From Haladaptatus salinisoli (GTDB lineage: Archaea > Halobacteriota > Halobacteria > Halobacteriales > Haladaptataceae): 64,000 nt of DNA. How positions within the stretch are numbered: the stretch's first letter is position 1; the number at the start of each line of letters is the position of its first letter. The DNA lies in the NCBI RefSeq assembly GCF_020614375.1, contig NZ_CP085327.1, positions 2,654,823 to 2,718,822 of the forward strand, in the 5' to 3' direction. The translations under genes were made by a program, and so were the position numbers. Positions 1 to 64,000 of the stretch are shown piece after piece. The notes below the pieces were generated by a model. The model had not been told where the DNA came from and searched no databases. It saw nothing but the letters and a program-made list of their open reading frames with translations.

Positions 1-102
1 CCCATCGAATCGTCCCGCTATCTGGAGGCGCTCGTCCCGCTCTGGGTTCGTATCGGTGCGAACCTCGACACCTGGAAGCACGCGTTCGCCGTGGCTCGAT
101 GA
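1..102 (+). CDS. C-terminal end of a truncated protein
   Basis: Frame 1 is open from the window edge and ends at the TGA at 100-102, giving 33 residues ending WKHAFAVAR. The residue mix (hydrophobic LVPLWV stretch, then NLDTWKH) looks like real coding sequence rather than a shadow, but the body of the gene lies outside the window and I do not recognise the family. The 160 bases between its stop and the convergent epoxide hydrolase hold nothing I can support. Confidence 0.4.
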   Translation, partial: PIESSRYLEALVPLWVRIGANLDTWKHAFAVAR

Positions 103-263
103 TTCGTTCGCCGATTCGAATCGCGGCCGAACGGAGCATCACGCGGCGGTGGCTGTAACCCGATCGGAGCGGTACACCGAATCGTTACTAACCGCGTTCT
201 CGACTGCTTCGAGATTCACCTCCGTGAGAAACGTGCGGTAATCGGAGCGTCGTCCGCCCCCGT

Positions 264-1430
264 TTACCGGAACTGCCGAAAGAACTCCCGGAGGTCGCCG
301 ACGAGTGGCTCGGGAACTTCCATCGCCGGGAAGTGACCGCCGCGGTCGAACTCGCTCCAATGATCGATTTCCCGGTCGGGATCCATCACTGCGCGCACGA
401 ACGGTTGGGCGGCAAACTGCGCCCATCCTTGCGGTGCCGTGCCCGGCTCCCCCCATTCGGTCGAGTGCGCGGTCTCGTAGAGGAACCGAGCCGCCGAAGC
501 CCCGGTACGCGTGAACCAGAAGACGGAGACGTTGGTCAGCAACTGGTCGAGGTCGACGGCGTCCTCGGGGAACTCGGCCGCCGGATCGGTCCACTCCTTG
601 AAGTTCTCGACGATCCAGGCCAGTTGACCGACCGGCGAGTCGGTGAGGGAGTAGGCGATGGTTTGGGGACGGTTCGACTGGAGTTTGAGGTACCCCGAAC
701 CCTCCTCGCTGATCGACTTCATCCGCTCGACGGCCGCGCGGTCGTCTTCGGAGAGATCGGTGAGCCGCGCCGCTCCCTCGGGCAGGTAGTCGAGCGATCC
801 GATCACCGCGAGCGGGTCGGAGTTCGTGTGTACCGCGGCCACGCGTTCGCTGTCGAAGCCGGCGAGCATTCCGAGAATCCCCGCACCGACGTCCCCCCCT
901 TGGACGACGTAGCGTTCGTATCCTAGGCGATTCATCAGTTCAGCGTAGGCCCGGGCGGTGCGGGCCATCTCCCACCCCGGTTCGGAAACCGGGGTGGAGA
1001 ACCCGAACCCCGGAATCGACGGAGCTACGACGTGGAAGGCGTCCGCGGCGTCGCCTCCGTGGGAGACCGGATCGGTGAGCGGTCCGATGATATCCGAGAA
1101 CTCCACGAACGTACTGGGATAGCCGTGGCTGACGATCAGCGGCAGGGCGTCCGGTTCGGGGGACCGGACGTGCAGGAAGTGGACGGTCTGCCCGTCGATC
1201 GTGGTCTCGAACTGGGGAAACTCGTTGAGTTTCGTCTCCCACTCTCGCCAATCGTAGTCGTTCTGCCAGCGCTGAACCAGATCTTTCAGGTACTCCAACG
1301 GGACGCCGCGGGTCCACCCGACTTCGGGCAGTTCGTCCGGCCAACGAGTGCGCTCTAGGCGTTCATTTAGGTCGTCGAGGTCCTCCTGCGGAATCTCGAT
1401 GGTGAACGGTTGGATGTCAGTGCCCCCCAT
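264..1430 (-). CDS. Epoxide hydrolase, EHN-domain family
   Basis: This 388-residue protein probably hydrolyses an epoxide to a vicinal diol through an aspartyl-ester intermediate. An N-terminal EHN lid domain (about 6-90) is followed by an alpha/beta-hydrolase core. The oxyanion-hole motif HGYP lies at 102-105, the nucleophile elbow GGDVG places Asp180 where lipases have Ser, and the general base is His366 in GGHFPAME, with the aromatic-rich cap between. This is the microsomal-type/bacterial EHN architecture at normal length. The substrate cannot be read from sequence. The gene is monocistronic, with its ATG at 1428-1430. Confidence 0.88.
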
Positions 1431-2135
1431 AGTGGTTCACCGTATGCCAGTCACCGTAATAAACAGTGAAGCGAATTCTCGCGAAGGGCCCGATCCGAGA
1501 AGTGAAGACGGCGATAAAAGTAACCGTACGATTGGTCGGGGAGTACTCCCGTGCCGGGAATACCGCGATGAGGAAGCGTACCGTGAGACCTACGCGGGTG
1601 TAGTCAACGACGGAATTCGGCTGCACGAAGTCTTCCGGATACGCGCACAGTATGCAACGACGACGCCCGAAACCCGTCGTTCGGGGATTGCAACGGGGCC
1701 GTCTCGAAGTGTACGTAAAATGTCGCCCGGAACACTAACAGCCAGCCTCATCCCGGGGCGGCGTGCCGCGTCGGCCGGCAAACCCTCGTGCCGGGCGGGT
1801 CACGCGGAGCGTGACCGAACCTTTCGCCGGCGCGAACCGGCGGAGCGAGTCGCATCAGTGGGTGCGACCGACTCCTAACTGTCGCGCACTCGGGTTCTCC
1901 GCGCGGTCATCGCTCCCGAAACGGGACTGCTCCGGCGGGGACTGAAGTGCGCGCTAGTGGGTAGGCCGGGCGCGAGGTAAGGCCTTTCGGGTCGTCTCGC
2001 GAACCGGACGGTCGCGGGCGTCGTATCGGCCGAGACGGGGCGGACGGCTCCGGCGCATCCGCGCAGACGGTCGAAAATCGTCGATCCGACCCGTGAGCCG
2101 CCCGCAGAAGACTCTTCGACCGAACCCGCCGGATT
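1431..2135. other. 705-base gene-free stretch with two small hairpins
   Basis: No open frame here has protein-like composition on either strand; the reading frames present are arginine/serine-rich shadows. The first 100 bases are comparatively A+T-rich and probably carry the promoter of the leftward epoxide hydrolase. Two perfect hairpins sit close together: GGTCACGC/GCGTGACC with a 3-base loop at 1798-1816, and CGCCGG/CCGGCG with a 6-base loop at 1825-1842. It could be a decayed gene or the downstream region of the leftward flavoprotein gene, whose stop lies at 2136. Confidence 0.55.
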
Positions 2136-3506
2136 TCAGACGACGTACTCCGACTCCTTCAACTGGACGTAGCCGCCGTTCCGGTAGCCGAACTTCACCC
2201 GCTTGTACTGCGCGGCGAGTTTCGCGCCGCTCACCCCGGAGCCGACTTTCGATTTGATGAGTCCGCTTCCGTCGTCGTCGGTGATGTTGTGTATCACCGA
2301 GAAGGCGTGGTCCCAGTCGTCCGGGCCGTAGTCCGCGACGATGTCCGCGAAGGAGACGTTTCGCAGTATCTCCTCGCCGATGGCCGCTTTCCACTCGTCG
2401 TTGTACGACTCGATGGCGTCGGTGGCGGCGAGCCTTCCGGCTATCTTCCCCGACCGAACCGCGACGTGGTAGCCGCCCTCGTGGAACGCGCTGGTCGTGC
2501 CCATCGCGCCGCCCGCGACGGCGATTCCGGCCTTCGTCGGCGACTCGATGGGTCGCGTCGAGGAGATGGGGTAGGTCTCCGTCCCCTTCGATTTGCCGCG
2601 GTCTTCCGCGAGCGGGAAGTCGGCGTCCACGTCGTACTCGTCGCCGTACTCGTACTCGAGCAGCCTGCGGACGTACTCCCCGCCGCGCGGGATACCCTCG
2701 TCGTCGGGGCGCAGGAGCGCGTAGGCGTCGGGATTCTCCACGTCCGCCAAATCCATCCCGATGGGCATCGTCAGGCCGACGCGGGCGACCGTGCCGTCGT
2801 TGGGGAACACCCACGGGTACGCCGTCTCGCCGGGCATGACGCCCCACCAGAACTTGAGCGCGCTCGGTTCGAACAGTTCCTCGGGGAACTCGCGGTACTC
2901 CTGATAGGCGATGTGGTTCGCCGTCGGCGGACTGAGGTGGTCGGCGACGGAGCGACCCCCGGGCATGAACTGGTCCAAGACGCCGAGCGTCACCCGGCGC
3001 TGCGGACCGTCCGCGAGGACGAGGTACTTCGCTTCGACGTCCTCGCCGTCGGCGAGCCGGAGGGTGTGTCGGTACGCCGCGTCCAAATCGGTCTCGGCGC
3101 GCTTCACGCCGACCCCGACGCGGTACTCCGCCCCGGCGTCCTCGGCGCGCTCCCTGAGCCAGTCGTCCATCCGGGCGCGGTGGAAGGTGAAGCCCATCTT
3201 CGGGTACGACGCCTCGATGCCGGTCTTCCGGAGGGTCGCAGTCTCGTTCGGGCCGACGAAATCCACCCGGTCGAGTTCTCGGAGGACGACCTCGTCGGGG
3301 ATCTCCCGGTAGTCCTCGTCCATGATGTCCACCCAATAGTCGAGCATCCCGGCGGCGTCCGTCGAGTCGGGGCCGAGGAAGTCCCGGTCGGCGCGCGGAA
3401 CGCCCTGTTCCAGCACGACGGCGCTCGCGCCGTGACTCGCGGCCTGTTCCCCGGCCGACATACCGGCGGGACCCCCACCCACGATAGCAACGTCGAATCG
3501 CTCCAT
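2136..3506 (-). CDS. FAD-dependent geranylgeranyl reductase-family protein
   Basis: A 456-residue flavoprotein with an N-terminal Rossmann FAD-binding motif (IVGGGPAGMSAG, about 8-19). A second FAD contact region, VAGGAMGTTSAFHEGGYHVA, lies near residue 345, as in digeranylgeranylglycerophospholipid reductases and related geranylgeranyl reductases. Such enzymes saturate isoprenoid chains of archaeal lipids or of side chains such as menaquinone. The sequence alone does not distinguish the lipid enzyme from its haloarchaeal paralogues. It is leftward and alone, with its ATG at 3504-3506 beside an A+T-rich divergent promoter region shared with the enoyl-CoA hydratase gene. Confidence 0.82.
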   Translation of the reverse strand: MERFDVAIVGGGPAGMSAGEQAASHGASAVVLEQGVPRADRDFLGPDSTDAAGMLDYWVDIMDEDYREIPDEVVLRELDRVDFVGPNETATLRKTGIEASYPKMGFTFHRARMDDWLRERAEDAGAEYRVGVGVKRAETDLDAAYRHTLRLADGEDVEAKYLVLADGPQRRVTLGVLDQFMPGGRSVADHLSPPTANHIAYQEYREFPEELFEPSALKFWWGVMPGETAYPWVFPNDGTVARVGLTMPIGMDLADVENPDAYALLRPDDEGIPRGGEYVRRLLEYEYGDEYDVDADFPLAEDRGKSKGTETYPISSTRPIESPTKAGIAVAGGAMGTTSAFHEGGYHVAVRSGKIAGRLAATDAIESYNDEWKAAIGEEILRNVSFADIVADYGPDDWDHAFSVIHNITDDDGSGLIKSKVGSGVSGAKLAAQYKRVKFGYRNGGYVQLKESEYVV

Positions 3507-3621
3507 ACGCCTACGCTACACAACATGGGGTACTAAATTCTTGACCTTCCGTTCGACGTATCGTTCTCGCTAGCCAAACGGTGACGGTACGGTTTTGACG
3601 CTCCCGTCCGCACGAACCCGT

Positions 3622-4401
3622 ATGGCAGCGTTCGAACACCTCACCGTCGAGCGCGCGGACGACGTCGCCCGCGTGACGATGGACCGCCCGGAAACGCACA
3701 ACGCGATGCACCGCGCGATGGCCGCCGAACTGCGAACCGTCACGGCGGACCTGCACGAGGACGATTCGCGGTGTATCGTCCTCACGGGTACCGACGGCGC
3801 GTTCAACACCGGCGCGGACCTCTCCGTCCTCTCGGGGGACGCGGACGACGCGCGCACCCTCCGGAAGATAGCGTCGAGCCTCCACCGCGCCATCGAGAAC
3901 CTCGTCCGCGCGCCGAAACCCGTCGTGACGGGGGTCAACGGCGTCGCTGCGGGGGGCGGATTCGGCCTCGCGCTGGCGGGCGACGTCGTCCTCCTCGCGG
4001 ACGACGCCCGATTTGAGTTCGCCTATCCTCGGGTCGGCCTGTCGGCCGACGGCGGTTCGACGTTCTTCCTGCCGCACCTCGTCGGTCTGCGGCGGGCGAA
4101 GGAGATAGCCTTGCTCGACGAACCCATCGCCCCGGACGACGCGGTCGAGATGGGACTGGCCACGGAGGTCGCGGACGATTTCGACGCCCGCCTCGCCGAA
4201 CTCGCCGCCGAACTCGCGGACGGACCGACCCGCGCGTACGGCGCGACGAAGCGCCTCTTGAATCGGAGTTCGGGGCGGGACCTCTCGGCGCAGATGGCCG
4301 CCGAAACCGACGCCATCGCGCGGATGACCAAGACGGCGGATTACGGGCGCGGACTGGCCGGCTTCTTCGGGGAAGACGCTCCCGAGTTCGAAGGGGAGTG
4401 A
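3622..4401 (+). CDS. Enoyl-CoA hydratase/isomerase family protein
   Basis: A 259-residue crotonase-fold protein. The oxyanion-hole segments are visible as FNTGADLSVL (about 65-75) and NGVAAGGGFGLALAGD (about 108-123). The downstream active-site segment reads YPRVGLSADGGSTFFLPHLVG. In that segment the catalytic Glu of classical hydratases is replaced by the ADGGST form seen in isomerase-type members such as PaaG, so isomerase activity is at least as likely as hydration. The start is the ATG at 3622; an earlier in-frame start at 3595 would add nine poorly conserved-looking residues. It is probably part of acyl-CoA or aromatic catabolism. Confidence 0.85.
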   Translation: MAAFEHLTVERADDVARVTMDRPETHNAMHRAMAAELRTVTADLHEDDSRCIVLTGTDGAFNTGADLSVLSGDADDARTLRKIASSLHRAIENLVRAPKPVVTGVNGVAAGGGFGLALAGDVVLLADDARFEFAYPRVGLSADGGSTFFLPHLVGLRRAKEIALLDEPIAPDDAVEMGLATEVADDFDARLAELAAELADGPTRAYGATKRLLNRSSGRDLSAQMAAETDAIARMTKTADYGRGLAGFFGEDAPEFEGE

Positions 4402-4500
4402 TCTCTTCGAGGACGCCGCCACGCCGCTTCCGAGACCGCCGTCCCCCGATTCTTGTTTCGAACCGAAACACTAATCGCTCCCTCTGTGGGACCCTGTGTC

Positions 4501-5697
4501 ATGCGCGCGATTGTCAACGGCGAACTCCGCACCGCGTCCGACGCAGGCACCGTCGAGGGCGGGACGATTCTGTTCGAGGACGGAAAGATTTCGGCGGTCG
4601 GGGCCGACGTGGACGTCCCCGACGACGCCGCGGTCGTCGACGCCGGCGGGAAACCGGTCACGCCGGGACTCGTGGAGGCCCACAGCCACGCCGGGATGGG
4701 CGAGTGGGGGGAACCGGAGGACGGCGACGTGAACGAACTCACCGACCCGGTGACGCCGCACGTCACCGCGCTGGACGGGTTTCACCCCCGCGACGAGGAA
4801 CTGCGGCACGCCTATCAGGGCGGCGTGACGACCGTCAGCGCCCGAATGGGGAGCGCGAACGTCGTCGGCGGCATCATCTGTTCGATGAAGACCTACGGCG
4901 ACATCGCCGACGAGATGCTGATACAGGAAGACGGGATGAAAGCCGCGATGGGCGAGAATCCGAAGCGCGTCCACGGCGACCAGAACGGGCGCGAACCCGC
5001 GACGCGACCGGGAATCGCCGCCAAACTCCGGCAGGCGCTCATGGAGGCCGAAGATTACGTCGCCCGGCGCGCGAAAGCCCGCGAGGACGGCGAACCGTTC
5101 GACCGCGACTTGGGGATGGAGAACCTCTCGCGCGTCGTGGAGGGCGACCTCCCGCTCCGCGTCCACGCCCACCGCGCGGACGACATCGCCACGGTGTTCC
5201 GCATCGCGGACGAGTTCGGCATCGAAGACCTCTCCATCGAGCACGCGACGGAGGGCCACGTCCTCGCCGACGAGTTCGCGAAGCGCGACGTGCCCGCCGT
5301 CGTCGGCCCGTCGCTGTACTCCGGGGCGAAGTACGAACTCTCGAACATCACCTTCGAGACGGCCGGCATCCTCCACGAGGCGGGCGTGAAAGTCGCCATC
5401 CAGACCGACGCCCCGGTCCTCCCGCAGGAGCACCTCGACGTGTGCGTCGGACTGGCGATTCGGGAGGGCCTCCCCGAGGACGTCGCGCTTCGAACCGTCA
5501 CGCGCAACCCCGCCGAAATCCTCGGTATCGAGGACCGCGTCGGGACGCTGGAGGAGGGGACGGACGCCGACGTCGTGATTTGGGACGGAGAGCCGTTCGA
5601 CATCCGGTCCGACGCCCGGCACGTCTTCGTGGACGGAAAACACGCCTACGACTCCGAGCGCGACGACCGCGACCCGCGCGAGGAGTACGCTTGGTGA
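4501..5697 (+). CDS. Amidohydrolase, imidazolonepropionase-like
   Basis: A 398-residue metal-dependent hydrolase of the amidohydrolase superfamily. It shows the metal-binding HSH pair (His61, His63) after the TPGLVEA strand, later histidines in RVHAHRADD and SIEHATEG, and the catalytic/metal Asp in IQTDAPV. The C-terminus (ADVVIWDGEPFD...VFVDGKHAY) returns to the small beta-sandwich formed with the N-terminus. This is the layout of imidazolonepropionase- and prolidase-like amidohydrolases; the substrate is unknown, and no other histidine-degradation gene is nearby. The ATG at 4501 is chosen over an upstream in-frame start because the superfamily's N-terminal beta strand begins there. Confidence 0.85.
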   Translation: MRAIVNGELRTASDAGTVEGGTILFEDGKISAVGADVDVPDDAAVVDAGGKPVTPGLVEAHSHAGMGEWGEPEDGDVNELTDPVTPHVTALDGFHPRDEELRHAYQGGVTTVSARMGSANVVGGIICSMKTYGDIADEMLIQEDGMKAAMGENPKRVHGDQNGREPATRPGIAAKLRQALMEAEDYVARRAKAREDGEPFDRDLGMENLSRVVEGDLPLRVHAHRADDIATVFRIADEFGIEDLSIEHATEGHVLADEFAKRDVPAVVGPSLYSGAKYELSNITFETAGILHEAGVKVAIQTDAPVLPQEHLDVCVGLAIREGLPEDVALRTVTRNPAEILGIEDRVGTLEEGTDADVVIWDGEPFDIRSDARHVFVDGKHAYDSERDDRDPREEYAW

Positions 5698-5760
5698 GCG
5701 GACGCTTCCGACGAACGGACGGCTTCGAGAACGAAATCGACGGCGACCCCGGGCGAGGCG

Positions 5761-5788
5761 ACGCGCTTCGCGCCGGCGCGAAGCGCGT
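5761..5788. repeat. 28-bp perfect palindrome upstream of glpK
   Basis: Each half (14 bases, reading ACGCGCTTCGCGCC then its exact reverse complement) matches without mismatch or spacer. It lies 64 bases after the amidohydrolase stop and about 118 bases before the glpK start. It could fold as a terminator-like stem in RNA, act as a protein-binding site, or be the scar of a small mobile repeat. Confidence 0.75.
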
Positions 5789-5876
5789 ACCGGTCGAGTC
5801 TCTCGCGCGATTCCGACCGTGCTCCGGAGGCGGACGATTCTTGCATCTGTTTGGTGTTAGTGTATTTTAACCATAG

Positions 5877-5884
5877 TTTATTTA
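5877..5884 (+). promoter_or_regulatory. TATA-like box for glpK
   Basis: TTTATTTA sits about 26 bases before the glpK ATG within an A+T-rich patch (5851-5886) that stands out from its surroundings. This spacing predicts a leaderless or nearly leaderless transcript. A second A+T-rich motif (TATTTTAA, 5862-5869) is a weaker alternative. Confidence 0.6.
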
Positions 5885-5906
5885 GAACGCCCGCGCAATA
5901 GGGAGC

Positions 5907-7448
5907 ATGGCTTCGGACGAAACCTACGTCGGTTCCATCGACCAAGGCACGACCGGTACCCGGTTCATGGTGTTCGACCACGCGGGGACGGTCGTGGCGA
6001 ACGCCTACGAGAAGCACGAACAGATCTACCCGGAACCGGGGTGGGTGGAACACGACCCCCTCGAAATCTGGGAGAATACGAAGTCGGTCATCCGGTCCGC
6101 GCTCGACGACGCGGGGATCGACGCCGAGCAACTGGAGGCGCTCGGCGTCACCAACCAGCGCGAGACGACCCTACTCTGGGATAGGGACACCGGTAAACCG
6201 GTGCACAACGCCATCGTCTGGCAGGACCGCCGGACGACCGACCGCGTCGAACGATTGGAAGAAGACGGCAAGACGGACGAGATTCGGTCGAAGACGGGGC
6301 TCGAACCGGACGCGTACTTCTCGGCGACGAAGGCCGAGTGGCTGCTCGACAACGCCGACCCCATCAAAACCCAGCGAGCGCGTCCCGCCGACCTGCGCGA
6401 CCGGGCGGATGACGGCGAAATCCTCTTCGGCACGGTCGATTCGTGGCTCGTCTACAATCTGACCGGCGAGCACATCACGGACGTGACGAACGCCTCCCGG
6501 ACGATGCTGTTCGACATCCGCGAGATGGAGTGGGACGACGACCTCTGCGCGGAATTCGATGTCCCGCAGGCGATGCTTCCGGAAGTGCGGCCGTCGAGCG
6601 ACGACGAGACCTACGGTTCGACCGATTCCGACGGTTTCCTCGGCGCGGAAGTGCCCGTGGCGGGCGCGCTGGGCGACCAGCAAGCCGCCCTGTTCGGCCA
6701 AACCTGCTTCGACGCGGGCGACGCGAAAAACACCTACGGAACCGGGAGCTTCTTCCTGCTCAACACCGGCAACGAGGCGGTCGATAGCGAACACGGCTTG
6801 CTGACGACGGTGGGGTTCCAGCGCTCGGGCGAACCGGTCCAGTACGCCCTCGAGGGAGCCATCTTCGTCACGGGTGCCGCCATCGAGTGGCTCTCGGACA
6901 TGGACCTCATCGAGGACGCCGGGGAGACCGAGACCCTCGCGCGGAGCGTCGATTCGACGGACGGCGTCTACGTCGTGCCCGCGTTCACGGGGCTCGGTGC
7001 GCCCCACTGGAACCAGCGCGCACGGGGCACCATCGTCGGGATGACCCGCGGCACGCGGAAGGAGCACGTCGTGCGGGCGACGCTCGAATCCATCGCCTAC
7101 CAGACGCGCGACGTGGCCGAGGCGATGGAGGCCGACAGCGGCATCGAGGTCGAATCGCTCCGCGTGGACGGCGGGGCGGTGAAGAACAACTTCCTCTGCC
7201 AACTCCAAGCCGACATCCTCGGCACGGACATCGTCCGTCCCGTCGTCGACGAGACGACCGCGCTCGGGTCGGCGTACGCCGCCGGTCTGGCGGTCGGCTA
7301 CTGGGAGACCGTCGACGAACTGCGGGACAACTGGCAGGTGGACCGCGAGTTCGAGACGGCGGGCGACGGCGCGCTGGACGCGAAGTACGACCGCTGGCAG
7401 GACGCGGTCGAGCGCTCCCTCGACTGGGCGCAGGAAGGGGGGGACTGA
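5907..7448 (+). CDS. glpK: Glycerol kinase
   Basis: This 513-residue FGGY-family kinase phosphorylates glycerol to sn-glycerol 3-phosphate, the entry step of glycerol use in haloarchaea. The N-terminal phosphate-binding motif is SIDQGTTGTRF (about 10-20), followed by the conserved TNQRET and NAIVWQDRR segments. A C-terminal nucleotide-binding stretch reads LRVDGGAVKNNFLCQLQADI. Length is typical for the family. It is followed after a single base by a membrane-protein gene, so the two are one operon. The glycerol-3-phosphate dehydrogenase genes (glpABC) that adjoin glpK in some haloarchaea are not in this window. Transcription probably starts from the TATA patch at 5877. Confidence 0.96.
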   Translation: MASDETYVGSIDQGTTGTRFMVFDHAGTVVANAYEKHEQIYPEPGWVEHDPLEIWENTKSVIRSALDDAGIDAEQLEALGVTNQRETTLLWDRDTGKPVHNAIVWQDRRTTDRVERLEEDGKTDEIRSKTGLEPDAYFSATKAEWLLDNADPIKTQRARPADLRDRADDGEILFGTVDSWLVYNLTGEHITDVTNASRTMLFDIREMEWDDDLCAEFDVPQAMLPEVRPSSDDETYGSTDSDGFLGAEVPVAGALGDQQAALFGQTCFDAGDAKNTYGTGSFFLLNTGNEAVDSEHGLLTTVGFQRSGEPVQYALEGAIFVTGAAIEWLSDMDLIEDAGETETLARSVDSTDGVYVVPAFTGLGAPHWNQRARGTIVGMTRGTRKEHVVRATLESIAYQTRDVAEAMEADSGIEVESLRVDGGAVKNNFLCQLQADILGTDIVRPVVDETTALGSAYAAGLAVGYWETVDELRDNWQVDREFETAGDGALDAKYDRWQDAVERSLDWAQEGGD

Positions 7449-7449
7449 G

Positions 7450-8604
7450 ATGGTGAACTTCTCCTCGCTCTGGGCCATCGAGATGCTCATCGCCGCCTTC
7501 GCCGGCGGGGCGTTCGGCGCGGCGGTCGGCGCGCTTCCGGCGTTCATCTTCACCGGATTCATGGTCATCGCCGGGGAGACCGCGAACGTCACGGGACGGT
7601 ACCTCGCGGACGCCCTCACGGACGCCGGAGTCGGAAACGTCGCCGAACTGAGCGCGCTCGGAATCACCGGCTCCATCGCCTTCGGTCCGGTGTTCTCGCC
7701 CGCCATAAGCTTCGCCGGCGGTGCTGCGGCGGCCGCCTACGCCGCGAAGCGGGGCTACATGGAGTCCGGATTCGACTACCACAACGCGAAGGACATCGCC
7801 TTCGCATTGGGGACGAAACCGGACGTGCTCGTGGTGGGCGGCGTGTTCGGCGTCCTCGGCTACTGGTTCACCGAGCTGTCGGCCATCTTCGCCATGCCCT
7901 ACGACCCCATCGCCATGGGCGTCGTGCTCTCCGCCGTCGCGCACAGGCTCGTCTTCGGCTACGACCTCATCGGCGACACCAGCGGCGGCGTCTTCAACAT
8001 GAAGCCGTTCGAGGACGGCGAGCGCCGCGTCATCGGCGAAGCCGCCACGGAGGGCGGCGAGACGGCGCCCGACGAACGGGTGGCGGACGGCGGTGCGACC
8101 GCGGAGGGACGGTTCGTCGTCGAACCGTGGCTCCCCCACCAGTACGAGTGGGCGAACGTGGCGACCCTCGGCATCGTCGTCGGCATCCTCGGGGCGTACA
8201 CGGCGTACATCACGGGCAGTCCGTTCCTCGCGTTCGGTATCAGCGCCGCGAGCCTCGTCTTCCTGAACTGCGGCGTCGAGAAGATTCCCGTCACGCACCA
8301 CATCACCCTGCCCGCGAGCACCGCCGCGCTCGCGCTGGCACCCGCGGGGATGAACATCCTGCAGGCTTCGCCCGCCGCGATTCAGGCCGAAATCTCCGTC
8401 CTCACCGCCCTCGCGGTCGGCGCGCTGTTCGGACTGGTCTGCGCCCTGTTCGGCGAAGCGTTCCAGCGCGTCTTCTACGCGCACGCCGACACGCACATGG
8501 ACCCGCCGGCCGCGGCAATCGTCTTCGGCACCTTCCTCGTCGCGGTGCTCGCCATCCTCGGCGTCTTCCCGCAGAGCGCGTGGGTGACGACGCTCGGGAT
8601 GTAA
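7450..8604 (+). CDS. Glycerol-operon membrane protein, putative facilitator
   Basis: A 384-residue integral membrane protein with about eight to ten hydrophobic segments. They are split by a polar acidic loop at roughly 193-224 (rich in E, D, G) that presumably faces one side. Its ATG is one base after the glpK stop, and the GGGGGG run at the end of glpK could serve as its ribosome-binding site, so it is surely cotranscribed with glpK. As I recall, a comparable membrane protein follows glpK in Haloferax and has been proposed as a glycerol facilitator. It does not resemble aquaporin-type GlpF: no NPA motifs are visible. The role is inferred from position only. Confidence 0.75.
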   Translation: MVNFSSLWAIEMLIAAFAGGAFGAAVGALPAFIFTGFMVIAGETANVTGRYLADALTDAGVGNVAELSALGITGSIAFGPVFSPAISFAGGAAAAAYAAKRGYMESGFDYHNAKDIAFALGTKPDVLVVGGVFGVLGYWFTELSAIFAMPYDPIAMGVVLSAVAHRLVFGYDLIGDTSGGVFNMKPFEDGERRVIGEAATEGGETAPDERVADGGATAEGRFVVEPWLPHQYEWANVATLGIVVGILGAYTAYITGSPFLAFGISAASLVFLNCGVEKIPVTHHITLPASTAALALAPAGMNILQASPAAIQAEISVLTALAVGALFGLVCALFGEAFQRVFYAHADTHMDPPAAAIVFGTFLVAVLAILGVFPQSAWVTTLGM

Positions 8605-8670
8605 CGAACGCCTCGGTTCGCGATTCGATTTTTCGAAACCTACATCGGACTCGGCGAGAATCGCCACTCG

Positions 8671-9111
8671 ATGAGCGACACCCCTCGCCCCGTCCCCCGT
8701 ATCGCTTTCGTCTGCGTTCAGAACGCCGGACGGAGTCAGATGGCGACCGCGTTCGCCGAGCGAGAGCGGGACGCGCGCGATTTCGACGTGGAAATCGTGA
8801 CGGGCGGAACCGACCCCGCCGACCGCGTTCACGAGGAAGTCGCGGGCGCGATGGCGGAACTGGACTTCGACCTCGCCGAACGCACGCCGCGGGAGATCAC
8901 GGCCGAGGAGCTACGGAACTGCCGGTACGTCGTCACGATGGGCTGTTCGGCGGCGGACGCGTGCCCGGCGACGTGGTCCGGCGAGAACCGCGACTGGGGG
9001 CTGGACGACCCCGACGGAAGAGCGCCGGAGGAAGTGCGCCGGATTCGCGACGAAATCGCCGCGCGCGTCCGCGAACTGTTCGACGAGGTTGAGGCCGAAC
9101 ACCGAAACTAA
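8671..9111 (+). CDS. Low-molecular-weight phosphatase / ArsC-type arsenate reductase
   Basis: A 146-residue protein with the P-loop CVQNAGRSQMA near its N-terminus, i.e. the CX5R signature of low-molecular-weight tyrosine phosphatases and thioredoxin-coupled ArsC. A C-terminal DDPDGR segment supplies the usual general-acid Asp-Pro. A cysteine pair follows the P-loop at a distance (CRYVVTMGC, then CP), as in ArsC reductases that shuttle a disulfide, so arsenate reduction is favoured over tyrosine dephosphorylation. No arsenic transporter or ArsR-like regulator is adjacent. The stop at 9109-9111 is followed closely by the phosphatase gene, suggesting cotranscription. Confidence 0.8.
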   Translation: MSDTPRPVPRIAFVCVQNAGRSQMATAFAERERDARDFDVEIVTGGTDPADRVHEEVAGAMAELDFDLAERTPREITAEELRNCRYVVTMGCSAADACPATWSGENRDWGLDDPDGRAPEEVRRIRDEIAARVRELFDEVEAEHRN

Positions 9112-9135
9112 GTGCCGGACGCCCGAAGTTCGAGC

Positions 9136-9813
9136 ATGGTTCCGCCGCTCGTTCTCGACATCGACGGCACGATGACTCGCCCCGACGTCTCCATCGACCC
9201 GCGGTTCTTCGACCTGCTTCCCGACTGGGACGCGCCGGTCGTCGTCGCCACCGGGAAGGCGTTCCCCTACCCCGTCTCGCTCTGTCACTTCCTCCAGATT
9301 CCGCAACGCGTCATCGCCGAGAACGGCGGCGTCGTCCTCGTTGACGACGAGGTGACGAAAAACGGGGACGGCGAGGCCGCCCGCCGGGTCGCCGAGGAGT
9401 ACGAGGCGGCGGGCTACGAGTTGGGGTGGGGGGAGACCGACCTCATCAATCGCTGGCGCGAGACGGAGATCGCCGTCCAGCGCGACCAACCGCTCGGTCC
9501 GCTGGAGGAACTCGCCAGCGAGCACGGTCAGCAGGTCGTGGACACGGGCTACGCCTACCACGTGAAATCGTCGGGGATGAGCAAGGGACAGGGGATGAAG
9601 TCGGTCGCCAAACTGCTGGGCCGCGACCCCGAGGAGTTCGTCGCCATCGGCGATTCCGAGAACGACGTTTCGACCTTCGGCGTCGTCGGCGAGAGCTACG
9701 CGCTGGCGAACGCCGACGAGAAGGCGAAACAGGCCGCGGAGACGGTCGTCGACGGGTCGTACTCCGAGGGGACGATAGCGATACTGAACGAGATCCGCGG
9801 ACGGGACGACTGA
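9136..9813 (+). CDS. Phosphoglycolate phosphatase, archaeal HAD type
   Basis: A 225-residue HAD phosphatase. Motif I is LDIDGTMTRPD at the very N-terminus, the serine/threonine motif lies in VVATGKAFPYP, and motif IV is AIGDSENDVSTF. A C2-type cap lies between, as in archaeal phosphoglycolate phosphatases and the sucrose-phosphatase-like Cof group. The predicted reaction is removal of phosphate from 2-phosphoglycolate. A GTG at 9112, directly after the previous stop, would add eight residues; the ATG at 9136 is preferred because motif I normally begins within the first ten residues. Confidence 0.85.
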   Translation: MVPPLVLDIDGTMTRPDVSIDPRFFDLLPDWDAPVVVATGKAFPYPVSLCHFLQIPQRVIAENGGVVLVDDEVTKNGDGEAARRVAEEYEAAGYELGWGETDLINRWRETEIAVQRDQPLGPLEELASEHGQQVVDTGYAYHVKSSGMSKGQGMKSVAKLLGRDPEEFVAIGDSENDVSTFGVVGESYALANADEKAKQAAETVVDGSYSEGTIAILNEIRGRDD

Positions 9814-9921
9814 CCCACCCCGACTCGCCGAACCGCGCGCCGAGAGGGGACCGCGGAAACCGGCGGTAGCGTCTCGGAGCCGGCACCATCCTCTATTTGC
9901 TTCGGCGAGAAATCGGTATTC

Positions 9922-10914
9922 ATGACCGAACAGTCCACCGACGAGGACGCGCCCACGACCGACTCGCCCACGGTTCTCGTCCTGCGCCGAGAAACCCACG
10001 GAATGCCCATCGCCGAGTACGTCGCGGAACTCCGCGAACGCCTGCCGGAGCACGAGGTTCGCCTCGCCCGCACGCCCGAGGAGGAGCGCGAGCGAATCGT
10101 CGACGCGGACGTCGTGACCGGCATGTCCATCGACGAGGCGCTGCTCGACCGCGCCGAGAACCTCCGGCTGTTCGCCTGCGCGTACGCCGGAACCGGCCAC
10201 CTCCCGCTCGACGCCCTCGGATCGCGGGGCGCGGCGGTGACGAACGCCTCGGGCGTTCACGGGCCGAACGTCGGCGAACACGTCCTCGGGGCGATTCTGA
10301 CGTTCACCCGCGGGTTCCTCCGCGCGCGACGCCAGCAGTCGCGCCGGGAGTGGCGGCACTTCCGGGCGGGGGAGTTGCGGGGGAGCACGGTGACGGTGAT
10401 CGGGATGGGTGCCATCGGACGCGCCGTGGTCGCGCGACTGGAGGGCTTCGACGTCGAGACTCTCGGCGTGCGCCACTCGCCCGAGAAGGGCGGCCCGACC
10501 GACGAGGTGTTCGGCTTCGACGACGTTCACGACGCCCTCGCCCGGACGGACTACCTCGTGTTGGCCTGCCCGTTGACCGACGAGACGCGGGGACTGCTCG
10601 ACGCCGCGGCGTTCGACACCCTCCCCCCGGACGCCGTGCTGGTGAACGTCGCCCGCGGAAAGGTCGTCGAGACGGACGCCCTCGTGTCGGCGCTCCGCGG
10701 GAACGGGATTCGGGGCGCGGCGCTGGACGTGACCGACCCGGAACCCCTGCCGGAAGACCACCCGCTCTGGAACTTCGAGAACGTGCTCGTCACGCCGCAC
10801 AACGCGGGACACACGCCCGAGTACTACGCTCGGCTGGCCGACATCGTGGCCGAGAACGTTCGGCGCATCTCGGAGTCGGGCGGGGAAGCCGAACTGGCAA
10901 ACCGGGTCGTCTGA
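9922..10914 (+). CDS. D-2-hydroxyacid dehydrogenase
   Basis: A 330-residue NAD(P)-dependent dehydrogenase. The nucleotide-binding motif GMGAIGRAV is near residue 155. The catalytic triad is seen as the Arg in VNVARGKVVETDAL, the Glu in TDPEPLPEDHPLW and the His in VTPHNAGHTP. These enzymes interconvert 2-oxo acids and D-2-hydroxy acids such as D-lactate, glycerate or phosphoglycerate. No ACT regulatory domain is present, so it is not full-length SerA. The ATG at 9922 follows an A+T-rich patch (TATTTGCTTCGG...). A LarA-like racemase homologue 16 kb away could share its chiral substrates, but this is speculation. Confidence 0.87.
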   Translation: MTEQSTDEDAPTTDSPTVLVLRRETHGMPIAEYVAELRERLPEHEVRLARTPEEERERIVDADVVTGMSIDEALLDRAENLRLFACAYAGTGHLPLDALGSRGAAVTNASGVHGPNVGEHVLGAILTFTRGFLRARRQQSRREWRHFRAGELRGSTVTVIGMGAIGRAVVARLEGFDVETLGVRHSPEKGGPTDEVFGFDDVHDALARTDYLVLACPLTDETRGLLDAAAFDTLPPDAVLVNVARGKVVETDALVSALRGNGIRGAALDVTDPEPLPEDHPLWNFENVLVTPHNAGHTPEYYARLADIVAENVRRISESGGEAELANRVV

Positions 10915-10921
10915 CGGTCGT

Positions 10922-11770
10922 TTAGCCGTAGTACGCGGCGACGAGAAAGACCAGTCCCATCGCCGCCAGCGGTCCGAGGAGGGCGAGTCGCGCCCACGGC
11001 GAGGCGATTACCGACCGACCGGCGACCATCAGAAACGCGCCGACCCCGAAAAACAGCAGGGAAAACGCGACGAGGACGCCTTGCACGAGTCGGTTCGGTT
11101 CGGTCGCCGACCCCTGCGCGACGGCCGTCTCGACCGTCCGCTCCACGACCGGGGCGACCGACGCGGGCACGACGACCCACTGGTTGCCGCCGGGCGCGCG
11201 GACCGCGGAGGTCAGTCGGAAGACGACGGCGGTTCCGAGCGAAACCCGTCGATAGCCGTCGAAGTCGTCGAGGTCGCACTCGAAGTTCGGCCCGGCACCC
11301 GGAAATTCGACTCGGAGCGTCCGCCGTTCGACATCGAGTTCACCGTTGGACGCGAACGCCCCGGCGGTCACCGCCATCACCGCCAGCAGCCAGAACAGGG
11401 GTACGAGCAAGCCGACTTCGACCATCGCTACGAGAACGACGACGCACGCGCCGACGACCGAGGCCGAGACGAACGGGAGGGGGCGGAGACGGTCGGCGAG
11501 GCCGAATATCGACGGGCGCTGGTCGTCGTCCGCGAGCATCGGTAGCAGATAGAGCAGGGAGACGGGGCCGCCGACGAGTCCCAACAGGACGACGAGGCCG
11601 ACGACGTGGAGCCGGTTCTCCAGCGCCGCACTCGCGCCGACCCACCCGATTCCGAGGATGCCTACCAACGCCATCCCGCCGGGAACGCCGTACGTCCCGT
11701 ACAGACAGGCGAGCGCGAGGCGACTATCGGTCGGATCGAGCGACCATCGCACCGTCTCCGCTTCGGACAC
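10922..11770 (-). CDS. Haloarchaeal membrane protein of unknown function
   Basis: A 282-residue protein with hydrophobic segments at roughly 18-48, 54-78, 98-140 (two passes) and 231-281 (two passes). They surround a soluble, beta-rich middle region (about 141-230) that resembles a small PH-like or sandwich domain between membrane segments. I do not recognise a named family. It is convergent with the dehydrogenase gene: the two stop codons are only seven bases apart. The start is the ATG at 11768-11770. Confidence 0.7.
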   Translation of the reverse strand: MSEAETVRWSLDPTDSRLALACLYGTYGVPGGMALVGILGIGWVGASAALENRLHVVGLVVLLGLVGGPVSLLYLLPMLADDDQRPSIFGLADRLRPLPFVSASVVGACVVVLVAMVEVGLLVPLFWLLAVMAVTAGAFASNGELDVERRTLRVEFPGAGPNFECDLDDFDGYRRVSLGTAVVFRLTSAVRAPGGNQWVVVPASVAPVVERTVETAVAQGSATEPNRLVQGVLVAFSLLFFGVGAFLMVAGRSVIASPWARLALLGPLAAMGLVFLVAAYYG

Positions 11771-11828
11771 GACCGACGGTCGGCGCGCTGTCGGCGTAAG
11801 TTTTCCCTCTCCGAAAAATCGTGTCGGA

Positions 11829-11981
11829 TTACCAGAGCTGTGCGGCGGGCGTCTCGCAGCTATCGCAGACGACCGCTTCGTTTCCTTTGTAAGTGCCGCG
11901 TTTCAGTCGTCCGTCGCGGCACCACTGACACTCTCGTCCTTCGAGGCGTCCGATGACGCTCGACTCGGTCGTCGAACTCAT
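11829..11981 (-). CDS. Small zinc-finger protein (HVO_A0556-like)
   Basis: A 50-residue protein with two CxxC pairs (CQWC, and CDSC fourteen residues later), enough to bind one zinc. The GTYKGNEAVVCDSC segment is like that of a family of small haloarchaeal zinc-finger proteins that I recall under the HVO_A0556 label. The ATG is at 11979-11981; an in-frame ATG sixteen codons upstream gives a polar, unlikely extension. Such proteins are thought to act in regulation or RNA binding, but nothing here shows a target. Confidence 0.65.
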   Translation of the reverse strand: MSSTTESSVIGRLEGRECQWCRDGRLKRGTYKGNEAVVCDSCETPAAQLW

Positions 11982-12070
11982 ATCTCGTTCTGAAAATCCC
12001 CGCCGCTCGCTATGAACTTGCTGGCCCACCTTGCAGGCAGCTTATCCTTCCTCGGACGCTAGGCGGAGGT

Positions 12071-12475
12071 ATGACCGAACAGTCTACCACCGACCTCCCC
12101 GAGAGCGACGACGAGTGGCGCGAGCGCCTGAGCGACGAGGAGTACCGCGTCCTCCGCGAGCGGGGGACCGAACGACCCTACACCGGCGAGCACCTCGAGC
12201 GAGCGGACGACGGAACGTACGTCTGCGCCGGTTGCGGGGCGGAGCTGTTCGACTCCGACACGAAGTACGACTCCCACTGCGGCTGGCCGAGCTTCTACGA
12301 CGTGCCGGAGGGGAACGTCGAGACGCGGGAGGACAGGAGCCACGGCATGGTGCGAACGGAAGTCGTCTGCGCGAACTGCGGCGGACACTTGGGCCACGTC
12401 TTCGAGGACGGTCCGGAGCCGACCGGGAAGCGCTACTGCATCAACAGCGTGGCGCTCGACTTCGACGAGGAGTAG
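12071..12475 (+). CDS. msrB: Peptide-methionine (R)-S-oxide reductase MsrB
   Basis: A 134-residue single-domain MsrB that repairs the R form of oxidised methionine. Two zinc-binding CxxC pairs (CAGC near 46, CANC near 97), the substrate segment HCGWPSFYD and the catalytic cysteine in RYCINSVALDF are all present. Length is normal. The start ATG at 12071 begins MTEQSTTD, a soluble N-terminus without a signal peptide. No msrA is adjacent. Its promoter lies in the short divergent region shared with the small zinc-finger gene. Confidence 0.95.
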   Translation: MTEQSTTDLPESDDEWRERLSDEEYRVLRERGTERPYTGEHLERADDGTYVCAGCGAELFDSDTKYDSHCGWPSFYDVPEGNVETREDRSHGMVRTEVVCANCGGHLGHVFEDGPEPTGKRYCINSVALDFDEE

Positions 12476-12534
12476 GTCGGCAGACTCGTCTGTCGAACCG
12501 ATTTCGTCTTTATCCGACAGGTGGAGGGTCCGCT

Positions 12535-13416
12535 ATGGACGTGACGCTGCTCGGTTCGGGCGGGAACTTCCCGATTCCGATGCCGACCTGCGACTGTCGG
12601 ATTTGCGTCGAAGCGCGCGAAAGAGGGCTCCCCTTCTCGCGTGAAGGTAACGCGACGTTCGTCCACGACGCGAAGGCGCTCGTGGACGCTCCCGAGGCCA
12701 TCTGGCGGATGTTGAACCGCGAGCGAATCGCGGACGTGGAGTACGTCTTCGTCTCGCACCACCACAGCGACCACGTCCGCGGTCTCCGGGTCGTGCAGGC
12801 GCTCGGTCGAGAGGGGTTCCCGATGAGCGACTGGGAAAAAGAAAATCCGCCGACCATCGTCGTCAGCGAGAACACCTACCAGTTGCTTCGAAGAGCGCAC
12901 GGCATCGTGGCCGACTACGAGGACTGGGGCTTCGCGGAGTTCGCCTTCCTGAACGACGGCGAGACGATGGACTGCAACGGTGTGGAGGTTACCTGCTGCG
13001 GGTGGGAGATGGAACCCGGCGGCGAGAACCTCATCTTCGGATTCCAGTTCGACGACGGGGAGTCCAAAACGCTCGTCACGCCCGACGAGACGAAGTTCCT
13101 CGACACCGACCGACTGCCGAGCGACCTCGACCTCTGGGTTCGAGAGTGCGGCCTCTTCCGGACCGGCCCGGACGGGAATCCCGTCTTCGGCGACGACCTC
13201 TGGGAAGCGGAGACGGAACTGGAGATCACGTTCGAGGAGACGGTCGAACAGGTGCGCGACGTTCGTCCGGCGCGCACCGTGCTCACCGAAATCGACGAAC
13301 TGTTCCGACGAAGCTACGACGACTTCCGCGAACTGGAAGGCGAGTACGACGAGTTGAACCTTCGGTTCGGCCACGACGGAATGGAGATATCTAATCGCGT
13401 CGATGCCCTCGAGTGA
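12535..13416 (+). CDS. Metallo-beta-lactamase fold hydrolase, PhnP-like
   Basis: A 293-residue metallohydrolase. It begins MDVTLLGSGGNFPIP and has the CDCRIC cysteine cluster typical of PhnP-related phosphodiesterases, followed by the dinuclear metal motif HHHSDHVRG (about 76-84). PhnP acts on cyclic ribose phosphates in phosphonate breakdown, but no phn genes are near, so the substrate is open. Only 59 bases separate it from msrB. The same frame stays open upstream across msrB; that stretch is a shadow and the ATG at 12535 is the natural start. Confidence 0.83.
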   Translation: MDVTLLGSGGNFPIPMPTCDCRICVEARERGLPFSREGNATFVHDAKALVDAPEAIWRMLNRERIADVEYVFVSHHHSDHVRGLRVVQALGREGFPMSDWEKENPPTIVVSENTYQLLRRAHGIVADYEDWGFAEFAFLNDGETMDCNGVEVTCCGWEMEPGGENLIFGFQFDDGESKTLVTPDETKFLDTDRLPSDLDLWVRECGLFRTGPDGNPVFGDDLWEAETELEITFEETVEQVRDVRPARTVLTEIDELFRRSYDDFRELEGEYDELNLRFGHDGMEISNRVDALE

Positions 13417-13541
13417 GGGTCGGTTCTGGCGGTCGTGGGGAATACAGGACACGCACACGCTAGTTCCCTCACGAGCGTTCTACCCGTTTGAGTACCTGTG
13501 TCGGAGCGCTGGTCGAACGATTCAATCGATGGAGTAAACCG

Positions 13542-13955
13542 TCACTCGGGGGCGACGACCTCGACCTTTATTCCCTCTGGACCTTCGCAGTAGAGCGCGT
13601 AGTAGCCACCAGCAAAGGGATGGCGATCCTCGTAAAGTAGGGTTACGTTTTCGCGCTCGCGAATTCCCGCCGTGAGTTCGTCGACCTGCTCGCGAGAGGC
13701 GGCGTGGAACGCAAGGTGGTTCAGACCGGAACTCTGTCGGTCGAAAGGACGGTCCGAGTTGTCGGCCCGTACGAGTACGATATACGTTGGCCCGTTTATC
13801 CACGAGCGACCGTCGTCCCAGTCGTTTTTCAACTCGTAGCCGAGCTCGGTCAGCAGCCATCCCCAAAAGGCGGCCGATGTTTCGAGGTCGGACGCGTACA
13901 GTTCGACGTGATGGAGTTGTCCAGCGTGCTCGGGGTCGGCGTGATCGTAGCTCAT
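13542..13955 (-). CDS. VOC-family (glyoxalase/dioxygenase fold) protein
   Basis: A 137-residue protein with paired beta-alpha-beta-beta-beta repeats of the vicinal-oxygen-chelate fold. Repeat one starts HHVELYASDLETSAAFWGWL, and repeat two contains LNHLAFHAASREQVDEL and ends with YCEGPEGIKVEVV. Candidate metal ligands are the His of HHVEL, the His of NHLAF and the Glu of KVEVV. Members include glyoxalase I, fosfomycin/bleomycin resistance proteins and dioxygenases; the reaction cannot be assigned. It is leftward and monocistronic. Confidence 0.8.
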   Translation of the reverse strand: MSYDHADPEHAGQLHHVELYASDLETSAAFWGWLLTELGYELKNDWDDGRSWINGPTYIVLVRADNSDRPFDRQSSGLNHLAFHAASREQVDELTAGIRERENVTLLYEDRHPFAGGYYALYCEGPEGIKVEVVAPE

Positions 13956-14175
13956 AGCGCGCGGTGCACAGACCAGTCACAAAGAGTATCCGATCGCTGG
14001 CGTCGAGGCGAATCAGGATGCGGACACCGCGCGTCTGTGTCAGCGTATCTCTGCTAAACGTTCGATGCGCGCCACGTGTTCGACACCCCGCGCTCGCCAC
14101 GTTCGTCCGCCGAACCACCTTCCCGCCGCACCCGTCGAACGACACGCCTTTCCCACCGCCCGAGAAATTCCGAAC

Positions 14176-16269
14176 ATGGACAGAAAGCGAGAGCTTTCGA
14201 GCATCGACCTCGCCGCCGTCGTCCGCGAACTCGGCGCTTACGAGGGCGCGAAGGTCGACAAAGCGTACCTCTACGGCGACGACCTCCTGCGGCTCAAGAT
14301 GCGCGATTTCGACCGCGGCCGCGTCGAACTGCTGGTGGAGGTGGGCGAGATAAAACGCGCCCACGTCTCCGCGCCGGAGCACGTTCCGGCCGCGCCGGGT
14401 CGACCCCCGAACTTCGCCATGATGCTCCGCAACCGCCTGAACGGGGCGGACTTCGCGGGCGTCGAGCAGTACGAGTTCGACCGCATCCTCCAGTTCCACT
14501 TCAAGCGCGGGGACGGGGACACGACCATCGTCGCGGAGTTGTTCGGGCAAGGTAACGTCGCCGTGCTGGACGAGAACCGGGAGGTCGTGGACTCCCTCGA
14601 CACGGTGCGGCTGAAATCCAGAACCGTCGCTCCCGGGTCGCAGTACGAGTTCCCCGACTCGCGGGTGAACCCCCTCGAAATCGGCTACGAGGAGTTCGCG
14701 GCCCGGATGGACGACTCTGACACCGACCTCGTCCGGACGCTGGCGACGCAACTCAACTTCGGCGGTCTGTACGCCGAGGAGGTCTGCACCCGCGCCGGCG
14801 TCGAGAAGGCGAAGGACATCGCCGACGCCGGCGAGGAGGAGTACGAACGACTGTACGACGCCATCGAGCGCCTGAAAGAACCGCTGGAGACGGGCTGCTT
14901 CGACCCGCGAGTCTACTACGAGGACGACGCCCGAACCGACGTGACGCCGTTCCCGCTCGAGGAGTACGAGGACCGGGATTCGGAGGCGTTCGAGACGTTC
15001 AACGCCGCGCTTGACGACTACTTCACCAACCTCGACCTGACCGAAGACGAGGGGTCGCAGGGGGGACAGGAGTCGCAGAAGCCGGACTTCGAGGCGCAGA
15101 TAGAGAAGCAAAAACGCATCATCGAACAGCAAGAGGGTGCGATAGAGGGGTTCGAACGACAAGCGCAGACGGAGCGCGAGAAGGCCGAACTGCTCTACGG
15201 AAACTACGGCTTCGTCGACGAGATCCTCTCGACCGTCCGGAACGCCCGCGCCGAGGACACGCCGTGGGAGGAGATCGAAGCCCGGTTCGAGGAGGGCGCC
15301 GAGCGGGGCATCCCCGAGGCGGAGGCCGTGCGGGGAATCGACGAGCGCGAGGGAACCGTCACCGTCGAAATCGACGACACCGAGATCACCCTCGAACCGG
15401 CGGACGGCGTCGAGAAGAACGCGGACCGAATCTACACCGAAGCGAAGCGAATCGAGGAGAAAAAGGAGGGCGCGCAGGCCGCCATCGAGGACACCCGCGA
15501 GGAACTGGAGGCGGTTCGAAGACGGCGAGAGGAGTGGGAGGCCGAACCGGAACCGGCGGACGAGGAGGAGTCGGGGGATATCGACTGGTTGTCGCGGGCG
15601 TCCATCCCGGTGCGGCGGCAGGAGCAGTGGTACGAGCGGTTCCGCTGGTTCCGAACCTCGGACGGCTTTCTCGTCCTCGGCGGGCGAAACGCCGACCAGA
15701 ACGAGGAACTCGTCAAGAAGTACATGGACAGGAACGACCTGTTCTTCCACTCGCAGGCCCACGGCGGCCCGATAACCGTCCTAAAAACGTCCGACCCGAG
15801 CGAGCCCTCGAAGGACGTGGACGTGCCGGAACGGAGCCAGCGGGAGGCGGCCCAGTTCGCCGTCTCCTACTCGTCGGTGTGGAAGGACGGTCGGTTCTCG
15901 GGGGACGCCTACGCGGTCTCGCCGGAGCAGGTGTCGAAGACGCCGGAGAGCGGCGAGTACCTGGAGAAAGGCGGCTTCGCCATCCGCGGCGACCGAACCT
16001 ACTTCCGGGACGTGCCGGTCGGCGTCGCCGTCGGCATCGCCGTGGAGCCGAACACCCGAGTCGTCGGCGGACCGCCGTCCGCCATCGAGTCGCAGGTGGA
16101 GACGAGCATCGAGATCGAACCGGGGCAGTACGCCCAGAACGACGCCGCGAAGCGCCTCTACCGCGAATTTCGGAATCGGTTCGAAGACACGTCGTTCGTC
16201 CGGAAGGTGGCGAGCCCCGACCTGATTCAGGAGTTCCTCCCCGCCGGGGGCAGTCGGATAGTCGACTGA
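14176..16269 (+). CDS. rqcH: RqcH (NEMF/Tae2 homologue), ribosome-associated quality control
   Basis: This 697-residue protein belongs to the NFACT family, which binds 60S/50S subunits with obstructed nascent chains and recruits tRNA-Ala for C-terminal tailing. An NFACT-N domain (about 1-240, including NFAMMLRNRLNGADF) is followed by an acidic linker. Two helical coiled-coil stretches (about 300-350 and 430-480) precede an NFACT-R domain, WYERFRWFRTSDGFLVLGGR to VKKYMDRNDLFFHSQAHG. The ATG at 14176 starts MDRKRELSSIDLAAVV; an in-frame ORF extends further upstream but reads as arginine/proline shadow. Pelota, another rescue factor, is encoded 1.5 kb downstream. Confidence 0.93.
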   Translation: MDRKRELSSIDLAAVVRELGAYEGAKVDKAYLYGDDLLRLKMRDFDRGRVELLVEVGEIKRAHVSAPEHVPAAPGRPPNFAMMLRNRLNGADFAGVEQYEFDRILQFHFKRGDGDTTIVAELFGQGNVAVLDENREVVDSLDTVRLKSRTVAPGSQYEFPDSRVNPLEIGYEEFAARMDDSDTDLVRTLATQLNFGGLYAEEVCTRAGVEKAKDIADAGEEEYERLYDAIERLKEPLETGCFDPRVYYEDDARTDVTPFPLEEYEDRDSEAFETFNAALDDYFTNLDLTEDEGSQGGQESQKPDFEAQIEKQKRIIEQQEGAIEGFERQAQTEREKAELLYGNYGFVDEILSTVRNARAEDTPWEEIEARFEEGAERGIPEAEAVRGIDEREGTVTVEIDDTEITLEPADGVEKNADRIYTEAKRIEEKKEGAQAAIEDTREELEAVRRRREEWEAEPEPADEEESGDIDWLSRASIPVRRQEQWYERFRWFRTSDGFLVLGGRNADQNEELVKKYMDRNDLFFHSQAHGGPITVLKTSDPSEPSKDVDVPERSQREAAQFAVSYSSVWKDGRFSGDAYAVSPEQVSKTPESGEYLEKGGFAIRGDRTYFRDVPVGVAVGIAVEPNTRVVGGPPSAIESQVETSIEIEPGQYAQNDAAKRLYREFRNRFEDTSFVRKVASPDLIQEFLPAGGSRIVD

Positions 16270-16391
16270 CTCGCCGGTAACGCGATTGACACGTCCTGTT
16301 TCCGCCGAGAACGGTTAAGCTCTCGGAGGACGTCTATACTATTTGAGTCGGGGGCTCTGCTCGGTCGCAGGTCCCGAACTCGGTTGATATC

Positions 16392-17084
16392 ATGTTCAAC
16401 GATAGCATCAATTATCTGAAGGACAGTGACGACGCCGCGAGGACGATTCTCGTCGGCGGACTGCTAGGAATCCTCGGATTCCTCATCCTCCCGGCGCTCG
16501 TCGTGCAGGGCTACGTGATTCGCGTCCTCCGCCGCGTGTCGGCGGGCGACACGGAAGCCCCGACGTTCGAAAACTGGACGAAGCTGACCGTGGACGGGCT
16601 GAAGGCGTTCGTTATCGCCCTCGTCTACGCCCTGGTCCCGGCCATACTCGGCGCGGTCTTCATCGGCGGCGGGATGGCGCTCGCCAACGAAACTCCCCTC
16701 GTGGGCGGCATCGTCGCCGTCCTCGGCGGCTTGCTGACGCTCGTGGCCGCGCTCGCCGTCTGGTACGTCGTTCCCGCCGCGCTCGTCCGGTTCGCCGAGC
16801 GGAACGCGATGGGCGCGGCGTTCGACTACGACTCGCTGCTCCCCGTCCTCCGCGACCGGGAGTACGCCACCGGCTGGCTCCTCGCGCTCGGCGTCCTCGT
16901 CGTCGCCGGGGTGATCGCGAGCGTGCTCGCGGCGATTCCGCTCCTCGGATGGCTGGTGGCGGTCTTCGTCGGCTTCTACGCGCAGGTGACCGCGGCGTAC
17001 ATCTACGCCCGGTCGTACGCGGAAGCGGACGAACACCGACTGCGGGACAGGCCGGAAGTGGAAGACGGCAGGCCCGCGATCTGA
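16392..17084 (+). CDS. DUF4013 membrane protein
   Basis: A 230-residue integral membrane protein of the DUF4013 family, widespread in haloarchaea and of unknown function. It has a first hydrophobic hairpin (about 17-45), then the charged signature VIRVLRRVSAGDTEAPTF with NWTKLTVDGLKAF. Further membrane segments occupy about 73-100, 108-135, 160-190 and 190-215, with SLLPVLRDREYATGW before the last pair. The ATG at 16392 follows a short leader containing CTATACTATT, a plausible TATA element. A damaged paralogue lies tail to tail with it at 17134-17684. Confidence 0.85.
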   Translation: MFNDSINYLKDSDDAARTILVGGLLGILGFLILPALVVQGYVIRVLRRVSAGDTEAPTFENWTKLTVDGLKAFVIALVYALVPAILGAVFIGGGMALANETPLVGGIVAVLGGLLTLVAALAVWYVVPAALVRFAERNAMGAAFDYDSLLPVLRDREYATGWLLALGVLVVAGVIASVLAAIPLLGWLVAVFVGFYAQVTAAYIYARSYAEADEHRLRDRPEVEDGRPAI

Positions 17085-17133
17085 ACTTTTCTTCGAAACG
17101 AGAAGGGACCGACGCGATACGGAGAACTACGTT

Positions 17134-17684
17134 TCAGTCCATCGGCGTGGCGGCGGTTCCGGACGACCGCTCCCGTTGTCGAGTCGCGGCGCCGAACGCC
17201 GTGCCGAACACGTAGCTTCCCGCGAGGTAGAGCCAGAAGTAGAAGAACGGGGCCGCGAGATAGCCGAGGCCGAGCGTAACGATGGCGACGACGCTGAACG
17301 CGATACCGCCGGCGACAGCGACGAGGAACACCGAAACGACGGCGACGATGTACTCCTTGCTCGTCAACACCGGACCGAGCGTCCCGAAGTCGAAGGCACC
17401 GCCGACGGTTCCCGTTCGTCCGGCGTTCGTCAGCGCCGCCGGAAGGACGTACTGCACGACGAACAGGAGCACCGCCGAGACGAGGAGTCCGAGGACGCCG
17501 ATACCGGCGAACACGCCGCCAGCATCGCCCGCGCCGCTCCCGAGCCCGGAACGACGAACGTCAGAATCGCGACGAGGAACGGGACGACGCCGTAAGCGAG
17601 ACCGACGGCTACCGATTTCAGGCCGTCCTTGAACAACCCTCCACACTCCTCGTTCCGCGAGGCGGCAGCCATCGTTCGGAGCAT
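17134..17684 (-). pseudogene. Broken DUF4013 paralogue (frameshifted, 5' truncated)
   Basis: Two leftward frames together spell one DUF4013 protein. The first, 17684 to about 17520, reads MLRTMAAASRNEE then CGGLFKDGLKSVAVGLAYG. The second, about 17525 to 17134, reads GVFAGIGVLGLLVSAVLLF and TLGPVLTSKEYIVAVV. The frame change needs one lost base (or two gained) near 17505-17530. Compared with the intact neighbour, the first membrane hairpin is absent and several residues are missing between SRNEE and GGLFKDG. Three lesions argue for a real pseudogene rather than one sequencing error. Confidence 0.75.
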
Positions 17685-17774
17685 GTATCATTTAATACCG
17701 TCTGACGCATTGAACGGGGACGGCGCGGACTCCGAATAGCAGGGCACTTACCGCCGCGAAACGCACCTCCGCCC

Positions 17775-18860
17775 ATGCAGATTCACGACCGAACGTCCCT
17801 CGACGGGAACCGCGAGCGCATCACGCTCGTTCCCGAGAGTTTGGACGACCTCTGGCACCTCACCTACCTCCTCGAACCGGGCGATAAGGTCTCGGGCGAT
17901 ACGACTCGACGCATCCAGCGCGCCGACGATCAGATGCGCGACACGGGCGGCCAGCGGGAACACATGCGCGTCACGATCGACGTGGAGGACGTGGAGTTCC
18001 ACCGGTTCGCCAATCGGGTTCGCGTCGGCGGCGTCATCGTCGACTGCTCACGCGAAGACCAGCTGGGCCTCCACCACACGCTCAACGTCGAGGAGCGCGA
18101 GAAGATATCCATCGAGAAGCGGTGGAAGCGCGACCAGTTGGACCGACTGGAGGACGCCGTCGAGGCGACCGAGAACCCCGACGTCGCCATCGCCACCGTC
18201 GAGGAAGGTGAAGCGCACATCCACACCGTCGCGCAGTACGGGGCCGACGAGTACACCTCGTTCACCGGGACGACGGGGAAGGGCGAGTACGCGAGCGGTC
18301 GAACCGAACTGTTCGACCAACTCGGGTCGGCGCTCAGCCACCTCGACGTGGACGCCATCATCCTCGCCGGGCCGGGGTTCACGAAGCAGGACGCCTACGA
18401 CCACATCGTCGAGGAGTACCCCGAACTGACCGAACTCATCACGCAGGTGGACGTGAGCGCCGTCGGCGACAGGGGCGTCCACGAAGTGCTGAAACGCGGG
18501 GCCGTTGCGGACGTGCAGGAGGAGACGCGAATCGGCGAGGAGGCGGAGCTCATCGACGAACTCACGAAGCGAATCGCGGAGGGCGCGAAAGCCGCCTACG
18601 GAATCGAGGAAGTGGCGCGCGCCGCCGACTTCGGGGCGGTCGAACACCTCCTCGTGCTGGACGAGCGACTTCGAAAGGAGCGCGGCGCGACCGGCGAGGA
18701 CGAGTCCGGCGGCGAGTGGGCCATCGACGTGAACGAGGTCATCACCGACGCCGAGCGGAAGGGCGGCGACGTGACCGTCTTCTCCCACGAGTTCGCGCCC
18801 GGCCAGCAGTTGTCGAACCTCGGCGGCATCGCCGCCCTGCTCCGCTATCGGTTGGAGTAG
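17775..18860 (+). CDS. pelA: Pelota, mRNA surveillance and ribosome rescue factor
   Basis: A 361-residue archaeal Pelota/Dom34, the eRF1-like factor that enters the empty A site of stalled ribosomes and, with the ABCE1 ATPase, splits them. The N-terminal Sm-like domain (about 1-130) contains [21 protein letters not shown]. The central domain (about 135-260) lacks a GGQ motif, as expected for Pelota. The C-terminal domain ends [27 protein letters not shown], a family signature. Length is normal. It is preceded by the DUF4013 remnant, and RqcH is 1.5 kb upstream, pairing stalled-ribosome splitting and nascent-chain tailing in one neighbourhood. Confidence 0.95.
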
Positions 18861-19124
18861 TCTCGCCGGAAGAGACGCCGCGAGTCCGGCGGTGCCGAGC
18901 GCTCCAACTGCGAGACCGCCGGCGAACGGATGCGGTTTCCCGCGGCGGGGTTCGCGGTCGACGTCGTCCCCGACCGTCGGCCGGAAGACGGGGGATAGAG
19001 CGCTAGCGGGGAGACCACATCGCTTCCGGCAGTGAGAGCGTCCACCCCCGTTCACCGTCGAAGCGACGGAATTTTCCGCGCTAGCAAGAACGCTTAACCT
19101 CGAAGCAAGCAAATTCCCGACACG

Positions 19125-19664
19125 ATGTTATCGTATCTAGCGGGGAGGCTCGCCATCGTGGCGGTTTACTATCTCGTCAGGCTCCTTCCCGTCGTCGGGC
19201 TAAAACTCTCCGGTCGGTACGAACGTCGCATATTCGGCCCGCTGGTCGAGGACGTGTCGGTGAACGAGGTGCGCGCCGAGCGGTCGGGACGCTCCGTTCT
19301 CCTCGAAATCGAGTTCGACAACGACAGCAACCTCGACGCTCACGTCGCGGGCGGAAACGTCCGACTGGGTGGGAAACGGAACGGCGAGACGGTCTGCAAT
19401 CTCGTCTGGTTGGACGATTTCGCCTCGACGCCGAAGAACGTCGAAGTGTCGAAAATCGAGGCCGAGGGAGCGGGAACCCTCCGACTCGAACGCCGTCTCG
19501 ACGGTGAGGAGAACCTGTGGGTGGACGGCGAACTTCGGCTGCACCGTATCATCGCCATCAGGGGCCGGGAACTACCCCTCGGAACCGCCGACTTTTCGCT
19601 CCCCGAGCGGTCGGTCACCGTCGAACCGAGCGGCGAGAGACGGGGGGCCGCGACCGACGACTAG
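19125..19664 (+). CDS. LEA-like/beta-sandwich protein with N-terminal hydrophobic anchor
   Basis: A 179-residue protein. Residues about 3-26 form a hydrophobic helix (LAGRLAIVAVYYLVRLLPVV) that probably anchors it in the membrane. The rest has alternating hydrophobic strands such as SVLLEIEFDNDSNLDAHVAG, resembling LEA-14-like immunoglobulin-type sandwiches, but I cannot assign a family. A TATA-like CGCTTAACC lies about 30 bases upstream. Its stop overlaps the stop of the convergent metallohydrolase gene in a shared CTAG. Confidence 0.6.
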   Translation: MLSYLAGRLAIVAVYYLVRLLPVVGLKLSGRYERRIFGPLVEDVSVNEVRAERSGRSVLLEIEFDNDSNLDAHVAGGNVRLGGKRNGETVCNLVWLDDFASTPKNVEVSKIEAEGAGTLRLERRLDGEENLWVDGELRLHRIIAIRGRELPLGTADFSLPERSVTVEPSGERRGAATDD

Positions 19665-20392
19665 AGTTCCACCGACAGCAGGTCCTCTGCGAAGCGCACG
19701 TCGCCGTCGTACCGGTCGCCGATCGAGTTCAACATCGCCTCGTGCTTTCCGTCGGTGTGCGGATAGAGGTGCGTGAGGTAGACGCGACCGATGTCCGCGC
19801 CCGAGAGCGCCTCGCCGAGTTGGCCGGGCGTCGGGTGGTTCGACACGTCCACCTCGTCGGGGAACGAACAGTCGTGGGCGAGAACCGCACAGCCGTCCGC
19901 GAAGTTCGCCAGCCCCGAGAACGCCTCGCTGTCGCCGCTGAAGGTGAACTCGTCGCCGAGCCGGTAGGCGAGGCAGGGCATCGAGTGGCGCGTCTCGAAC
20001 CCTTCCACGTCGAACCCCGCGACGGAGAACTCCCGCGCGCCGACCTCGCGCACTCGGAGGTCGACTCGTCCGTCGAGGTAGTCGTAGACGGACAGCAGGT
20101 CGTCGAGGAACGCCTTCGTCCCGGACGGGCCGACGACCTCCAAGTGCTCCTCTCCGGCGAGCCAGCGGGCTTTGAGGAGCGGGAGGAGGTCGGCGACGTG
20201 GTCGAGGTGGTGGTGGGTCAACAGGACGGTCGAGACGTTCTCGTAGCCCACACCGGACTGCTGGAGGCGCTGGAGGACGCCGCTCCCGCAGTCCACGAGG
20301 AGACGACGCCCGTCGTCTTCGACCACGATGCCGGTCTGAAATCGCTCGCCGGTCGGCATCGCGCTTCCCGTGCCGAGGAACGTGACTCGCAT
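19661..20392 (-). CDS. Metallo-beta-lactamase fold hydrolase, RNase Z-like
   Basis: A 243-residue metallohydrolase beginning MRVTFLGTGSAMPT, with the dinuclear zinc motif THHHLDHVADLLPL (about 79-92). Later ligands lie in FSGDSEAFSGL (Asp), AHDCSF (His) and YLTHLYP (His). This order matches RNase Z and arylsulfatase/AtsA-like members, but the flexible exosite arm of true tRNase Z is not obvious and the protein is short. It may act on a small phosphodiester or sulfate ester rather than on pre-tRNA. It converges on the preceding gene with a 4-base overlap. Confidence 0.82.
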   Translation of the reverse strand: MRVTFLGTGSAMPTGERFQTGIVVEDDGRRLLVDCGSGVLQRLQQSGVGYENVSTVLLTHHHLDHVADLLPLLKARWLAGEEHLEVVGPSGTKAFLDDLLSVYDYLDGRVDLRVREVGAREFSVAGFDVEGFETRHSMPCLAYRLGDEFTFSGDSEAFSGLANFADGCAVLAHDCSFPDEVDVSNHPTPGQLGEALSGADIGRVYLTHLYPHTDGKHEAMLNSIGDRYDGDVRFAEDLLSVEL

Positions 20393-20469
20393 ACTCGAAC
20401 ACGCGTCGGGAAGCGGGAAAAAGCTTGGTCGGAGGAACGACGGACGCCGAACGGTCGCGCCGCCGAAGG

Positions 20470-20476
20470 TTTATAA
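20470..20476 (+). promoter_or_regulatory. TATA box upstream of lhr
   Basis: TTTATAA preceded by a purine-rich BRE-like stretch (CGAAGG). It would give a start near 20500, about 90 bases before the chosen lhr ATG. So either lhr has an unusually long leader for a haloarchaeon, or the promoter serves something else. Confidence 0.5.
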
Positions 20477-20593
20477 CCGAAGGCGGAACCACTCCGGGAC
20501 GCTCGATGGTCGCTACGCCGCCGGACGCTCGACGGTTTCACTTTCACTCCGCTGGCACAACCCTCTTTGCCACCCGATTCCAAGCCGAAACAA

Positions 20594-23383
20594 ATGGATG
20601 GGAGAACGCTGCTGGCCCGCGAGGGATTCGAGTTCGACCCGGAAGCGGTCGAACTCGCCGACGAGGAGACGTTGGCCCTCCTCGAACCGGCGGTGAGGGA
20701 GTGGTGGGTCGAGCGGTTCGGGGAGTACGTCCCGCAGAACGGGGGCTTTTTCACCCCGCCGCAGCGCGAAGCGATTCCGCTCATCCACGGCCGCGAGAAC
20801 GCCCTCATCGCCGCGCCGACGGGGAGCGGCAAGACCTTGGCCTCCTTCACCGCGATTCTGAACGAGTTGTTCCGCAGGGAGCGCGAAACGGGGCTCGAAA
20901 ATTCGGTCTACTGCCTCTACGTCTCGCCGTTGAAGTCGCTGGCGAACGACATCCACCGGAACCTCGAAGTCCCGCTGTCGGGCATCCGCGACCGGATGGA
21001 GCGCGGCGCGTCGGAGACGGACGCCGCGGACGCGGACGACGGCGAAACGGTGAGCGAGGTCCGCCACGCCATCCGTCACGGGGATACCGACAGCGCCGCC
21101 CGACAGCGGATGCTGAAGGAGACGCCGCACATCCTCAACACGACGCCCGAGACGCTCGCCATCCTGCTCAACTCGCCCAAGTTCCGCGAGAAGCTTCGAA
21201 CCGTGGAGTACGTCGTCGTGGACGAAATCCACAGCCTCGCGGACGGAAAGCGCGGCACCCACCTCTCGGTCAGCCTCGAACGCCTCGAAAACATCGCGGA
21301 GTCGCCGACGAGAATCGGCTGTTCCGCGACCGTCGAACCGCTCTCGGACATCGCGGAGTTCCTGGTCGGGAGGGAATCCCCCGGCGGCGAGAGTCGAGAC
21401 CACGAAATCGTGGACACGCGGTTCGTCCGCGATTTCGACCTCGAACTCCGCTGTCCGACGGACGACCTCATCCACGCGCCGCGCGACCTCGTGCAAGACC
21501 GGTTCTATCGCCAACTGCACGACCTAGTGCAGGAACACACGAACACGTTAGTCTTCACGAACACGCGCTCCGGCGCGGAGCGCGTGCTCCAGAACCTCCG
21601 CGAGCGGTTCGAGGAGTACGACGAGGGGAACTCGGGCTGTCACCACGGCAGCCTCTCGAAGGACGCCCGCCACGGAATCGAGGAGCGGCTGAAAGCGGGC
21701 GATTTGGACGTGGTGACCACCTCAACGAGCCTCGAACTCGGTATCGACATGCCCCACGTCGACTTGGTGGTGCAGGTCGGCTCGCCGAAGAGCGTCGCCT
21801 CCCTGCTCCAGCGCGTCGGCAGGGCGGGCCACCGCGTCGGCCAGACCGTCACCGGCCGGGTCATCGCGCTCGACAGGGACGAACTGGTCGAGTGCGCGGT
21901 CATGCTCAAGAAGGCGGAAGAAGGGTTCGTCGACCGCGTGTTCGTTCCCGAGAACGCGCAGGACGTGGCGGCCCAACACGTCTACGGGATGGCGATAAAC
22001 GAAGTCCGGCGGGAGACGGACGCGAGGGCCACGCTCGAGCGCGCCTACCCCTACCGGAACTACTCGGAGGCGGAGTGGGAGTCGCTGATGCGCTACCTCA
22101 CCGCGAGCTACGACGGGATGGAGGACAGGAACGTCTACGCGAAGGTCTGGCGCGACGAGAACGACCCGCCGGACGGCGAGTACCACTACCCGGAGTTCCC
22201 GGTCGGCGAGACGCTAATCGGAAAGCGCGGTCGGTTGGCCCGCGTCATCTACATGACGAACATCGGGACGATACCCGATTCGTTCTCCTGCGACGTGTTC
22301 ACCCGCGCGGACAACGAGTGGGTCGGGGACTTGGACGAGAACTACCTCGACACGCTCGAGAAGGGCGACGTGTTCGTCCTCGGCGGCCAGCACTTCGAGT
22401 ACCGGTATCGACGCGGGTCGAAGGTCTACGCCGACCGAACCGGCGCGCGCCCGACGGTTCCCTCGTGGTTCTCGGAACGCCTCCCCCTCTCGTACGACCT
22501 CGGCCGGGAGATAACCCACTTTCAGGGGGAGTTGCTCTCGCGGCTCGCCGACCGAGGAAAACCCGCGGTTCGAGTGTGGCTTCGAGAGTTCCCGCTGGAC
22601 GAGAACAGCGTCAGAGCCATCGCCCGGATGTTCGACGAGCAGGTGCGCTACGCCGGCCCGGAAAGCGTCAGCACGGACGACCGCCTCGCGGTGGAGGTCG
22701 AGATGGACAGGGACGAGTACGAGCGCCACTACTACGTCCACTCGAACTACGGTCGGAAGTTCAACGACGGCCTCTCGCGCGTCGTCGCCTACCGCTGCGC
22801 GCAGGCGGCGAACACCAACGTCTCGGTCGCCGTCGCGGACAACGGGTTCACCGTCTCGATGCCCCTGAACCGAAAGGTGGACGTCGCGAGCATCCTCCGG
22901 GACATCGACCCCGACGAGGTGCGCGACGATTTGCGCTCGGCGCTCTCGGGGACCGACCTCCTCCAGCGCTACTTCCGCATCAACGCCACGCGCTCGCTGA
23001 TGATACTCAAGCGCTACAAGGGGTACGAGAAGTCCGCCAGCGAACAGCAGGTCTCCAGCGAGATGCTGCTCGGCTTCGCCGACGAGTTGGAGGAGTTCGC
23101 CGTCATCGAGGAGACGTACCGCGAAATCGTCGAAGACAAACTCGCGGTCGAAGCGGTCGAGGACGTTCTCGGGGCGGTGCGGGCCGGCGAGGTCGAGGTC
23201 GTCCAGCACAGGGTTCGCTCTCCGACGCCGCGAGCGTTCGGTCTCGCCACTCTCATGGCGAGCGACGTGGTGCTCGCGGAGGACGAGAGCGCGGTCTTAC
23301 GGGAGTTCCACGACCGCGTGCTGGAGGAGATCGAGGACGACTACGACGCCTCCGCCGATTCGGGAATCTCCGCGTCGAAGTGA
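20594..23383 (+). CDS. lhr: Large ATP-dependent helicase Lhr (Lhr-core)
   Basis: A 929-residue superfamily 2 DNA helicase used in DNA repair. RecA domain 1 holds Walker A APTGSGKT (about 74-81) and Walker B DEIH (210-213), with SATVEPL as motif III. RecA domain 2 holds TNTRSGAERVL, TTSTSLELGIDMPHVDLVVQ and the arginine-finger motif QRVGRAGHR. A winged-helix and a long Lhr-specific C-terminal region follow, with no further Lhr-CTD extension. The length fits the archaeal Lhr-core. The ATG at 20594 (MDGRTLLAREGF) is preferred to an upstream TTG at 20567. Confidence 0.93.
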   Translation: MDGRTLLAREGFEFDPEAVELADEETLALLEPAVREWWVERFGEYVPQNGGFFTPPQREAIPLIHGRENALIAAPTGSGKTLASFTAILNELFRRERETGLENSVYCLYVSPLKSLANDIHRNLEVPLSGIRDRMERGASETDAADADDGETVSEVRHAIRHGDTDSAARQRMLKETPHILNTTPETLAILLNSPKFREKLRTVEYVVVDEIHSLADGKRGTHLSVSLERLENIAESPTRIGCSATVEPLSDIAEFLVGRESPGGESRDHEIVDTRFVRDFDLELRCPTDDLIHAPRDLVQDRFYRQLHDLVQEHTNTLVFTNTRSGAERVLQNLRERFEEYDEGNSGCHHGSLSKDARHGIEERLKAGDLDVVTTSTSLELGIDMPHVDLVVQVGSPKSVASLLQRVGRAGHRVGQTVTGRVIALDRDELVECAVMLKKAEEGFVDRVFVPENAQDVAAQHVYGMAINEVRRETDARATLERAYPYRNYSEAEWESLMRYLTASYDGMEDRNVYAKVWRDENDPPDGEYHYPEFPVGETLIGKRGRLARVIYMTNIGTIPDSFSCDVFTRADNEWVGDLDENYLDTLEKGDVFVLGGQHFEYRYRRGSKVYADRTGARPTVPSWFSERLPLSYDLGREITHFQGELLSRLADRGKPAVRVWLREFPLDENSVRAIARMFDEQVRYAGPESVSTDDRLAVEVEMDRDEYERHYYVHSNYGRKFNDGLSRVVAYRCAQAANTNVSVAVADNGFTVSMPLNRKVDVASILRDIDPDEVRDDLRSALSGTDLLQRYFRINATRSLMILKRYKGYEKSASEQQVSSEMLLGFADELEEFAVIEETYREIVEDKLAVEAVEDVLGAVRAGEVEVVQHRVRSPTPRAFGLATLMASDVVLAEDESAVLREFHDRVLEEIEDDYDASADSGISASK

Positions 23384-23551
23384 ACCGAAAAATGCGAGGT
23401 CGCGCTCGTATCCGTCGAAACGGTCGCACACCCTCGACGGAGAACGGACGCGGTAGCTCGCGGGGTACCTGCTACCCGACGAGTGGGCGTCGAGGCCCGA
23501 ACCGTTACCCTCCCTGACGTTTATGAGCAGAACCCCGCATAGCTACGCTCG

Positions 23552-23797
23552 ATGACTGACGTGGACGGCGTCGACATCACGGAGCTTTCGCCGATGGCGT
23601 GGCGACTGCTCCGAGTCGCCGCAGGGTTCGAACAGCGCGCCATCGAACGAGAACTGACCGAACTGATGCAGGCCCACATTTCGATGCTCGAAAGCGGTAC
23701 CCGCGCGCTCTCGCTGTCGCGGCGCAACGATCTATTCGACCTGTACTCCGCCGAGCTCACTCCGGAGCAGATCCACGCCATCGCCGAGAATTTTTAG
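23552..23797 (+). CDS. Small helix-turn-helix protein
   Basis: An 81-residue protein. Residues about 14-70 read as an XRE-type helix-turn-helix: AWRLLRVAAGFEQRAIE, then MQAHISMLESGTRALS, then RRNDLFDLYSAELTPEQ. The MLESGTRAL recognition segment is the best match to this class. It is probably a DNA-binding regulator, possibly of itself or of the SLC13 gene immediately downstream. No sensor domain is present. Confidence 0.65.
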   Translation: MTDVDGVDITELSPMAWRLLRVAAGFEQRAIERELTELMQAHISMLESGTRALSLSRRNDLFDLYSAELTPEQIHAIAENF

Positions 23798-23835
23798 ACA
23801 GATCATCGGCGTGAGGATTTCTCGTACGCCTATCG

Positions 23836-23846
23836 AAAGTTATTAA
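23836..23846 (+). promoter_or_regulatory. BRE/TATA promoter of the SLC13 permease gene
   Basis: AAAGTTATTAA lies about 32 bases before the ATG at 23878. The purine-rich BRE followed by TTATTAA is one of the best archaeal promoter matches in the window and predicts a very short leader. Confidence 0.65.
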
Positions 23847-23877
23847 CCATCACATTAAGCTATGTTGGCGTGTATCA

Positions 23878-25497
23878 ATGATACAGGGACTATCCTCTGC
23901 ACGCGGGCGCATCGTCGCGTTCGCTCTCGCACTGCTCGGAACGGCTATCATCGCGGGCGCTCCGAATCCCGGCGGGCTATCGCTTCGCGGGCAGTACGCG
24001 CTCGCGACGATGTTCTTCGCGGGCTTCCTCTGGGTGACCGGTACGTTCCCGTTGGCCGTCACGGCCCTGTCGATACCCGTGCTGCTCACCGTCTTCGGCG
24101 TGTACGCCGATCTGGACGAGGCGCTCGTGGGGTTCGCGGACCACATCATCTTCCTGTTCATCGCGGGGTTCATGCTGGCGAACGCGCTCCAGAAGTACGA
24201 TATCGACCGGCGCATCGCGCTCTGGATGATGGCCGCCATGGGGTCGTCCCCCCGCAGACTCGTTCTCGCCGTCATGCTCGCCACGGCGTTCCTCTCGATG
24301 TGGGTGTCGAACACGGCGACCGCGGCGATGATGACGCCCATCGCGCTCGGCGTCCTCACGCAGATCGTCGGCCGCGAGAACGTCCAGTCCGCCGCGGCTA
24401 GCGCCGACGACCTCGACCCCGACGTCGCCGCGGACGGCGGCGCGGTCGCGGACATGGGAGACGACGAATTCACGAACCTCCAAGTTTCGATGCTCCTCGG
24501 CACCGCCTACGCGGCGAGCGTCGGCGGCGTCGGGACGCTCATCGGCACGCCGCCGAACGCGGTGCTCGCCGCGCAGTTGAACCAGACGCTCGGCTACGAG
24601 ATCGGCTTCGCCCAGTGGTTGATAATCGGCGTTCCCATCGTGGCCGTCACGCTTCCCATCGTCTGGTACCTGCTCACGTACGTCCTCTACCCCCCGCAGG
24701 TCGGGGACGTGAGCGCCGCCCGCGAGAAGGCGCGTCAGTATCTCGCCGAGGAGGGCGAGTTGAGTCCGCGCGGCAAGCGCGTCGCGGTCATCTTCACGGC
24801 GACGGCGCTGCTGTGGGTCGTCGGCGGTCTCGAAAAGTTCGTCAGCCCCTACCTACCGCCGGCGTGGGCGGTGACGCTGTACGGCGGCGAGGGGGCGAGC
24901 GTATTCGGCGTTAGAGGCCACCAAGGGATACTCTACTACGTCGTGGTCGGCCTGTTGGCCGTCCCCGCGCTCGTGCTGGCGGACACGATGGAGTGGGACG
25001 ACCTGGTGGACATCGACTGGGGAACCATCCTCCTGTTCGGCGGCGGCATCGCGCTCGCCGACGCACTCGAAAAGACGGGGGCGACGAAGTGGATCGCCGA
25101 CACCGTCTTCAAATCGCTCACCGGTGCGCCGATAGTACTGGTGGTGGGCGCGGTCGTCCTCCTCGTCATCTTCCTGACGGAGATGACCTCGAACACCGCG
25201 ACCGCGACCATCATCATCCCCATCCTCATCAGCATCGGGGGCGTCTTCGCGGCCACGCTCGGCCTCAGCGACGTGGCCGCGGCCGTCTTCCTCTCCGTTT
25301 CGGGGGCCATCGCCGCGAGTTTCGCGTTCGCGCTCCCGGTCGCGACGCCGCCGAACGCCATCGTCTTCGGAAGCGGCTACCTCAAGCAGAGTCAGATGAT
25401 GCGCGCCGGCGTGGTCCTGAACCTGCTGATGACGCTCGTGCTCACGGGGCTCATCTGGTTGCTCTTCCGGTTCGTCTGGCCGCAGGTGCTCTGGTAA
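23878..25497 (+). CDS. SLC13/DASS-family anion permease
   Basis: A 539-residue membrane protein with about twelve hydrophobic segments in two inverted halves. Each half has the family's helix-hairpin plus SNT substrate motif: SMWVSNTATAAMMTP near residue 140 and TEMTSNTATATIIIP near 440. The SNT motifs bind carboxylate and sodium in DASS transporters, so sodium-driven uptake of a dicarboxylate, or possibly sulfate or phosphate, is likely. A hydrophilic loop (about 170-200, DPDVAADGG) splits the first half. It has its own promoter and no metabolic partner nearby. Confidence 0.9.
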   Translation: MIQGLSSARGRIVAFALALLGTAIIAGAPNPGGLSLRGQYALATMFFAGFLWVTGTFPLAVTALSIPVLLTVFGVYADLDEALVGFADHIIFLFIAGFMLANALQKYDIDRRIALWMMAAMGSSPRRLVLAVMLATAFLSMWVSNTATAAMMTPIALGVLTQIVGRENVQSAAASADDLDPDVAADGGAVADMGDDEFTNLQVSMLLGTAYAASVGGVGTLIGTPPNAVLAAQLNQTLGYEIGFAQWLIIGVPIVAVTLPIVWYLLTYVLYPPQVGDVSAAREKARQYLAEEGELSPRGKRVAVIFTATALLWVVGGLEKFVSPYLPPAWAVTLYGGEGASVFGVRGHQGILYYVVVGLLAVPALVLADTMEWDDLVDIDWGTILLFGGGIALADALEKTGATKWIADTVFKSLTGAPIVLVVGAVVLLVIFLTEMTSNTATATIIIPILISIGGVFAATLGLSDVAAAVFLSVSGAIAASFAFALPVATPPNAIVFGSGYLKQSQMMRAGVVLNLLMTLVLTGLIWLLFRFVWPQVLW

Positions 25498-25555
25498 CTC
25501 GACCGTACTCCCTTTTCGACCGCGCCGCCCGAGCGACGCGGGGCTGTTCCGGACG

Positions 25556-26773
25556 TTACGAGGGCGACACGAGGAGCGTGTCCAGCGCGTTCGGAACGAC
25601 GAGCACGTCGCTTCCGGGTTCGACGGCGTCCTCGACCGATTCGCGGGCGTGCATGAGACAGTCCTCGACTACCTCCGGGTGCTCGCTTCCGGCGACGTAC
25701 ACGTCGTGGTCGCGGAGCGCGCGCGCCACGACGAAGGCTCGCTGCGCGCCCGGTTCGTACCCGGCGCGCATCTCCTCGTAGAGGCTCGCCGGGTCGGTCG
25801 CTCCGGCGAGTCGGTCGTAGAACCGCCGCTCGCCCTTGCCCTCGCCGGCACCCTCCGGGAGTTCGGCGGGGACGACGACGCGCCCGTCGGGGCGAAGCGG
25901 ATTCCGGTCGCCGAGGACGACGTACGTCGCGGCGCGGGTCGCCTGATAGAGGTTCGCGGCCTTCGCGTCCGGAACGCCGGCGACCACCGCGTCGTACTCG
26001 CGCTCGATCGGAACCGACAGCGTCTCCTTCGCGGTCGCCGCGAGGTCGGCGACCACGTCCCGGTGGTAACCCGCGCTGGCGTCGAGAATCCCCTGCGGGC
26101 CGTGCGTGACGTTCAGACAGAAGTCGAGGCCGACGGCGTCTCCGGCGCGGTCGAGCAGTTCGCGGAAGGGGTTGTCGTCGGTTCGACCCAGCCTGACGCC
26201 CTCGCGAGAGAGCAGTTCGGGCCCGTGGGTGTACCGGATGAGCGACTCGCCGCCCGCGCCGATGGCGACCGTCTTCGCCCCGCCCGAGAAACCCGCGTAC
26301 TGGTGGGGTTCGACCATCCCGGTCGAGAGCACGCGGTCGGCGTCGGCGACGGTCGGGTTCAGTTCGATCGGAATCTCCTCGCCTCCCCCCGGCGGCGCGA
26401 CGCGCCCGACTTCGACCGCATCGTCGGCGTCGTGGTTCTCCGCGAGGTCGGCGTGCTCGCCGAGCGCGCCCGCTATCTCCGCGTCGGTCATCGGACGGTG
26501 GAGGCCGAGTCCGAGGACGACGCGGACCCGTTCGCGACCGACGCCCACGTCCCCGAGTTCGTCCAGAAGCACGTCGAGCAGCACGTCGTCGGGCGTCGCG
26601 CGCGTCACGTCGGTCACGACGACGGCGACCGTCTCGCCCGGCGACACCAGTTCTCCGAGGCGCGGTCCGTGCGGGTTCTCGACCGCGCGCTCGGCGGCGT
26701 CTCGCGGATTTACGGGCGTCCCGCCCGGCGGTTCGAGAACGGTCGCGTCGCAGTCGGGGAGCGAGTGGTCCAT
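25556..26773 (-). CDS. LarA-family nickel-pincer racemase/epimerase homologue
   Basis: A 405-residue homologue of lactate racemase LarA, which uses the nickel-pincer nucleotide. Against my memory of Lactiplantibacillus LarA numbering, the key residues keep their spacing: Arg58 (R75), His92 (H108), His157 (H174), Lys167 (K184, cofactor attachment), His183 (H200) and Gln277 (Q295). The catalytic Lys298 corresponds to Arg280 in NLYQATR. The cofactor machinery is therefore conserved but the substrate is probably not simply lactate. The ATG is at 26771-26773, 32 bases after the stop of the upstream helicase gene, so the two may be cotranscribed. LarB, LarC and LarE are not in the window. Confidence 0.85.
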   Translation of the reverse strand: MDHSLPDCDATVLEPPGGTPVNPRDAAERAVENPHGPRLGELVSPGETVAVVVTDVTRATPDDVLLDVLLDELGDVGVGRERVRVVLGLGLHRPMTDAEIAGALGEHADLAENHDADDAVEVGRVAPPGGGEEIPIELNPTVADADRVLSTGMVEPHQYAGFSGGAKTVAIGAGGESLIRYTHGPELLSREGVRLGRTDDNPFRELLDRAGDAVGLDFCLNVTHGPQGILDASAGYHRDVVADLAATAKETLSVPIEREYDAVVAGVPDAKAANLYQATRAATYVVLGDRNPLRPDGRVVVPAELPEGAGEGKGERRFYDRLAGATDPASLYEEMRAGYEPGAQRAFVVARALRDHDVYVAGSEHPEVVEDCLMHARESVEDAVEPGSDVLVVPNALDTLLVSPS

Positions 26774-26805
26774 GGGTCGACTTGGGGCGGCGGGAACGAA
26801 AGCGT

Positions 26806-29454
26806 TCAGGTCGCCCAGTCGAGCATCCGGTCGTAGAGGGGTTCGGAGCGAAGCGCGCCCTCGTCGCCGACGAGGACGAGCGACTTCTTCGCCCGGGTCA
26901 GCGCGACGTTCACCCGGCGGTAGTCGTCGAAGATGGGGCTGCTCAGGTCGCCCGTGGCGACGAACGAGACGACGACGACCTCCTTGCTCGACCCCTGGAA
27001 TCGGTCCACGGTATCGACCGCCACCGACGCCGGAACCCGGCGGGATATCTCCGCGACCTGCGCCCGGAAGGGGGCGATGACGCCGATGTCCTCGTGCGCG
27101 ACGCCCGCCGCCGCGAACCGGGCGACGATGTCGCCGACGCGCTCCGCCTCCGCGGGGTTCGTGTTCCCGACCATCTTCCCGCCGGCGTCGACGAACGTCA
27201 CGCTGTCGCGCAGTTCCGGCGGGAGCGCGTCGCTCTCGACGCCCGGCAGGTCGGCGATTCGCTGGGCGGCCACCTCGCCGCTCGCGGGGCGGAGCGCACC
27301 GCCGTAGAACTCCCGCGACGAGAAGGCCTGAATCCGCTGCGCCATCCGGTACTGGCGTTCCAGCATGACGGAGGCGTCCGGATACCGTTCGACGAGGCGC
27401 TCGAACAGCGATTCGGAGAGGTCGTTTTCCGCGCGTACCACGGGCGGAAGCTGGTGGTGGTCGCCGACGAGGACGAACCGGTCGGCGAGGTTGATCGCGG
27501 CGAGGGTCGCGGGTTCGGTCAACTGCGAGGCTTCGTCGACGAGCGCCACGTCGAACTCCTGTGCGCGCATGACCCGCGAGCCGCATGTCGCGGTCGTCGC
27601 CGCGACGACGCCGGCGCTCCGGAGTTCCGCGACGCGCTCGTTCGGGTCGCCGCCGCGCTTCAGCCTGAGGTCTTGCATGTCCTCGCGGACGCCGCTCTCG
27701 GTGCCGACGCGCGCGATGTCCTCGAACCCTTGCTCCCTGAGCGCCTCCAGCGCGTTGTCCACCGCGCGGTTCGTGAACGCCGAGAGGAGGACGCGGTTCC
27801 CTCGCTCGACCAGCGCCCTGACGGTTCGCGCGATGGTGTACGTCTTCCCGGTGCCGGGCGGGCCGTGGACGAGCGCGCAGTCCTCGGCGTTGACGGCGAG
27901 GTTCACCGCCGCGTTCTGCGATTCGTTGTTGGTGACGAACGGTTCGCGGTCGTCGGCGAACGCGGGTTCCCGCCGCCCGAACAGCACGTCCTTCCGGCGC
28001 TCGTCGCCCTTCAGCAGGCAGTCGTGGAGCGCGGTGAGCATCCGGTCCGCCGAGAGTTCGGAGGGGTACACGTCGAGTCGCCGGAGTTCGACCGGTTCGT
28101 CGGTCGTGACGACGACCTCGTCGGTCAGTTTCTCGACCCGAGCGAGTTCCGCGTGGCCGCGGACGGGGTGGCCGTCGCTGGCGAGCACCACGTCGCCCTC
28201 CCGGATCTTCGAGACCGCGTCGTCCGTCTTCCGAGCCGTGAGTTCCCACCGCCCGCCGTCGCGCTGGCGCTGCCCCGTCGGTTCGAGGTCGACGAGCGCG
28301 CGGTCGTCGTTCGCCCGCTCCTCCGCGGTCTGCTCCCAGAGTTTGGCGTACTCCGCGTGGGTCGCCCGGCGCTCTTCTTCGATTTCGCGGTACTTCCGGT
28401 CGAAGTACTCGCGTTCGCTCTCCGGAATCGGGGTGCCGATCTGTCCGGCTTTCGACTCCTGGTCGAGTCGCCCCGAGACGACCATGCAGGTGTCCTTCTC
28501 GAAGCAGTACTGGCACTTCGCGTTCGCCTCGTACCCCGTCGGAACGTCCGCGTCGAACTCCATCGCGGCGATGGCGTTGCGGGTTCGGACGACGAACTCG
28601 AGGAGACCCTTTCCGATGGAGAACTCCTTCGCGGGCGAGAGGTCGCCCGACTCCTCGGTGCGGTCCAAGGCGGTGTTCTTGGTGTAGAGCAGAGTGCCGG
28701 TGTCCGCGGGAACGTCGCGCTCCCGGAGGAGCAGGGCGTAGCAGGCCGCCTGAATCTTGTCCTGAAAGCGCGGTTCGCGGTTCGTGTTCTTGCCGGTCTT
28801 CAACTCGACGGGCATCCCCCGGCGGAGCGCGTCGCACCGCCCCTTGATGCCGAACCGCTCGCTGATGAGGGTGTACTCGCTCCGCCACTCGTCGGTGTCG
28901 GTCAGGACGCCCTGTTCCAACCACCCTTCGATGGCGCGGGCGTTCTGCCGAACCTCGCCCGCGACCTCCTCCGCCTCGCGTCCGAGCAGGCCGAGTTCCA
29001 GTCCCGCCTCCTCGACGCGCTCGTCGATGGAGTCGTCCAGGTCGCGCCCGCGGAGCAGGTCGCCGAACACCTCGTGGACGACCGTCCCCTTCACCACGGG
29101 GTAGTTCAGGGGGATGCCCGAGAGCTTGTTCAGGTAGTACATCCGAGGACACTGCACCCACGAGCGAACGTCGGTCACGTTCACGAGAAACGAGGGTTCG
29201 ACCACGACGTACGAATCCTCGCCCGTCGCGTACCGCGTCTCGCCTCGGTACTCCGACTCCTCCACGTCCGTCACCAGCAGTTCCATCCCCTCGCGGAGCA
29301 GTTCGGCGGACTCCGTCCACTTGCCCCACAACGTCACCGTCCGCGGCGCGTCGTCGTCCGGTCGGACGACCACCTCGGCGAGTTCGCGTTCGCCGTACCG
29401 CGTCGTGACGGTTCGCACCTCGCCCGGCTCCGAGACCGTCCCCCGTAGATTCAC
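26806..29454 (-). CDS. Dna2-like nuclease-helicase with N-terminal OB fold
   Basis: An 882-residue multidomain enzyme, probably for flap or DNA-end processing. Residues about 1-88 look like an OB-fold domain. A RecB/Cas4-type nuclease follows, with an iron-sulfur cysteine set (Cys102, then C314-x2-C317-x5-C323) and PD-ExK residues His127, Asp208, Glu217 and Lys219 (VELKTGK). A UPF1/Dna2 superfamily 1 helicase ends the protein: Walker A GPPGTGKT at 531-538, DEAS at 640-643, GDHHQLPP, RQYRM, and VDRFQGSSKE with NVALTRAKK. The order matches eukaryotic Dna2. The start ATG is at 29452-29454. Confidence 0.92.
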   Translation of the reverse strand: MNLRGTVSEPGEVRTVTTRYGERELAEVVVRPDDDAPRTVTLWGKWTESAELLREGMELLVTDVEESEYRGETRYATGEDSYVVVEPSFLVNVTDVRSWVQCPRMYYLNKLSGIPLNYPVVKGTVVHEVFGDLLRGRDLDDSIDERVEEAGLELGLLGREAEEVAGEVRQNARAIEGWLEQGVLTDTDEWRSEYTLISERFGIKGRCDALRRGMPVELKTGKNTNREPRFQDKIQAACYALLLRERDVPADTGTLLYTKNTALDRTEESGDLSPAKEFSIGKGLLEFVVRTRNAIAAMEFDADVPTGYEANAKCQYCFEKDTCMVVSGRLDQESKAGQIGTPIPESEREYFDRKYREIEEERRATHAEYAKLWEQTAEERANDDRALVDLEPTGQRQRDGGRWELTARKTDDAVSKIREGDVVLASDGHPVRGHAELARVEKLTDEVVVTTDEPVELRRLDVYPSELSADRMLTALHDCLLKGDERRKDVLFGRREPAFADDREPFVTNNESQNAAVNLAVNAEDCALVHGPPGTGKTYTIARTVRALVERGNRVLLSAFTNRAVDNALEALREQGFEDIARVGTESGVREDMQDLRLKRGGDPNERVAELRSAGVVAATTATCGSRVMRAQEFDVALVDEASQLTEPATLAAINLADRFVLVGDHHQLPPVVRAENDLSESLFERLVERYPDASVMLERQYRMAQRIQAFSSREFYGGALRPASGEVAAQRIADLPGVESDALPPELRDSVTFVDAGGKMVGNTNPAEAERVGDIVARFAAAGVAHEDIGVIAPFRAQVAEISRRVPASVAVDTVDRFQGSSKEVVVVSFVATGDLSSPIFDDYRRVNVALTRAKKSLVLVGDEGALRSEPLYDRMLDWAT

Positions 29455-29717
29455 GAGCGGTTCGTACTGCCTCGGCGCGAAAAATTCTGTCGGTTGCGGC
29501 GTTCAGAGATAACGCCGCGACGTCTCCGTTTCTAGGGACGAGTCGCGAGAGGTTCGAGGACGGGCATTCCGACGTCGAAATCACCGCCGAACGGCGTCCG
29601 TAACGGTTCGGGCGCGCGGTCGCCGACGCTCTCGCCCGTCCGAAACCCGCCGACGAAACCGCCGCGCCGCTCTGCGGAAGCGACACGTTAATCTCCTCGG
29701 CGTGTTAGGGAGTATCC

Positions 29718-30281
29718 ATGCGGGTTCGAGACTGGCAGGACGTTCTCCAGGACGTCATCGACCGCGACGTCGATCCAGAGGGCTGGCGGGCCGCCGGGGG
29801 TTCGCGAGCGGGCGGTGTCGGTGAAGACCTCTACCTCGGCCACCCGAGCGCGGGCCTCTACCACCTGAAGACGTACGCGAAGAATCCGTTTCAGGTTCGA
29901 GGCGTCGGCGCGCGGGTCGCCCGGAAGTTGGACGACGAAATCGGGAGCTACCTCCCCGAAAAGGAGTTCCGCGACGGTCGGTTCGCGGTTCGCCACCCCG
30001 AACGAGAACTGCCGGACGAGGAGGAGGCCGAGGCGCGCGCGAAACGGCTCGAAGAGACCATCAAGGCCCACGCGGACGCGCCGACGACGCCCGCCGACCT
30101 CTTCGACGACGTGATGGAGGCGATAGAGAGCCCGGCCTTCGGGCCGATGGACTTCGATAACTACGACCGCCCGGAGTCGGTCGACGACCTCTCGGAGACG
30201 TTCGAAGAGGCGGAGAAACTGCTGAGTTCGGAACTGGACGACCTCATCGACGAGGACGAGGTCGGGCGCGGATTCCAGTAG
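29718..30281 (+). CDS. Conserved-looking acidic hypothetical protein
   Basis: A 187-residue soluble protein. The N-terminal half is compact and aromatic-containing (VRDWQDVLQDVIDRDVDPEGW, GEDLYLGHPSAGLYHLKTYAKNPF); the C-terminal half is a highly charged helical tail with little hydrophobic content. I do not recognise a family. It has its own ATG and codon use typical of the neighbours. Confidence 0.6.
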   Translation: MRVRDWQDVLQDVIDRDVDPEGWRAAGGSRAGGVGEDLYLGHPSAGLYHLKTYAKNPFQVRGVGARVARKLDDEIGSYLPEKEFRDGRFAVRHPERELPDEEEAEARAKRLEETIKAHADAPTTPADLFDDVMEAIESPAFGPMDFDNYDRPESVDDLSETFEEAEKLLSSELDDLIDEDEVGRGFQ

Positions 30282-30339
30282 CGGCGGTTTCCGGTCGAAA
30301 GACCTACGACGATTCTTGTCGTATTATCGTTGAGTATCA

Positions 30340-31149
30340 GTGACACGATCACGAGAGCTACTGACACGAACGTTGCCGACAGAAAACGAATCCGAGAGTC
30401 GTCCCGACCCGGATGCGAAGATAGGCGGGTGGGCGATCGCCGCCATCGGCGTCGTTCTGATGGCGGCCATCGTCGCTGATCACTTCCTGCGCGTTCACGA
30501 AATGTGGCTGTTCGAACTCGTCGAACTGGGTCTCTCGACCACGCTCGTCTACGGCGGCTACCGACTCGCGTACAGCGATATCGATTCGAAGAAGCTCCTG
30601 ACCGTCAACGCGTGGTGTCTCGCGGGCGTGGCTATCCTCGGCGTCGCCGCCGCGACCGCGGCCTTCGTCGAGGTGGTGCGGGTCGGCGACCTGACCGGCG
30701 GACACTCCAAAGTCCGGACGGTGGTGACCAGCGGTGCGGTGTTGGGATTCGTCATCGGAACCGCCAGCGTCCTCGGCTCGGTTCGGACTTCCCCGCCGAC
30801 CCCCGACGCTCTCGACGCCGACGCTCGCTCGATTTCGAACGACGACGTTCCGTCGGCGGCGTTCGATACGTGGCTCGAACTGCTCTCCGACGAGCGCTGT
30901 CGGCGTATCCTCGAACTGGCGGTCGCGTCGCCCGACGGCGTGATGGCGACGGACGAGCTGGCGTCCCGCCTCGCCGATCGTTCGGACGCCGGGCGAGAGC
31001 GGACGTCGGTACACCTCCACCACGTCGCCCTCCCCAAACTCACGGACTCGGGGCTCGTCGACTACGACGACCGAACCGAGACGATACGCTACCGGAGCAA
31101 CCCGACGTTCGAGGCGGTGTTCGAGACGACTGAGCGATACCGCCGGTAA
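30340..31149 (+). CDS. Membrane-anchored winged-helix (DUF7344-like) protein
   Basis: A 269-residue protein. Residues about 27-150 contain four hydrophobic segments. The last 90 residues form a winged-helix domain (WLELLSDERCRRILELA, then ATDELASRLAD, then VHLHHVALPKLTDSGLVDYD) like the DUF7344 regulators common in haloarchaea. Membrane-tethered transcription regulation is the obvious inference, but the signal is unknown. The GTG at 30340 is used; a TATA-like TATTAT at 30322 would put transcription just after it, so a downstream TTG at 30373 is a possible alternative start. Confidence 0.65.
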   Translation: MTRSRELLTRTLPTENESESRPDPDAKIGGWAIAAIGVVLMAAIVADHFLRVHEMWLFELVELGLSTTLVYGGYRLAYSDIDSKKLLTVNAWCLAGVAILGVAAATAAFVEVVRVGDLTGGHSKVRTVVTSGAVLGFVIGTASVLGSVRTSPPTPDALDADARSISNDDVPSAAFDTWLELLSDERCRRILELAVASPDGVMATDELASRLADRSDAGRERTSVHLHHVALPKLTDSGLVDYDDRTETIRYRSNPTFEAVFETTERYRR

Positions 31150-31173
31150 CGCGGCGGACGAATCGCGGGGGTT

Positions 31174-31956
31174 TCAACCGCCGTCGGAGACGTACGTCGT
31201 CGTCCCCCGTCGCGGCGAAATCCGCGCTATCGCGTCGATCTCCTGCATTCGGCGAATCGCCGCGGGCGTCGCAACCGCGCGAACGGTCGACCCGGCGGAC
31301 TCGACGGTCGCGCCGTCCATCGACCGAAGTTCGCCGGCGACCGAGTCGACTTTCTGTCTCTCGCGGCGCTGATACTCGTCGCTGAGGGCCTCCTTGTACG
31401 CTTTGCCTGTGAGGTCGTCGTCCACCGCCCGTTTCGCGACTTCCGAGTCGACGGGCGTGACGGAGATCGACACGGCGATTCGCTCGTTCTCCCCCGCCGA
31501 CCGAAGGCGCCGGTAGAGGTCGCGGTCGAGTTTCCCGTACCGTCCCTCGTAGGCTCGTTCCGCTCGCGCGTCGACCGCGTCCCGGTCGGCGACCGTTCCG
31601 TTGCTCGCCAGGAACACGCCGTTGATCCGGCGCTCGGCGTCGCTTCTGACCTTCGCGGTGTAGTAGCACTCGCCGAGTATCTCGTAGGTGACGACGGCGT
31701 CGTTTACGACCGTCACGTTCGCGGCGTCCGCTCCCACCTCGGCGGCGACGCGCTCGACCGCCAGCGTTCGAAGCCGGTTGCGGTCGACGTGACACTCGAT
31801 TTCGGCGGTCCCGGCCGTCTTCGGGGAGTCGGTGACCGCAGTTTGCGCTTTCGTTCCGTCCGCCGAGTCGGTTCCCGGTTGGGCGGGAACGCTACCTCCG
31901 AGGCACCCGGCGACGAGGACGAGCGCGACGAACGAGAGCGCGGGGATTTTCCGCAT
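31174..31956 (-). CDS. Secreted lipoprotein of unknown function
   Basis: A 260-residue protein with a lipoprotein signal: MRKIPALSFVALVLVAGC, whose LVAGC lipobox places the lipidated cysteine at residue 18. The mature part starts with a low-complexity Thr/Ser/Ala/Gly linker of about 35 residues. Two cysteines follow (EIECH and GECYY, about 60 residues apart) that may form a disulfide. The remaining alpha/beta sequence is unrecognised. An in-frame ATG three codons upstream is possible. It is convergent with the winged-helix gene, with 24 bases between stops. Confidence 0.65.
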   Translation of the reverse strand: MRKIPALSFVALVLVAGCLGGSVPAQPGTDSADGTKAQTAVTDSPKTAGTAEIECHVDRNRLRTLAVERVAAEVGADAANVTVVNDAVVTYEILGECYYTAKVRSDAERRINGVFLASNGTVADRDAVDARAERAYEGRYGKLDRDLYRRLRSAGENERIAVSISVTPVDSEVAKRAVDDDLTGKAYKEALSDEYQRRERQKVDSVAGELRSMDGATVESAGSTVRAVATPAAIRRMQEIDAIARISPRRGTTTYVSDGG

Positions 31957-32065
31957 GATCGACACGATTTCGGTATCCGATAAATGCCTTCAGGTGATAG
32001 GAACCGCCGCTTCGCTCGCGGCCGTCCCGCCGGGGTTTAAGCGCGTTCCCACGGAGCCATCTGGC

Positions 32066-32440
32066 ATGGGTGCCGAGGAAACGGTACGCGACTACTACGA
32101 GGCGCTCCGGCGGGGCGAACCCCTGCATCCGTTCTTCGCGGCGCGGGAGGACGTCGTGAAGTTCGGAATCAGCGAACGCCTGACCGGGTACGACGAAATC
32201 GCGGCGGGACTGCGCGAACAGACCGACACCACCGCCGATTGGAGCGTGGGGAGCGAGCGCCTCCGCGTGGTCGAAGGACGCGAGTTCGCCCGATTCTCCG
32301 ACGACGTTCGACTCGCGTGGGCTGACGCCCGGACGGGCCGGCGGCGAGCGTTCGACACTCGGTGGAGCGGCGTCCTCGAACGGGACGAAGACGAATGGGT
32401 TTTCACCGGCATGCACGTCAGCGTCGCACGGGAACTCTGA
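32066..32440 (+). CDS. SnoaL/NTF2-like protein
   Basis: A 124-residue protein with the shape of the NTF2-like superfamily: an N-terminal helix TVRDYYEALRRGEPLHPFFAAREDVVKFG, a central GYDEIAAGLREQ helix, and C-terminal strands ending WSGVLERDEDEWVFTGMHVS. These small dimeric cones serve as enzymes or binding modules; no catalytic residue can be assigned. The ATG at 32066 is favoured because the upstream extension reads as shadow. Its TGA overlaps the ATG of the next gene (ATGA), so they are translationally coupled. Confidence 0.75.
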   Translation: MGAEETVRDYYEALRRGEPLHPFFAAREDVVKFGISERLTGYDEIAAGLREQTDTTADWSVGSERLRVVEGREFARFSDDVRLAWADARTGRRRAFDTRWSGVLERDEDEWVFTGMHVSVAREL

Positions 32441-32640
32441 TGGTCGGGCCGATATCCAGCGAAGACCGAACCGCCGCGATGAGCCGTCTGAAAGCCGCAA
32501 TCGTCCTCCTCGTCGGCTCCTCGGGCGGACTCATCGCGCTCCACGCCGGCGCGAGCGCGGTCGGTATGGCGGTCGCGGTGCTGAGCGGACTCGTCGTCGG
32601 CGGACTGTTGGTGTGGTATCTCGGCCGGATAACGCGGTGA
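32440..32640 (+). CDS. Small two-helix membrane protein
   Basis: A 66-residue protein with hydrophobic helices at about 18-36 and 38-60 and a positively charged end. Its ATG overlaps the stop of the NTF2-like gene by one base of each codon. The function is unknown; the overlap is the main sign that it is real. Confidence 0.6.
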   Translation: MVGPISSEDRTAAMSRLKAAIVLLVGSSGGLIALHAGASAVGMAVAVLSGLVVGGLLVWYLGRITR

Positions 32641-32691
32641 CCGACCGCCGTTCGACCGCACCCTTTTGAGGCGGGCGTCCGAACTCGCCGT

Positions 32692-33702
32692 ATGTCCTAC
32701 GACGAACTCCGCGAGGAACTGCGGACGCCGTCCTCCCCGAGCGTCGCGGCGTTTCCGGACGGGAGCGTGGACACGTACTGTCGAATCCGCGACGGCGACG
32801 GGTACGTCAGTTCCAGGGAGACGTTCGGAAACGAACTCGCGGGCGGCGCGGAGTCGTTCCGCCTCGAACACCGGGACCGCGAGGCGGGCGGACAGGCGGT
32901 GAACATGGCGACGCAGGCGCACGCGCTCGGCGGTCGCGTCACGCTGTTCGGTCACGTGGACCACCCGGCGTTCGCCGACCTCCCGTACGACGCGCGCTCG
33001 ATGGGGAAACCGGCCTCGGTTTCGGTGGTGGAGTTCGAGGGCGACGCCGTCATGCTCGCGACCGAGTCCGAGGCGATTCGGGAGTGGACGACCGCCGACC
33101 TGCGGATTGCGGCCGGCGGCGATTTCTCGGCGCTGTTCGAGTCGGACGGGGTTTGCTGCGGGAACCTCGCGTCGTTTCCGGCGCTGGTGGAGGTGTTCCA
33201 GACCCTCGCGTCTCGAAGCGACGGGGGCGGCGCGTTCGTCTTCGACCCCGGCAACCTCACCGACGTCGCCGACGACGCCGTGACCGCCTGCTTCGACGCG
33301 CTCGCCGACCTGGACGACCGATTCGACGTGGTCGTGAGCGTGAACCGCCGGGAGCTGGAGCAGCTCGCCGGGCGGGTCGGCGCGTCTCGGGGGTCGGACG
33401 CGAGGAAACTGGACGCGGTGAGGGCGAACGCGGGCGTCTCCGGGGTCGTCTCTCACGGCGAGAGCGAGGCGGTCGCTGCGACCCGCGACGGCACCGTGAC
33501 GGTCGAGAACCTCTCCGTCTCGACGGTTAAGCGAACGACGGGGGCCGGAGACCGGTTCTCCGGCGGACTGACGTTCGGTCTCGCGGCCGGGATGGAGTGG
33601 GAACCGGCGCTCGCGCTGGCGAACGCCTGCTCGTCGTGGCGCGTCGAACGCGGAACGACGGCGGGGAGAGACGACGTCGGAGAGCTGATTCCGAACCGGT
33701 GA
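32692..33702 (+). CDS. PfkB-family sugar/nucleoside kinase
   Basis: A 336-residue ribokinase-fold kinase. The N-terminal substrate segment contains GGQAVNMATQAHALGGRVTLFG, with the usual Gly-rich turn. The C-terminal signature RTTGAGDRFSGGLTFGLA carries the catalytic Asp and the anion hole. Substrate could be a sugar, a sugar phosphate or a nucleoside; the unusual long N-terminal strand region (YCRIRDGDGYVSSRETFGNE) gives no decision. It is followed by a convergent zincin gene, with 17 bases between stops. Confidence 0.85.
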   Translation: MSYDELREELRTPSSPSVAAFPDGSVDTYCRIRDGDGYVSSRETFGNELAGGAESFRLEHRDREAGGQAVNMATQAHALGGRVTLFGHVDHPAFADLPYDARSMGKPASVSVVEFEGDAVMLATESEAIREWTTADLRIAAGGDFSALFESDGVCCGNLASFPALVEVFQTLASRSDGGGAFVFDPGNLTDVADDAVTACFDALADLDDRFDVVVSVNRRELEQLAGRVGASRGSDARKLDAVRANAGVSGVVSHGESEAVAATRDGTVTVENLSVSTVKRTTGAGDRFSGGLTFGLAAGMEWEPALALANACSSWRVERGTTAGRDDVGELIPNR

Positions 33703-33719
33703 GGGGGGGAAAACCGTAA

Positions 33720-34700
33720 CTACGCGCCGATTCGGGCCAACCACCGCTCGGGGTGGTCGAGTTCGTCGTCGCTCGGGAGGTTCTCCGGCGCGTCCCACAC
33801 TCGGGTCGCGGTTTCGATGCCTTTCGCCTCGACGACGTGCTCGAAGAACGCCTTCCCCCGCTCGTACTGCCTGCGCTTCAGGCCGAGACCGAGCAACCGA
33901 CGGACGAGCTTCGAGAGGGGGTTCATCCCCTTGCGCCGCGCCTCGATCTTCCGCCGGAGGTCCTCGTACTCGTCGTCGAACGCCTCGTCCATGAGGAGTT
34001 CGGCGTAGCCCTCGACGGAGGTCATCGCGGCGTCGAGTTCGCGGAACGCCTCGCGGTCGACCTCGCCGTGCGCCAGCGCCTCGACGCCCGACTCCATCTG
34101 CGCTTCGAGGTGGCCGGAGAGCCACGGGGCCGCGCCGAACTCCGCGGCGTGGGTGACCTCGTGGAAGGCGATCCACCTGCGGAATCGGTCGAAGTCCACG
34201 CCGAGTTTGCCCGCGATGCGTTCGATGTTCGGGTGGACGAAGTAGAGGGCGTGTTCGTCGCCCTCCGCGAGTAGCAGCGGGTCGTACTGGCCGAGGACGT
34301 TGTTGCCGAGGAGCGAGAGCATCACCGACATCGTCCCGGTGTTGAGGACGCGGGCGACGTCGGGGAGCACCGTCGGACCGTGTTCCTCGATGGGTTCCAT
34401 CACGCGCCGAAACGTCGTTATGTTCGCGTCGATCCAGTGGTGGCGGTTCTGGATTTCGACGGTGTCCGGCACGTCGAACGAGACGCCCGACTCCGCTCGA
34501 ACGCGGCTTCGGGCGTCCCGCACGTCGTTCGCGTACGCCGACTGCTCGGCGGGTGAGAGGTCGATGGAGCCGGGCTCCGTCGCCGCCTTCGCAGCTTCGG
34601 CGACCGCGGCCCAGTCGATGGGGCCGGTTCCGGACGCGTTCGTGACGGCCCGGACGCTACGATAGAGGTTCACGATTCCTCGTTGGGTTCGAGCCGACAA
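33720..34700 (-). CDS. Zinc-dependent metalloprotease-like protein (DUF2342 family)
   Basis: A 326-residue protein of the family often labelled zinc-dependent metalloprotease or F420-biosynthesis-associated. The metallopeptidase motif HEVTH is at 180-184, preceded by a long helical segment and followed by YAELLMDEAFDDEYEDL, which may give the third ligand. In actinobacteria the family co-occurs with F420 genes; none is next to it here. The C-terminus has a basic patch (RRKGMNPLSKLVRRLLGLGLKRRQ, about 258-281), unusual in an acidic proteome. The peptidase activity is unproven. Confidence 0.8.
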   Translation of the reverse strand: MSARTQRGIVNLYRSVRAVTNASGTGPIDWAAVAEAAKAATEPGSIDLSPAEQSAYANDVRDARSRVRAESGVSFDVPDTVEIQNRHHWIDANITTFRRVMEPIEEHGPTVLPDVARVLNTGTMSVMLSLLGNNVLGQYDPLLLAEGDEHALYFVHPNIERIAGKLGVDFDRFRRWIAFHEVTHAAEFGAAPWLSGHLEAQMESGVEALAHGEVDREAFRELDAAMTSVEGYAELLMDEAFDDEYEDLRRKIEARRKGMNPLSKLVRRLLGLGLKRRQYERGKAFFEHVVEAKGIETATRVWDAPENLPSDDELDHPERWLARIGA

Positions 34701-34715
34701 AATGCTTCTGTCTGG

Positions 34716-34916
34716 CTACCCCCGGCGCCTGTTCCTGCGCATCGCCAGCGCGACGACGGCGAGCACGACGAGCAGCGGGCCGAGTTTCCCCGCGACCGAC
34801 GGCCTCGATTCGTCGTCGGTTCGCCCCCAGTCGAGCGACGACTCCGCGGCCGACCCGCCGTCGCCCACGTTCAGCGTGAAGTTCGGTTCGTGTAGGTGCA
34901 GTTCGAAGACCCCCAT
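34716..34916 (-). CDS. Small single-pass membrane protein
   Basis: A 66-residue protein: a polar N-terminal half (FELHLHEPNFTLNVGDGG), then one transmembrane helix GPLLVVLAVVALAM, then a basic tail RRNRRRG, so the N-terminus would face outward. Small tail-anchored proteins of this shape are common in haloarchaea. The start is divergent from the M42 peptidase gene, and the stop is 15 bases after the start of the leftward zincin gene, which may be cotranscribed. Confidence 0.5.
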   Translation of the reverse strand: MGVFELHLHEPNFTLNVGDGGSAAESSLDWGRTDDESRPSVAGKLGPLLVVLAVVALAMRRNRRRG

Positions 34917-35025
34917 ACCCTACCTTCGGTCATCTCCGCCTTATCGATTCGGGATAGGTGAAACGTCGATTACACGACGCGGCGATATCCGAGAGGTTGA
35001 AGGCGCACCGCTTCCCGGCTTCCCT

Positions 35026-36093
35026 ATGAACGAAAAACGACGCGAGTTTCTGAAGACATTGCTCACGACGCCGAGCCCGTCGGGATTCGAGGTACCCGGG
35101 CAGCGCGCGTGGGTCGAGTACGTCTCCGAGTTCGCCGACGAGGTGCGAACCGACGAGTACGGCAACGCCGTCGCGGTCGTCGAGGGCGAGGGCCCCGAAC
35201 TGGCCTTCGCGGGGCACGCCGACCAGATCGGATTCATCGTCGCCGGCGTCGACGAGGACGGGTTCCTCCGCATCGACCGAATCGGCGGTTCCGACAGGAC
35301 CGTCTCCAAGGGCCAGCGCGTCGAGATTCGCGCCGCGGACGGCGTCGTCCCGGGGGTCATCGGCCAGCGGGCGATCCACCTCCGCGAGCGGGAGGACGAG
35401 GAGCTCGAAGACATCGTCGAACAGCACGTCGATATCGGCGCGAAAAACGAGCGGGAAGCCGAGGAACTCGTGGACGTGGGCGACCCCATCGTCTTTTCCC
35501 CCACCGTCGAAGAGCTCCACGGGACGCGACTGGCCGGGCCGGGTATCGACAACCGCGTCGGGACGTGGGTGGCGGCCGAGGCCCTCCGCCGCGCGGCGGA
35601 GCGGGACGCGGACGCGACGGTGTACGCCGTGAGCACGGTCCAGGAGGAGGTCGGCTTGCAGGGTGCCAAGATGGTCGGCTTCGACCTCGACCCCGACGCC
35701 GTCGTCGCCGTCGACGTAACGCACGCGATGGACAGTCCCGACATGACGAACGAGGAGCGGTTCAAGGACATCAGCGTCGACCTCGGCGGCGGTCCGGTCG
35801 TCGCGCGCGGGAGCGCTAACCACCCCGAAGTCGTCGCCGCGGTGCGCGAGGCCGCGCGCGACGCGGACATCCCCGTTCAGCTGCAGGCGTCGGGAATCCG
35901 GACCGGAACCGACGCGGACGCCTTCTTCACGGCTCGGGGCGGCACGCCGTCGCTCAACCTCGGCCTGCCGAACCGGTACATGCACACGCCGGTCGAAGTC
36001 GTCGACACGGACGACCTGGAGGCCGCGGCGGAGCTCCTCGCCGAGTTCGCCGCCCGGTCGGGCGACCGGGACGGGTTCGCGGTCGACCTCTGA
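35026..36093 (+). CDS. M42-family aminopeptidase / endoglucanase-like
   Basis: A 355-residue dinuclear metal aminopeptidase of the TET/M42 type, which trims peptides released by the proteasome. Metal ligands are visible in AFAGHADQIGFI (His), GPGIDNRVGTW (bridging Asp), VSTVQEEVGLQGA (catalytic and metal Glu pair), VAVDVTHAMDS (Asp) and the final RYMHTPVEVV (His). The ATG at 35026 starts MNEKRREFLKTLLTTPSPSG, the family's usual beginning; the same frame is open upstream but is not protein-like. Confidence 0.92.
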   Translation: MNEKRREFLKTLLTTPSPSGFEVPGQRAWVEYVSEFADEVRTDEYGNAVAVVEGEGPELAFAGHADQIGFIVAGVDEDGFLRIDRIGGSDRTVSKGQRVEIRAADGVVPGVIGQRAIHLREREDEELEDIVEQHVDIGAKNEREAEELVDVGDPIVFSPTVEELHGTRLAGPGIDNRVGTWVAAEALRRAAERDADATVYAVSTVQEEVGLQGAKMVGFDLDPDAVVAVDVTHAMDSPDMTNEERFKDISVDLGGGPVVARGSANHPEVVAAVREAARDADIPVQLQASGIRTGTDADAFFTARGGTPSLNLGLPNRYMHTPVEVVDTDDLEAAAELLAEFAARSGDRDGFAVDL

Positions 36094-36156
36094 TTCGGGG
36101 CCGGGTTCGACTCGCGTTCCGGTACGTTTATCAACGCAAACAATGGGCTTGTTGAT

Positions 36157-36339
36157 ATGAGCGGACGACCACTCGACGTGCTCGAAGCGTCGCTGAACTC
36201 CGCGGTGACCGTGCAGTTGAAAGGTGGCGAGGAGTTCACCGGCACGCTTACCGGCTACGACCAGCATATGAATCTCGTCATCGAGGACGAAGACACAACC
36301 ATTATACGCGGCGATAACGTCGTTTCGATTACTCCATGA
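36157..36339 (+). CDS. Lsm/Sm-like RNA-binding protein
   Basis: A 60-residue Sm-fold protein, among the shortest of the archaeal Lsm family. Sm1 is seen as [28 protein letters not shown] (residues 17-44) and Sm2 as [11 protein letters not shown]. It should assemble as a heptameric ring that binds U-rich RNA and tRNA precursors. It has a TATA-like GTTTATCAA about 30 bases upstream and an inverted ATCAAC/GTTGAT whose right arm touches the start codon. The stop overlaps the L37e start in ATGA. Confidence 0.93.
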
Positions 36340-36512
36340 CTGGTGCAGGAACCCCAAGCCAGGGCAAGAAGAACAAAACGACGCACGTGAAGTGCCGTCG
36401 CTGCGGCGAGAAGTCCTACCACGTTCGAAAGAAGGCCTGCTCGTCGTGCGGATTCGGCAAATCGAGCAAGCGACGCGACTACGAGTGGCAGAGCAAAGCG
36501 GGCGACAGCTGA
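36336..36512 (+). CDS. rpl37e: Ribosomal protein eL37 (L37e)
   Basis: A 58-residue zinc-binding large-subunit protein. Two CxxC pairs are present ([11 protein letters not shown] and [11 protein letters not shown]), with basic flanks contacting rRNA. It is translationally coupled to the Lsm gene through ATGA at 36336-36339; this Lsm-L37e arrangement is well known in archaea and links ribosome synthesis with an RNA chaperone. The length is normal for the family. Confidence 0.96.
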
Positions 36513-36584
36513 CTCCCGCTGCGGATCTTTTCACTCCTTCCAACCATCGACCGTGAGCCGTCGGTGTCTCGCGCCCGTCGATAT

Positions 36585-36607
36585 ACACGAAAGTGCATAT
36601 TTCGTGT
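36585..36607. promoter_or_regulatory. Inverted repeat upstream of purF (candidate operator)
   Basis: ACACGAAA and TTTCGTGT are perfect inverted arms separated by seven bases. The site lies about 35 bases upstream of the likely purF TATA element (TTTTTACTA, 36642-36650), which is itself 23-31 bases before the ATG. The position fits an activator or a distal repressor site. Confidence 0.55.
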
Positions 36608-36672
36608 TTTCGCGATGCTGAATTCGGCACGATAACGAGAGTTTTTACTACCGGCCCGCACTACGGACGCCT

Positions 36673-38142
36673 ATGTCAGGTGGCCGGGCCGGGAACCTCG
36701 AAAAACCAACCGAAAAGTGCGGCGTCGTCGGGGCGTCGCTCGCGGGGCGTGACGCCGCGCGTCCCCTCTACTACTCGTTGTACGCCCTCCAGCACCGCGG
36801 GCAGGAGTCCGCCGGCATCGTCACGCACGACGGATTTCAACAGCACAGCCACGTCGAGATGGGACTGGTCGGCGACGCCTTCGGCGAGGACGACATCGAC
36901 GGTCTCGCGGGGAGCGCCGGAATCGGCCACGTCCGGTACCCGACCGCCGGGAGCGTGGACAAAAGCTGCGCCCAGCCATTCACGGTCTCGTTCAAGAGCG
37001 GGTCGCTCGCGCTCTCGCACAACGGGAACCTCGTCAACTCCGACGAGATTCGGGACGAGCTCGCCGGAAAGGGCCACGCCTTCACCTCCGACGGCGACAC
37101 CGAGGTCATCGCCCACGACCTCGCGCGCAACCTGCTCGAAGAGGACCTCATCCGCGCGGTCAAGCGGACGATGAACCGCATCCACGGCTCGTACTCGCTC
37201 GCCATCATGCACGACGACACCGTGCTCGGCGTGCGCGACCCCGAAGGAAACCGCCCCCTCGTCATCGGCGAAGTCGAAGACGGCTACGTCGTCGCTTCCG
37301 AGTCGGCGGCCATCGACACCATCGACGGCGAACTCGTGCGCGACGTACGGCCCGGCGAACTGGTCGTCCTCCAGCCCGACGGCGAGGGGTTCGACACGTA
37401 CCAACTCGTGGAGCGCGAGCGAACCGCCCACTGCTTCTTCGAACACGTCTACTTCGCCCGCCCCGACAGCGTCATCGACGGCAGTCTCGTCTACGAGGTG
37501 CGGCGCGAACTCGGCCGAAAACTCTGGGAGGAGAGCGGCATCGAGACCGACGTGGTCATGCCCGTGCCGGACTCGGGACGCGCGTTCGCCTCGGGGTACG
37601 CGGAGGCGGCCCAGGAGGACGGTTCGGACGTGGAGTTCGCCGAGGGTATGATGAAGAATCGCTACGTCGGGCGGACGTTCATCATGCCGACGCAGGACGA
37701 GCGGGAGCGCGCGGTGCGGCTCAAACTCAACCCCATCAAATCCACCGTCGAGGGCCGAACCGTGACGCTCATCGACGACAGCATCGTCCGCGGGACGACG
37801 TCGACCCAACTCGTCCAACTGCTCAAAGACTGCGGAGCCGAGGAGGTTCACATGCGTATCGGCGCGCCGCCCATCGTCGCGCCCTGCTACATGGGCATCA
37901 ACATGGCGACCCGCGGGGAACTCATCGCTTCGGACAAGTCGGTCGGCGACATCCGGGACGCCATCGACGCCGACAGCCTCGCCTACCTCTCGAAGGAGGC
38001 CATCGCGGAGTCCCTCGAAACCGAGAAGGGCGACCTCTGTCTGGGCTGCGTGACCGGCGAGTACCCCTACGACATCGACGACGAGGAGACCGACCGCGAC
38101 GTGACCCGGCCCGTCATCGAAGGCGCGAGTTCGGACGACTGA
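36673..38142 (+). CDS. purF: Amidophosphoribosyltransferase
   Basis: This 489-residue enzyme makes 5-phosphoribosylamine from PRPP and glutamine, the first step of purine synthesis. A 15-residue propeptide precedes Cys16 (KCGVVGA), the N-terminal nucleophile of the glutaminase domain. The PRTase domain has the PRPP loop TLIDDSIVRGTTS. Candidate iron-sulfur ligands of the Bacillus-type enzyme are present: the Cys in TAHCFFEH, in VAPCYMG, and the pair in LCLGC near the C-terminus. It is probably a 4Fe-4S, oxygen-sensitive form. The start lies 160 bases after L37e, behind its own promoter. Confidence 0.97.
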   Translation: MSGGRAGNLEKPTEKCGVVGASLAGRDAARPLYYSLYALQHRGQESAGIVTHDGFQQHSHVEMGLVGDAFGEDDIDGLAGSAGIGHVRYPTAGSVDKSCAQPFTVSFKSGSLALSHNGNLVNSDEIRDELAGKGHAFTSDGDTEVIAHDLARNLLEEDLIRAVKRTMNRIHGSYSLAIMHDDTVLGVRDPEGNRPLVIGEVEDGYVVASESAAIDTIDGELVRDVRPGELVVLQPDGEGFDTYQLVERERTAHCFFEHVYFARPDSVIDGSLVYEVRRELGRKLWEESGIETDVVMPVPDSGRAFASGYAEAAQEDGSDVEFAEGMMKNRYVGRTFIMPTQDERERAVRLKLNPIKSTVEGRTVTLIDDSIVRGTTSTQLVQLLKDCGAEEVHMRIGAPPIVAPCYMGINMATRGELIASDKSVGDIRDAIDADSLAYLSKEAIAESLETEKGDLCLGCVTGEYPYDIDDEETDRDVTRPVIEGASSDD

Positions 38143-38162
38143 GAGCGACGCTTCGGGAGCGG

Positions 38163-38168
38163 TTTTTT
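38163..38168 (+). terminator. T-tract terminator after purF
   Basis: Six consecutive T residues, 20 bases after the purF stop in otherwise GC-rich sequence, match the U-tract termination used by archaeal RNA polymerase. No strong stem precedes it. Confidence 0.45.
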
Positions 38169-38245
38169 CGGACGGGAGCGGACGGACGATTCGCCGTGTT
38201 CGTCGGCCCCTTCGGCCTCACCGACCTCCGCCCCGAAATTCACCG

Positions 38246-38413
38246 TCAGTTCAGCAGTCGGTGGATGTCGTCCTCGTCCAGCACGTCGAGGAGGCTCTCT
38301 CCGCTCTCGTACCGCTCCCGTTGGCTCGGCGTGAGAAACGAGTCGTCGCGCTCTTCCAGCCGCTCTTCTAGCATCTCGTCCAGATCGTCCTCGTCGTACC
38401 CCGGAATCGGCAT
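38246..38413 (-). CDS. Small acidic hypothetical protein
   Basis: A 55-residue, highly acidic protein (PGYDEDDLDEMLEERLEERDDSFLTPSQ... LLDVLDEDDIHRLLN), probably all helical. The ATG at 38411-38413 is preferred to one 16 codons upstream, whose added residues look random. No family is recognised. Composition is typical of genuine haloarchaeal proteins, which supports it being real. Confidence 0.5.
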   Translation of the reverse strand: MPIPGYDEDDLDEMLEERLEERDDSFLTPSQRERYESGESLLDVLDEDDIHRLLN

Positions 38414-38510
38414 ACATGTGGTAGGGAGCGACGAGTCAAATATCGTGCGGTTAGTTACCACGCCACCGCGCCGAATCGCGGCAGCGAATCCGAGACGGCG
38501 ACCGGCGAGG

Positions 38511-39071
38511 TCAGTAGACGACGTACAGCAGCGCGTAGACGACCACGCCGAGCGCGAACGAGACGAGCCACAGCGACGTCGCGACCCGTCCCACGCGTCG
38601 GTGGTTCGTTCGCGGTATCGCGCCGACCGGTCGGGAGAGCGCCAGCAGGAGCACGTAGTACAGCAGGGGGATGCAGACGATGGCGAGGAGGATGTGAACC
38701 GCCAGTACCGGGAGGTAGACGAACCGCTCTATCGCGACGGGGCCGGGGAACTCGGTCGGCCCTTCGAGCGACACGCGGTAGAGGTAGAGACCGAGGAACG
38801 CGACGAACAGCGCCAGTCCGGTCAGCATCCCGGCGCGGTGGCGGGCGACGTTCCCGCGTCGAATCGCCCGCCACGCGCCGCCGATGACGGCGATGGCGAC
38901 GACGCTGATGACCGCGTTGGCGTGCGGAATCGCGGCTATCACCGAGTCTGGCGCGCGCGGAATCGACTGTTCGGGAACGACGCCGAGCACCGCGCCGAAC
39001 ACCAGCGCCAGCGAGACGGCGGTCAGAAGCGCGGTCAGCACCGGGACGTTGTTTCGAACCGTAGCTTCCAT
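38511..39071 (-). CDS. DUF420 membrane protein
   Basis: A 186-residue membrane protein with five hydrophobic segments, matching the DUF420 family. These proteins resemble CtaG/CcoN-associated assembly factors and are often found near terminal oxidase genes. Conserved histidines lie in AIPHANAVIS, ARHRAGML and VLAVHILLA within or beside helices and could bind heme or copper. No oxidase gene is in the window. It is leftward and monocistronic. Confidence 0.8.
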   Translation of the reverse strand: MEATVRNNVPVLTALLTAVSLALVFGAVLGVVPEQSIPRAPDSVIAAIPHANAVISVVAIAVIGGAWRAIRRGNVARHRAGMLTGLALFVAFLGLYLYRVSLEGPTEFPGPVAIERFVYLPVLAVHILLAIVCIPLLYYVLLLALSRPVGAIPRTNHRRVGRVATSLWLVSFALGVVVYALLYVVY

Positions 39072-39102
39072 ACTCCGATTTCGTACTCGGGCGGCATACC
39101 AG

Positions 39103-39243
39103 TTACTTCACGATTCGGTACAGGGGCTCATCGTCACACACTGGACAGGTTTCGGACGGAAGGTTGAACGCCCGGGCGCAGTTGGGACAGACGTAGTCGA
39201 TTTGGTTGTTCCGAATCCGGTTCACGAGGCGGCGAACGGGCAT
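39103..39243 (-). CDS. Small zinc-ribbon protein
   Basis: A 46-residue rubredoxin-like/zinc-ribbon protein: MPVRRLVNRIRNNQIDY, then VCPNCARAFNLPSETCPVC and a short tail. The two CxxC pairs, twelve residues apart, bind one metal. The ATG at 39241-39243 is chosen because the upstream in-frame extension runs into the tRNA promoter region. The function is unknown. Confidence 0.65.
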   Translation of the reverse strand: MPVRRLVNRIRNNQIDYVCPNCARAFNLPSETCPVCDDEPLYRIVK

Positions 39244-39336
39244 GGTTTCCGTAACGTGCGCGTCGATAATTACGCTACCGGCAGTCGATTGATAGGTACG
39301 TGCGAACCCCTCTCGTTTCCGAGTCAAATGAAAGCC

Positions 39337-39344
39337 CTTTTATC
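39337..39344 (+). promoter_or_regulatory. TATA box (box A) of tRNA-Leu
   Basis: CTTTTATC preceded by the purine stretch GAAAGCC lies about 40 bases before the tRNA. It would start a precursor with a 5' leader of roughly 18 bases. Confidence 0.6.
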
Positions 39345-39383
39345 GGGTCACCCGCAACGGTTGAGTGCGGAAACAGACGGCGA

Positions 39384-39465
<82 letters not shown>

Positions 39466-39468
<3 letters not shown>

Positions 39469-39505
39469 TCGCAAGATGCAGGTGATCTCCTTCGCGGACA
39501 TCACC
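39466..39505 (+). other. Two hairpins directly 3' of tRNA-Leu
   Basis: The tRNA 3' end runs into GCATC-GCAA-GATGC (39466-39479, a GNRA-type tetraloop). One base later comes GGTGAT...ATCACC (39481-39505), which extends to ten pairs with one mismatch. They may help 3' processing or termination. The octamer CCCACGCA of the tRNA end recurs at 39504-39511. Confidence 0.5.
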
Positions 39506-39591
39506 CACGCACAATCCTACCGAAGTTACAGTGACCAGCCGAGGCTGATTCGTTCTTCTGATCGCTATCGAATCGCAAACGCAGCTTAGAT

Positions 39592-40077
39592 TCAACTCGT
39601 TTCCGAACTGTTCCGTTGCCGTCGGCGGAGCGCCCACCGAATCCCGATTCCGAGGAGAAACCCGAACGAAGCGAGTATCGCACCGTCGGGAAGCGTTCGC
39701 GCCGCTGCCGAAACTGGGTCGAGGTAAAGATTCGCGATTCGGTCGAGAGAACCGATAGTCCAGAGACGATTTCCGTAGGCCGGGGCGATCCCCAGTAACA
39801 GACTCGGTAGATAGCCTTCGTTCAGATACGCCTGAATCGCGGACAGACCGACGACGATGACTGCACCCCGCGTCGCCAGACCGAGTGCAGTTCCGTCTAA
39901 GGCGAAGAACTGATGGAGTTCGAACAGAAGTTCGTTTTCGAATCCCGTGATGAGGGTAAGGTATTCGACTCCCGCACCGACGATGACGAAGACGCCTGCG
40001 AGGGCGAGTGCTCGCCAAGTTCTCGTCCGGTCGGTCCCGAAAAGCACCGATTCGAGACGCCTCACTCGGTAATCCAT
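39592..40077 (-). CDS. Membrane protein of unknown function, lower GC
   Basis: A 161-residue protein with a charged N-terminus (MDYRVRRLESVLFG) and about four hydrophobic segments (24-46, 63-84, 87-105, 133-152). I do not recognise the family. Its coding sequence and the bases between it and the tRNA are visibly richer in A+T than the surroundings, with codons such as ATA and AGA that the neighbours use sparingly, so acquisition beside the tRNA is possible. The ATG at 40075-40077 is used; the longer in-frame ORF upstream is arginine-rich shadow. Confidence 0.6.
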   Translation of the reverse strand: MDYRVRRLESVLFGTDRTRTWRALALAGVFVIVGAGVEYLTLITGFENELLFELHQFFALDGTALGLATRGAVIVVGLSAIQAYLNEGYLPSLLLGIAPAYGNRLWTIGSLDRIANLYLDPVSAAARTLPDGAILASFGFLLGIGIRWALRRRQRNSSETS

Positions 40078-40160
40078 GCGAAGTAGTTGCGATTGTAACA
40101 ATAAGTAGTTCGGTGCCGGGCGTCGGATGGAAGACGGCGTTCGCGTGACTCGAAAGACGG

Positions 40161-40562
40161 TCAGAGTCCTTCGTGCGTTACGATTCGGTCGCGCCACTCC
40201 GGCGGAATCGGAGACGGTTCGCCCGCGTCTCGGTCGACCGCGACCTGCACGACCTCCGCGGTGGCGGCCGTGTCGTCCCCCGCGCGAATCTCGCATTCCA
40301 TCGTGACGCTGGACTCGCCGAGGTCGAGGACGCGGAGGGCGACGGTCACGTCGTCCGTCGAGGTGATCGGCCGCCGGTAGTCGATCTCGAGGTGGGCGAC
40401 GACGCCCTCGATATCGTCCCGGGGGACGCCAACGACGTCCCGGAAGTAGTCGAATCGCGCCTCCTCCAGAAACGTCGCGTAGACGGCGTTGTTGACGTGA
40501 CCCATCGTGTCGAGGTCGCGGTAGCGCACCTCGACGTCGGTCGTGTAGCCGAACTCGTCCAT
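40161..40562 (-). CDS. Acyl-CoA thioesterase, hotdog fold (4HBT type)
   Basis: A 133-residue single-hotdog thioesterase. The N-terminal segment VRYRDLDTMGHVNNAVY carries the catalytic Asp of the 4-hydroxybenzoyl-CoA thioesterase-like group (D-x-x-GHVNN), followed by the helix FLEEARFDYFR. It probably hydrolyses a short or medium acyl-CoA. It stands in the opposite direction to the later acyl-CoA dehydrogenase gene, with no sign of a shared operon. Confidence 0.88.
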   Translation of the reverse strand: MDEFGYTTDVEVRYRDLDTMGHVNNAVYATFLEEARFDYFRDVVGVPRDDIEGVVAHLEIDYRRPITSTDDVTVALRVLDLGESSVTMECEIRAGDDTAATAEVVQVAVDRDAGEPSPIPPEWRDRIVTHEGL

Positions 40563-40631
40563 GGAAACCGTAGCCGGAGGCGGGTAAATCCGTCTGTCGG
40601 TTCGAAGGCGCTAGCCTCTACGGCGACGGCG

Positions 40632-41150
40632 TCACTCGAAAATTCCGGCGTCTCGAAGTCGGAGTCGACCCAGTTTCCGAACGTCCACCTCCCCGTTCCG
40701 TGCGGATTCGACGGAAACAAACCGCGCGTCCGCGGCGTCGGAACCGGCTTCCACCTCGCCGTCGGTCGCCGCGCGGTCGGTGCGGTAATTTATCGAGCGG
40801 TAGTTCGCTCGCGGACCCTCCGAGAGGACCGTCCCGACGAGTTCCAACTCGTCGGGGTCGACGGCGAGTCCCGTCTCTTCGCGGAGTTCGCGGGCGGCCG
40901 CCGCCCGCGCGGGCTCGTCGTACTCCGGATGCCCCGCCGGGAGGTCCCAGCGACCGGCATCTCGGCCGCCCTTCCGTCGAATCAACAGGACGCGGTCGTC
41001 TTCGCGGACGGTTACGCTCGTCGTCGGCACCGATTGCCGCCACCAGACGCGGTCGCACGACGAACAGTAATCCCGGTCTCTGCCCTCGATTTCGGTGCTC
41101 GCGGGTTCGTCGCCGCAGTCCGGACAGTAGTTCGCTGCGCAGGCGATCAT
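40632..41150 (-). CDS. Nudix hydrolase with N-terminal zinc ribbon
   Basis: A 172-residue protein. Residues 4-35 form a zinc ribbon (CPDC and CSSC pairs). The Nudix domain follows, with a complete Nudix box GHPEYDEPARAAAARELREETGL: the G-x5-E-x7-REL-x-EE-x-G pattern is intact. It likely hydrolyses a nucleoside diphosphate derivative. The ribbon-plus-Nudix layout is like NADH pyrophosphatase NudC, but the NudC SQPWPFPxS motif is absent. It is followed 69 bases on by the thioesterase gene, and the two may be cotranscribed. Confidence 0.87.
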   Translation of the reverse strand: MIACAANYCPDCGDEPASTEIEGRDRDYCSSCDRVWWRQSVPTTSVTVREDDRVLLIRRKGGRDAGRWDLPAGHPEYDEPARAAAARELREETGLAVDPDELELVGTVLSEGPRANYRSINYRTDRAATDGEVEAGSDAADARFVSVESARNGEVDVRKLGRLRLRDAGIFE

Positions 41151-41263
41151 CGCGTTCGCCGATTACGTCAGATGATTAATTATTATTCCGTTCGCGTGGT
41201 CGCGGCTCGGAGCGCACGGGACGCGGCAAAGTATTTTGTCGGTAGCCGCACCGAATTCGCACG

Positions 41264-41893
41264 ATGGTAGACGCCACGAAGGAGCCGGACGTTCGCACGA
41301 GGGTGATGAACGGAGTCGCCGTTCCGTCGGTCGAACCCGAAGAGGGACGGGACGACCATCCCGACCACGAACGCGCCTCGATACGGTCGCTCCGCCGGCT
41401 GGTTCGCCCCGGCGACAGCGTCGTCGTCGTCGGTGGCGGCTGGGGCGTTTCGACCGTGGTCGCCGCTCGGATGACCCACTTCGAGGGCGACGTGACGACC
41501 TTCGAACCCACGTCGAGGATGCTCGAAACCATCGAGCGGACGGTCGAAGTCAACCGCGTGGCCGACCTCGTGACGCTCGAACACGCGGCGATAGGCGAGT
41601 TCGCGGGCGAAGAGCTGTGGGGCGAGGCAGACGGCGCGCGGCGCTCCCCGGACGCGATTCCGGACTGCGACGTGCTGGAGTTGGACTGCGAAGGTGCGGA
41701 ACTTGACATCCTTCGCTCGTTGGAGATCGACCCGAGAGTAATCGTCGTCGAAACGCACGACCACCTCGGCTCGCCGCCCGAGGAAGTCAGCGCAGCGTTG
41801 GATCGCCTCGGCTACGAGGTAGTGGCCGAAGGCACCGCCGGTTTCCACGACGACTTACCGGTGCTGACGGCGACGAAAAAGGGTTCTCGCTAG
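41264..41893 (+). CDS. FkbM-family SAM-dependent methyltransferase
   Basis: A 209-residue methyltransferase. The SAM-binding motif is VVVVGGGWGVSTVVA (about 53-67), with an acidic motif in DVTTFEPTSRMLETIERTV and a later DCEGAELDIL typical of FkbM members, which methylate sugar or antibiotic hydroxyls. In haloarchaea such enzymes are often near glycosylation genes; none is here. Its stop shares CTAG with the stop of the convergent TOBE gene. Confidence 0.8.
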   Translation: MVDATKEPDVRTRVMNGVAVPSVEPEEGRDDHPDHERASIRSLRRLVRPGDSVVVVGGGWGVSTVVAARMTHFEGDVTTFEPTSRMLETIERTVEVNRVADLVTLEHAAIGEFAGEELWGEADGARRSPDAIPDCDVLELDCEGAELDILRSLEIDPRVIVVETHDHLGSPPEEVSAALDRLGYEVVAEGTAGFHDDLPVLTATKKGSR

Positions 41894-42093
41894 TCCGACC
41901 TGACCATCACGTCGGTCGCTTTGATTACCGCCGTGAGTTCCATTCCCTCCTCTATCTCCAGGTCCTCGGCCGATTCGCGGGTGACGACCGCGGTGACCGT
42001 CTCGCCGTTCACGTCGAGGGAGACCTCCGCCGTGACGTCCCCCGTTTTCACCTCGACGACCTCGCCGCTGAGTCGGTTTCGCGCGCTTAGCAT
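41890..42093 (-). CDS. TOBE (Mop-like) molybdate-binding protein
   Basis: A 67-residue protein made of one TOBE domain: MLSARNRLSGEVVEVKTGD, VTAVVTRESAEDLEIEEGM and ELTAVIKATDVMV. Stand-alone Mop-like proteins of this size assemble into rings that bind molybdate or tungstate for storage or sensing. The ATG at 42091-42093 is used; the longer ORF upstream is not protein-like. No mod transporter gene is adjacent. Confidence 0.88.
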   Translation of the reverse strand: MLSARNRLSGEVVEVKTGDVTAEVSLDVNGETVTAVVTRESAEDLEIEEGMELTAVIKATDVMVRSD

Positions 42094-42202
42094 CTTCTCT
42101 CCCCCCGGCGCGAAGACGCCGACCGAATCGATAAGCGTTCGGGCGCGGTTTGCTCCGGTGGACAAACGCGATATTGAAATGTGGCCACTTCCTAACAGGT
42201 GT

Positions 42203-42712
42203 ATGGCCAAATACTCGACCGGGAACTCCTCCGGCGGCGGCGGTGGCGGTTCCTGCGAACTCTGCGGGAAGACCACCGACTCGCTGACCGAGGCGAACGT
42301 GGCGGGCGCGCAGTTGAACGTGTGTCGAAACTGCGCGAGCCACAGCGACACGACCAAATCCGAGCGAAAGAAGCGCGCGGAGCCGAGCGAACGAGACCGG
42401 AAGCGCCGGGCCGCCCAGCAGACGGCGAAGATGGACGACGCGCGAAAGGGCGACGCGAGCCACTGGGAGGAGGAGGGAACGAACTACGCCGACGACCCGC
42501 TTCCGTACCTCGTCTCCGATTACGGTGACCGCGTGCTCGAAGCGCGACAGGACGCCGGACTCCAGCGCGGGGAACTCGCCGACGAACTCGGCATCGCGGA
42601 GAACGACCTCCTCGCGGTCGAGCAGAACCGCGCCAACCGCGCGAGCGTCGGCGGGTCGGTCATCGAGGCGCTCGAAGACCACCTCGACGTGACGCTGTCG
42701 GAATCGGCGTAG
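42203..42712 (+). CDS. MBF1-type helix-turn-helix transcription factor
   Basis: This 169-residue multiprotein-bridging-factor homologue has an N-terminal zinc ribbon after a Gly/Ser linker (SGGGGGGSCELC and CRNC). A basic-acidic helical linker follows, then an XRE helix-turn-helix in the last 65 residues (VLEARQDAGLQRGELADELG, LLAVEQNRANR). Archaeal MBF1 interacts with the ribosome and perhaps the basal transcription machinery. The length and domain order are the family standard. Only 31 bases separate it from the following editing-protein gene. Confidence 0.92.
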   Translation: MAKYSTGNSSGGGGGGSCELCGKTTDSLTEANVAGAQLNVCRNCASHSDTTKSERKKRAEPSERDRKRRAAQQTAKMDDARKGDASHWEEEGTNYADDPLPYLVSDYGDRVLEARQDAGLQRGELADELGIAENDLLAVEQNRANRASVGGSVIEALEDHLDVTLSESA

Positions 42713-42743
42713 CGTTTTTGCCCGCCCGCTTCCGAGAACGGGT

Positions 42744-43940
42744 ATGACCCGCGCGCCAGCGGAACCGTATCTGACGAGTTTCGACGCGACCGTCGAACGA
42801 CGGGACGGACGCGACGTAGTGCTTTCGGAGACGTACTTCTACGCCGAGAGCGGCGGCCAACCGGCCGACCGCGGGACGCTCGGGAACGCACCGGTCGCGA
42901 ACGTGCAGAAACGCGACGGCGAAGTGGTCCACACGCTCGACCCGGAGTCGGAACCGGATTTCGAAGTCGGAGACACCGTCGTCGGCCGTGTGGACGAGGA
43001 GTTCCGCACCTACTGCATGCGAGCGCACACCGCGAGTCACGTGCTCTACGGCGCGGGCCGGCGGGTGTTGGACGACCTCGGCTACGGCGGGTTCGACATC
43101 GGCGAGGAGAAGGTCCGCGTCGACTTCCGGACCTCGACCGACGTCGACGACGCGCTCCTCGCGGAACTCGAACGACTGACGAACCGCGCGGTCTGGGACT
43201 CGCTTCCGGTGTCGTGGGAGGAGGTGCCGAAATCGGAGGCGATGGAGCGCGACGAAATCGCGTTCAACACGAAGACGGAGGAGGGCGTGCTGAGCGATTC
43301 CGACACGGTTCGGGTCGTCGACGTCGCCGACTGGGACGTGGCGGCCTGCGGCGGAACCCACGTCGAGAACACCCGCGAAATCGGCTCCGTGACCCTCCTC
43401 GACCGCTCCAACCCCGGCGAGGGCCTGACTCGCGTGGAGTTCGCGGTCGGCCCGTCCGCCGTCCGAAAGCGAACCGACGAGAAGCGAGCGGCGCTCGACG
43501 CGGCGCGAGTCGCGGGGACGAGCGTCGCGGACTTGCCCGACGAAATCGCCCGCCTCTCGGACGAAGTCGAGTCGCTCGAAGCCGAGTTGCGGGACGCGAA
43601 ATCCCAACTCGTCGGCGCGAAGATAGACGAACTCGCGGACGAGACGGTCTCCCGCGACGGCCGCGAGTGGCTGGTCGGCACCATCGACGGCGTCGGCCCG
43701 AACGACCTCGCGGACAGGGTGCAGGAACTCGCGGGCGACGCGGCCGACGTGGTCGTTCTCGCCGGAAAAGACGGCTCGACGTTCCTCGTGGCCGGAACCG
43801 ACGGCGACGTGGCGGCGGGCGACGTGGTGAGCGAGGTGACCGCCGAGTTCGGCGGCGGCGGCGGCGGCAGTCCGACGTTCGCGCAGGGCGGCGGACTGTC
43901 GGCGGAACCGGAAGACGTGGTCGGCTTCCTGCGCGAGTAG
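42744..43940 (+). CDS. Alanyl-tRNA editing protein (AlaX-L) with DHHA1-like C-terminus
   Basis: A 398-residue protein homologous to the editing half of AlaRS: no class II aminoacylation domain is present. The zinc-binding pairs are His95/His99 (HTASH) and Cys202/His206 (CGGTH), which hydrolyse Ser- or Gly-tRNA-Ala. Residues about 250-290 form a coiled coil, and the last 100 residues resemble DHHA1, including SPTFAQGGG after a six-glycine run. This is the long AlaX type. It probably shares the MBF1 transcript. Confidence 0.93.
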   Translation: MTRAPAEPYLTSFDATVERRDGRDVVLSETYFYAESGGQPADRGTLGNAPVANVQKRDGEVVHTLDPESEPDFEVGDTVVGRVDEEFRTYCMRAHTASHVLYGAGRRVLDDLGYGGFDIGEEKVRVDFRTSTDVDDALLAELERLTNRAVWDSLPVSWEEVPKSEAMERDEIAFNTKTEEGVLSDSDTVRVVDVADWDVAACGGTHVENTREIGSVTLLDRSNPGEGLTRVEFAVGPSAVRKRTDEKRAALDAARVAGTSVADLPDEIARLSDEVESLEAELRDAKSQLVGAKIDELADETVSRDGREWLVGTIDGVGPNDLADRVQELAGDAADVVVLAGKDGSTFLVAGTDGDVAAGDVVSEVTAEFGGGGGGSPTFAQGGGLSAEPEDVVGFLRE

Positions 43941-43953
43941 TTCCGACGCCGAC

Positions 43954-44366
43954 TCAAACGTCCAACTGCTCGAAGAGGAACGTCCGCTCGTCCAGTTTCT
44001 CGCGCACGACCATCTCCGTGGACTTGCCGGTTCCGTGACCCGTATCCCGTTCTTCGCGGAGGAGGACGGGTCGGTCGGAGGTGTTCAGTTCCTGCATCCG
44101 CGCGGTCATCTTCCGCGCGTGGAACGGAAGAACGCGGCTATCGCCCTCGGCGGTTTTGAACAGCACGACGAGGGTCTCGAACCGCGTACGGAGTTCGTCG
44201 CGGACGACACCCCGGAGCGGGAATCGTCGTACTCGTTCCGGGCGGCGACCCACTCGCCGACCGATTCGTCGTCGCCTTCCGGCCAGCGATAAGGGTCGGA
44301 AATCCCCTCGCCGTGGAGCGTCTCGACGGTTTCGCGTCTCTCGGCTCGGGGCGGGTCTGTCGACAT
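43954..44366 (-). pseudogene. Relic of a prolyl oligopeptidase (S9A) gene
   Basis: Only the two ends of a prolyl oligopeptidase remain. Reading left from the ATG at 44364-44366, the first frame gives about 46 N-terminal residues (VETLHGEGISDPYRWPEGD, GEWVAARNEYDD). A second frame, to 43954, gives the C-terminus: SRVLPFHARKMTARMQEL, PVLLREERDTGHGTGKSTEM and the closing helix. The catalytic His (GHGTGK) and the Asp region survive, but the propeller and the Ser motif (about 550 residues) are deleted and the halves are in different frames. Confidence 0.8.
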
Positions 44367-44504
44367 ACCGTCGGCTCCCGTCAGGGGGACAATACGTCTC
44401 GGGAACCGGCAATTCGCTAAAAAACGTCCGAACCGGCGCCGAGTAACCGTCGACGCGCGGGCGCGGAACGGACACCTTTTTCCTCCCGCCCCCGAAGGGC
44501 GGGC

Positions 44505-45629
44505 ATGGACCTCTCTTCGGAACAGCGGGCCATTCGCGACGTGGTTCGGGAGTTCGCCGTCGAGGAGATTCGGCCGACCGCGGCCGAGGGCGACGAGAAC
44601 CAGGAGTTTCCCGAGGACGTGTGGGACGGCCTCGCGGAACTGGACATGACGGGCATGACGGTGCCCGAGGAGTACGGCGGCATCGACGTGGGGAGCCTGA
44701 CCTACAGCGTCGTCAACGAACAGGTCGCCTACGGGTCGCTCTCGGTGGCGACCGCGCTCTCGGTGCACTGCCTCGCCACGTCGTGTCTCGCGGAGTTCGG
44801 AAACGACGAGCAGAAAGAACGGTGGCTTCCGGAGATGGCCGAGGGTCGCCCAGTCGGGGCGTTCGCGCTCTCGGAACCGGAGGCGGGGTCGAACCCCGCC
44901 GAGATGTCCACCGAGGCGCGCCGCGAGGGCGACGAGTACGTCGTCAACGGGAAGAAACAGTGGATAACGAACGGGAAGCGCGCGGACGTCATCGTCCTCT
45001 TCGCCAAGACCGACCGCGACGACCCCCGGAGCATCACGCAGTTCGTCGTGCCGAAGGACGCGGGCGTCGAAGTCGGGAAGAAGGAGGATAAACTCGGCCT
45101 GCGAGCGAGCGACACCACCAGCCTCATCTTCGACGACGTGCGGATTCCGGCCGAGTATCGGCTCACCGAGGAAGGTCGCGGCCTCTCCGCGGCCTTCCAC
45201 ATCCTCACCGGCGGGCGCATCGGCATCGCCAGCCAGGCGGTCGGTCTCTCGCAGGCCGCGCTGGACCAGGCCGTCGACTACGCGGGGGAACGCGAGCAGT
45301 TCGGCAAGCCCATCGCCGATATCCAGACCATCCGGCACAAACTGGCCGACATGCAGACGAAGTTGCAGGCGTCGCGCCTGCTAACCCGCGACGCGGCCCG
45401 CCTCGCGGACGCCGGGGAAGATTACCAGATGGCGGCGAGCATGGCGAAGTACTTCGCCAGCGAGTCGGCGGTCGACATCACCAACGAGGCGGTGCAGATA
45501 CACGGCGGCTACGGCTACACCACGGACTTCGACGTGGAGCGGTTCTACCGCGACTCGAAGATAACGACCATCTACGAAGGCACCTCCGAGATTCAGAAGA
45601 AAGTCATCGCCCGGAGCCTCCTCGACTAG
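44505..45629 (+). CDS. Acyl-CoA dehydrogenase
   Basis: A 374-residue flavoprotein that oxidises acyl-CoA to the 2,3-enoyl-CoA. FAD-binding segments are ALSEPEAGSNPAEM and KQWITNGK. The helix YAGEREQFGKPIADIQ and QIHGGYGYTTDFDVERFYRD precede the catalytic Glu in TTIYEGTSEIQ. Chain-length preference cannot be read. It lies 8 kb from the thioesterase-Nudix pair and far from the enoyl-CoA hydratase at 3.6 kb, so no beta-oxidation operon is formed here. Confidence 0.94.
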   Translation: MDLSSEQRAIRDVVREFAVEEIRPTAAEGDENQEFPEDVWDGLAELDMTGMTVPEEYGGIDVGSLTYSVVNEQVAYGSLSVATALSVHCLATSCLAEFGNDEQKERWLPEMAEGRPVGAFALSEPEAGSNPAEMSTEARREGDEYVVNGKKQWITNGKRADVIVLFAKTDRDDPRSITQFVVPKDAGVEVGKKEDKLGLRASDTTSLIFDDVRIPAEYRLTEEGRGLSAAFHILTGGRIGIASQAVGLSQAALDQAVDYAGEREQFGKPIADIQTIRHKLADMQTKLQASRLLTRDAARLADAGEDYQMAASMAKYFASESAVDITNEAVQIHGGYGYTTDFDVERFYRDSKITTIYEGTSEIQKKVIARSLLD

Positions 45630-45639
45630 CCCCAGTAAC

Positions 45640-45646
45640 TTTATAT
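45640..45646 (+). promoter_or_regulatory. TATA box deciding the start of the next gene
   Basis: TTTATAT lies only 13 bases before an in-frame ATG at 45659 but 25 bases before the ATG at 45671. The usual archaeal TATA-to-start distance places transcription at about 45668-45671, so the second ATG is the likely leaderless start. Confidence 0.6.
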
Positions 45647-45670
45647 CAAATCCGAAAAATGGATGAGTCG

Positions 45671-46078
45671 ATGACCGTTTCGGACTCCTCGTCGCTCGTC
45701 TCGTTCGACGCAGACGCGGTGGTCGCCACCCTACGGGGGATGACGGACGACGCGGTTCACCTCTGCGTCGAATACGACACCGAGGAGTTCAACACGCTCT
45801 ACGCCGACGAGACGACGCTCGCGCTGTACGGGAGCGAACGGGACATGATAGACCACTTCGAGGAAGTGCTCTCCTACGTTCACGTCGATTTCATGGAGAA
45901 GGACCTCTTCGAGGACGTGTTCCGCGCCGCGGGCGAGGTTCGCGCGTTCGTCACCTACATGGACAACGTCACGCTCGTCCGGATGCTCGTCGGACAGGAG
46001 GGACTGTTCTTCACGGTGTCCCCCGGAACCGACGTGACGGAACTCGTCGAGGCGGCCGAAGACGCGATAGGGTCGTAA
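45671..46078 (+). CDS. Haloarchaeal hypothetical protein
   Basis: A 135-residue soluble protein with alternating helices and strands (VVATLRGMTDDAVHLCVEYD, LYADETTLALYGSERDMIDHFEEVLSYVHVDF, VTYMDNVTLVRMLVGQEGLFF). I recall similar proteins in other haloarchaea but no functional name. It has its own promoter. The TATA position favours this start over the ATG four codons upstream. Confidence 0.65.
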   Translation: MTVSDSSSLVSFDADAVVATLRGMTDDAVHLCVEYDTEEFNTLYADETTLALYGSERDMIDHFEEVLSYVHVDFMEKDLFEDVFRAAGEVRAFVTYMDNVTLVRMLVGQEGLFFTVSPGTDVTELVEAAEDAIGS

Positions 46079-46120
46079 CCGACCGAAGTCCCTTTGCTCT
46101 CCACCCGCCTACGGCGAGTC

Positions 46121-46639
46121 GTGACCGACGATGTTTCGGCGGTAGTGTACGACCTGGACGGGACGCTCGTCGACCTCGTCGTGGACTGGGACGAGGTGGC
46201 GCGGGACGTCGCCCGCGTCCTCGAAGACCACGGCGTGGACGCGAGCGACGCCGACCTCTGGCACATGCTCGACTTGGCCGACGAGGCGAACGCCCGCGAC
46301 CCCGTCGAGGAAGTCATCGGCGAACACGAGCGCGAGGGGGCGCGGCTCTCGACCCGCCTTCCGCACGCTGACGAACTCCTCGAGTGCGAACTCCCCGTCG
46401 GCGTCTGTTCGCTGAACTGCGAAGCGGCCTGCCGCGTCGGCCTCGAGACGCACGACCTCGCGGACTGCGTCGACGCGGTCGTCGGCCGCGACTCGGTGGC
46501 GACGCGAAAACCCGACCCGGAACCCCTTCGCGCGACCCTTCGGGCGCTGGGAGTCGACGGAAACGCGCTCTTCGTCGGCGATTCGCGTCGGGACGAACTG
46601 ACGGCGGAGCGCGCGGGAATCAGTTTCGAGTACGTGTAG
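46121..46639 (+). CDS. HAD-superfamily hydrolase
   Basis: A 172-residue HAD phosphatase: motif I VVYDLDGTLVDL at the N-terminus, motif II region GVCSLNCEAA, motif III KPDPEPL, motif IV VGDSRRDEL. The cap is a short helical insertion (about 30-80). It resembles phosphoglycolate- or beta-phosphoglucomutase-like members, but it is short and the substrate is unknown. GTG at 46121 gives the natural N-terminus ahead of motif I; a TTG at 46094 would add nine residues without similarity to the family. Confidence 0.8.
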   Translation: MTDDVSAVVYDLDGTLVDLVVDWDEVARDVARVLEDHGVDASDADLWHMLDLADEANARDPVEEVIGEHEREGARLSTRLPHADELLECELPVGVCSLNCEAACRVGLETHDLADCVDAVVGRDSVATRKPDPEPLRATLRALGVDGNALFVGDSRRDELTAERAGISFEYV

Positions 46640-46660
46640 CCGGCGACACAGGTCGCGCGT

Positions 46661-46903
46661 TCAGTCCGCTTGCTGCGTTCGCGCGTAGAAGTACACCGCG
46701 ACCGCGGTGACGAACCAGACGACGGCGCCGACGCGGACGGCGAAGGAGACGCGGGAGGACCACGTCGGGAGCGAAACGCCGGAGGCGACCGCGAGCGCCG
46801 CGACGACCGGCGCGCCGACGACGATGGTCGTGACGAAGGTGACCTGCATCACCCACCCGTAATCCACGCCCTCCGGTTCGTGCGTCTCGACTGGTTCGGG
46901 CAC
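46661..46903 (-). CDS. DUF5822 membrane protein
   Basis: An 80-residue protein with two transmembrane helices (MQVTFVTTIVVGAPVVAALAV, and SFAVRVGAVVWFVTAVAVYF) after a conserved-looking EPEGVDYGWVMQ stretch, as in haloarchaeal DUF5822 proteins. A GTG at 46901-46903 gives MPEPVETHEPEG, a more natural N-terminus than the upstream ATG at 46966. It is convergent with the HAD gene, with 21 bases between stops. Confidence 0.7.
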   Translation of the reverse strand: MPEPVETHEPEGVDYGWVMQVTFVTTIVVGAPVVAALAVASGVSLPTWSSRVSFAVRVGAVVWFVTAVAVYFYARTQQAD

Positions 46904-47006
46904 GGGTGAACTCCCGTACCGGGCGGGCTTAAGCGTTGTCAGGTCGAATTCCGGCGAAACCCTCACTGACCGGGCAGATTAAGCCCTCGGACGAGAACTA
47001 CGACGT

Positions 47007-47816
47007 ATGCCAACGGTGAGGGACATCCGCGCCAAGGCGGGCGAAGAGCCGATAACGATGCTCACGGCGTACGACGCGCCGACCGCGAGCGTCGTGGACG
47101 AGGCCGGTATCGACGTCATCCTCGTGGGAGACAGCATGGGGAACGCGGTACTCGGCTACGATTCGACGCTTCCCGTCACGGTGGACGAGGTAGCGAGTCG
47201 CACGGGCGCGGTCGTTCGCGGCGTCGAGGAGGCGCTCGTCGTCGCCGACCTGCCGTTTCTCAGCTTCGGCTACGACGAGAAGAGCGCGGTCGAGAACGCG
47301 GGCCGGATGCTGAAAGAGGAGGGCGCGAACGCCGTCAAAATCGAGAGCGGACGCCACACCGTCGGGTTGACCGAGACGCTCTCGCAGGTCGGAATCCCGG
47401 TGATGGCGCACCTCGGCCTGACGCCGCAGCGCGTCAACCAGTTGGGGTACGCCCGGCAGGGGACGTCCCGCGAGGCGGCGGACGAGATGGTCGAACTCGC
47501 CCGCGAACACGAGGAGGCGGGCGCGTTCTCGCTCGTCCTCGAACACGTCCCGGCGAATCTCGCGGCGACCATCACCGAGGAACTCACCATCCCGACCATC
47601 GGCATCGGCGCCGGCCCGCACACCGACGGACAGGTGCTCGTCATCACCGACGTGATGGGACTCGGCGACTGGAGTCCGAGCTTTTCGAAGCAGTTCGGCG
47701 ACGTAAAGGGGGAGATGCAACGAGCGGTCTCGGCGTACCGCGACGAGGTGGAGTCCGGCGAGTTCCCGTCGGACGAACACTCGCACGTGGAAGAAGAGTT
47801 GGACGGCGTGTACTGA
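47007..47816 (+). CDS. panB: 3-methyl-2-oxobutanoate hydroxymethyltransferase
   Basis: A 269-residue TIM-barrel enzyme that transfers a methylene group from methylenetetrahydrofolate to 2-ketoisovalerate in pantothenate/CoA synthesis. Metal and substrate residues are visible in VILVGDSMGNAV, ANAVKIESG, VMAHLGLTPQ and TIGIGAGPHTDGQVLV. Length is normal. No other pantothenate gene is adjacent. It ends in TGA at 47814, directly against the stop of the convergent hydrolase gene. Confidence 0.95.
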   Translation: MPTVRDIRAKAGEEPITMLTAYDAPTASVVDEAGIDVILVGDSMGNAVLGYDSTLPVTVDEVASRTGAVVRGVEEALVVADLPFLSFGYDEKSAVENAGRMLKEEGANAVKIESGRHTVGLTETLSQVGIPVMAHLGLTPQRVNQLGYARQGTSREAADEMVELAREHEEAGAFSLVLEHVPANLAATITEELTIPTIGIGAGPHTDGQVLVITDVMGLGDWSPSFSKQFGDVKGEMQRAVSAYRDEVESGEFPSDEHSHVEEELDGVY

Positions 47817-48593
47817 TCACCGAACCTCGTCCAAGAACCGCGTCAGCGTTCCGTTGAACGCCTCGGGCGTTTCGAGCATGGCGAGGTGGGCGGCCCCCTC
47901 GATTTCGGCGTACCGTCCGTCGCGCACGTTCTCGGCCAGGAACTCGTGGTACCACGGCGGGGTGAGCATGTCGTGTTCGCCGACGACGGCGAGCGTCGGG
48001 GCGGTTATCTCGTCCAGTCGGTCGCGCACGTCGAAGGTGTGACAGGAGCGAAAGTCCCGGCTCGTGACGCGCAGGCCGACTTCGTACATCGCCTCCCGCG
48101 AGAGTTCGACGTAGCGGTCGTCCGGGTCGTGGAAGAGTCGGTCGTCCTCGTGGAGGAACTCGACCGCCCGGTCGAAATCCCCGTCGAGCCACGCGAGCAG
48201 GTCGTCCATCACGGAGAGTTTCGCGCCGGTTCCGACGAGCGCGACGGCGTCCGCTTCGAACTCGCGTTCGAGGAGGAGGTGCAGGACGACCGCGCCGCCG
48301 AGCGAGTTCCCGACGAGGGTTCGCGCGCCCGTCTCCTCGGCGACCGCCAACGCGTCGTCCGCGTACGCCGAGAGCGCGCCCCACCCCGCGTCGGCGTCGA
48401 CGTCCTCGGATTCGCCGTGACCGCTCAAGTCGAGGGCGACGACGGGGAACGAGGGGGCGAGTCTGGCGATTTGTGCCTTCCAGAGCCCGTGCGTGCCGCC
48501 GCTCCCGTGGACGAACAGCACGGGGTCGCCCGCGCCACCGCGGTTCGCGCGACGGTACGCGGTCGTTCGGCCGTGGTGAGTGACCGATTCCAT
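47817..48593 (-). CDS. Alpha/beta hydrolase
   Basis: A 258-residue hydrolase with the catalytic triad in place: nucleophile elbow LVGNSLGGAVV, Asp in VVGEHDMLTPP, His in EGAAHLAMLE. The oxyanion region is LFVHGSGGTHGLW. The cap domain is helical and of normal size, so esterase, lipase-like or C-C hydrolase activity is possible. The ATG at 48591-48593 is chosen over an in-frame upstream ATG at 48653. The stop touches panB's. Confidence 0.83.
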   Translation of the reverse strand: MESVTHHGRTTAYRRANRGGAGDPVLFVHGSGGTHGLWKAQIARLAPSFPVVALDLSGHGESEDVDADAGWGALSAYADDALAVAEETGARTLVGNSLGGAVVLHLLLEREFEADAVALVGTGAKLSVMDDLLAWLDGDFDRAVEFLHEDDRLFHDPDDRYVELSREAMYEVGLRVTSRDFRSCHTFDVRDRLDEITAPTLAVVGEHDMLTPPWYHEFLAENVRDGRYAEIEGAAHLAMLETPEAFNGTLTRFLDEVR

Positions 48594-48700
48594 ACCGTTC
48601 GTTCTCACGCCCGTAGCATAAAGCTCGGGACGGGTGCCGAATGGGAACTGCATTTCTACCTCTATTTAGAAAACCGCAAGACGTAGAAGACTTCATCAGA

Positions 48701-48738
48701 GAAAGATATAAATAGTAGCGCGACTAACTATGGGTTAG
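48701..48738 (+). promoter_or_regulatory. BRE/TATA and inverted repeat before the Hsp20-like gene
   Basis: GAAAGATATAAATA (48701-48714) is a textbook haloarchaeal BRE/TATA, 30 bases before the ATG. The inverted repeat CTAAC-TATGG-GTTAG (48724-48738) lies across the expected transcription start and ends five bases before the ATG. It could be an operator or a 5'-end hairpin. Confidence 0.65.
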
Positions 48739-48743
48739 CAACA

Positions 48744-48986
48744 ATGTCACTCGAACGTATATCACGGCAGGACGACTACGTCGCCCGTCACTACAGCTAC
48801 GACGAGGACGAGGTCATCGTCGCGGACTTCGGTGCGTCCGACGTTTCCGTCGACGTACTGGACGATGTCGCCATCGTCGTCGCGGAACACGACGGCGAGC
48901 ACTTCCAGACCGAACTCGAACTGCCGGAGGGAGAGGCGCAAGCGTTTATCAATAACGGTGTCGTCACTATCGAGGTGAGACGATGA
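48744..48986 (+). CDS. Small Hsp20-like protein (DUF7127-type) upstream of cdc48
   Basis: An 80-residue protein with the strand pattern of an alpha-crystallin domain: [38 protein letters not shown], then [13 protein letters not shown], like the NGVLTVTLPK strand of Hsp20. It lacks the long C-terminal tail with an IxI motif. Its stop overlaps the cdc48 ATG by four bases and an internal Shine-Dalgarno GAGGTG (48972-48977) lies in its end, so the two proteins are made together. A substrate adapter or chaperone partner for Cdc48 is a reasonable inference. Confidence 0.78.
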
Positions 48987-51247
48987 AACTTACTGTCAAG
49001 CCACTCAAACAGAAGGACGCGGGTCGCGGACTCGCGGCGGTCGACCGACGCTCGATGAAGGAACTGGAGGTCGAGAACGGCGACTACATCGTCATCGAGG
49101 GGCGTGGGCAGGGTCGCGCGGTCGCGCGCGTCTGGCCCGGTTACCCGGAGGACGAGGGTCGCGGCGTCATCCGAATCGACGGTAAACTTCGTCAGGAGGC
49201 CGGCGTCGGCATCGACGACAAGGTCACCATCGAGAAGGCCGACGTGAAACCCGCGAACCGGGTCACCATCGCCCTCCCGCAGAACCTCCAGATTCGCGGG
49301 AACATCGCGCCCCACATCCGCGATAAGCTGAGCGGACAGGCCATCACGCAGGGGCAGGCCATCCCCTTCGGTTTCGGCCTGATGGGGATGGGCTCCGGAC
49401 AGTCGATCCCGCTCAAGGTCGCCAGCACCGACCCGGACGGGACGGTCGTCGTCACCGACTCCACCGAGATCCAGATCAGCGAACGCCCCGCCGAGGAGAT
49501 CGCGGCCGGAAGCGGCGGCGGCGGACAGGCCCGCCCGGACGTGACCTACGAGGATATCGGCGGACTGGAGGGCGAACTCGAACAGGTTCGGGAGATGATA
49601 GAGCTCCCGATGCGCCACCCGGAGCTGTTCAGTCGCCTCGGCATCGACCCGCCGAAGGGCGTGCTCCTCCACGGCCCGCCGGGCACCGGGAAGACGCTGA
49701 TGGCGAAGGCCGTCGCCAACGAAATCGACGCGTACTTCCAGACCATCTCCGGTCCGGAGATAATGTCGAAGTACTACGGCGAGAGCGAAGAGCAACTCCG
49801 CGAGGTGTTCGAGGAGGCCGAGCAGAACTCCCCGGCCATCATCTTCATCGACGAACTCGACTCCATCGCGCCCAAACGGGAGGAGGCGGGCGGTGACGTG
49901 GAGCGCCGCGTCGTCGCGCAGTTGCTCTCCCTGATGGACGGACTCGAAGAGCGCGGCGAGGTGACGGTCATCGCGGCGACCAACCGCGTGGACGCCGTCG
50001 ATCCCGCGCTCCGCCGCGGCGGGCGCTTCGACCGCGAGATCGAGATCGGCGTGCCGGACCGCGACGGCCGCCTCGAAATCCTGCAGGTGCACACCCGCGG
50101 GATGCCGCTCGCCGACAGTATCGACCTGGAGGAGTACGCCGACAACACCCACGGCTTCGTCGGTGCCGACCTCGAATCGCTGGCCCGCGAGTCTGCGATG
50201 AACGCGCTCCGGCGCGTCCGCCCGGAACTCGACCTCGAATCGGACGAGATTCCGGCGGACGTACTGGAGTCGCTGAAGGTCACCGAGAAGGACTTCAAGG
50301 AGGCGCTGAAGGGTATCGAACCCTCCGCGCTCCGCGAGGTGTTCGTCGAGGTCCCCGACGTGTCGTGGGAGCAGGTGGGCGGTCTCGAGGACACCAAAGA
50401 GCGCCTGCGCGAGACCATCCAGTGGCCCCTCGACTACCCCGAGGTGTTCGAGGCGCTCGACATGGAGGCCGCGAAGGGCGTCCTGATGTACGGCCCGCCG
50501 GGCACCGGGAAGACGCTGATGGCGAAGGCCGTCGCCAACGAGAGCGACAGCAACTTCATCTCCATCAAAGGCCCCGAACTGCTGTCGAAGTGGGTCGGCG
50601 AGTCCGAGAAGGGCGTCCGAGAGGTGTTCAGCAAGGCCCGCGAGAACGCCCCGACCGTGGTGTTCTTCGACGAGATCGACTCCATCGCCACGGAGCGAGG
50701 ACGCGGCGAAGGCGGCGGCTCGCAGGTCAGCGAGCGCGTCGTCTCGCAACTGCTGACCGAACTCGACGGCCTCGAAGAACTCGAAGACGTGGTCGTCATC
50801 GCAACCTCGAACCGCCCCGACCTCATCGACTCGGCGCTCCTGCGCCCCGGTCGACTCGACCGGCACGTCCACGTGCCGGTTCCCGACGAGGACGCCCGGA
50901 AGGCCATCTTCGAGGTGCACACCCGGAACAAGCCGCTGGCCGACGACGTCGACTTGGATGAACTGGCCGCCGAGACCGGCGGCTACGTCGGTGCCGACAT
51001 CGAGGCCGTCTGCCGCGAAGCCGCGATGGCCGCGAGCCGCGAATTCGTCCAGAGCGTCTCGCCCGAGGACATCGGCGACAGCGTCGGTAACGTCCGCATC
51101 ACGGCGGAGCACTTCGAGCACGCGCTCGGCGAGGTGACGCCGAGCGTCACCGAGGAGACGCGCGAACGCTACGAGGAGATCGAAGAGCGCTTCGACACCG
51201 CCGAACCCGAGACCGAGGAACGCGCCGTCGGTCGGACGTTCCAATAG
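48983..51247 (+). CDS. Cdc48/VCP-type AAA+ ATPase
   Basis: A 754-residue double-AAA unfoldase that feeds proteins to the proteasome or remodels complexes. The N domain (1-185, double-psi barrel plus CDC48_2) is followed by D1 (Walker A GPPGTGKT 231-238, Walker B FIDELDS) and D2 (GPPGTGKT 504-511, FFDEIDS). Both Walker B glutamates are intact. Arginine-finger segments [10 protein letters not shown] and [11 protein letters not shown] are also intact. The ATG is preceded by Shine-Dalgarno GAGGTG at a 5-base gap, unusually good for a haloarchaeon. It is the second gene of the Hsp20-like unit. Confidence 0.97.
49671..49722 (+). repeat. 52-base exact direct repeat inside cdc48 (copy 1)
   Basis: The bases coding for the D1 Walker A region and the helix after it are identical to 50490-50541 in D2, including third codon positions. 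The rest of the two domains differs at DNA level. Confidence 0.85.
50490..50541 (+). repeat. 52-base exact direct repeat inside cdc48 (copy 2)
   Basis: This is the D2 copy, starting at the Tyr codon's last base before GPPGTGKT and ending in the Ala-Asn-Glu codons. Identity stops sharply at both ends, which is what gene conversion between the two domains would leave. Confidence 0.85.
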
Positions 51248-51670
51248 AACCGATTACGGCGGTCGCGGCCAGGAAGGCCGACAACCGTCGGCCCTCCCGA
51301 CGGCTCCCTGAAAACGGTTCATCAGAAGCGCCCCTCCTTCACTTCGCTACGCTCCGTTCAGTCGTCAGCCCGCTCGCTACGCTCGCGGCGAACCGTTAGC
51401 CATCGTGCGGATGCGTTGATTGCGGTTTTCTGGCGGTTGTGTCACCTACTATTTTTGACGGTTGTGTCGATCGCTACTCCGTGATCGGTGTCCCTGCTGA
51501 TTTTCGGTGATCGGTTCGCTTACTGCTTTCTGGCGGTTGTGTCACCGGCCTACCGCTTCGCTGTCGGTCGCCGTTCGGCGGGTCGCGAAATCTTCCGGAT
51601 TTGTCGGTACGTCGCGTAAGATGTAATTTTGCAAAGTATTTTACCGAATCACTCCGACGGGGCGACTACG
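51248..51670. other. 423-base gap with internal direct repeats
   Basis: No coding frame is convincing on either strand. The first 150 bases carry GC-rich short inverted elements such as CCGTCGGCCCTCCCGACGG and CGCTCGCTACGCTCGCGG. The middle holds a 20-base direct repeat exactly 100 bases apart, a third partial copy, and GTGATCGGT twice. The last 40 bases are A+T-rich (TGTAATTTTGCAAAGTATTTTACC), a plausible promoter for the monooxygenase remnant. The stretch resembles the debris of a non-autonomous element. Confidence 0.55.
51427..51546. repeat. 20-base direct repeat pair 100 bases apart
   Basis: TTTCTGGCGGTTGTGTCACC occurs at 51427-51446 and again at 51527-51546. GACGGTTGTGTCG at 51457-51469 is a partial third copy. 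GTGATCGGT occurs at 51481 and 51507 between them. Confidence 0.85.
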
Positions 51671-51998
51671 ATGTTAGTCGTCCACACGAGTATCCCTCTC
51701 AAATCCGAGCGCCGGGAAGAAGCGATCGAGGCCGCCGAAACGCTCGTCGAGCACTCACGAAACGAGGATGATCCGTTACCGAGCGATGACCGATGTCGAG
51801 AATCCGAACGTCCTCCGATTTTTCGAGCAGTACGAGGCTGTCGCGGCGCTGGAGGCACACGTAGAGACGGATCACTATCGGGTATTCAACGACGACCTGC
51901 CGAACTTCGTCGACGGTCGGATCGAAACGATTCGGTTCCTGGCCGATGATTCCGAAACCGTCGATTTCGACATCGACGAACTCCGGACCGAATCGTAG
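51671..51998 (+). pseudogene. Frameshifted antibiotic-biosynthesis-monooxygenase-like gene
   Basis: Two overlapping frames make one ABM-fold protein of about 107 residues. Frame one, from the ATG at 51671, reads MLVVHTSIPLKSERREEAIE and EAAETLVEHSRNED. Frame two, from 51768 to 51998, reads MIRYRAMTDVENPNVLRFFE and EQYEAVAALEAHVETDHYRV. The change needs two bases lost, or one gained, at about 51765-51770, in place of the Gly codon usual before MIRY. ABM proteins are small quinol monooxygenases or heme-degrading enzymes. A sequencing error is possible but the repeat-rich neighbourhood favours real decay. Confidence 0.72.
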
Positions 51999-52074
51999 GC
52001 GTATCCTACTGATCGATGTCGGCGGTGCCGGCGAAGTCTCTAAACGTTTTCGCAGGTCGCTCCGGCAAAGGCAA

Positions 52075-52893
52075 CTACTCCAACTTCTCCGCCGCGTCCC
52101 GCTCGATGAGCGGCGCGGCGTTCTCGGCGGGCAGCGTCACCACGTCCTCGCTCGTGAGTTCGTACTCCCGTTCGTCCACGCCGAGTATCGAACCCACGTC
52201 GCGGGTGATGCGAACCATCGTCCGCTCGTCCGAGAGCGCCGGTTCGGTCGCGGCCGCCGTCTCGTCGGCGGTCGATTCCGCTTCGGGCGCTGCGTCCGGT
52301 TCCTCGCCCGCGGTCGGCTCCGGCGGTTCCGACGACTCCGGCGCTCTCGCGTCCGACGGTTCGGTGTCGCCCGCGACCGCCGCCGCTTCGTCCGTCGGTC
52401 GGTCGGCCGAGCGGTCTGCCGGGCGGTCGACGGAACCGGCCGCGTCCGACGCCGGTTCGGAATCGGTGGCGGTCGGTTCCGCCGCGTCCGAATCCGTCGC
52501 GGACACCTCCCCGGCGAGCACGTCGAGTACGGTGGATTTGTTCGTCTCGATGCGCCCCACGAGGTCGGCGAACAGCGTCTGCTCTTCGCTGGTCAATCCC
52601 TCCTCGTCCGCGGGAATTCCGGCGGCCGCGAGGCTCGCGCGCTTGACGACTTTCCCCACTCGTCGTTCGTACACGGCCTCGACGACCTCCTCCGCCGTCT
52701 GTATCTCGTCGGTCAGTCGATTGACCTCGGCGGAGTCGAACGGATCGTCGGCCCGTTCGGCGGCCCGCTCGCGCTCCTCGCGCAGGTCGCGGATGTACTC
52801 GCCCACGTCCGCGTAGAAGGATTCCCGCAGGTGCTGCAGGCTATCCTTCGAGCGCTCCTTGCTCTGAACGCTGCGGAGTTCGTCGAGGTTCAT
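52075..52893 (-). CDS. GINS complex subunit (Gins51/Gins15)
   Basis: A 272-residue subunit of the replicative CMG-like helicase complex. The N-terminal helical A domain (about 1-125, LDELRSVQSKERSKDSLQHL...) and the C-terminal beta B domain (about 225-272, MVRITRDVGSILGVDEREYE, VVTLPAENAAPLIERDAAEKL) are joined by a roughly 100-residue linker. The linker is rich in Asp, Glu, Ala, Ser and Thr with DRPADRSADRPTDE repeats and is surely disordered. The ATG overlaps the priS stop by four bases, so expression is coupled with primase. Confidence 0.9.
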   Translation of the reverse strand: MNLDELRSVQSKERSKDSLQHLRESFYADVGEYIRDLREERERAAERADDPFDSAEVNRLTDEIQTAEEVVEAVYERRVGKVVKRASLAAAGIPADEEGLTSEEQTLFADLVGRIETNKSTVLDVLAGEVSATDSDAAEPTATDSEPASDAAGSVDRPADRSADRPTDEAAAVAGDTEPSDARAPESSEPPEPTAGEEPDAAPEAESTADETAAATEPALSDERTMVRITRDVGSILGVDEREYELTSEDVVTLPAENAAPLIERDAAEKLE

Positions 52894-54062
52894 TCTTTCC
52901 CTTTTTCTGCCCGGCCACGCGCCATGAGGAAGATAGCGACGTACTCGGGAATCGTTACATTGCCTGCGGGAATGGTAAAGCTTTCGCCACCTAGTTCGAT
53001 TTTCGCCGCTTCCTCTAGTTCGATAGTCACGTCGTGTCTCGTGAACGTCTCCGGAATCGCGTCGACGAGCGGGTCGAAATCGGCGAGTTCGTCGCGCGGA
53101 ATTCGGGTCACTTCGAGACCGCTCCCGCCGTGGAGGCTCCCCGGGAGGCGGATGAGGCGGTGGGTGTCGGTCGTCACGGGTTCGTCCACCGCCGCGCTCT
53201 CCGCAGCGAACACCTCCGAGGCGACGATGCGCGCGAGCTGGTAGAACGCGGGATGCACGTCCACGTTCCCGCGTTCTATCTCCCGGCGGTTGTTCTTCGC
53301 CGCGTTGTACGCGCCCGTCGCTTTCCCCGTGCCGATGCCGTCGAACTCCTGCAGGCGTTCGAGGGCGTCCTCCTCTTCCATCGCCACGAGTTCGTCCACG
53401 AACGAGCGGAGGCGCGCGTGGACGCGCCCGCCCCAACCGCCGTCGGTCGGGAGGGTTCGCTTGTGCGTCGGGTTCTTGAGTCCGAGACCGGCGACCGCTT
53501 CGGATTCGACCAGCGAGTCGAACGCCACGTCCCTCGCCCGGACGTAGTCGACGACCTCCCGGCGGGCCTCCCGGTCCAGGTGCCGGACGCCCTCGTCCCG
53601 GACGTGGACGTGGTAGCCGCGCCCCCCGGAGAAGACGACCGTCGCGTCCTCGAAGCCGAAATCGCGGTCTAGTAAGTCGAGCAGGTCGAGCAGTTCGTCC
53701 TTACAGCGCGCCAGCATCTCGGCGTAGGTCGTCTCCGGCGTGACGCCGGGGAGGTGGTCGGCGTCCAAGTCGAACACGAGGTCGGCGCTCCGCCACCCCT
53801 TCGCGTCCATCGTGCCCGCGCCGGGGTCGTCGTACCGCCCCGCGGAGAAGTAGACGTGTCGCGGGCGTTCGCGTTCGAGGAACCCGCCGAGGTCGCCGAG
53901 GTCCAGCAGCGAGTTGTGCCGAACCATCGTCGTCCCGGGGCCGGCCGTCCAGGGGATGTAGCCCCACTCGCGCTCGTCCGCGCCGGGCGGGAGCGTCGGA
54001 TTCACCGCCCGGTAGTGGTCGCGGAACCTGCCTCGGAGATACGCTCGCGTCCGCTCTTCCAT
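52890..54062 (-). CDS. priS: DNA primase small (catalytic) subunit PriS
   Basis: A 390-residue AEP-fold primase that makes the RNA/DNA primers for replication. The catalytic DxD is in LVFDLDADHLPG, the third acid is probably in PETTYAEML or nearby, and the nucleotide-binding motif is FSGGRGYHVHV, the SGRGxH hallmark. Length is normal. The ATG is at 54060-54062 and GINS follows with an ATGA overlap. The large subunit PriL is not in the window. Confidence 0.95.
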   Translation of the reverse strand: MEERTRAYLRGRFRDHYRAVNPTLPPGADEREWGYIPWTAGPGTTMVRHNSLLDLGDLGGFLERERPRHVYFSAGRYDDPGAGTMDAKGWRSADLVFDLDADHLPGVTPETTYAEMLARCKDELLDLLDLLDRDFGFEDATVVFSGGRGYHVHVRDEGVRHLDREARREVVDYVRARDVAFDSLVESEAVAGLGLKNPTHKRTLPTDGGWGGRVHARLRSFVDELVAMEEEDALERLQEFDGIGTGKATGAYNAAKNNRREIERGNVDVHPAFYQLARIVASEVFAAESAAVDEPVTTDTHRLIRLPGSLHGGSGLEVTRIPRDELADFDPLVDAIPETFTRHDVTIELEEAAKIELGGESFTIPAGNVTIPEYVAIFLMARGRAEKGKE

Positions 54063-54200
54063 CGTCCGTGCATGAGACGGCGAACGATTAAAGCGTTGTT
54101 TCTTCGATTCAATCGACCGTTACGTCGGGAATATCCCGGGCGAGCGCCGGAGAAGGGTCGGGGACGAAGCGGAAACCGAGAGAAGAAATCCGAAGAGCGC

Positions 54201-54689
54201 TCACCCGCGCATGAAATCGGAGAGTCGCTTGGCGATACTCTCCTCCTCGCCCAATCGGAGGTAGTAGGCGTCGCCGCCGTCCTCGTAGTAGTTGTCGATT
54301 CGACGATCGACCTCGAAGCCGAGGTGGCGGTAGAACCGGAGGGCGTTCTCGTTCGTCGTCCGGGCGTGACAGGTCACGGACCTGTGGTTGTCGGCGACCC
54401 TCGCGACCAACCGCCGGCCGAACCCTTCGCCTCGGAAGGCGCTATCGACCGCGAGAAAGAGGATGTAACCGTCGCGTCGAACCGCCGCGAATCCGATGAG
54501 TTGTTCGCCGCCTTCCCCGTCCGTGACGTAGCAGTAGACGGTCGAGCGACGGTACGCGTCCGTGAAGAAGCCGCGTCGTTGTTTCAGCACGTCGTCCCGT
54601 TGCCGGATCCGCTCCTTCAGTTGCCACGCCTCCTCGACGTAGCGATTGTCGCCCGGCGCGACGACGCGCGTGTCGATATTTACGCTCAC
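54201..54689 (-). CDS. GNAT-family N-acetyltransferase
   Basis: A 162-residue acetyltransferase. Motif A for acetyl-CoA reads ILFLAVDSAFRGEGFGRRLV, and motif B lies in TTNENALRFYRHLGFEVDRR. It resembles RimI-like ribosomal or protein N-terminal acetyltransferases in size and in its final ALRFYRHLGF. It lies upstream of priS in the same direction with 138 bases between, so cotranscription is possible but not shown. Confidence 0.85.
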   Translation of the reverse strand: MSVNIDTRVVAPGDNRYVEEAWQLKERIRQRDDVLKQRRGFFTDAYRRSTVYCYVTDGEGGEQLIGFAAVRRDGYILFLAVDSAFRGEGFGRRLVARVADNHRSVTCHARTTNENALRFYRHLGFEVDRRIDNYYEDGGDAYYLRLGEEESIAKRLSDFMRG

Positions 54690-54793
54690 TGGATGGGAGT
54701 AGCAGACAGGTCAATATAATTCCACCGGCATACGCCCCGGTTGACACGACCGGTTTGGCAAGCCTGATACCCGTAGCGGGTGAGTACCGGACG

Positions 54794-55234
54794 ATGAACT
54801 TCGCGCTGCGCGACCACACCGCCGACGTCGCGGTCGAAGCCACGGGCGACTCGCTGGCCGCGGTCTTCGCCGCCGTCGCCGACGGGATGGCCGCGGCGAT
54901 GTGCGACGACGTTCCGGACGACGGCGAGCGATTCGATCTCGCGGTGCGCGCCGAGGGGCGGGAGGCGCTCCTCTTCGACTACCTCGACGAACTCATCTAC
55001 CAGCGCGACGTTCGCGCGGTGCTTCCCGTGGATAACGTCGCGAGCATCGACGAGGGGGGAGGCGACGAGCGAGGGAGCGGCGAACGGGAGGACGAGTGGG
55101 TTCTCTCCGGGAGCGCCCGCGGCGTTCCCCTCGCCGGCCTCGGCGCGCGGGAGATAAAGGCCGTGACATACTCCGAGATGGAAATCGAGGAAACACCGAA
55201 CGGGTGGCGGGCGTACGTCGTCTTCGACGTGTAA
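54794..55234 (+). CDS. Archease
   Basis: A 146-residue archease, the activator that helps RtcB bind GTP and form its guanylated intermediate. The N-terminal ALRDHTADVAVEATGDSLAAVF and the C-terminal segments LAGLGAREIKAVTYSEMEI and WRAYVVFDV are family hallmarks, and Asp residues for calcium lie in DHTAD. An acidic insertion (about 82-100, DEGGGDERGSGEREDE) is a haloarchaeal loop. It is followed 69 bases later by rtcB. Confidence 0.95.
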   Translation: MNFALRDHTADVAVEATGDSLAAVFAAVADGMAAAMCDDVPDDGERFDLAVRAEGREALLFDYLDELIYQRDVRAVLPVDNVASIDEGGGDERGSGEREDEWVLSGSARGVPLAGLGAREIKAVTYSEMEIEETPNGWRAYVVFDV

Positions 55235-55303
55235 ACCACTCACTCGCCTTCGACCGTCGCCCCACTCCGAAACGTCTTCGGAGTGCGCGCCGAACGTTCA
55301 CGT

Positions 55304-56761
55304 ATGAGTACGTACACCGCCGGAGACGTCACGCTCGAACGGGTTCGGGAGTACGTCTGGGAGATTCCGCAAGAAGACGGGATGGGGACGCCCGCCCGGG
55401 TGTTCGCCAGCGAGAAACTACTCGACCAGATAGCCGACGACAAGACGCTCCAGCAGTTGCGCAACGCGACCTACTTGCCGGGCGTGCAAAAGCACGCGCT
55501 CTGCATGCCCGACGGCCACCAGGGGTACGGCTTTCCGGTCGGCGGCGTGGCCGGAATCGACGTCGAGGAGGGGTGCATCTCCCCGGGGGCGGTCGGCTAC
55601 GACATCAACTGCGGCGTCAGGATGATGCGGACGAACCTCACCTACGACGACCTTCGGGGGCGGGAAGAAGAACTGGTGGACGCCCTCTTCGCCAACGTCC
55701 CGTCCGGTCTCGGCGGGGGCGGCGTCGTCGAGGGCGACGTCGCCGCCGTGGAAGACATCCTCGACAGGGGCGTCGCGTGGGCGCTGGACGAGGGGTACGC
55801 CGTCGAGGCCGACCTCGCCCACTGCGAGGACGAGGGCGTGCGGGAGGAGAGCGACCCGTCGAAGGTCTCGCAGAAGGCGAAAGACCGCGGAAAGAACCAG
55901 ATCGGCAGCCTCGGCAGCGGCAACCACTTCCTCGAAGTCCAGCGCGTGACGGACGTGTTTCGAGAGGACGTCGCGGAGGCGTACGGACTGGCGGAAGAGC
56001 AGATAGTCGTGCTCATCCACTGCGGGAGCCGCGGACTGGGCCACCAGGTCTGCACCGACTACCTGCGGAAGATCGAGAAGACCCACGCCGGACTGCTGTC
56101 GAAACTCCCCGACAAGGAACTCGCCGCCGCGCCCGCCGGGAGCCAACTCGCGGACGACTACTACCAGGCGATGGGGGCCGCCATCAACTTCGCGTGGGTG
56201 AACCGCCAACTCGTCATGCACCGAACGCGGCGGGTGTTCGAGCGCGTGTTCGGACGGTCGTGGCGGGAGATGGAGATGGAACTGCTGTACGACGTGGCGC
56301 ACAACATCGCCAAGAAGGAGACGCACGCGGTGGACGGGGACGACCGCGAGTTGTACGTCCACCGCAAGGGCGCGACGAGGGCGTTCCCGGCGGGCCATCC
56401 CGAGGTGCCCGGCGCGTACCTCGACGTGGGCCAGCCCATCATCATCCCCGGAAGCATGGGCGCGGGAAGCTACGTCCTCCGCGGGGGCGAGGAGTCGATG
56501 AACCTCAGCTTCGGCTCGACCGCCCACGGCGCAGGTCGCGTCATGAGCCGGACGCAGGCGAAAAACGACTACTGGGGCGGCGACGTGCGGGACGAACTCC
56601 AACAGGAGCACATCTACGTCAAAGCCCAGAGCGGCGCGACGGTCGCGGAGGAAGCCCCGGGCGTCTACAAGGACGTGGACGAAGTCGTGGCGGTGTCCGA
56701 CGCGCTCGGCATCGGCGACAAGGTGGCTCGGACGTACCCGGTGTGCAACATCAAGGGGTAA
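55304..56761 (+). CDS. rtcB: RtcB RNA ligase (tRNA-splicing)
   Basis: This 485-residue ligase joins 2',3'-cyclic phosphate and 5'-OH ends of spliced tRNA exons. The metal-binding Cys is in YDINCGVRMMRT, histidine ligands lie in GNHFLEVQ and VLIHCGSRGLGHQV, and the guanylated His is in VHRKGATRAFPAG. No intein interrupts it. The ATG at 55304 is 69 bases after archease, and the pair is a recurrent archaeal operon. Haloarchaea splice introns from tRNA-Trp and tRNA-Met, the natural substrates. Confidence 0.97.
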   Translation: MSTYTAGDVTLERVREYVWEIPQEDGMGTPARVFASEKLLDQIADDKTLQQLRNATYLPGVQKHALCMPDGHQGYGFPVGGVAGIDVEEGCISPGAVGYDINCGVRMMRTNLTYDDLRGREEELVDALFANVPSGLGGGGVVEGDVAAVEDILDRGVAWALDEGYAVEADLAHCEDEGVREESDPSKVSQKAKDRGKNQIGSLGSGNHFLEVQRVTDVFREDVAEAYGLAEEQIVVLIHCGSRGLGHQVCTDYLRKIEKTHAGLLSKLPDKELAAAPAGSQLADDYYQAMGAAINFAWVNRQLVMHRTRRVFERVFGRSWREMEMELLYDVAHNIAKKETHAVDGDDRELYVHRKGATRAFPAGHPEVPGAYLDVGQPIIIPGSMGAGSYVLRGGEESMNLSFGSTAHGAGRVMSRTQAKNDYWGGDVRDELQQEHIYVKAQSGATVAEEAPGVYKDVDEVVAVSDALGIGDKVARTYPVCNIKG

Positions 56762-56771
56762 CTCAAACGTC

Positions 56772-56776
56772 CTTTT
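56772..56776 (+). terminator. T-tract after rtcB
   Basis: CTTTTTAC begins ten bases after the rtcB stop, and another T run (CTTTTGA) follows within 20 bases. This is consistent with archaeal U-tract termination of the archease-rtcB transcript. Confidence 0.4.
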
Positions 56777-56819
56777 TACTAATCAGAATCTTTTGATACT
56801 ACTGCGCCGAACGGAAGGT

Positions 56820-57359
56820 ATGCAACGACGAGCGGTGCTCGGCGCACTCGCGGCGAGCGCCACCGCCGGGTGTCTCGGCGGCGTCCTCGACATCGCCTCG
56901 GACGGGGCGCGGCTTTCCCTCGAGACCGACCCGGTGCCCGACGGGTTACCGGCGACGCTCTCCGCGGAACTCGTTTCGACGGCGACGCCGGAGCATCCGC
57001 CTCGCCTCCGAGTCGGATTCGAATGCACCGCCGACGAACCGCGGACGTTTCGGTTCAGTTACCCCGGTCCGTTCGCCGATGCGGTGAGCACGGCGACGGA
57101 CGGTTCGAGACTCGTGTTCGAGTACGAGACGGAGTCGAACGACAGGCGCGATGGCTGCTGGCGGAGTACCGGTTCCGGCGGCTGGGGGGCGGTCGAGCGC
57201 CGGACGCTCGTCCCCGGCGAGCGAACGGGCATCGAGTGGTCGGTGTTGAATCACTCGGGAAACGAGTCGTGCTTCCCGCCGGGCCGGTATCGGTTCGAAG
57301 ACCGGTACGGCGTCGACGGCGAGACCTACGAGTGGGGATTCCGCCTTCGGATACGGTGA
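56820..57359 (+). CDS. Tat-exported lipoprotein
   Basis: A 179-residue protein with the signal MQRRAVLGALAASATAGC: twin arginines at 3-4, a short hydrophobic core and a TAGC lipobox, as in most haloarchaeal lipoproteins exported folded by the Tat route. The mature part is beta-rich (LSLETDPVPDGLPATLSAEL, RLVFEYETESNDRR, GERTGIEWSVLNHSG) like a small immunoglobulin-type sandwich. Cys residues (FECTAD, GCWRS, ESCFPPG) could form disulfides. The role is unknown. Confidence 0.72.
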   Translation: MQRRAVLGALAASATAGCLGGVLDIASDGARLSLETDPVPDGLPATLSAELVSTATPEHPPRLRVGFECTADEPRTFRFSYPGPFADAVSTATDGSRLVFEYETESNDRRDGCWRSTGSGGWGAVERRTLVPGERTGIEWSVLNHSGNESCFPPGRYRFEDRYGVDGETYEWGFRLRIR

Positions 57360-57375
57360 GTCCGCTGCGAGTGCG

Positions 57376-57681
57376 CTACGTTCGAAAGTCGAAGTTCGGC
57401 GCGTCCTCCGGCCGAAGCGGAACCTGCGGGTCGAGTTCCTGTCCGCGGTCGAACTTCACGAAGTTGAGGTAGTACAACTCGCCGCAGCCATCGCCGTCGG
57501 TCTCGGCGGCCCCGCAGACGATTTCGACGCCGTCGGCCGCTTCGAACTCGTCGTAGGCGTTGGCGTACTCCCATCCGTCCAGCGGGTCGGCGGTCACCGA
57601 CTTGTCGGCGAGACGGGCGTCGCGCTCCAACGTTGCGATAGCGCCGCAGTGAGGGCAGTGGTAGCGGACGGGAACGGTCAT
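57376..57681 (-). CDS. Zinc-finger hypothetical protein
   Basis: A 101-residue protein beginning MTVPVRYHCPHCGAIATLER, a CPHC knuckle near the N-terminus. A second cysteine pair sits near residues 56-66 (IVCGAAETDGDGCGELYYLN). A zinc ribbon is likely. The ATG at 57679-57681 is taken because the upstream in-frame extension is shadow-like. It converges with the lipoprotein gene, with 16 bases between stops. Confidence 0.7.
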   Translation of the reverse strand: MTVPVRYHCPHCGAIATLERDARLADKSVTADPLDGWEYANAYDEFEAADGVEIVCGAAETDGDGCGELYYLNFVKFDRGQELDPQVPLRPEDAPNFDFRT

Positions 57682-57799
57682 GGACGAACGTTGGTGCTCC
57701 GCGGACGTAAACCGCTCGTCGGGTCCCGTCCGCGGGTCCGCCGTCGACGCTCGGGGGTCGGCGTTCACGCCCCGTAACGACCGCCGGACGGAGCTATCG

Positions 57800-60700
57800 T
57801 CACCGCGTTCCGAAGTTCGGGATACCGTTCCGGTCGGCGTCGCCGCCGTCCGCTCCGAGGTGACGGTTCCGTTCGATAACGCGCACCCACGGGTGCTCGG
57901 CGATCCGCCGCATCTCGGCGACGGCGGCGGTGTCGTTCGCGGCGGCCGCGATGTCGTCGGCGAGCGCCAGCGAGCGTTCCTCGATTCGACCCGTGACGGA
58001 GCGTTCGGCCGAATCGGACGGATTCACGCGGTTCGCGAACCAGGCGTCGTAGTCGATACCGGCGTCGGCCAGCCGCTCCGTCAGCAGCGACACCAGTCGC
58101 GTCTCCAGTTTTCGTTCGCCGTCCAAGTCGCGGAGATAGAGTTCGTAGCACGCGGCGGCCGCGACGCTGTCGAGGACGTCGCGTCTCTCCGTCGCGTTCG
58201 CGCGGGTGGCGTCGTTCGCACGGACCCGCGTGATGGAGAGGAGATGGTAAAGGGTCTCCAGCGCGGCGGTTTCCGCGTCCGATATCGAGTTCGGCAGTAC
58301 GAGACTTCGAAGGAAGTGTTCGTCGAGGTGCATGTCGCGGATCGCCCGGTTGTAGACGAGGACGTACGTGAACCAGTTCACGATGGGCGAGTTGAGCAGT
58401 AGCGCCATCACGGCGTTCGACGGCGCGTCGTCGTCGTTCACGACGATGTTCGTGACGGTCTCGAAGGTGAACGAATCGGAGGGGTCGTACGCGGCGGCGA
58501 TTTTGATGTGGTCGTACGGATTCCGAACGTGCGCGATCAGGTTTTGGGCGACCACCTTCGGCCGTGCCATCCGCGTTCGAGCGCTCGCCGTCACGTTGCT
58601 CTCGTCCACGCGATCGGAGGCCTGCTTCGTGAAGTACCGCTGTACCTCCTTCCCTCGAAGCGCGATCGGTTCGGTCGGGTCGTCCGTCGCGTATCGACGC
58701 CCGATTCCGCGGCCGACGTCGATGTCGAAGTCGCCGAACCGTGGCAACGCCGATTCGCACAGCTCCTCCGCGACGTCGCGCTCGGCCGGCGACACGTTCA
58801 CCGGAATCGTGCCGAGGCGGTCGGCGAACGGCTTTTTCGCGTCCGCCACGTCGTCCGGGTACGTTTCGCCTTCCGGGAGCGCACCGCACTCGTAGCTGTC
58901 CGCGCCGACCGCGTCGTGCGACAGGTGAATCGTCGCTTGCTCGTGCCGAACGTTTCGAAACGCCGTCCCCAAATCGAGCGCCCGAGCGAGCTTCGGTCGG
59001 CAGAACGCGCGGTAGTCCCGCCACGTCGAACTGTACGTCCCCGCCTTCGGGACGACGAAACTCAACTCTCCGTCGGTGAGCTCCCAGCCGCGCTCGGTGA
59101 ACATCTTCGCCACCTCGCGGTCGCCCTTGATGAGGTCGTAGGCGTCCTCCAGAATTCGTTTCTGAGCGCCGCGGAGGGCGCTTCCGTGCGGCGGATTGCC
59201 GATCACGACGTCGAAGTAGACGCCCTCGCTCGGCGCGTACGATTCCGGAAACTCGAACGACCAGTGGAACGGTTCGAGCGTCTCGATATCGCTCTTCAGG
59301 AGCGGACGTTCGAGGCTGACGGTTCCACGGTCCGCCATCAGTTCGAACACCGCTTCGAGGGCGGACGGACTCGCCTCGCGGGCGTCCTCGTGGTACGCGG
59401 TCGTTTTCCAGTTCCGCTGTTCGCGGAAGCCGCGCTCGGATACGAAGTCGCGTTCCTCGTCCCCCATGGCGCCGTCGAAATCGAGGTTGAGCTTCACGCG
59501 CCCCTCCACTTCGTCCGCGATTTCGAGGTACTCGTCGAAGCTCGCGACGTCCTGCTCGACGCGAACGTCGCGGTTTTCCGCGTACGCGCCGGTGAGCTTC
59601 TCGTTCAGCAGCGCTCGTTCTTCGAGCAGGCGTCGGCGGACTTCCTCGGCCGCGGCACCGTGCGTTCGCCGGTACTCGGCGACGTCGCTCCGGTACCGCT
59701 CGACCGCTTCGGCGTACTCGATTCGCTCGCCGTCGATCCAGTCGAACTCCTCGGACTCGAGGAGCGAGCGCACGTTCCCGCCCGCCGCGCCGATGAGGCT
59801 GTTCCCCTGACGGACGTTGAAATCGACGTTCGGAAGCGGTTCGATCGTCGGATTCTCACCGGTCGGGTCGACGGTCGTCGCGCTGACGAGCCACAGCCAC
59901 AGTCGGAGCCCGCAGATTTCGGTCGCGCCGTCGAGCAGGTCGACGCCGTGGAGCGCGTTTTCGACGATGCTCCGCCTGATTCGATACTCGTCCGGCGTCG
60001 CGTCCCGGCTGCACTTGATTCGCCAGTCCTCCAGAACGTCACCGACCGACCGGAGGAACGCACCGCTCCCCACGCTGGGGTCGAGCACGGTCAGGTCGGC
60101 CAGCACGCCGTCCAGCCGTTCGAGCGTGACGCCTTCCGGATTCTCCGCCTCCGGATCCAACGCTCGCTCGAAGTACTCCGCCGCCCCGGGAAACGTCTCC
60201 CCGTCGATTCCGTGCTCGCGCACCAGGAGGTTCGTGACGCGCGCCCAGAGCGCCTCCCTCGCGTTCTCCGTGGCGACGTAGTCGGGCGTGTAGTACGCCC
60301 CGACCCTCCTGTTCCCCCGCAGCAGTTGCTCGCCGTCGTCCGTGATGTCGAGTTCGTCCAACTCGTCGAGCGTCATCCGCTCTGCGTCCGAGAGTTCGCT
60401 GATCGTGATGACGAACTTCTCGTACATGTGACCCAGGACCGCCGGAGAGAGCTTGTTCGCGGAGCTTCGACCGCCGGTCGCAACGACCGCACTCCCCTCG
60501 TCTCCCGCGTCCGGGTAGTCGTCGACGAGCCAGTCGTAACCGTTGAGTTCGTCGACCAAGCGACGCCAGTCGAAGCCGGTCGCGTCCAAATCGCGCTCGG
60601 AGACGGTCCCGTCTGTCGTCGGTATCCGTCGTTCGCGGAACAACCCGCCGTTCAGGTACGGAACGAAGACGGAGACGGAGTCAGTGACGGGGTACTCGTT

Positions 60701-61384
60701 CACATCCTCGCTGTTGAGATACTCGAAGAACACGTCGTTCAGAAAATCGCCGAACTCGGTGGACTCCTCCAGTCGGAGGAACGTCTCCTCGGCATCCAAC
60801 TCCGTCCGTCGGTTCGCGTCGTCTATCGCGTGGATGACGTTCTTCTCGACGAGAAAGTAACTGAAGACGAGGCGGTCGATGGTCCGTTGCGCCGCCAGCA
60901 GTTTCTCCCGGTCGGACACTTCGTCGCCGGTCGGGGCGTCGTACGCGCGCGCCAAGTCGAGGCGGACGTCCCAGAGACGGCGGTAGAATCGGTCGACGAC
61001 CGCCCGGATGTCGAACAGGTCGTCGAGTCCGGCGTCGACGGTTTGGAGTTTCGACCGGTCGTGCGATATCGCGTCGTCCGACCGGGCGAGCGACCGGTCG
61101 AAAACGAACGACCTGTTCTCGCCGTGCGTTCGATAGACGGCGACGCGCGCGTCGTCCGCGTTCCAGAACCAGTAGTACTCGAAGTTCCGAGTGCGCCGCA
61201 GCTCTTTCACCACGTCCGAATGCGTCTCCGGGTCGACGTCCTCGAAGTAGGCGAGACGACTTCGGGGGTCGACGGCGAACGGAATCGATTCGCCGTCGAC
61301 CGCGGTCGAGTCGGAGCCTTCCCGCGAGAAGTATCCCTTCTCCTCGAGGAAAGCGCGGTCGTAAGCCGCCGCGGCGTCGGTCAT
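57800..61384 (-). CDS. Eco57I-type adenine methyltransferase / Type IIG-like R-M protein
   Basis: A 1194-residue protein with the layout of fused Type IIG restriction-methylation enzymes. An N-terminal region (1-350) contains SVFVPYLNGGLFRERR. Motif X is RVGAYYTPDYV (360-370), motif I VLDPSVGSGAFL (433-444), and motif IV VIGNPPHG (728-734). A C-terminal region resembles target-recognition domains. Motif IV normally reads NPPY/F; here His replaces the aromatic residue. No clear PD-ExK nuclease motif is seen, so it may be a methyltransferase only, a phage-defence protein, or degenerate. No partner gene is adjacent. Confidence 0.83.
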   Translation of the reverse strand: MTDAAAAYDRAFLEEKGYFSREGSDSTAVDGESIPFAVDPRSRLAYFEDVDPETHSDVVKELRRTRNFEYYWFWNADDARVAVYRTHGENRSFVFDRSLARSDDAISHDRSKLQTVDAGLDDLFDIRAVVDRFYRRLWDVRLDLARAYDAPTGDEVSDREKLLAAQRTIDRLVFSYFLVEKNVIHAIDDANRRTELDAEETFLRLEESTEFGDFLNDVFFEYLNSEDVNEYPVTDSVSVFVPYLNGGLFRERRIPTTDGTVSERDLDATGFDWRRLVDELNGYDWLVDDYPDAGDEGSAVVATGGRSSANKLSPAVLGHMYEKFVITISELSDAERMTLDELDELDITDDGEQLLRGNRRVGAYYTPDYVATENAREALWARVTNLLVREHGIDGETFPGAAEYFERALDPEAENPEGVTLERLDGVLADLTVLDPSVGSGAFLRSVGDVLEDWRIKCSRDATPDEYRIRRSIVENALHGVDLLDGATEICGLRLWLWLVSATTVDPTGENPTIEPLPNVDFNVRQGNSLIGAAGGNVRSLLESEEFDWIDGERIEYAEAVERYRSDVAEYRRTHGAAAEEVRRRLLEERALLNEKLTGAYAENRDVRVEQDVASFDEYLEIADEVEGRVKLNLDFDGAMGDEERDFVSERGFREQRNWKTTAYHEDAREASPSALEAVFELMADRGTVSLERPLLKSDIETLEPFHWSFEFPESYAPSEGVYFDVVIGNPPHGSALRGAQKRILEDAYDLIKGDREVAKMFTERGWELTDGELSFVVPKAGTYSSTWRDYRAFCRPKLARALDLGTAFRNVRHEQATIHLSHDAVGADSYECGALPEGETYPDDVADAKKPFADRLGTIPVNVSPAERDVAEELCESALPRFGDFDIDVGRGIGRRYATDDPTEPIALRGKEVQRYFTKQASDRVDESNVTASARTRMARPKVVAQNLIAHVRNPYDHIKIAAAYDPSDSFTFETVTNIVVNDDDAPSNAVMALLLNSPIVNWFTYVLVYNRAIRDMHLDEHFLRSLVLPNSISDAETAALETLYHLLSITRVRANDATRANATERRDVLDSVAAAACYELYLRDLDGERKLETRLVSLLTERLADAGIDYDAWFANRVNPSDSAERSVTGRIEERSLALADDIAAAANDTAAVAEMRRIAEHPWVRVIERNRHLGADGGDADRNGIPNFGTR

Positions 61385-61513
61385 TGTCCATCCAGGTTAC
61401 GGGTGCCGATTCAAAATAACTACCCCCCGAGGGGTGTCGGGCGGACCCCGCCCGCGAACCGTCCGAATCGGAAACCCAGAACAATCTTGTATCCCGACGA
61501 ACTCCGTTAGCGC

Positions 61514-62365
61514 ATGATAGACGAGACTGTCGAGGAGATACAGGAGATGCAGACGCACAGCTCCTCGACCGTCGCGGTCAAGGCCGCGCAGGCGCTGGAA
61601 GACCTCCTGACCCGCGAGTTCGAGACGGTCGAGGAGTTCGAGCGCGCGCTCGAACACAACAGCAACGCCCTCCGGCGGGCGAACCCCTCCCACGCCTCGC
61701 TCGTCACGACCCAGCGAGCCATCGTCACGATGGTCACCGACGCGGAAAACGAGTCCGTCGAAGCGGCCAAACGGAACACGGAGGAGGCCATCGACAGCGT
61801 CGTCGAACAGGTCGTGACCGCCAAGCGCCGCGCCGCCGAGAACGCCGCCCCGCTGTTCGAGGACGGCCTGACGTTCATGACCCACGACTACTCGTCGACC
61901 GTGCTGGAGGCGGTCGAACAGGCCGTCGCGGAGGGCGCGTACCTCGACGCGTACGTGTTGGAGGCCCGCCCGCGCTACCTCGGGCGCAAAACCGCCCGCG
62001 TGCTCGGCGAAATCGACCAGGTGGACGTGACCCTCGTCGTGGACAGCGCCTCGGGACACTACCTGCCGGAGTGCGACCGCGTGTTCACCGGCATGGACTG
62101 CATCGTGGACGAGACGCTCTACAACCGCGTCGGGACGTTCCCCCTCGTCGCCACCGCGAACGAGGTGGGCGTTCCCGTGACGACCATCGCTTCCAGCGCG
62201 AAGATCGTCGGCGAAGCGTTCCGCTTCGAGAACGATTTCCGCTCGGGGAGCGAGGTGATTCGAGAGCCGGCGGAGGGCTTCTCGGTGGCGAATCCTGCCT
62301 ACGACGCGACGCCGACCCGTCTCCTCGATTCCGTCGTGACGGACGAGGGGACGTGGGAGTACTGA
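61514..62365 (+). CDS. eIF2B-alpha/ribose-1,5-bisphosphate isomerase-family protein
   Basis: A 283-residue member of the family that includes archaeal aIF2B, methylthioribose-1-phosphate isomerase and ribose-1,5-bisphosphate isomerase. The Rossmann-like half has VTLVVDSASGHYL and GMDCIVDETLYNRVGTFPLV, where Asp195 matches the isomerase Asp. The catalytic Cys region, THC in the Thermococcus enzyme, is THDYSST with Asp125. It may therefore be the regulatory/eIF2B-like paralogue or an altered isomerase. A divergent promoter region of 129 bases separates it from the R-M-like gene. Confidence 0.82.
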   Translation: MIDETVEEIQEMQTHSSSTVAVKAAQALEDLLTREFETVEEFERALEHNSNALRRANPSHASLVTTQRAIVTMVTDAENESVEAAKRNTEEAIDSVVEQVVTAKRRAAENAAPLFEDGLTFMTHDYSSTVLEAVEQAVAEGAYLDAYVLEARPRYLGRKTARVLGEIDQVDVTLVVDSASGHYLPECDRVFTGMDCIVDETLYNRVGTFPLVATANEVGVPVTTIASSAKIVGEAFRFENDFRSGSEVIREPAEGFSVANPAYDATPTRLLDSVVTDEGTWEY

Positions 62366-62387
62366 ACGCTCGACTTCCTTACTCGGA

Positions 62388-63488
62388 CTACTCCACCCCG
62401 ACCCACTCCCCGCGCTCGTCGCTCCGCTCGATGGCGTCCAACACCTTCTGCACCGCCAACCCGTCCGCGAAGTTCGGGTGGTACTCCTCGCCGGAATCGA
62501 CCGCCGAGAGGAACTCGTAGTTCTCGTGGACGAAGGTGTGCTCCCAGCCGATGACGTGACCCGGCGGCCACCAGTGCTCGATGTAGGGGTCCGACTCGTC
62601 GGTCACGAGCACCGTCTCGTAGCCCCGGTCGTCGCCCCGGAGGACTTCGAGTTCGTTGAGGCGTTCGAGGGAGAACTTGAGACTTCCCTCGGAGCCGTGA
62701 ATCTCGATGGTGTGGTCGTTCTTGTGCCCCGTTGCGAACCGCGAGGCTTCGAAGGTTCCCATCACGCCCCCCTCCAACTCGGCCTGCGCGGAGTAGGCGT
62801 CGTCCACCGTGACCGGGCGGGTCTCGTCCTCGCCGGGAACCGGGCGCTCGTCCACGAAGGTTTCGAGGTGGCCGGAGACGCGCTCCACGTCGCCGACGAG
62901 GAAGCGCGCGAGGTCGACGGTGTGCGCGCCGAGGTCGCCGAGCGCGCCGCTGCCCGCCAGTTCCTCGTCGTTGCGCCACGACCACGGCGCGTCGGGGTCG
63001 ACCAGCCAGTCCTGCAGGTAGCGCCCGCGGAAGTGGCGTATCTCGCCGAGGGTGCCGTCGTCGATGAGTCCCTTGGCGTACCGGATGGCCGGGATGAACC
63101 GGTAGTTGAACGCGGTCGCGGTCGGCACGCCGGCCGATTCCGCGGCGTCGGCCATGCGCTCCGCGTCGTCCAGCGTGGCCGCGAGTGGCTTCTCGCAGAG
63201 CACCGGAATCCCCGCGTCGAGGGCGGCGACGGAGGGTTCGGCGTGGACGAAGTTCGGCCCGAGGTTATAGAACGCGTCCACGTCGCCTACGACCTCCTCC
63301 CAGTCCGTGCTCGTCTCGGCGAACCCGAGGCGGTCCGCCGCGTCTTCGAGCGCGGATTCGTCCCGCCCGACGAGGACGTGGCGCTCCACGTCCGGCGCGT
63401 CGGGGAAGAACATCGGCAGGCGCGCCATCGCGTTCGCGTGGGCCTTGCCCATGAATCGATAGCCGAGAACGCCGACTTTCAACGTCAT
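62388..63488 (-). CDS. Gfo/Idh/MocA-family oxidoreductase
   Basis: A 366-residue NAD(P)-dependent dehydrogenase of sugars or inositols. The Rossmann motif is VGVLGYRFMGKAHANAM at the N-terminus. The catalytic Lys lies in PVLCEKPLAAT (about 96-106). Substrate residues lie in TAFNYRFIPAIRYAKGLID and ALGDLGAHTVDLARFLVGD, with His of GAHTVD as acid/base. Length is normal. Its stop lies 22 bases from that of the convergent eIF2B-family gene. Substrate unknown. Confidence 0.9.
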   Translation of the reverse strand: MTLKVGVLGYRFMGKAHANAMARLPMFFPDAPDVERHVLVGRDESALEDAADRLGFAETSTDWEEVVGDVDAFYNLGPNFVHAEPSVAALDAGIPVLCEKPLAATLDDAERMADAAESAGVPTATAFNYRFIPAIRYAKGLIDDGTLGEIRHFRGRYLQDWLVDPDAPWSWRNDEELAGSGALGDLGAHTVDLARFLVGDVERVSGHLETFVDERPVPGEDETRPVTVDDAYSAQAELEGGVMGTFEASRFATGHKNDHTIEIHGSEGSLKFSLERLNELEVLRGDDRGYETVLVTDESDPYIEHWWPPGHVIGWEHTFVHENYEFLSAVDSGEEYHPNFADGLAVQKVLDAIERSDERGEWVGVE

Positions 63489-63765
63489 GGTTTGGCGTTC
63501 TTCGTGAGAGGGCTTAGTGTTTGATGGCTAGCGACCCCGCGTCGGAATTCCCCTCGCGGGGCGGTGTGCTCGCTCCGGACGTCCCCGGTCGCTCTCGGCG
63601 CGAGCGTTGCGGGTACCGGGGCGGCGGTGGCCTCGAAAGCCCCCGGGCGTTCGTCCGGTCGCAGCGTCCGACGGTCGCGGGGCGGAAGTCGAGAGCGCGG
63701 GGATTTTCCGGACGGTCACGGGGGATTCGATACCTCATCCGACAGAAACGCGTCTTCGGGACCCC

Positions 63766-64000
63766 ATGTCCGAAAATCGCATCCGCGTCTCCGCCCGCGG
63801 TCTGGTTCGCCGCGGCGACGAAATTCTCGTCGCGCGGGACCGGGACCCGGCCGAAGGCGAGCGCTTCCACTACCTCCTCGGCGGGGGCGTCGAGTTCGGC
63901 GAGCACAGCGAAGACGCCCTGCACCGGGAGTTCGAGGAGGAACTCGGCGTCTCGCTGGCGAACGTCTCGCCCTTCGAAACGTACGAGGGGGTGTTCACCT
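63766..64000 (+). CDS. Nudix hydrolase (truncated by window end)
   Basis: The ATG at 63766 opens a frame that reaches the window edge after 78 codons. It begins MSENRIRVSARGLVRRGDE and contains a complete Nudix box: GGGVEFGEHSEDALHREFEEELGV, spacing G-x5-E-x7-REx-x-EE-x-G. It is a pyrophosphohydrolase of unknown substrate. Upstream, 63489-63765 is a GC-rich non-coding gap with no feature I can support. Confidence 0.85.
   Translation, partial: MSENRIRVSARGLVRRGDEILVARDRDPAEGERFHYLLGGGVEFGEHSEDALHREFEEELGVSLANVSPFETYEGVFT

What the first reader, a model, noticed from the sequence alone, without database searches (positions are those of the whole stretch)
57800..61384. Solitary Type IIG-like protein with NPPH instead of NPPY/F
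Motifs X and I are intact but motif IV has His in the place of the base-stacking aromatic residue, and no obvious PD-ExK nuclease motif is present. It has no adjacent R-M or BREX/DISARM partner. It may be a phage-defence effector with altered chemistry, a regulatory methyltransferase, or an inactive relative. This is the best candidate for an undescribed system in the window.
Basis: partly seen in the sequence, partly recalled or inferred. Interest (0 to 1): 0.65.

Follow-up and report, generated by a model that had tools for sequence, protein, structure and literature searches.

The report
Orphan DNA adenine methyltransferase with NPPH
This haloarchaeal gene is a stand-alone DNA-methylating enzyme descended from a two-gene restriction-like system whose nuclease-helicase partner is missing here, and its unusual histidine is a conserved, probably working variant of the standard active site rather than a sign of a new defence system.

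Summary
The 1194-aa ORF at 57800-61384(-) in a Haladaptatus chromosome is an Eco57I/gamma-class N6-adenine methyltransferase. Motifs X and I are intact, motif IV is NPPH, and no nuclease motif was found. The His is conserved in the 80% orthologue at the same locus in H. halobius and in a 50% homologue on an H. halobius plasmid. It also occurs in two other archaeal relatives; one carries an apparently intact PD-EFK nuclease domain, which argues that NPPH enzymes methylate.

The plasmid homologue and the sister clade (Natronococcus, methanogens) are two-gene units: this methyltransferase plus a ~1085-aa PLD-nuclease/SNF2-helicase fusion resembling fused CglI/NgoAVII R-N proteins. The window genome lacks that partner. 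Related solitary copies, and one locus where the helicase has a 2.55-kb internal deletion beside an intact methyltransferase, show that partner loss recurs. The window gene is a clean one-gene insert: seven of nine Haladaptatus genomes lack it there. It is under purifying selection (dN/dS 0.29; 0.16 around NPPH).

Best reading: an orphan m6A DNA methyltransferase left from an R-M-like pair, active with His in motif IV (activity inferred). It is neither an ordinary Type IIG enzyme nor an undescribed one-gene defence system.

The parts
57800..61384 (-). Orphan Eco57I-family (gamma-class) N6-adenine DNA methyltransferase, 1194 aa
61055..61384 (-). N-terminal domain (residues 1-110), conserved in the helicase-partnered family; position of a PD-(D/E)XK domain in Type IIG relatives but without D...ExK (degenerate reading is an inference)
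   Evidence: alignment A1; AF2 confidence too low here to confirm the fold
60284..60301 (-). Motif X, GAYYTP (residues 362-367)
60053..60082 (-). Motif I, DPSVGSGAFL (residues 435-444), AdoMet binding
59186..59215 (-). Motif IV, FDVVIGNPPH (residues 724-733); His733 codon at 59186-59188
59765..61384 (-). N-terminal half (1-540), nearest to methyltransferases partnered with a PLD-SNF2 helicase (38-41% identity; 53% to the plasmid homologue)
57803..59317 (-). C-terminal half (690-1194: motif IV onward plus target-recognition region), nearest outside Haladaptatus to Type IIG-like proteins incl. L193 (NPPH, PD-EFK); mosaic relative to the N half
57737..61464 (.). Approximate extent of the one-gene insert absent from seven of nine Haladaptatus genomes at the same site

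Best explanation
The gene encodes an orphan N6-adenine DNA methyltransferase. Its ancestors were the M component of a two-gene, ATP-dependent R-M-like unit. In that unit the methyltransferase marks a site, probably non-palindromic, and a separate PLD-nuclease/SNF2-helicase protein cleaves unmarked invading DNA. In this Haladaptatus lineage only the methyltransferase gene sits on the chromosome, in the spacer between a small zinc-ribbon-like gene and an IF-2B-family gene. The partner is absent from the genome, so the protein alone should methylate host DNA but not restrict phage. His733 takes the place of the Tyr/Trp/Phe that stacks on the flipped adenine and is expected to stack or hydrogen-bond in its stead. 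Shown: gene, motifs, conservation, partner in relatives, partner absence here, empty sites, purifying selection. Inferred: DNA adenine methylation, activity with His, how the pair works, the host role.
For: Family: Eco57I Pfam; profile hits to BrxX/PglX, M.TaqI and MmeI, with the motif IV region aligned on that of TaqI; the model's best fold matches are BrxX, the orphan enzyme CamA and M.TaqI. Partner: an overlapping or adjacent PLD-SNF2 gene in the 50% homologue, in Natronococcus, three further haloarchaea and the M. okinawensis plasmid pMETOK01, and in a non-haloarchaeal archaeon; HxK, GSANF, GxGKT and DEAH present in most; Pfam RE_NgoFVII PLD plus helicase domains. Partner absent in the own genome. 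Recurrent orphaning: L069 and four more genomes without a close partner; a 2.55-kb internal helicase deletion beside an intact methyltransferase in L073. Functional constraint: dN/dS 0.29 overall, 0.16 at residues 701-830, 0.56 in the C-terminal tail. His compatibility: conserved at 50% identity; present in L193, which keeps an apparently intact PD-EFK nuclease domain.
Against: No methylation data exist. No NPPH DNA methyltransferase with proven activity was found in the papers searched. An enzyme under selection could act on RNA or act without methylating. The intact nuclease in L193 is a sequence reading only.
Confidence: 0.66

Rival explanations
1. A catalytically dead methyltransferase kept as a DNA-binding or regulatory protein: His abolishes base stacking and transfer.
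For: The residue is Y or W in 79 of 84 homologues; the partner is lost, so the pressure to methylate may be relaxed; C-terminal tail dN/dS is 0.56.
Against: His is also in a homologue that still has its PLD-helicase (L147) and in L193 with a PD-EFK domain, where loss of methylation should be harmful; motifs X and I and all other invariant positions are intact; the NPPH region is the most constrained part of the protein.
Confidence: 0.17
2. An ordinary Type IIG enzyme that both cuts and methylates.
For: PADLOC Type IIG models are the best family matches; overall size and domain order fit.
Against: No nuclease motif; the N-terminal domain lacks D...ExK in ten relatives, and relatives carry the nuclease (PLD) on a separate protein.
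Confidence: 0.06
3. A one-gene phage-defence effector with altered chemistry (for example methylating another base or a modified base in phage DNA).
For: Patchy presence as a clean single-gene insert; His conserved in a small clade.
Against: Relatives are M components of a two-gene unit; recurrent orphaning explains solitude; nothing indicates toxicity or an effector domain.
Confidence: 0.08

Closest known systems
CglI / NgoAVII restriction-modification systems (PMC4267653)
   Same: A methyltransferase with a PLD-family nuclease and an SF2 ATPase; over 95 homologues with nuclease and ATPase fused are reported there; the partner here matches Pfam RE_NgoFVII PLD plus a helicase.
   Different: CglI/NgoAVII methyltransferases are C5-cytosine enzymes; here an Eco57I-type adenine enzyme. 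The window has only the methyltransferase.
Type IIG (Eco57I, MmeI-like) enzymes
   Same: Methyltransferase core order (X, I, long insert, IV, TaqI-like C-terminal region), Pfam Eco57I.
   Different: No PD-(D/E)XK nuclease in the polypeptide; motif IV is NPPH.
BREX PglX/BrxX
   Same: Methyltransferase core profile and fold similarity.
   Different: NCBIfam PglX score 30 bits against a cut-off of 500; none of the neighbours identified is a BREX gene.
DISARM class 1 DrmMI/DrmD
   Same: SNF2 helicase beside an adenine methyltransferase in the relatives; PADLOC DrmMI and DrmD partial hits.
   Different: No drmA, drmB or drmC listed beside the annotated partnered loci; hits are partial; the helicase carries a PLD domain.
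Orphan methyltransferases of haloarchaea (PMC6471742, PMC10609329) and CamA
   Same: Solitary, patchily distributed methyltransferase without a nuclease; CamA is a close fold match.
   Different: Large (1194 aa), present in two of nine Haladaptatus genomes at this site; target unknown; NPPH. The widespread orphan groups described there methylate CTAG or GATC; membership in those groups was not tested.

Membership tests
Gamma-class N6-adenine DNA methyltransferase (Eco57I family) | Motifs X, I, IV in order with AdoMet-binding DPxxGSGxF and Pfam Eco57I above cut-off | tested here: met
Gamma-class N6-adenine DNA methyltransferase (Eco57I family) | Y, F or W after NPP in motif IV (usual, but replaced by His in five relatives, so treated as a variant position rather than a bar to membership) | tested here: not met
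   His733
Gamma-class N6-adenine DNA methyltransferase (Eco57I family) | m6A activity on DNA | not testable with these tools
   needs long-read methylation calls or biochemistry
Type IIG restriction enzyme | Nuclease domain in the same polypeptide | tested here: not met
   no nuclease family, no D...ExK in ten-sequence alignment
PLD-SNF2 helicase plus Eco57I methyltransferase pair | N-terminal half grouping with partnered methyltransferases | tested here: met
   tree of residues 1-540, support 0.99-1.0
PLD-SNF2 helicase plus Eco57I methyltransferase pair | Adjacent PLD-SNF2 gene | tested here: not met
   absent from window and genome
BREX PglX | PglX equivalog score and neighbouring brxC/pglZ | tested here: not met
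   30.2 bits against 500; identified neighbours are IF-2B, GFO/IDH, RtcB and primase
DISARM | drmA, drmB, drmC | tested here: not met
   annotated partnered loci list none; identified window neighbours are housekeeping genes
Orphan methyltransferase | No cognate nuclease gene in the genome | tested here: inconclusive
   the family's known partner is absent; an unrelated cognate nuclease cannot be excluded

The most novel reading that the evidence does not exclude
The His-for-aromatic swap marks a small archaeal branch of adenine methyltransferases with a changed flipping or catalytic mode (for example pH- or salt-tuned stacking, or a different target such as N4-cytosine or a modified base), moved between systems by exchange of the C-terminal half.
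Probability: 0.12. Interest if true: 0.6.

Novelty: new variant of a known kind. Interest (0 to 1): 0.36.

Why it matters
It removes a candidate 'undescribed defence system' and replaces it with a testable account: the methyltransferase of a PLD-helicase R-M-like pair outliving its nuclease, with one locus (L073) caught in mid-loss. The NPPH variant gives a natural test of how strictly motif IV needs Tyr, Phe or Trp. The archaeal methyltransferase plus PLD-SNF2 pair itself, found on a Methanothermococcus plasmid and several haloarchaeal replicons, did not turn up as described in the papers searched and may be the more useful target.

Tried and rejected
Sequence search of PDB with the single protein gave nothing; a profile was needed. 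AlphaFold2 with 16 permitted rows gave a usable methyltransferase core but pLDDT of about 30 for residues 1-126, so the N-domain fold is not settled by structure. Looking for a remnant of the helicase near the gene: none (only a generic helicase elsewhere in the window at 21.5 kb). The ~203-aa convergent gene found beside sister loci was considered as a cognate nuclease; it is not in the window and was not found in this genome (weak as a negative because no positive control was included). The 56 viral NPPH hits are nearly all a small (~205-280 aa) protein, the one tested being a weak MTS-domain match; they are not relatives of this protein. Chance, frameshift or sequencing error for NPPH was rejected by conservation. 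Recent foreign origin by base composition: GC 0.652 and GC3 0.85 resemble the neighbours, so no signal.

Full report
What is there. The ORF at 57800-61384 on the minus strand is real, 1194 aa, uninterrupted. It lies in a Haladaptatus chromosome (window = G000:C1:2654823-2718822; genus from the 96-80% identical H. halobius locus), between a small ORF (57376-57768, probable true start near 57681) and an IF-2B-family gene (61514-62365). Pfam Eco57I (43.6 bits, cut-off 25.3) and weak TaqI_C identify a gamma-class adenine methyltransferase. NCBIfam PglX matches only locally (30 bits against 500). PADLOC gives Type IIG and DrmMI partial hits.

Motifs. In an alignment of 16 relatives the invariant columns G362, T366, P367 (X), D435-F443 (I), G480, D482, L517, N528 and F724-P732 are all kept by this protein; only the residue after NPP departs. 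A profile from ten relatives aligns the NPP region with that of M.TaqI and of BrxX. The AlphaFold2 model (pLDDT 80-90 in much of the core, about 30 at residues 1-126) matches BrxX, CamA and M.TaqI by fold. That the aromatic residue of NPPY stacks on the flipped adenine is established knowledge of M.TaqI, recalled and not tested here.

Is NPPH chance? No. The His codon is conserved in the 80% orthologue in H. halobius at the same locus and in a 50% homologue on its 599-kb plasmid. In 392 haloarchaeal genomes a strict NPPH pattern finds only this gene. Among 84 distinct long homologues the residue is Y 52, W 27, H 5. The other two H cases (L193, L194) come from another archaeal family. L193 reads FVDLISKDERGLKVLVEFK near its N-terminus, an apparently intact PD-(D/E)XK site, so it looks like a true Type IIG enzyme with NPPH; such an enzyme should need working methylation (inference).

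Mosaic. Residues 1-540 group with methyltransferases that have a PLD-SNF2 partner (38-41% identity; support 0.99-1.0). Residues 700-830 group with L193 (0.90), and 831-1080 fall with L150, L151, L193, L195 and L076 rather than with the sister clade. So the NPPH half and the partnered half have different nearest relatives; support for the C half is moderate.

The missing partner. The plasmid homologue is preceded by a 1083-1084-aa gene, and the Natronococcus occultus, L071, L072 and L074 copies by one of 1086 aa. In the haloarchaeal sister loci the genes abut or overlap by a few bases; in the plasmid copy they are 49 bp apart. pMETOK01 of Methanothermococcus okinawensis carries both genes with a small gene between, and a further archaeon (L191) has the pair. 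The partner has a PLD domain (RE_NgoFVII, PLDc_2) and SNF2/Helicase_C domains, with HxK, GSANF/L, GxGKT and DEAH motifs in three of four examined (L191 reads HVK and GLGKS). This resembles the fused PLD-ATPase homologues of CglI/NgoAVII described in PMC4267653, but with an adenine rather than a C5-cytosine methyltransferase. The window genome (99.9% complete) has no such gene, only generic helicases, and no remnant lies near the gene.

Orphaning recurs. L069, L075, L077, L078 and L079 are solitary and their genomes lack a close partner; the single hit, in the L077 genome, covers only the helicase C-terminal domain. In L073 the helicase carries a 2554-bp internal deletion and frameshift while its methyltransferase stays open (1205 aa) and is about 95% identical to that of L074 over the stretch compared. 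This is a direct intermediate of the proposed history.

Insertion site and constraint. In seven of nine Haladaptatus genomes the same spacer is empty and short; the window and H. halobius carry a clean ~3.7-kb insert with only this gene. Whether this is gain in the shared ancestor or loss elsewhere is not decided. dN/dS between the two orthologues is 0.29 (neighbours 0.03-0.16), lowest at residues 701-830 (0.16) and highest in the C-terminal tail (0.56). The gene is therefore kept functional, most of all around NPPH.

Conclusion. Best reading: an orphan m6A DNA methyltransferase derived from a PLD-helicase R-M-like pair, active with His in motif IV. Activity, target and host role are inferred, not shown. 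Literature: haloarchaeal orphan methyltransferases and patchy R-M genes are well documented (PMC6471742, PMC10609329); no paper on an NPPH DNA methyltransferase was found.

Noticed in passing
L147:6697-13522; L149:2682-9552; L148:5124-12637; L071:5406-12279: A two-gene archaeal unit, Eco57I-type methyltransferase plus PLD-SNF2 helicase, on plasmids and chromosomes of haloarchaea and methanogens; the Haladaptatus copy sits next to an integrase gene. Possibly an under-described R-M-like system.
   Followed up: partly
L074:11992-12600(-), L149:9569-10180(-), L069:6236-6841(+), L194:5090-5539(+): A conserved ~155-205-aa protein of no known Pfam family beside sister methyltransferases (convergent in the haloarchaeal loci), also beside the NPPH relative L194; weak PADLOC Type II REase hit. 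Possible small cognate nuclease or accessory.
   Followed up: partly
L073:7240-7940: Helicase gene with a 2.55-kb internal deletion next to an intact methyltransferase: partner loss caught in progress.
   Followed up: yes
L091-L146 (IMG/VR): A family of small (~205-280 aa) viral proteins, apparently methyltransferases (the one tested has a weak MTS-domain match), with NPPH as the usual motif (EWCAGxGxxG ... DLIVGNPPH); substrate unknown.
   Followed up: partly
L025:6523-18996: A Halorussus plasmid locus with a PLD-like/helicase gene between two different Eco57I-type methyltransferases (NPPW and NPPY).
   Followed up: no
L193:1032-4799: A Type IIG-like protein with an apparently intact PD-EFK site and NPPH; an EVE-like small gene follows.
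   Followed up: partly
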